This document shows positions 1-14,198 of a stretch of DNA of 14,198 nt, piece by piece. The position numbers and the translations under genes are program-made. Under the pieces are notes generated by a model that worked only from the letters and a program-made list of their open reading frames with translations, did no database searches and was not told the origin of the DNA. The stretch's first letter is position 1, and every line of letters begins with the position of its first letter. The stretch is from Paracoccaceae bacterium (GTDB lineage: Bacteria; Pseudomonadota; Alphaproteobacteria; Rhodobacterales; Rhodobacteraceae), in contig PWWF01000388.1 in assembly GCA_003561595.1 (NCBI GenBank), forward strand, positions 1 through 14,198, read 5' to 3'.

Positions 1-2072
1 ACCACGTTCAACTGGTGCCTCTCGGCGGCTTGGCCGGTAGGTCCGGCCATCAACGCGGCCACATGGCCGAAACGGAACCGCGAATCCACCTCCATGACCT
101 CATCCGCGCAGACCTCCCTGCCATTGAAGCGGAACCGCAACCTGTTGCCCTGTTTGATCGCCTGCACAACCTGCGGTTCACCGAGCACAGCTGACACCCG
201 TTCATGGCAAAAGTGGTCGAAGTATCCCCGTTGGAGCGCAAGGTTCTGTCGGTCCGCCGCATATATGTTAAGATTCGCCATCCCACCCGGAAAAATATTA
301 TACATGAAGAAGATACCAGTCGCGGTGCCCTCCTCATCGGTAACCGAACTGAGGGAAAGCCCGGAATTCCAGGCGCGGAGCCTGTCCGGATCCTGCCGTT
401 GCATCTGCGCGGTGAAGACAACATCATTGGCGCACCATGGGGCCGATGCACACGCCCAGGTGCCCGACCCGTCACCGCGCAGGCGCAGCGTGTTGCCCTG
501 CCGATCGCGGTGGCCCAGAACCTCGCGCCATGACATGACCTGTTCCTCGGTGCCAAAGCCCCAGCCACGCAGCAGGTCTGGCCGGTTCAGATAAGCGCGC
601 GCGCGTCCCATGGTGATACGGGGCCGGGCCACCATATCCCGTGCGACGGGAACCCCGGTGCAGGCCAGCGCGCGCTCGATCGCGGTCACGCTTGCCGATG
701 GCCGGAACGACCGGAGCATTGCAAACGCACCGGCCACATGCGGTGCGGCCATCGAAGTGCCGGTCTTCGATGTCAGCGCGCGACGAGGCGCGGGCTGGGT
801 CTGGGACGAATCCGCTGCCATGATTGATCGGCCCGGTGCCAGGAAAGCCACGGTGCTGTGATGGTTGGAACTGGTCCAGACCTCGTCATCCAGCGTTGTG
901 TTTCCGACAGCCATGATGGAAGAAATGCAGGCAGGCGCGCCAATCGATCCATCGGTCGAGCCGTTGCCGGTGGTTGCAATGACGGCCACGCCTAGCGACC
1001 TGAGATTGTTGGCGGCAGCGGCAAGTCCGGGGAACTCTTCGTCACATTCTCCGTCAAAGCGCGGTCCGTTGGTGCCTGTGCCCAGGCTCATGTTGACGAC
1101 TGCGATATTGTTGCGCCGTTGCCAGTTGGCAGCCTGCTCCAACCCGAGTTGGACATCGGTCCATGACGCGACGATGCAGGGCGTCAGCGGGTTGTTGCCA
1201 CAGTTGTCGCGTTGCCGAAAGACATTGATCGGAATGATGTCGGCATCGCGCGCCATACCATGCGACATCGGCGGGTTCCCGAGATGCCCCCCGGCAATTG
1301 CGGCCACATGCGTTCCGTGCCCACACCCATTCGTGTCGGGGTCGCAATCCACCCCGGCCACGCCGCTGAACGGGGTGATCTGGGATGTTTCGCCATTCGG
1401 GCATGTGCTGGCGTGTGCAGCTGACTGTTCTGTATTGGAGAAACAGGCAGAAGCGGGGATCTTGGTGTTGAACTGAGGATCGGAAAACGCGAGATGGCCG
1501 CGCCAGACCCCGCTGTCGAGAACGGCAATTGCCTGACCGCGACCGCTGGCCCGAAGATTGGGCAGCCCCACCCATAGCCGCCGTGCATCGACATGGGCTG
1601 TGGACTCGCTCAGATCAAGATCGAAGGTGATGCTCTCGCGTATCGTGTCAATACCCTGCATCGAAAGAAGTGCCTGCAGATCCGCTTCATCCACTCTGAC
1701 AGTCATGAAGGGCACCATGCGGGCCGGGTTGAGCACGGCCCCCTCGCTCAGACGCGCCGCGACGCGGGAATTCGCGCGGTCGATACGGGTATCCTGTGCC
1801 GCGATCTGTGCGGAGTCCAATTCGCCATGGACCACGAAATCCACATCCAGCCCGACAATCAGAACGAGGGCACCTTCCGCCCGGACACGGTCGAGCAAAC
1901 TGGCCGCATCTGTCGTGACATAGTTGCCGTCCGGATCGGACATCATGAGAGACGGCCCGTCCTGCGCCTGAACGCCCGCCACAGGACCCAGACTAAGTGC
2001 AAAGGCGATTACCAGCGCCCTCGTGCATGTCGTGCTGCGCCGGGAAAATTGATCGTAGCTGAAACGGAACAT
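1..2072 (-). CDS. Secreted S8 (subtilisin-family) serine protease, 3' end cut by window
   Basis: I translated this frame by hand: it is open from ATG 2072-2070 to the window edge, 690 residues with no stop. Residues 1-37 look like a Sec signal peptide (Arg pair at 11-12, hydrophobic stretch 20-33, cleavage near VQA-Q). Residues ~38-165 resemble an I9-type inhibitory propeptide. The catalytic domain (~170-500) carries Asp186 (AVLDSGV), His252 (GCGHGTHVAA), oxyanion Asn370 (TTGNGS) and Ser440 (GTSMAAPHVAG), so it should be active. Residues 500-690 form a C-terminal region I do not recognise. The part after the signal peptide has 13 cysteines, suggesting disulfides formed in the periplasm. An AGGGG Shine-Dalgarno lies about 10 bases before the ATG. 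It follows gspF on the same strand, which makes it a candidate substrate of that secretion system (inference). The family call is very secure; the substrate role is not. Confidence 0.95.
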   Translation of the reverse strand, partial: MFRFSYDQFSRRSTTCTRALVIAFALSLGPVAGVQAQDGPSLMMSDPDGNYVTTDAASLLDRVRAEGALVLIVGLDVDFVVHGELDSAQIAAQDTRIDRANSRVAARLSEGAVLNPARMVPFMTVRVDEADLQALLSMQGIDTIRESITFDLDLSESTAHVDARRLWVGLPNLRASGRGQAIAVLDSGVWRGHLAFSDPQFNTKIPASACFSNTEQSAAHASTCPNGETSQITPFSGVAGVDCDPDTNGCGHGTHVAAIAGGHLGNPPMSHGMARDADIIPINVFRQRDNCGNNPLTPCIVASWTDVQLGLEQAANWQRRNNIAVVNMSLGTGTNGPRFDGECDEEFPGLAAAANNLRSLGVAVIATTGNGSTDGSIGAPACISSIMAVGNTTLDDEVWTSSNHHSTVAFLAPGRSIMAADSSQTQPAPRRALTSKTGTSMAAPHVAGAFAMLRSFRPSASVTAIERALACTGVPVARDMVARPRITMGRARAYLNRPDLLRGWGFGTEEQVMSWREVLGHRDRQGNTLRLRGDGSGTWACASAPWCANDVVFTAQMQRQDPDRLRAWNSGLSLSSVTDEEGTATGIFFMYNIFPGGMANLNIYAADRQNLALQRGYFDHFCHERVSAVLGEPQVVQAIKQGNRLRFRFNGREVCADEVMEVDSRFRFGHVAALMAGPTGQAAERHQLNV

Positions 2073-2114
2073 GGTGAGCACCCCTGAAAAAAGATTTGTT
2101 GTTAACTTCCCGAT

Positions 2115-2143
2115 CCAATAACATAATTCGAGCTTTCCGGCAA
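2115..2143 (-). promoter_or_regulatory. Weak candidate promoter for the S8 protease
   Basis: Reading the minus strand, TTGCCG (2143-2138) and TATTGG (2120-2115) are separated by 17 bases, inside a locally AT-richer stretch in an otherwise GC-rich gap. The match is 4/6 to the -35 and only 3/6 to the -10 consensus, so this is tentative. If real, the protease can be expressed apart from the gsp operon. Confidence 0.25.
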
Positions 2144-2180
2144 TTTCGGCGGTGCAGGGGCCGCGCGCGTCGGGGTTCCG

Positions 2181-2196
2181 CGGGCCATCTGGCCCG
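2181..2196 (-). terminator. Short GC hairpin after gspF, possible weak terminator
   Basis: CGGGCC-ATCT-GGCCCG is a perfect 6-bp stem with a 4-base loop, 16 bases past the gspF stop codon. No T-run follows on the minus strand, so it is not a classical intrinsic terminator. It could slow polymerase, protect the 3' end of the gsp message, or be chance in GC-rich DNA. Confidence 0.3.
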
Positions 2197-2212
2197 TCAA
2201 AGCCGTCGCGCC

Positions 2213-3430
2213 CTATCCGCCCACCATGCCCTGCATGTCGAAAATGGGCAGCAGGATCGCCAGCACGATCACCAGCACCATTGCGCCCACGACGATCATG
2301 GACAAGGGCTCCAGCAGCACGCTCAGGCGCTTGCGCTCGGTGCGCAGCCAGCTTTCGGCCAGTTGTGCGGCGCGGCTGCTCATCGGGCCCAGCCGCGCGC
2401 TGGACTCGCCGGTTTCAAGCAACTGCCGCTCGACCGGGTGCAGGAAATCCAGGCCCATCAGTGCGCGGGCCAGATTGTCGCCCCGGTCCAGCGCGGCAAC
2501 GGCCCCTTCGGCCTGGCGGCGGTGGCGGGCCACGGACAGCCCCGCGCCCGCATGTTCCAGTGCTTGCGGTAGTGGCACGCGGCTGTTGATGACCAGCGCC
2601 AGCGTGCGCAGATACTGCGCCGCCGCCGCCATGCGCATCAGCCGCCCCACCAGCGGCAGGCGCAACAGCACCCGGTCGCGCTGCGCCCGCCATGACGGAA
2701 TGCGCGCCGCCGCCACGACCAGCGCCACCAGCCCCGCCAGCGCCACCGCGATCACCGGCCAATGCGCCGCGATGCCATCCACGATCCCCAGCACGAACAA
2801 AGTCAGCGGGGGCAGGGGCTCTCCCGAGGCTTCGAACATGCCGACGATTTCGGGGGCGACCGTGACCATAAGGATCGCGCAGACCGCAATCGCCATTACC
2901 GTCACGAAGGCCGGATACAGCAGCGCCGAGGTCACTTGCGCCCGCTCTCCCAGCGCGGATTCCAGATGCTCGGCCAGCGTGTCGAACACGGCCGCCATCT
3001 CGCCCGACCGTTCGGCAGCCGCGAGCGCGGCGATATACCAGGGCGGCAGATCGCGCGCCGCCAGCGCCACGGCCTGCGACAGCGCGGCCCCTTCCAGAAG
3101 CTGCGCGCGCAATTGCGCCGCAAAGCCCTGAATGCGCCGGTCAGGGGCGGCATCCTGCACCGCGGCAAGGGCGGCATCCAACGCCAGCCCCGCCCCCAGC
3201 AGCACCGCCATCTGCCGGGTAAAGACCGCCAGCATGTCGCGCCCGATCCGCGCGCGTCGCCCGCCCAGACGCAGCCCACCACCTGCGCCCGCCGTCTGCG
3301 CGCGGATATCGCCGGGCAAGAGCCCCATCGCCCCGATCCGGGCCGAGGCATCGGCGCCATCCTCTGCCAGCACGACACCGCGCTGCACACGACCCTCGGC
3401 CGTGTAGGCGGTATAGGCAAAGGATTTCAC
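2213..3430 (-). CDS. gspF: Type II secretion inner-membrane platform protein GspF
   Basis: This is the polytopic inner-membrane platform protein that couples the GspE ATPase to pseudopilus assembly. It is 405 residues, the normal GspF length. Two T2SSF repeats are visible, at about 67-191 and 270-394, each including the helical stretch around a GESS/ERSGE-type motif (ERSGE 140-144, ETGES 339-343). Hydrophobic segments lie at about 172-193, 222-242 and 373-397, the usual three-helix topology. The start is GTG, not ATG: its GTG overlaps the TGA of gspE as GTGA (3427-3430). There is no convincing Shine-Dalgarno, which points to translational coupling with gspE. It is the last recognisable secretion gene in the block; gspG would be expected next but is not here. 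PilC of type IV pili is the main alternative, but the neighbours support GspF. Confidence 0.95.
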   Translation of the reverse strand: MKSFAYTAYTAEGRVQRGVVLAEDGADASARIGAMGLLPGDIRAQTAGAGGGLRLGGRRARIGRDMLAVFTRQMAVLLGAGLALDAALAAVQDAAPDRRIQGFAAQLRAQLLEGAALSQAVALAARDLPPWYIAALAAAERSGEMAAVFDTLAEHLESALGERAQVTSALLYPAFVTVMAIAVCAILMVTVAPEIVGMFEASGEPLPPLTLFVLGIVDGIAAHWPVIAVALAGLVALVVAAARIPSWRAQRDRVLLRLPLVGRLMRMAAAAQYLRTLALVINSRVPLPQALEHAGAGLSVARHRRQAEGAVAALDRGDNLARALMGLDFLHPVERQLLETGESSARLGPMSSRAAQLAESWLRTERKRLSVLLEPLSMIVVGAMVLVIVLAILLPIFDMQGMVGG

Positions 3431-4956
3431 GGATCAGGGCCGATGACGCGAAACAGCTCTTCCGCGCTGGTCGCCCCGGCGGCCACCTTTTCCAGCCCCA
3501 GCCGGTACAGCCCGTCAAGCGAACTGACGCTCAGCCCCGCACCGCGCAGCGCGACGCGCAACTGGTGCTCGGAGGCGCCCTGATCGATTGCAGCGCGGAT
3601 ATCGTCGCTGATTTCCAGAATGTCGAACACGCCGACGCGCCCGCGATAGCCCGCGCCCTCGCAATGCGGGCAGGGCGTATCGCCGCCTTCGGTCGCGGAC
3701 CATATCTGGTCGGGCACTTCCAGCCCGGCGCTCTGGAACCGCTCGGCCATCTCGGCGTCAGGCGGGTGCGGGCGCGCGCAGTCGGGGCAGAGCCGGCGCA
3801 GCAGGCGTTGGGCGATCACCCCGCGCAGGGTGGCCGAAATCAGGTAATTGTCCACGCCCAATTCGCGCAGCCGCACGATGGTCGAGAGCGGGTTGTTGGC
3901 ATGGACCGAGGAAAAGACCAGATGCCCGGTCAGCGCGGCCTCTGCCGCGACCTGCGCGGTTTCGCCATCGCGGATCTCGCCCACAAGGATGACATCGGGG
4001 TCCTGCCGCAGCACCGACCGCAGCCCGCGCGCGAATGTCATGCCGATCTCGGAATTGACCTGACATTGCGAGATGCCGGGCAGTTCATACTCGATCGGGT
4101 CCTCGACCGTCAGGATGTTGCGCTGGCGCCGGTCGGCAAGCTGCAGCAGCGAATACAGAGTCGTCGTCTTGCCGCTGCCAGTGGGGCCCGTGGCCAGGAT
4201 GATGCCATCGGGCTGGCGCGCCAGCCGGTTGAGCATGTCCTGCTGCGCGGACGCCATGCCCAGATCCTCGGGCGCCATCAGCCCCGCGCTGCGGTCCAGC
4301 AGCCGCAGCACGATCCGCTCGCCATAAGGGCCCGGCAGGGTCGAGATGCGCACATCGACCGCCTTGCCCCCCAGCGACAGCGCAATGCGCCCGTCCTGCG
4401 GCAGCCGCGTCTCGGCAATATCCAGCCCCGACATGACCTTGAGCCGTGACACGACACGCCGCGCGGGCACATCCGCGCGATCAAACGCCTGTTGCAGGCT
4501 GCCATCGACCCGGATGCGCGCGCGCAGCCCCTCGCCATGCGGCTCTATATGCAGGTCGGACGCGCCGACCCGCATCGCGCGGCGCAGGATCTGGTTCACC
4601 AGCTTGACGACGGGCGCTTCCTCGGCATCTTCCAGCAGGTCGCGCGGGGCGGCATCGCGGATTTCGCCGTCATATTCGAATTGCAGCACATCCTGCGCGA
4701 TCTGCCCCTGATCGCGGTCATAGACCCGCGTCAGGCGGTCCTGAAAGGCGCGGGCCTCCAACGCTTGCGGGTCCAGTTCGCTGCGGGCCAAGGCGCGGGC
4801 CAGCCGCAGCCCCTGCGCGCTGGCCTCGGGGCCGGTGACAAGCTGGCCGCCATCCAGCACGACCTGATGATCGCGCGCAAAGGCAAAGGGCAGGGGGTGG
4901 CGCTGTGCGGGTCCGGGTGCGCCGCTGTCCGGTTTGTCCGCCTTATTGCCCGACAT
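3427..4956 (-). CDS. gspE: Type II secretion ATPase GspE
   Basis: This is the cytoplasmic hexameric ATPase that powers pseudopilus assembly. It is 509 residues, typical for GspE. In order it shows an N-terminal GspE/N1E-like region (~20-105), the N2E core, Walker A GPTGSGKT (257-264), the Asp box around VEDPIEYE (284-291), Walker B with VILVGEIRD (322-330), the His box LTGHLVFSSVHANN (342-355), and a tetracysteine zinc site made of CPDC (390-393) and CPHC (429-432). The zinc site is a hallmark of GspE/PilB rather than the retraction ATPase PilT. ATG at 4956 lies inside the 3' end of gspD, overlapping it by 14 bases, with no clear ribosome site, so translation is probably coupled to gspD. All catalytic motifs are intact. 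Confidence 0.97.
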   Translation of the reverse strand: MSGNKADKPDSGAPGPAQRHPLPFAFARDHQVVLDGGQLVTGPEASAQGLRLARALARSELDPQALEARAFQDRLTRVYDRDQGQIAQDVLQFEYDGEIRDAAPRDLLEDAEEAPVVKLVNQILRRAMRVGASDLHIEPHGEGLRARIRVDGSLQQAFDRADVPARRVVSRLKVMSGLDIAETRLPQDGRIALSLGGKAVDVRISTLPGPYGERIVLRLLDRSAGLMAPEDLGMASAQQDMLNRLARQPDGIILATGPTGSGKTTTLYSLLQLADRRQRNILTVEDPIEYELPGISQCQVNSEIGMTFARGLRSVLRQDPDVILVGEIRDGETAQVAAEAALTGHLVFSSVHANNPLSTIVRLRELGVDNYLISATLRGVIAQRLLRRLCPDCARPHPPDAEMAERFQSAGLEVPDQIWSATEGGDTPCPHCEGAGYRGRVGVFDILEISDDIRAAIDQGASEHQLRVALRGAGLSVSSLDGLYRLGLEKVAAGATSAEELFRVIGPDP

Positions 4957-6910
4957 TGGTCTGCAGGCGCGGGGGCAGGGCCGGATAAAGCCGTTCGCGC
5001 ACCACCTTGTCCACGAAAAGCGAATCGAAGGGCTGGTTCAGATCGACCCCGTCAAAGGGAAACCCGCTGCGCTGGGGCGAGGGGCGGCGCTGCGGATCGC
5101 GCTGGTTGATCTGGCGCGTCACCGATTCGGACCTGCGGGCGATGTCGCGGGTCACCGACTCCGCATCCTGACCCGAGCGGATCACGCGCGGGCGCAGCAT
5201 CACCAGCAGCACGCGCTGTTCCTCATCGACATTCGAGGACCGGAACAGATTGCCGATAAGGGGCAGGTTGCCCAAGCCCGGAACGCGCTGATCCGAGGTG
5301 CGCGAGCTGTCCTCCATCAACCCGCCCAGCACGATCACCCGGCCATCGCCGACCAGCACATTGGTCGCCAGATTGCGCCGCGCCGTGATCTCGCCCCCCG
5401 CCGCGGCAGAGGCGCCGGTCAGGTTGGACGCCTCTTGTGCGATGGCCATGCGCACCTGATTGTCGCTTGTGATCTGCGGGCGCACTTTCAGCGACAGGCC
5501 GACATCGCGCCGTTCGATGGTCTGAAACGGACGCTCGGGCGTCGCGCTGTCGCCCACTGTTGCGAAAGAGCCTGTGACAAAGGGCACATTCTGCGCCACC
5601 ACGATTTCGGCTTCCTGATTGTTCAGCGTCGTCACGGCGGGGGTAGAGAGCAGCCGTGTGCTGCGTTCGCTGGCAAGCGCACCCAGCAGCCCCGCGAAAT
5701 CGGTGCCCCGGACACCGACGGCACCACCGCTTCCGAAATTGGGCGTATTGCCCGACGCAGCTGCACTCAACAGCCCCAGAAGCGAACTGCGCCCATCCAG
5801 CGAAAAAGAGGTGCCGCCCCCGATCGCGTCATTCAGAATGCCGCCGAACTGCACCGAAATGTCCGAAAAGCTGCCCGCCGACAGCTCGAAGATGACAGCC
5901 TCGATCAGCACCTGCGCGGGTTCGCGATCCAGCGCGCGCACAGCATTGACGATATCCTCGATCTCATCCGAGGGCGCGCTGATCAGCAGCGCATTCGTTT
6001 GCGGTTCGGCCGTGATGCTGGCCGCGTTCGAACGGTCGTCATTCTCGCCCAGTTGCGGCAGGGATTGGCGCAGCACCTCGGACAGGGGCTCGGCCTCGGC
6101 ATAGTCCAGATGCACCACGCGCGAGACGCGGCGCCGCTGCGGCGTGTCGATCTGGCGCAGCAGATCGCGCACGCGCTGGCGGAAATCATTGGGGCCGGAC
6201 ATGATGATCGCGTTCGCGCGCCGGTCGGCAGACAGGCTGGCCCCACTGGGCACGATGGCCAGAGTCTCGATGACCGTCACCGTGTCCTCGGCATCGGCAT
6301 GGTCCAGGCGGATCGTTTCGATCTCGCGGGTGCGCGGGGTGTCGAGCTGGCGGATGACATTGGCGATCCGGTCGATATTCTCGCGCCGGTCCGACAGCAC
6401 CAGCAGCCCTGACGAATACACCGGCGTCAGCACGGCGTCATCGGGCAGAAGCGGCAGCACCACATCAAGCAGCTCATCCAGATTCTCGCTCTCGACCGGC
6501 AGGACACGGGTCTCGAATGTGCTGCGCCCGCCGGGGCCAGAGGCGCGCAGGCTGCGCGCATCGCGCATCGGCACGATCCGGTCCACATCATCCCCCGGCA
6601 CGATGGTCAGGCCGTTCGATTCCAGCACATTGTCAAAGATCTCGAGGATCGCATCCGCCGAGACGGGCGCCGGGGCCACAACACTTACAGTGCCCGACAC
6701 CCCAGGATCCACAATGAAATTGCGCTGCGTCTGTTCGGCCACGATCTCGACAAAGCTGCGCAGTTCGACATCGCGCAGATCAAGCCGGATCTCAGCGCGC
6801 GCAGGCAGCGCGGACAGCACAAGCGCCAGAAGCACCAGCAGCCATGCCGCGCCCCGCAGGGCCGCAGGCCGCGCCCATGACGCTGAATGTACGGGGTGTT
6901 GTGGCGTCAT
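4943..6910 (-). CDS. gspD: Type II secretion outer-membrane secretin GspD
   Basis: This is the outer-membrane channel of the secretion system. From ATG 6910 it has 655 residues, normal for GspD. Residues 1-39 form a signal peptide (arginines, then a leucine/valine-rich core, cleavage at ARA-E). The N0 domain follows (~40-112), then N1 (~132-190), N2 (~196-258), N3 (~263-345) and the secretin barrel (~350-575). The barrel includes the family signature VPGLGNLPLIGNLF (543-556). A polar tail of about 75 residues follows. An in-frame TTG at 6922-6920, directly after the gspC stop codon, could add four residues. I prefer the ATG because it gives a cleaner signal peptide, though neither has a strong ribosome site. 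I see no obvious pilotin-binding S-domain, so how the secretin reaches the outer membrane is open. Confidence 0.95.
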   Translation of the reverse strand: MTPQHPVHSASWARPAALRGAAWLLVLLALVLSALPARAEIRLDLRDVELRSFVEIVAEQTQRNFIVDPGVSGTVSVVAPAPVSADAILEIFDNVLESNGLTIVPGDDVDRIVPMRDARSLRASGPGGRSTFETRVLPVESENLDELLDVVLPLLPDDAVLTPVYSSGLLVLSDRRENIDRIANVIRQLDTPRTREIETIRLDHADAEDTVTVIETLAIVPSGASLSADRRANAIIMSGPNDFRQRVRDLLRQIDTPQRRRVSRVVHLDYAEAEPLSEVLRQSLPQLGENDDRSNAASITAEPQTNALLISAPSDEIEDIVNAVRALDREPAQVLIEAVIFELSAGSFSDISVQFGGILNDAIGGGTSFSLDGRSSLLGLLSAAASGNTPNFGSGGAVGVRGTDFAGLLGALASERSTRLLSTPAVTTLNNQEAEIVVAQNVPFVTGSFATVGDSATPERPFQTIERRDVGLSLKVRPQITSDNQVRMAIAQEASNLTGASAAAGGEITARRNLATNVLVGDGRVIVLGGLMEDSSRTSDQRVPGLGNLPLIGNLFRSSNVDEEQRVLLVMLRPRVIRSGQDAESVTRDIARRSESVTRQINQRDPQRRPSPQRSGFPFDGVDLNQPFDSLFVDKVVRERLYPALPPRLQTNVGQ

Positions 6911-6922
6911 CGCGGCAGACAA

Positions 6923-7753
6923 TCACTGACCCATTTCTTCGGGGGTCGGCTCGTGATCGTCATCGACCATGTGGTCCCATTCGTCATCCCATTGCCCATC
7001 CCAGCCGTCATCCCAGTCTTCGTCTTCCCATTCCTCATCCAGAATGTCCTGCATGGCCCGGTCCCAGGCATCGTCCCACGCGTCGTCCCAGTCATTCAGC
7101 CATTCGTCATCGGACAGGTCATCATTCAGAGCAGAAGGGTCGGGGTCACTGGATACCGCCTCTGACGCGGCTTCGGCAAGCTGCATGTCCACAGGGTGAT
7201 CGTCCCCTGTCCCCGGCGGTACAATCAGCGAGATGCTGCCATCGTCATGCTGAACGCGCACTTCGCCCGCGGCAACTGCGATCACCTCGCCACCGCCGGG
7301 CAGGATGCTGCCCTGCCGCACGATCAGTTCCTCGCCCGAATCGCGGATAAAGGCCAGATCGGCCCCGGCACCCAGGACAGAGCCGGTCAGCCTGTAGTCT
7401 TCGCTCACGAAGGGACCCGGATCAGGTTCTTCAGGGGCAGCGGCCTGAGGCTCGGGCGCGGGTTCCTCGACTTGCGGCGGCGGGGGGGTGCCGAAAATGG
7501 CGGGCCAGTCTGCGCCCAACGTGTCGGTGGATGCCTGCCGGATGGTCGGGGCAGTCGCGCGATCCGGCAGATGCGCCCGTAACGGCGCCCCCCCGAGCGG
7601 CGCAATCTCGAGTTGCGCATCCGGGGTGCTGCGCGCAAGACCTTTGCCGGGGTGCAGCACGCCCGCGCCAAACACCCCGAACGCGACGGCACCTAGGGCA
7701 AGGCTGACATGCCCGAACGGGCGCAGCGTGCGATTGGGACGAAGCTGTTTCAA
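6923..7753 (-). CDS. gspC: GspC-like type II secretion protein with Asp/Trp-rich tail
   Basis: This is probably the inner-membrane protein that contacts the secretin. It has 276 residues. A short basic cytoplasmic end (KQLRPNRTLR) precedes one membrane segment (~14-35) and a Pro/Ala/Glu-rich linker (~85-115). A compact beta-rich HR-like domain (~118-181, with YRLTGSVLGAG and LIVRQGSILPGG) matches the GspC/PilP homology region. There is no PDZ or coiled-coil domain. Instead residues ~205-276 are highly acidic, with nine tryptophans at 218, 222, 226, 230, 242, 247, 251, 255 and 259. The start is TTG, supported by AGAGG five bases upstream (about 7757-7763) and by the lack of an in-frame ATG before an upstream stop. 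It is first in the operon and its stop directly precedes the gspD start region. The gspC identity rests on architecture and position, not strong sequence identity. Confidence 0.8.
   Translation of the reverse strand: MKQLRPNRTLRPFGHVSLALGAVAFGVFGAGVLHPGKGLARSTPDAQLEIAPLGGAPLRAHLPDRATAPTIRQASTDTLGADWPAIFGTPPPPQVEEPAPEPQAAAPEEPDPGPFVSEDYRLTGSVLGAGADLAFIRDSGEELIVRQGSILPGGGEVIAVAAGEVRVQHDDGSISLIVPPGTGDDHPVDMQLAEAASEAVSSDPDPSALNDDLSDDEWLNDWDDAWDDAWDRAMQDILDEEWEDEDWDDGWDGQWDDEWDHMVDDDHEPTPEEMGQ
6968..7102 (-). repeat. 12-bp periodic repeat encoding WDDx units in GspC tail
   Basis: On the plus strand the block shows recurrent tcCCA cores at 12-base spacing, the complement of TGG (Trp) codons. In protein this gives four Trp at four-residue spacing (218-230) and a second run of four (247-259), with Trp242 between and Asp/Glu filling the gaps. 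It is in frame and uninterrupted. Such a tract can change length by replication slippage in 12-bp steps. Confidence 0.85.
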
Positions 7754-7756
7754 AAG

Positions 7757-7763
7757 ACCTCTG
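7757..7763 (-). promoter_or_regulatory. Ribosome binding site for gspC deciding the TTG start
   Basis: The minus strand reads AGAGG a few bases before TTG 7753-7751. No ATG in this frame lies between the TTG and the upstream in-frame stop, so this site is the main support for the non-ATG start. Confidence 0.55.
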
Positions 7764-7775
7764 CAAACATGACCG

Positions 7776-7799
7776 GATATTCTGAAGGACCAGAATATC
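7776..7799. repeat. Perfect 9-bp inverted repeat in the gspC leader
   Basis: GATATTCTG, a 6-base spacer, then CAGAATATC: both arms match exactly. It ends 23 bases upstream of the gspC start and just before its ribosome site, downstream of the candidate promoter. It may be a dimeric-regulator operator or an RNA hairpin in the leader. No T-run follows, so it is not a simple terminator. Confidence 0.75.
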
Positions 7800-7818
7800 G
7801 CACTGGGAACCTTGTTGC

Positions 7819-7847
7819 ATAATGAACCTTTCGCACCCGTCGATCAA
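7819..7847 (-). promoter_or_regulatory. Candidate sigma-70 promoter of the gsp operon
   Basis: On the minus strand TTGATC (7847-7842) and CATTAT (7824-7819) are 17 bases apart, each 4/6 to consensus. Transcription would start near 7812, giving a leader of about 60 bases that contains the inverted repeat and the gspC ribosome site. The spacing and placement are good; the hexamer matches are moderate. Confidence 0.45.
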
Positions 7848-8117
7848 GCATTGCCTGTATCGGGGTCCGCGCGTTCTGAAGGCGGTGCATTCCGGCATCA
7901 GGAGGCCCTTGTTGCGACGGCCATGGTTGAAAACCAATAGGCAAACAGCGCTTGATCTTGTAGCCTGACAGCGAAAACACTTGCACATCTTGCGGACGGG
8001 CTGTTCCGGCGCCTGTCCCGGTGCCAATGATAACAGGTCGGCCTGACCCGGCATCCACCCGGGCGCGCAGGTCGCGGATGAGGGGTGCGGAACGTGGTCA
8101 ATCTGGTACATGATGCG

Positions 8118-8651
8118 ATGCGGCCTGCGGGGTGGCGCGCGCGGTCAGCAGGCTTGCCGATGCTGTGTGTCGCGATGCTTCTGGCGTCCTGCGAACCGGC
8201 GGGCACGCTGGGCGGGTCGAGCGGGTCGGCGAATGATTATCTGGTCGCGCGGCAGGCGCTCGAGACCGGGAATTACGCGCTGGCAATCCGGCGGTATGAG
8301 CGGTTGATCGACCAGGCCGGCACATCGGCCGGGCGGCTGCAACTGGAATACGCCCACAGCCTGCTGCGCGCCGGGCAGTTCGAACGCGCGATCGCAAGCA
8401 GCAGCGAATTGTTGCAGGCATCCGATGGCAGTGTTGCCGCCAATGCGCGCGCCGTGCGCGGGACCGCGCGGCATGAAGCGGCGCGCAGCATGATCGCGCA
8501 GGGGCAATCGGGGTCCGAGGCGCGCAGCCTGCTCGAAGGCGCGCGCAGCGATCTGGGTGCCTTCGTCGAAAGCCACCCGCAGCTTGATGCAGCGGGCGCC
8601 ATGGCCGCGCGGTTGCAGATGATCGCTTCCGATCTGCGCGGACTGGGCTGA
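8118..8651 (+). CDS. Outer-membrane-type lipoprotein with TPR-like repeats
   Basis: From ATG 8118 the product has 177 residues. Residues 1-24 are a lipoprotein signal peptide with a basic start (RPAGWRAR), a hydrophobic core and the lipobox LLASC, giving lipidated Cys25. A Gly/Ser linker follows, then helical repeats of TPR character: about 40-66 (ARQALETGNYALAIRRYERL) and 70-103 (LEYAHSLLRAGQFERAIASS), with further helices to about 150. I cannot name the family. It diverges from gspC and precedes matB by 39 bases. TPR lipoproteins (PilF/PilW) are pilotins for the type IV pilus secretin PilQ, so a role with GspD is a reasonable guess, not shown. An alternative GTG start at 8085 would add 11 residues before an already complete signal peptide; a GGATGAGG lies just ahead of it, so it cannot be excluded. 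Confidence 0.8.
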   Translation: MRPAGWRARSAGLPMLCVAMLLASCEPAGTLGGSSGSANDYLVARQALETGNYALAIRRYERLIDQAGTSAGRLQLEYAHSLLRAGQFERAIASSSELLQASDGSVAANARAVRGTARHEAARSMIAQGQSGSEARSLLEGARSDLGAFVESHPQLDAAGAMAARLQMIASDLRGLG

Positions 8652-8690
8652 GCGCCGCGCCGCCTGCGACAGGACTTGAAGGCACGATCC

Positions 8691-10205
8691 ATGACCAACC
8701 CGCTCTATGATGCCCTGTTCGCGCCGCTGTCGGGGCAGGACCGGGGGTTTCTGCACCTGCCCGATGGCCGCGAAATAACGGCCGCAATGTTTCACGACAT
8801 GACAGCGCGAAGCGCGAATGCCCTGCGCGCCACCGGGCTGCGGCCCGGGGACCGGGTTGCCGTTCAGGCCAGCAAAAGCCCCGAGATGCTGGCGCTTTAC
8901 GCGGCGACGGTTGCGGCGGGGCTGGTGTTCCTGCCCCTCAACACCGCCTATACCCCCGAGGAACTGGCCTATTTCCTGTCCGATTGCGCGCCAGGCCTGC
9001 TTCTGGTGGACCCGGATCGCGCGGACATATGCGCGCCTCTGGCCGAGCGCCATGGCGCGCGCCTGGAAACACTGGGGCCGGGCGGCAGTTTCGACGCATT
9101 GGCAGCAACGCAATCCACCGACTTCACGCCCGCACCGCGCGCGGGCGATGATCTGGCCGCGCTGCTATACACTTCGGGCACGACCGGGCGGCCCAAGGGC
9201 GCGATGCTGACGCAGAAAAATCTGCTCTCGAATGCCCGCGCGCTGGTCGATGCCTGGCGCTTTACCCGCGATGATGTGCTGCTGCACGCGCTGCCGATCT
9301 TTCACACGCATGGGCTGTTCGTGGCCACCAATACAGTGGCGCTGGCCGGGGCCAGCATGCTGTTTCACCCAAGGTTCGATCTGGACCAGATCATCGCGGC
9401 CCTGCCGCGCGCCAGCGTGATGATGGGCGTGCCGACCTTTTATACGCGGCTGTTGCAGGACAGCCGCCTTGACCGCGATCTGGCCGCGCATATGCGGCTT
9501 TTCATCTCGGGCTCTGCGCCGCTTCTGGCGGAAACGCATCGCGACTGGCAGGCGCGCACGGGCCATGCGATACTGGAACGCTACGGCATGACCGAAACCA
9601 ATATGCTGACCTCGAACCCGTATGAGGGCGCGCGCCGTGCGGGCACTGTGGGCCAGCCCCTGCCGGGGGTGGAGCTGCGGATCGCCGCGCCCGACACCGG
9701 CACCCCGCTGCCGCAGGGCGAGACCGGCATGATCGAGGTGCGCGGCGCATCGGTCTTCAAGGGTTACTGGCAGATGCCGGAAAAGACCGCCGAGGAGTTC
9801 CGCGCGGACGGGTTCTTCATGACCGGCGATCTGGGGCGGATCGATGGGGACGGCTATCTTCATATCAGTGGACGGGCCAAGGATCTGGTCATCTCGGGCG
9901 GATACAACATCTATCCCAAAGAGGTCGAGCTGCTGCTGGACGAGATGCCGGGCGTGCTGGAAAGCGCTGTGATCGGCGTGCCGCACCCCGATTTCGGCGA
10001 AGCGGTGCTCGCGGTGCTGGCGCCGACGGGGGCGGGGCCGGATATTGCGGCGATCCGGGCCGCGATTGCCGACAGGCTGGCGCGCTACAAGCAGCCCAAG
10101 GCCTATGTCACGCTGCCGGAACTGCCGCGCAACACGATGGGCAAGGTGCAGAAAGCCGCCCTGCGCAAGGATTACGCGCAGTATTTCACGGACGAGTGCA
10201 CGTAG
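8691..10205 (+). CDS. matB: Malonyl-CoA synthetase MatB
   Basis: This acyl-adenylate-forming enzyme makes malonyl-CoA from malonate, ATP and CoA in the cytoplasm. The product has 504 residues, the usual MatB length. Visible core motifs are the P-loop YTSGTTGRPKG (160-170), HALPIFHTHGLF (199-210) and MGVPTFYTRLL (245-255) typical of MatB, RLFISGSAPLL (269-279), ERYGMTETNM (296-305), the adenylate-binding TGDLGR (378-383) and the C-terminal PRNTMGKVQK (479-488) with the catalytic lysine. By memory it follows the Rhodopseudomonas palustris enzyme almost motif for motif, which separates it from other acyl-CoA synthetases. ATG 8691 has GAAGG about 8 bases upstream; a TTG at 8676 in frame is less likely. 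No malonyl-CoA decarboxylase or malonate transporter is adjacent in the window. It may share a transcript with the lipoprotein gene before it. Confidence 0.95.
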   Translation: MTNPLYDALFAPLSGQDRGFLHLPDGREITAAMFHDMTARSANALRATGLRPGDRVAVQASKSPEMLALYAATVAAGLVFLPLNTAYTPEELAYFLSDCAPGLLLVDPDRADICAPLAERHGARLETLGPGGSFDALAATQSTDFTPAPRAGDDLAALLYTSGTTGRPKGAMLTQKNLLSNARALVDAWRFTRDDVLLHALPIFHTHGLFVATNTVALAGASMLFHPRFDLDQIIAALPRASVMMGVPTFYTRLLQDSRLDRDLAAHMRLFISGSAPLLAETHRDWQARTGHAILERYGMTETNMLTSNPYEGARRAGTVGQPLPGVELRIAAPDTGTPLPQGETGMIEVRGASVFKGYWQMPEKTAEEFRADGFFMTGDLGRIDGDGYLHISGRAKDLVISGGYNIYPKEVELLLDEMPGVLESAVIGVPHPDFGEAVLAVLAPTGAGPDIAAIRAAIADRLARYKQPKAYVTLPELPRNTMGKVQKAALRKDYAQYFTDECT

Positions 10206-10214
10206 CGCGCACGC

Positions 10215-13200
10215 TCACCCGACCAGCACGCGATTCAGCACATCGGCCAGTTCCTGCCGCTGCACGGGTTTGGGCAGCGTATCGACAAAGCCCGCATCCA
10301 GATAATCGGTCACCTGATCGGCCATGACATTTGCGGTCGCGGCGATGGCCACGGGCATGGGGCGGCCTGTGCGCGTGGCCTCTTCCTGCATGACGCGCAG
10401 CGCCTGCAAGCCGTCCATGACCGGCATCGAGATATCGAGCAGCATCAGATCGAACTCCTGCGCGCGCCACATGTCGCAGGCCTGCGCGCCGTTTTCGGCA
10501 AACCCGGCCTCCAGCCCCGAGCGGGACAGCATCAGCGCCAGAATCCGGCGATTGGTCGCATTGTCATCGGCCACCAGCACCCGGCGCCCGCGCAGCTTGT
10601 CGGCAAAGCCCGCGACCGGGTCCGTGGCCGATGTATGCAGTGCGCCCGTCTCATCCGGATCCGACGCGACGGGCACGACAAGGCGCACATCCGCCCGCGT
10701 GCCCTTGCCGGGTGCGCTGTCGATGCGGATTTCGCCCTCCATCAACTCGATCAGATTGCGCACGATGGTCATACCCAGCCCGCTGCCGCCAAAGCGCCGG
10801 GCCGTGCCGGCCTCTGCCTGCTCGAACGCGTCGAAGATGCGCTGCACCTCTTCGGGTGACATGCCGATGCCAGTATCGATCACGCTGAACTGCAACTCGC
10901 GCGGGTTGGTCGAATCGATCAGCAGCGTGACCGACCCCGATTGCGTGAACTTGATCGCATTGCTGAGCAGGTTCTGCAGGATCTGGGTGATGCGGGTTTC
11001 ATCGCCCATCCGGCGATTGCGCGCGCCGGGCGCAAAACGGATGGCAAACTCGACCCCCTTGGTCCGGGCATTCGCGCCATGCAGCGAATCGATCCGGTCA
11101 ACCAGTACATCCATGTCGAAGGGCCTGCGCTCCAGCCCCAGCTTGCCGGCCTCGACCCGCGAGATGTCCAGAATGTCATTGAGCAGGCTCAGCAGACTCC
11201 AGCCTGAATCGCGGATGGTGCGCAGCATGGCGGCCTGTTCGGGGCTCAGATCGGTATCGGCCAACAGATCGGCCATGCCCAGAACGCCGTTCAAGGGCGT
11301 GCGGATCTCATGGCTCATATTCGCGAGGAACTGGGATTTGGCGCGGCTCGCCGCCTCTGCCGCCTCTCGCGCGCGGATCATCTGGGTGATGTCCACGCGC
11401 AGGCCCACGCGCCCGCCCTCACGCGTGCGGGTGTCGCGGATGCGCACGATCCGCCCATCGCTGAGGGTTTCTAACAGCGGTGCATCCGCCAGATGGTGCC
11501 GGGCCAGCGCGGCGGCGATCCATGCCTCGGGCGTGCGATCACTGCGGTCGACGATCTCGCCGGTCTCGATTGCGCGGAGCAGGATATCCTCGAATGTCGC
11601 GCCCGGCACCGCAGCGGCAGAGGTCTTGGGATAGAGCTTGCGATAGCGCTCATTCGCCAGCACCAGCCGGTCCTCGGCGTCGAACAGCAGGAACCCGTCA
11701 TCCAGCGCCTCGACCGCATCGACAAGCTGTTGGCGCGCGCGGGCGGCCGCAGCTTCGGCAGCGCGGGCCTGTTCGCGGGCCTGATGCAATTCGGTGATGT
11801 CGACGCGCAGCCCGACGCGCCCGCCATCGGCGGTGGGCTGTTCCACAAGCTGCAGGACCGTGCCATCGCACAATTGGGTGACCATGGGCTTGCCTTCGCG
11901 ATAGGCGCTCAGCCGTTCCTGCAGCCATTCCTCTTCACGCCCGATCGCTTCGACATGATACCCCTTCTCGAGCCCGGCGCGCATGATCTCTTCCAGCCGA
12001 ATGCCGGGAACGATGGCATCCGCGTTGTCCTTGTGCAATTCGCGGTAGCGCTTGTTGGCCAGCACCAGCCGTTCCTGCGCGTCGAAATGGACGAACCCGT
12101 CCTTGAGCGCATCGATCGCCGCGACCAGCCGTTCCTGCCCGGTCTGCCGCCCCAGCGCCGTGGCGTAGTTGTTGGCCGTGGTTGCCAATGCATCGATGAC
12201 CTGCGGCGACCAGCACTCGAACGCGCCATCCCCCGGCATGTGACAGATATCAAAGCCCAGAAACCCGACGCAATGGCCGTCCGTGATCACCGGAAAGCAG
12301 CACATCGCCGCAATCTCTTGCGGGTGCAGAAGCGCGCGCTCCGCATCGGTCATGTGCTCGGGCGATTGCAGCACGAAATCGGTGCCCTGAATCAGATGGC
12401 TGGCCAGACGCTCCATCCCGACTGCGCGCAGGTTCTGGTTTTGCAGGATGGGGTTGTCGACATAGGGCTCGACCGTGCCATCGCACCATTCAAACACCTG
12501 CGAGATGATGCAATCGGCCCCGTCATCCCCGATCCTGACAGGCTGGTCCAGCATGAAGGCATAGGCGCGGTTGACCCCTGCGGCCTGTCCCACCTCGGCC
12601 AGCATGCGGTTGCGTTCGGTCACGATGTCATCGCTGCCCAGCAGACGCCGCGAGAAATCGGCGACAGCGGCCAGAATATCCTGCTGGCGTTTGTATTCGG
12701 TGATATCGGTCTCAACAGCGATAAAGCCGATATGCCGCCCGTCCTGATCGCGCCGGGGCTGGATTTCCAGACGCAGCCAATATTCCTGCCCCGAGCGGCT
12801 GCGGTTCAGGATATCGGCGGCCACAGGCTCGACCTTGTCCAGCGCGCGGCGGATGCGGGCGACCGTGTCGGGGTCGGTACGGTCACTGTGCAGAAAGCTG
12901 CCGGGCTTGCGTCCGCGCACCTCATCCAGGCGCCAGCCGGTGCGGGCCTCAAAGGCCGGGTTGACCCATTCGATCAGCCTGTCGCAGTCGGAGATGATGA
13001 CCAGGTTGCGGGTATGGCGCGCGACATCGCCCAACTGCTTGAGGGTTTCGAGCTGTTCGCGCTCTTCGGTGATATCCTCGATGAAATTGCAGATGATCCT
13101 CCGCCCGTCCTGTGACGGCAGTTGCATCCCGCGCAGCCGCACCGGATAGCGCCCGCCATCCTTGTGCGCAAAGGTCTTCGTGACCGGGCTGTAGGCGCCG

Positions 13201-14198
13201 GTTTCGCGCAGCTCTGCCTGCGCGCGGGTGTCATCCTCCGGGTTTTCGGGCAGTGCGAAGTCGCGGTAGTCGAGTTTCAGAAACTCCTCACGCGTATAGC
13301 CGGTCGGGGCCAGCATGGCGGGGTTGATATCGATTGTGGCGCCGGTGTCCAAATCATGCAGCGCAATGCCCACCGGCGAGGTTTCGACCAGCGCGGAATA
13401 GAGCGCATCGCGTTCGCGCACCTGCGCCTCGGCTGCGACCCGGTCGGTTATGTCACGGATGACAAACACATAGCCCGGTTTCTGACCGTCAAAATCGGCC
13501 ATGCGCGGGGCGGCGGACAGCTCGAACCAGGCCGGGCCATGCGGCATGTCAAGCTGGTAGTCCAAGCCCCGGACACTGCCTTTTTCCGTCGCGACCTGCA
13601 TTGCGTGCCGGCTCAACTCTGCCAGTTCCGGGGGCAGGACCTCTTCGGGGGTGCGGCCCAGAAACGACTCTCGCATCAGGAGCAGCCCCTGTTCATGGCT
13701 TGTATGGGCGTCAATGTAGCGGCCTTCGGCATCAAGCTCGAGCAGGATATCGGGCATGGTGTCCAGCTTCGCGCGCAGACGCGCCTGGGCGCGGCGCAGT
13801 TCCTGTTCCTCGGCCTTGCGCTCGGTGACGTCGCTGACAACCGCGATGGTCGTTGCCAGCTTGCCATCCGCATCATGGCGCGCCCGGATCGAGGCGCTGA
13901 CCCAGATCGCGGTGCCATCGACGCGCAGCAGGCGCAGATCATGCCGCGCGGCCACACCCGATGCCCGCGACAGAAACAGGGCTAATGCTGTTTCGCGGCG
14001 CGACGCTTCCAGAAAATCGGTAAAGGCGCGGCCTGTCAGATCCTTCACGCCCAGCATTTCGGCCATGCGGGGGTTGGCATAGCGGGTGGTGCCTGTCGCA
14101 TCCAGCACCCAGATCCCGTCATGCGCCAGTTCGACGATATCGGCGAAATCGCACAGGCGCGCGCGTTCATCGCGCCGCGCGGTGATATCCTCGAACGT
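10215..14198 (-). CDS. Multi-PAS hybrid sensor histidine kinase, 5' end outside window
   Basis: The frame is open from the right edge to TGA 10217-10215: 1,327 residues visible. I number from the first codon in the window (14198). The fragment opens with the end of a PAS/PAC unit (EDITARRDE), then PAS modules at about 18-127, 140-250, 265-378 and 390-502, a GAF-like region (~513-685), and two related PAS modules (~690-805 and ~824-941). The kinase core has the HisKA box SHEIRTPLNG with phospho-acceptor His963, the N box NLLSNAIKFT (~1075), G1 DTGIGM (~1108) and G2 FGGSGLGM (~1135). The C-terminal receiver shows Asp1211/Asp1212, phospho-acceptor Asp1255 (LLDISMPVMDG) and Lys1310. No membrane segment is seen in this part. 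There is no Hpt or DNA-binding output, so a separate phosphotransfer partner is expected. The signal sensed is unknown. Confidence 0.95.
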   Translation of the reverse strand, partial: TFEDITARRDERARLCDFADIVELAHDGIWVLDATGTTRYANPRMAEMLGVKDLTGRAFTDFLEASRRETALALFLSRASGVAARHDLRLLRVDGTAIWVSASIRARHDADGKLATTIAVVSDVTERKAEEQELRRAQARLRAKLDTMPDILLELDAEGRYIDAHTSHEQGLLLMRESFLGRTPEEVLPPELAELSRHAMQVATEKGSVRGLDYQLDMPHGPAWFELSAAPRMADFDGQKPGYVFVIRDITDRVAAEAQVRERDALYSALVETSPVGIALHDLDTGATIDINPAMLAPTGYTREEFLKLDYRDFALPENPEDDTRAQAELRETGAYSPVTKTFAHKDGGRYPVRLRGMQLPSQDGRRIICNFIEDITEEREQLETLKQLGDVARHTRNLVIISDCDRLIEWVNPAFEARTGWRLDEVRGRKPGSFLHSDRTDPDTVARIRRALDKVEPVAADILNRSRSGQEYWLRLEIQPRRDQDGRHIGFIAVETDITEYKRQQDILAAVADFSRRLLGSDDIVTERNRMLAEVGQAAGVNRAYAFMLDQPVRIGDDGADCIISQVFEWCDGTVEPYVDNPILQNQNLRAVGMERLASHLIQGTDFVLQSPEHMTDAERALLHPQEIAAMCCFPVITDGHCVGFLGFDICHMPGDGAFECWSPQVIDALATTANNYATALGRQTGQERLVAAIDALKDGFVHFDAQERLVLANKRYRELHKDNADAIVPGIRLEEIMRAGLEKGYHVEAIGREEEWLQERLSAYREGKPMVTQLCDGTVLQLVEQPTADGGRVGLRVDITELHQAREQARAAEAAAARARQQLVDAVEALDDGFLLFDAEDRLVLANERYRKLYPKTSAAAVPGATFEDILLRAIETGEIVDRSDRTPEAWIAAALARHHLADAPLLETLSDGRIVRIRDTRTREGGRVGLRVDITQMIRAREAAEAASRAKSQFLANMSHEIRTPLNGVLGMADLLADTDLSPEQAAMLRTIRDSGWSLLSLLNDILDISRVEAGKLGLERRPFDMDVLVDRIDSLHGANARTKGVEFAIRFAPGARNRRMGDETRITQILQNLLSNAIKFTQSGSVTLLIDSTNPRELQFSVIDTGIGMSPEEVQRIFDAFEQAEAGTARRFGGSGLGMTIVRNLIELMEGEIRIDSAPGKGTRADVRLVVPVASDPDETGALHTSATDPVAGFADKLRGRRVLVADDNATNRRILALMLSRSGLEAGFAENGAQACDMWRAQEFDLMLLDISMPVMDGLQALRVMQEEATRTGRPMPVAIAATANVMADQVTDYLDAGFVDTLPKPVQRQELADVLNRVLVG

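Follow-up and report, generated by a model that had tools for sequence, protein, structure and literature searches.

The window analysed here, the whole stretch of 14,198 nucleotides on contig PWWF01000388.1, carries genes of a T2SS in which gspC is directly followed by gspD, gspE and gspF. The following features were assigned:

8085..8651, (+) strand: divergent TPR lipoprotein beside gspC, with TPR matches; candidate pilotin or T2SS-accessory protein
6923..7753, (-) strand: gspC, ORF of 276 amino acids with a putative TTG start
7655..7714, (-) strand: GspC transmembrane helix, residues 14-33 (predicted helix and hydrophobic stretch)
7214..7411, (-) strand: GspC HR domain, a fold of six beta strands (residues 115-180) with a block pLDDT of 88-97 from residue 121 on
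6926..7213, (-) strand: GspC post-HR tail, residues 181-276; 96 residues including 39 D/E, 1 K/R and 9 W
7064..7102, (-) strand: first Trp run, W218, W222, W226 and W230
7028..7030, (-) strand: W242, the same in all six Trp-tailed rows of alignment A3
6977..7015, (-) strand: second Trp run, W247, W251, W255 and W259
4943..6922, (-) strand: gspD, secretin; TIGR02517 at 425 bits, exceeding the cut-off of 351
3427..4956, (-) strand: gspE, ATPase; TIGR02533 at 515 bits (below the cut-off of 630), PF00437
2213..3430, (-) strand: gspF, inner-membrane protein; TIGR02120 at 304 bits (below the cut-off of 424), PF00482
3..2072, (-) strand: subtilase (Peptidase_S8) reaching the contig end, signal peptide apparent on inspection by eye; candidate cargo

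The subtilase gene (3-2072) is absent from the default ORF list. Furthermore, a multi-PAS hybrid histidine kinase of 1297 residues with a receiver domain is encoded at 10215-14108 (-), and an AMP-binding enzyme near it at 8676-10205 (+).

GspC and the completeness of the T2SS

The protein encoded at 6923-7753 is an otherwise recognisable GspC, in agreement with the first-pass annotation. A profile of 38 GspC relatives matched the GspC of PDB entry 7oio (E 9.8e-6), and the fold of the HR domain matches 3oss_C. Besides the HR domain fold the protein has the single N-terminal membrane helix (predicted at residues 14-33), and gspD, gspE and gspF are encoded alongside. It scores 17 bits against the curated GspC model NF041515 with its cut-off of 150, i.e. 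below the database threshold, and a T2SSC match is absent from its Pfam results. Among the 38 aligned relatives PF11356 is matched by 28 (E<=0.1) and NF041515 by 32 (E<=0.01). The PDZ domain is indeed missing, as had been claimed: Pfam detects none in the window GspC (PDZ models match 6 of the 38 relatives), and the Trp/acid tail is located where the C-terminal domain would be. The sole Pfam match in the tail is KRI1-like with E 0.25, far below the cut-off of that model.

The genes gspD, gspE and gspF occur together in 36 compared stretches, though in L078 gspD and gspE lie about 3 kb apart. An incomplete T2SS in the genome of the window (G000) was considered and rejected, as its contig C100 encodes GspL as well as a gspJ-like ORF at the contig end and gspK-like and gspM-like ORFs beside gspL; the names gspJ, gspK and gspM were given by eye, based on gene order and sequence. 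No member of the GspG family was detected at E<=1e-5 in G000 or in its near sister G318, and GspL was not found in G318 either. The genes gspG to gspI are probably located past the contig break next to C100. A GspG-family match was observed in G295 (C77, 8206-8523; L125, L128), a genome of the genus in which GspD is not matched at E<=1e-60, and it may belong to a different or partial system.

Composition, conservation and distribution of the tail

The tail segment described by the first-pass annotation, 6926-7111 (-), corresponds to residues 215-276 of the ORF, and the nine tryptophans counted within 42 residues were found at positions 218, 222, 226, 230, 242, 247, 251, 255 and 259, giving gaps of 4, 4, 4, 12, 5, 4, 4 and 4. 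Each of the nine has D or E within two residues. At least six gaps of four never arose when residues 203-276 were shuffled 200,000 times; with shuffling confined to the Trp span they arose in 3 of 200,000 trials, and any single gap value recurred so often in 30 of 200,000. In seven other proteins of the window tryptophan makes up 32 of 4257 residues (0.75%), which gives a binomial P of about 4e-9 for nine in 72 residues, an optimistic value as the stretch was picked for its Trp richness. Asp is encoded by both GAT and GAC and Glu by both GAA and GAG, so the tail is not a fresh DNA repeat. The C-terminal Trp/acid arm on this GspC is real, selected and unusual.

Two further readings were rejected. 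The antisense frame is open in the window and in L002, the locus of G318, yet the excess of synonymous changes lies in the sense frame, which argues against a by-product of an antisense gene. A general tag on many proteins does not agree with the DNA pattern W-acid-acid-x-W, whose four matches in the own genome fall without exception within gspC. This narrow pattern, which misses the tail of G307, matches in 5 of 37 genomes of the genus, and three matches in G297 and G322 are, on reading, not acidic Trp tails.

The tail is under purifying selection. In comparison with L002, whose GspC is 91% identical, its dN/dS is 0.09 and all nine Trp are kept at a tail dS of about 0.39; the corresponding dN/dS values are 0.14 for the whole gspC, 0.03 for the HR domain, 0.10 for gspD and 0.09 for gspE. 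In P0002, whose GspC is 69% identical, seven of the nine are retained as judged by eye. Over short evolutionary distances the tail is therefore constrained. More distant Trp tails are poorer in Trp, with four in L003, five each in L006 and P0004 and, within its acidic end, three in P0005. In these four proteins the acidic Trp tail comes after a basic motif, RRSF(L/I)xQ, which is missing in the window GspC. Variable or absent tails among homologues, which the first-pass annotation had regarded, if combined with unaffected secretion, as speaking against its proposal, are what is found across the family, but inside the genus the tail is conserved.

The helix with a tryptophan stripe that had been envisaged is not supported, as the Trp gaps differ among the relatives (L003 4-5-5; L006 9-3-3-5; P0004 9-3-5-5; L058 6-6-6-6) and AlphaFold2 gives the tail a block pLDDT of only 47-70. 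The model contains one low-confidence helix, at residues 218-242, which is not to be relied on. L002 retains the exact four-residue period and P0002 largely does, but more distant relatives do not have it, and a repeated gap value in L003, L006 and P0004 is no more than shuffles often yield. Across relatives the make-up of the tail is conserved and its register is not, so that a disordered sticker-and-spacer chain fits better than a tryptophan-striped helix, while a helix in this species alone is compatible with the data. The low pLDDT suggests that the tail is probably floppy in the cell.

According to a search of 5.8 billion proteins the whole GspC has two matching sequences, one of them the window's own, and a search with the tail region alone (seven candidates) returned the same two. 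A profile of six Trp-tailed GspCs, for which the best 7996 candidates by shared words were scored, added P0003-P0005, of which P0003 is nearly identical to the L006 protein. With E<=1e-60 as threshold, GspD was detected in four of the 37 genomes of the genus; these four, the own genome among them, are drafts, and all of them have the Trp/acid tail. In the family, sampled at about one genome per genus, it was detected in 28 of 394. Class-wide the Trp-tail profile matched 7 of 385 genomes at E<=0.001, including the own genome and one family member, and the ORFs of the five matches outside the family were read and have no Trp tail.

The 38 aligned GspCs comprise six Trp-acid tails, five acidic tails and seven other tails, these three classes being assigned by eye, as well as 14 proteins ending at the HR domain and six with PDZ. 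This alignment leaves aside L026, L030, L035, L046 and L060 (gspC unlocated or cut), L049, L050 and L052 (distant second-type T2SSs; PDZ by eye), the duplicates L005, L020-L023 and L057, and the later P0003-P0005. One clade of family T2SSs, formed by 14 of the loci L033-L048, has a GspC that stops right after the HR domain. In a GspD tree of 32 rows, with tail classes by eye and without L005, L030, L058 and other later-fetched loci of the G222 genus, the four Trp-tailed rows cluster together (99/100), and a less secure group (84/65) unites them with acidic tails lacking Trp runs. In the G222 genus GspD is present in 12 of 18 genomes and GspC was located in 11. One of these loci, L058, has five Trp at an exact spacing of six (0 of 20,000 shuffles). 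Other GspC tails of the genus (L063, L065) consist of DPYAQ repeats with varied codons and end in GIGR, and akin endings, FGISR and FGLSR, occur in L062, L066 and L067.

Possible roles of the tail

The recognition of folded cargo by the T2SS is unsettled, and the variable C-terminus of GspC is a prime suspect. We tentatively propose, at somewhat less than an even chance, that the tail forms a multivalent, intrinsically disordered arm of acidic and aromatic residues at the C-terminal site which elsewhere holds a PDZ domain or coiled coil. Its tryptophans would act as stickers, the HR domain would keep the arm close to the secretin, and its many weak contacts may recruit or dock a periplasmic partner, likeliest an exported cargo, for which the subtilases encoded downstream of gspF are the leading candidates. 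A recruitment or docking post is suggested by analogy to Vibrio, where, according to the accessible part of PMC12369372, the EpsC PDZ is required for VesB secretion and captures a fusion with the VesB Ig-fold. The T2SS as such needs no arm of this kind, since the 14 of 38 aligned GspCs ending at the HR domain are without any C-terminal domain.

Two more members of the subtilase family are encoded in the own genome (C195, C393), and L002 has two subtilase-family genes after gspF. In the genus the family was detected at E<=1e-30 in three of four T2SS-positive and in none of 33 T2SS-negative genomes (Fisher P 5e-4, relatedness uncorrected), an association resting on few independent events because G000 and G318 are near sisters. 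The match in G307 is only partial, and G305 (71% complete) has no family member at that threshold. The loci L003 and L006 have the Trp tail and no subtilase beside gspF. The export signal of the L002/G318 copy beside gspF is doubtful due to an in-frame TGA near its start. Furthermore, a contact between the arm and the subtilase would not be charge attraction, since the subtilase itself is acidic (net -13 from residue 36 on). A wider version, in which a folded cargo-recognition domain has been replaced by a fuzzy disordered receptor that captures folded cargo and was possibly re-invented with different Trp/Tyr periods in sister groups, seems rather unlikely. To our knowledge no disordered T2SS substrate receptor has been described earlier, and such an arm would be the first, if true.

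The arm might instead be the ligand of the TPR lipoprotein, forming a W-acidic/TPR pair as in kinesin light chain and cargo adaptors that would connect the inner-membrane platform with the outer membrane or a pilotin, which we consider improbable. A TPR match is present in 31 of the 36 compared stretches (27 of 32 without four repeats) and in every one with a located gspC without PDZ, seven of the 14 tail-less loci included. The lipobox residue Cys36 is invariant in 28 rows, the fold is a BamD-like TPR with peptide-binding TPRs among the structural matches, and kinesin TPRs are bound by Y-acidic motifs, as described in the accessible part of PMC6214655. The residues Arg125, Arg129 and Arg134 are invariant in 18 of 18 tail-bearing loci and each is present in one of seven tail-less loci, with L092 (G438) counted as tail-bearing and L086 (G351) as tail-less and gspC unlocated in both. 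However, the Arg-bearing proteins mark one group of related loci only, the Arg gain comes with Asp gains at 156 and 183 and may reflect internal salt bridges, and in Trp-tailed species the lipoprotein carries almost no net charge (-1 to +2; L003 signal peptide included). As the gene also accompanies tail-less GspCs and two PDZ GspCs, its main role cannot need the arm, and the lipoprotein is a candidate general T2SS partner, possibly a pilotin; reportedly, a lipoprotein pilotin, TadD, serves a Tad secretin (PMC10499894). No copy of the TPR lipoprotein gene was found within the 13-14 kb available for L071-L074 and L076, four of which have PDZ GspCs, the gspC of L074 being unlocated.

A weakly specific acidic extension that has no dedicated partner and serves solubility or spacing in a periplasm of high salt and high pH would agree with tails that are variable or absent across the family, with the varying Trp number in the genus and with the likewise unusually acidic GspD of the own species and L002. 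The records of two relatives are Natronohydrobacter MAGs, a name linked with soda lakes. Solubility, however, does not need nine Trp among the last 72 residues; all nine are kept in L002 at the tail dS given above, and at least four Trp are kept in L003, L006, P0004 and L058 despite changes in spacing, so this explanation appears unlikely. Binding of cations such as calcium, of peptidoglycan or of lipid head groups, which would position the platform, is suggested by general chemistry, as dense Asp can chelate divalent cations and Trp side chains can stack against sugars or settle in membrane interfaces. Pfam, however, finds no known metal- or wall-binding domain, and divalent cations are scarce in soda brines according to the accessible part of PMC4766312, which makes this role very unlikely. 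Similarly small is the chance that the arm docks on the secretin N-domains: the arm would be nearby, since the GspC HR domain binds GspD N0 (PMC3169554, accessible part), but N0-N3 have an acidic net charge in 34 of 34 GspDs, from -5 to -16 in 32 of them and -22 in the own species and L002, which speaks against a charge-driven contact with the secretin. In favour of docking, the values of the other Trp-tailed loci, L003 (-10), L006 (-12) and L090 (-14), are within the range of other clades. By net charge, an electrostatic complement to the tail was found neither in GspD nor in the TPR lipoprotein.

Comparison with known systems

The C-terminal region of GspC varies between species, being a PDZ domain in EpsC and OutC, a coiled coil or single helix in XcpP and one predicted helix (2P region) in XpsC, and LspC has no such domain (accessible parts of PMC12369372 and PMC11981180). 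The premise that GspC normally ends in a PDZ or coiled coil is thus right for well-studied systems, but it does not extend to LspC (PMC12369372, accessible part) or to the 14 of 38 GspCs mentioned above. The window GspC shares with EpsC and OutC the membrane helix, the HR domain, the gene position beside gspD and the variable C-terminus, whereas in place of their PDZ it carries a low-complexity Trp/acid tail. XcpP, XpsC and LspC are likewise without PDZ, and the accessible parts of both articles describe no Trp/Asp tail for them. The first-pass annotation knew of no described equivalent of this tail, and none was found in full-text searches of the open-licence literature, outside of which most subscription journals lie.

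If the docking arm proposed here exists, a short, probably disordered and chemically simple chain would take the place of a PDZ domain, and cargo recognition would become addressable by point changes. The contributions of charge and Trp would be separable by keeping the charge and dropping the Trp, or the reverse.

By analogy, the closest bacterial precedent may be the W-acidic tail of the histidine kinase WalK, which according to the accessible part of PMC9087282 is also disordered, C-terminal, contains Trp amid acidic residues and is required for partner binding. It differs in having one conserved Trp and the response regulator WalR as partner, and no homology is claimed. The closest physical model may be the acidic exposure model of acidic activation domains, in which aromatic residues are likewise placed amid acidic ones in a disordered chain (PMC10550315, accessible part). 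Although these domains belong to eukaryotic transcription factors and the likeness to the window tail is a physical analogy only, the arm would provide a bacterial, periplasmic example of their acid-plus-aromatic logic.
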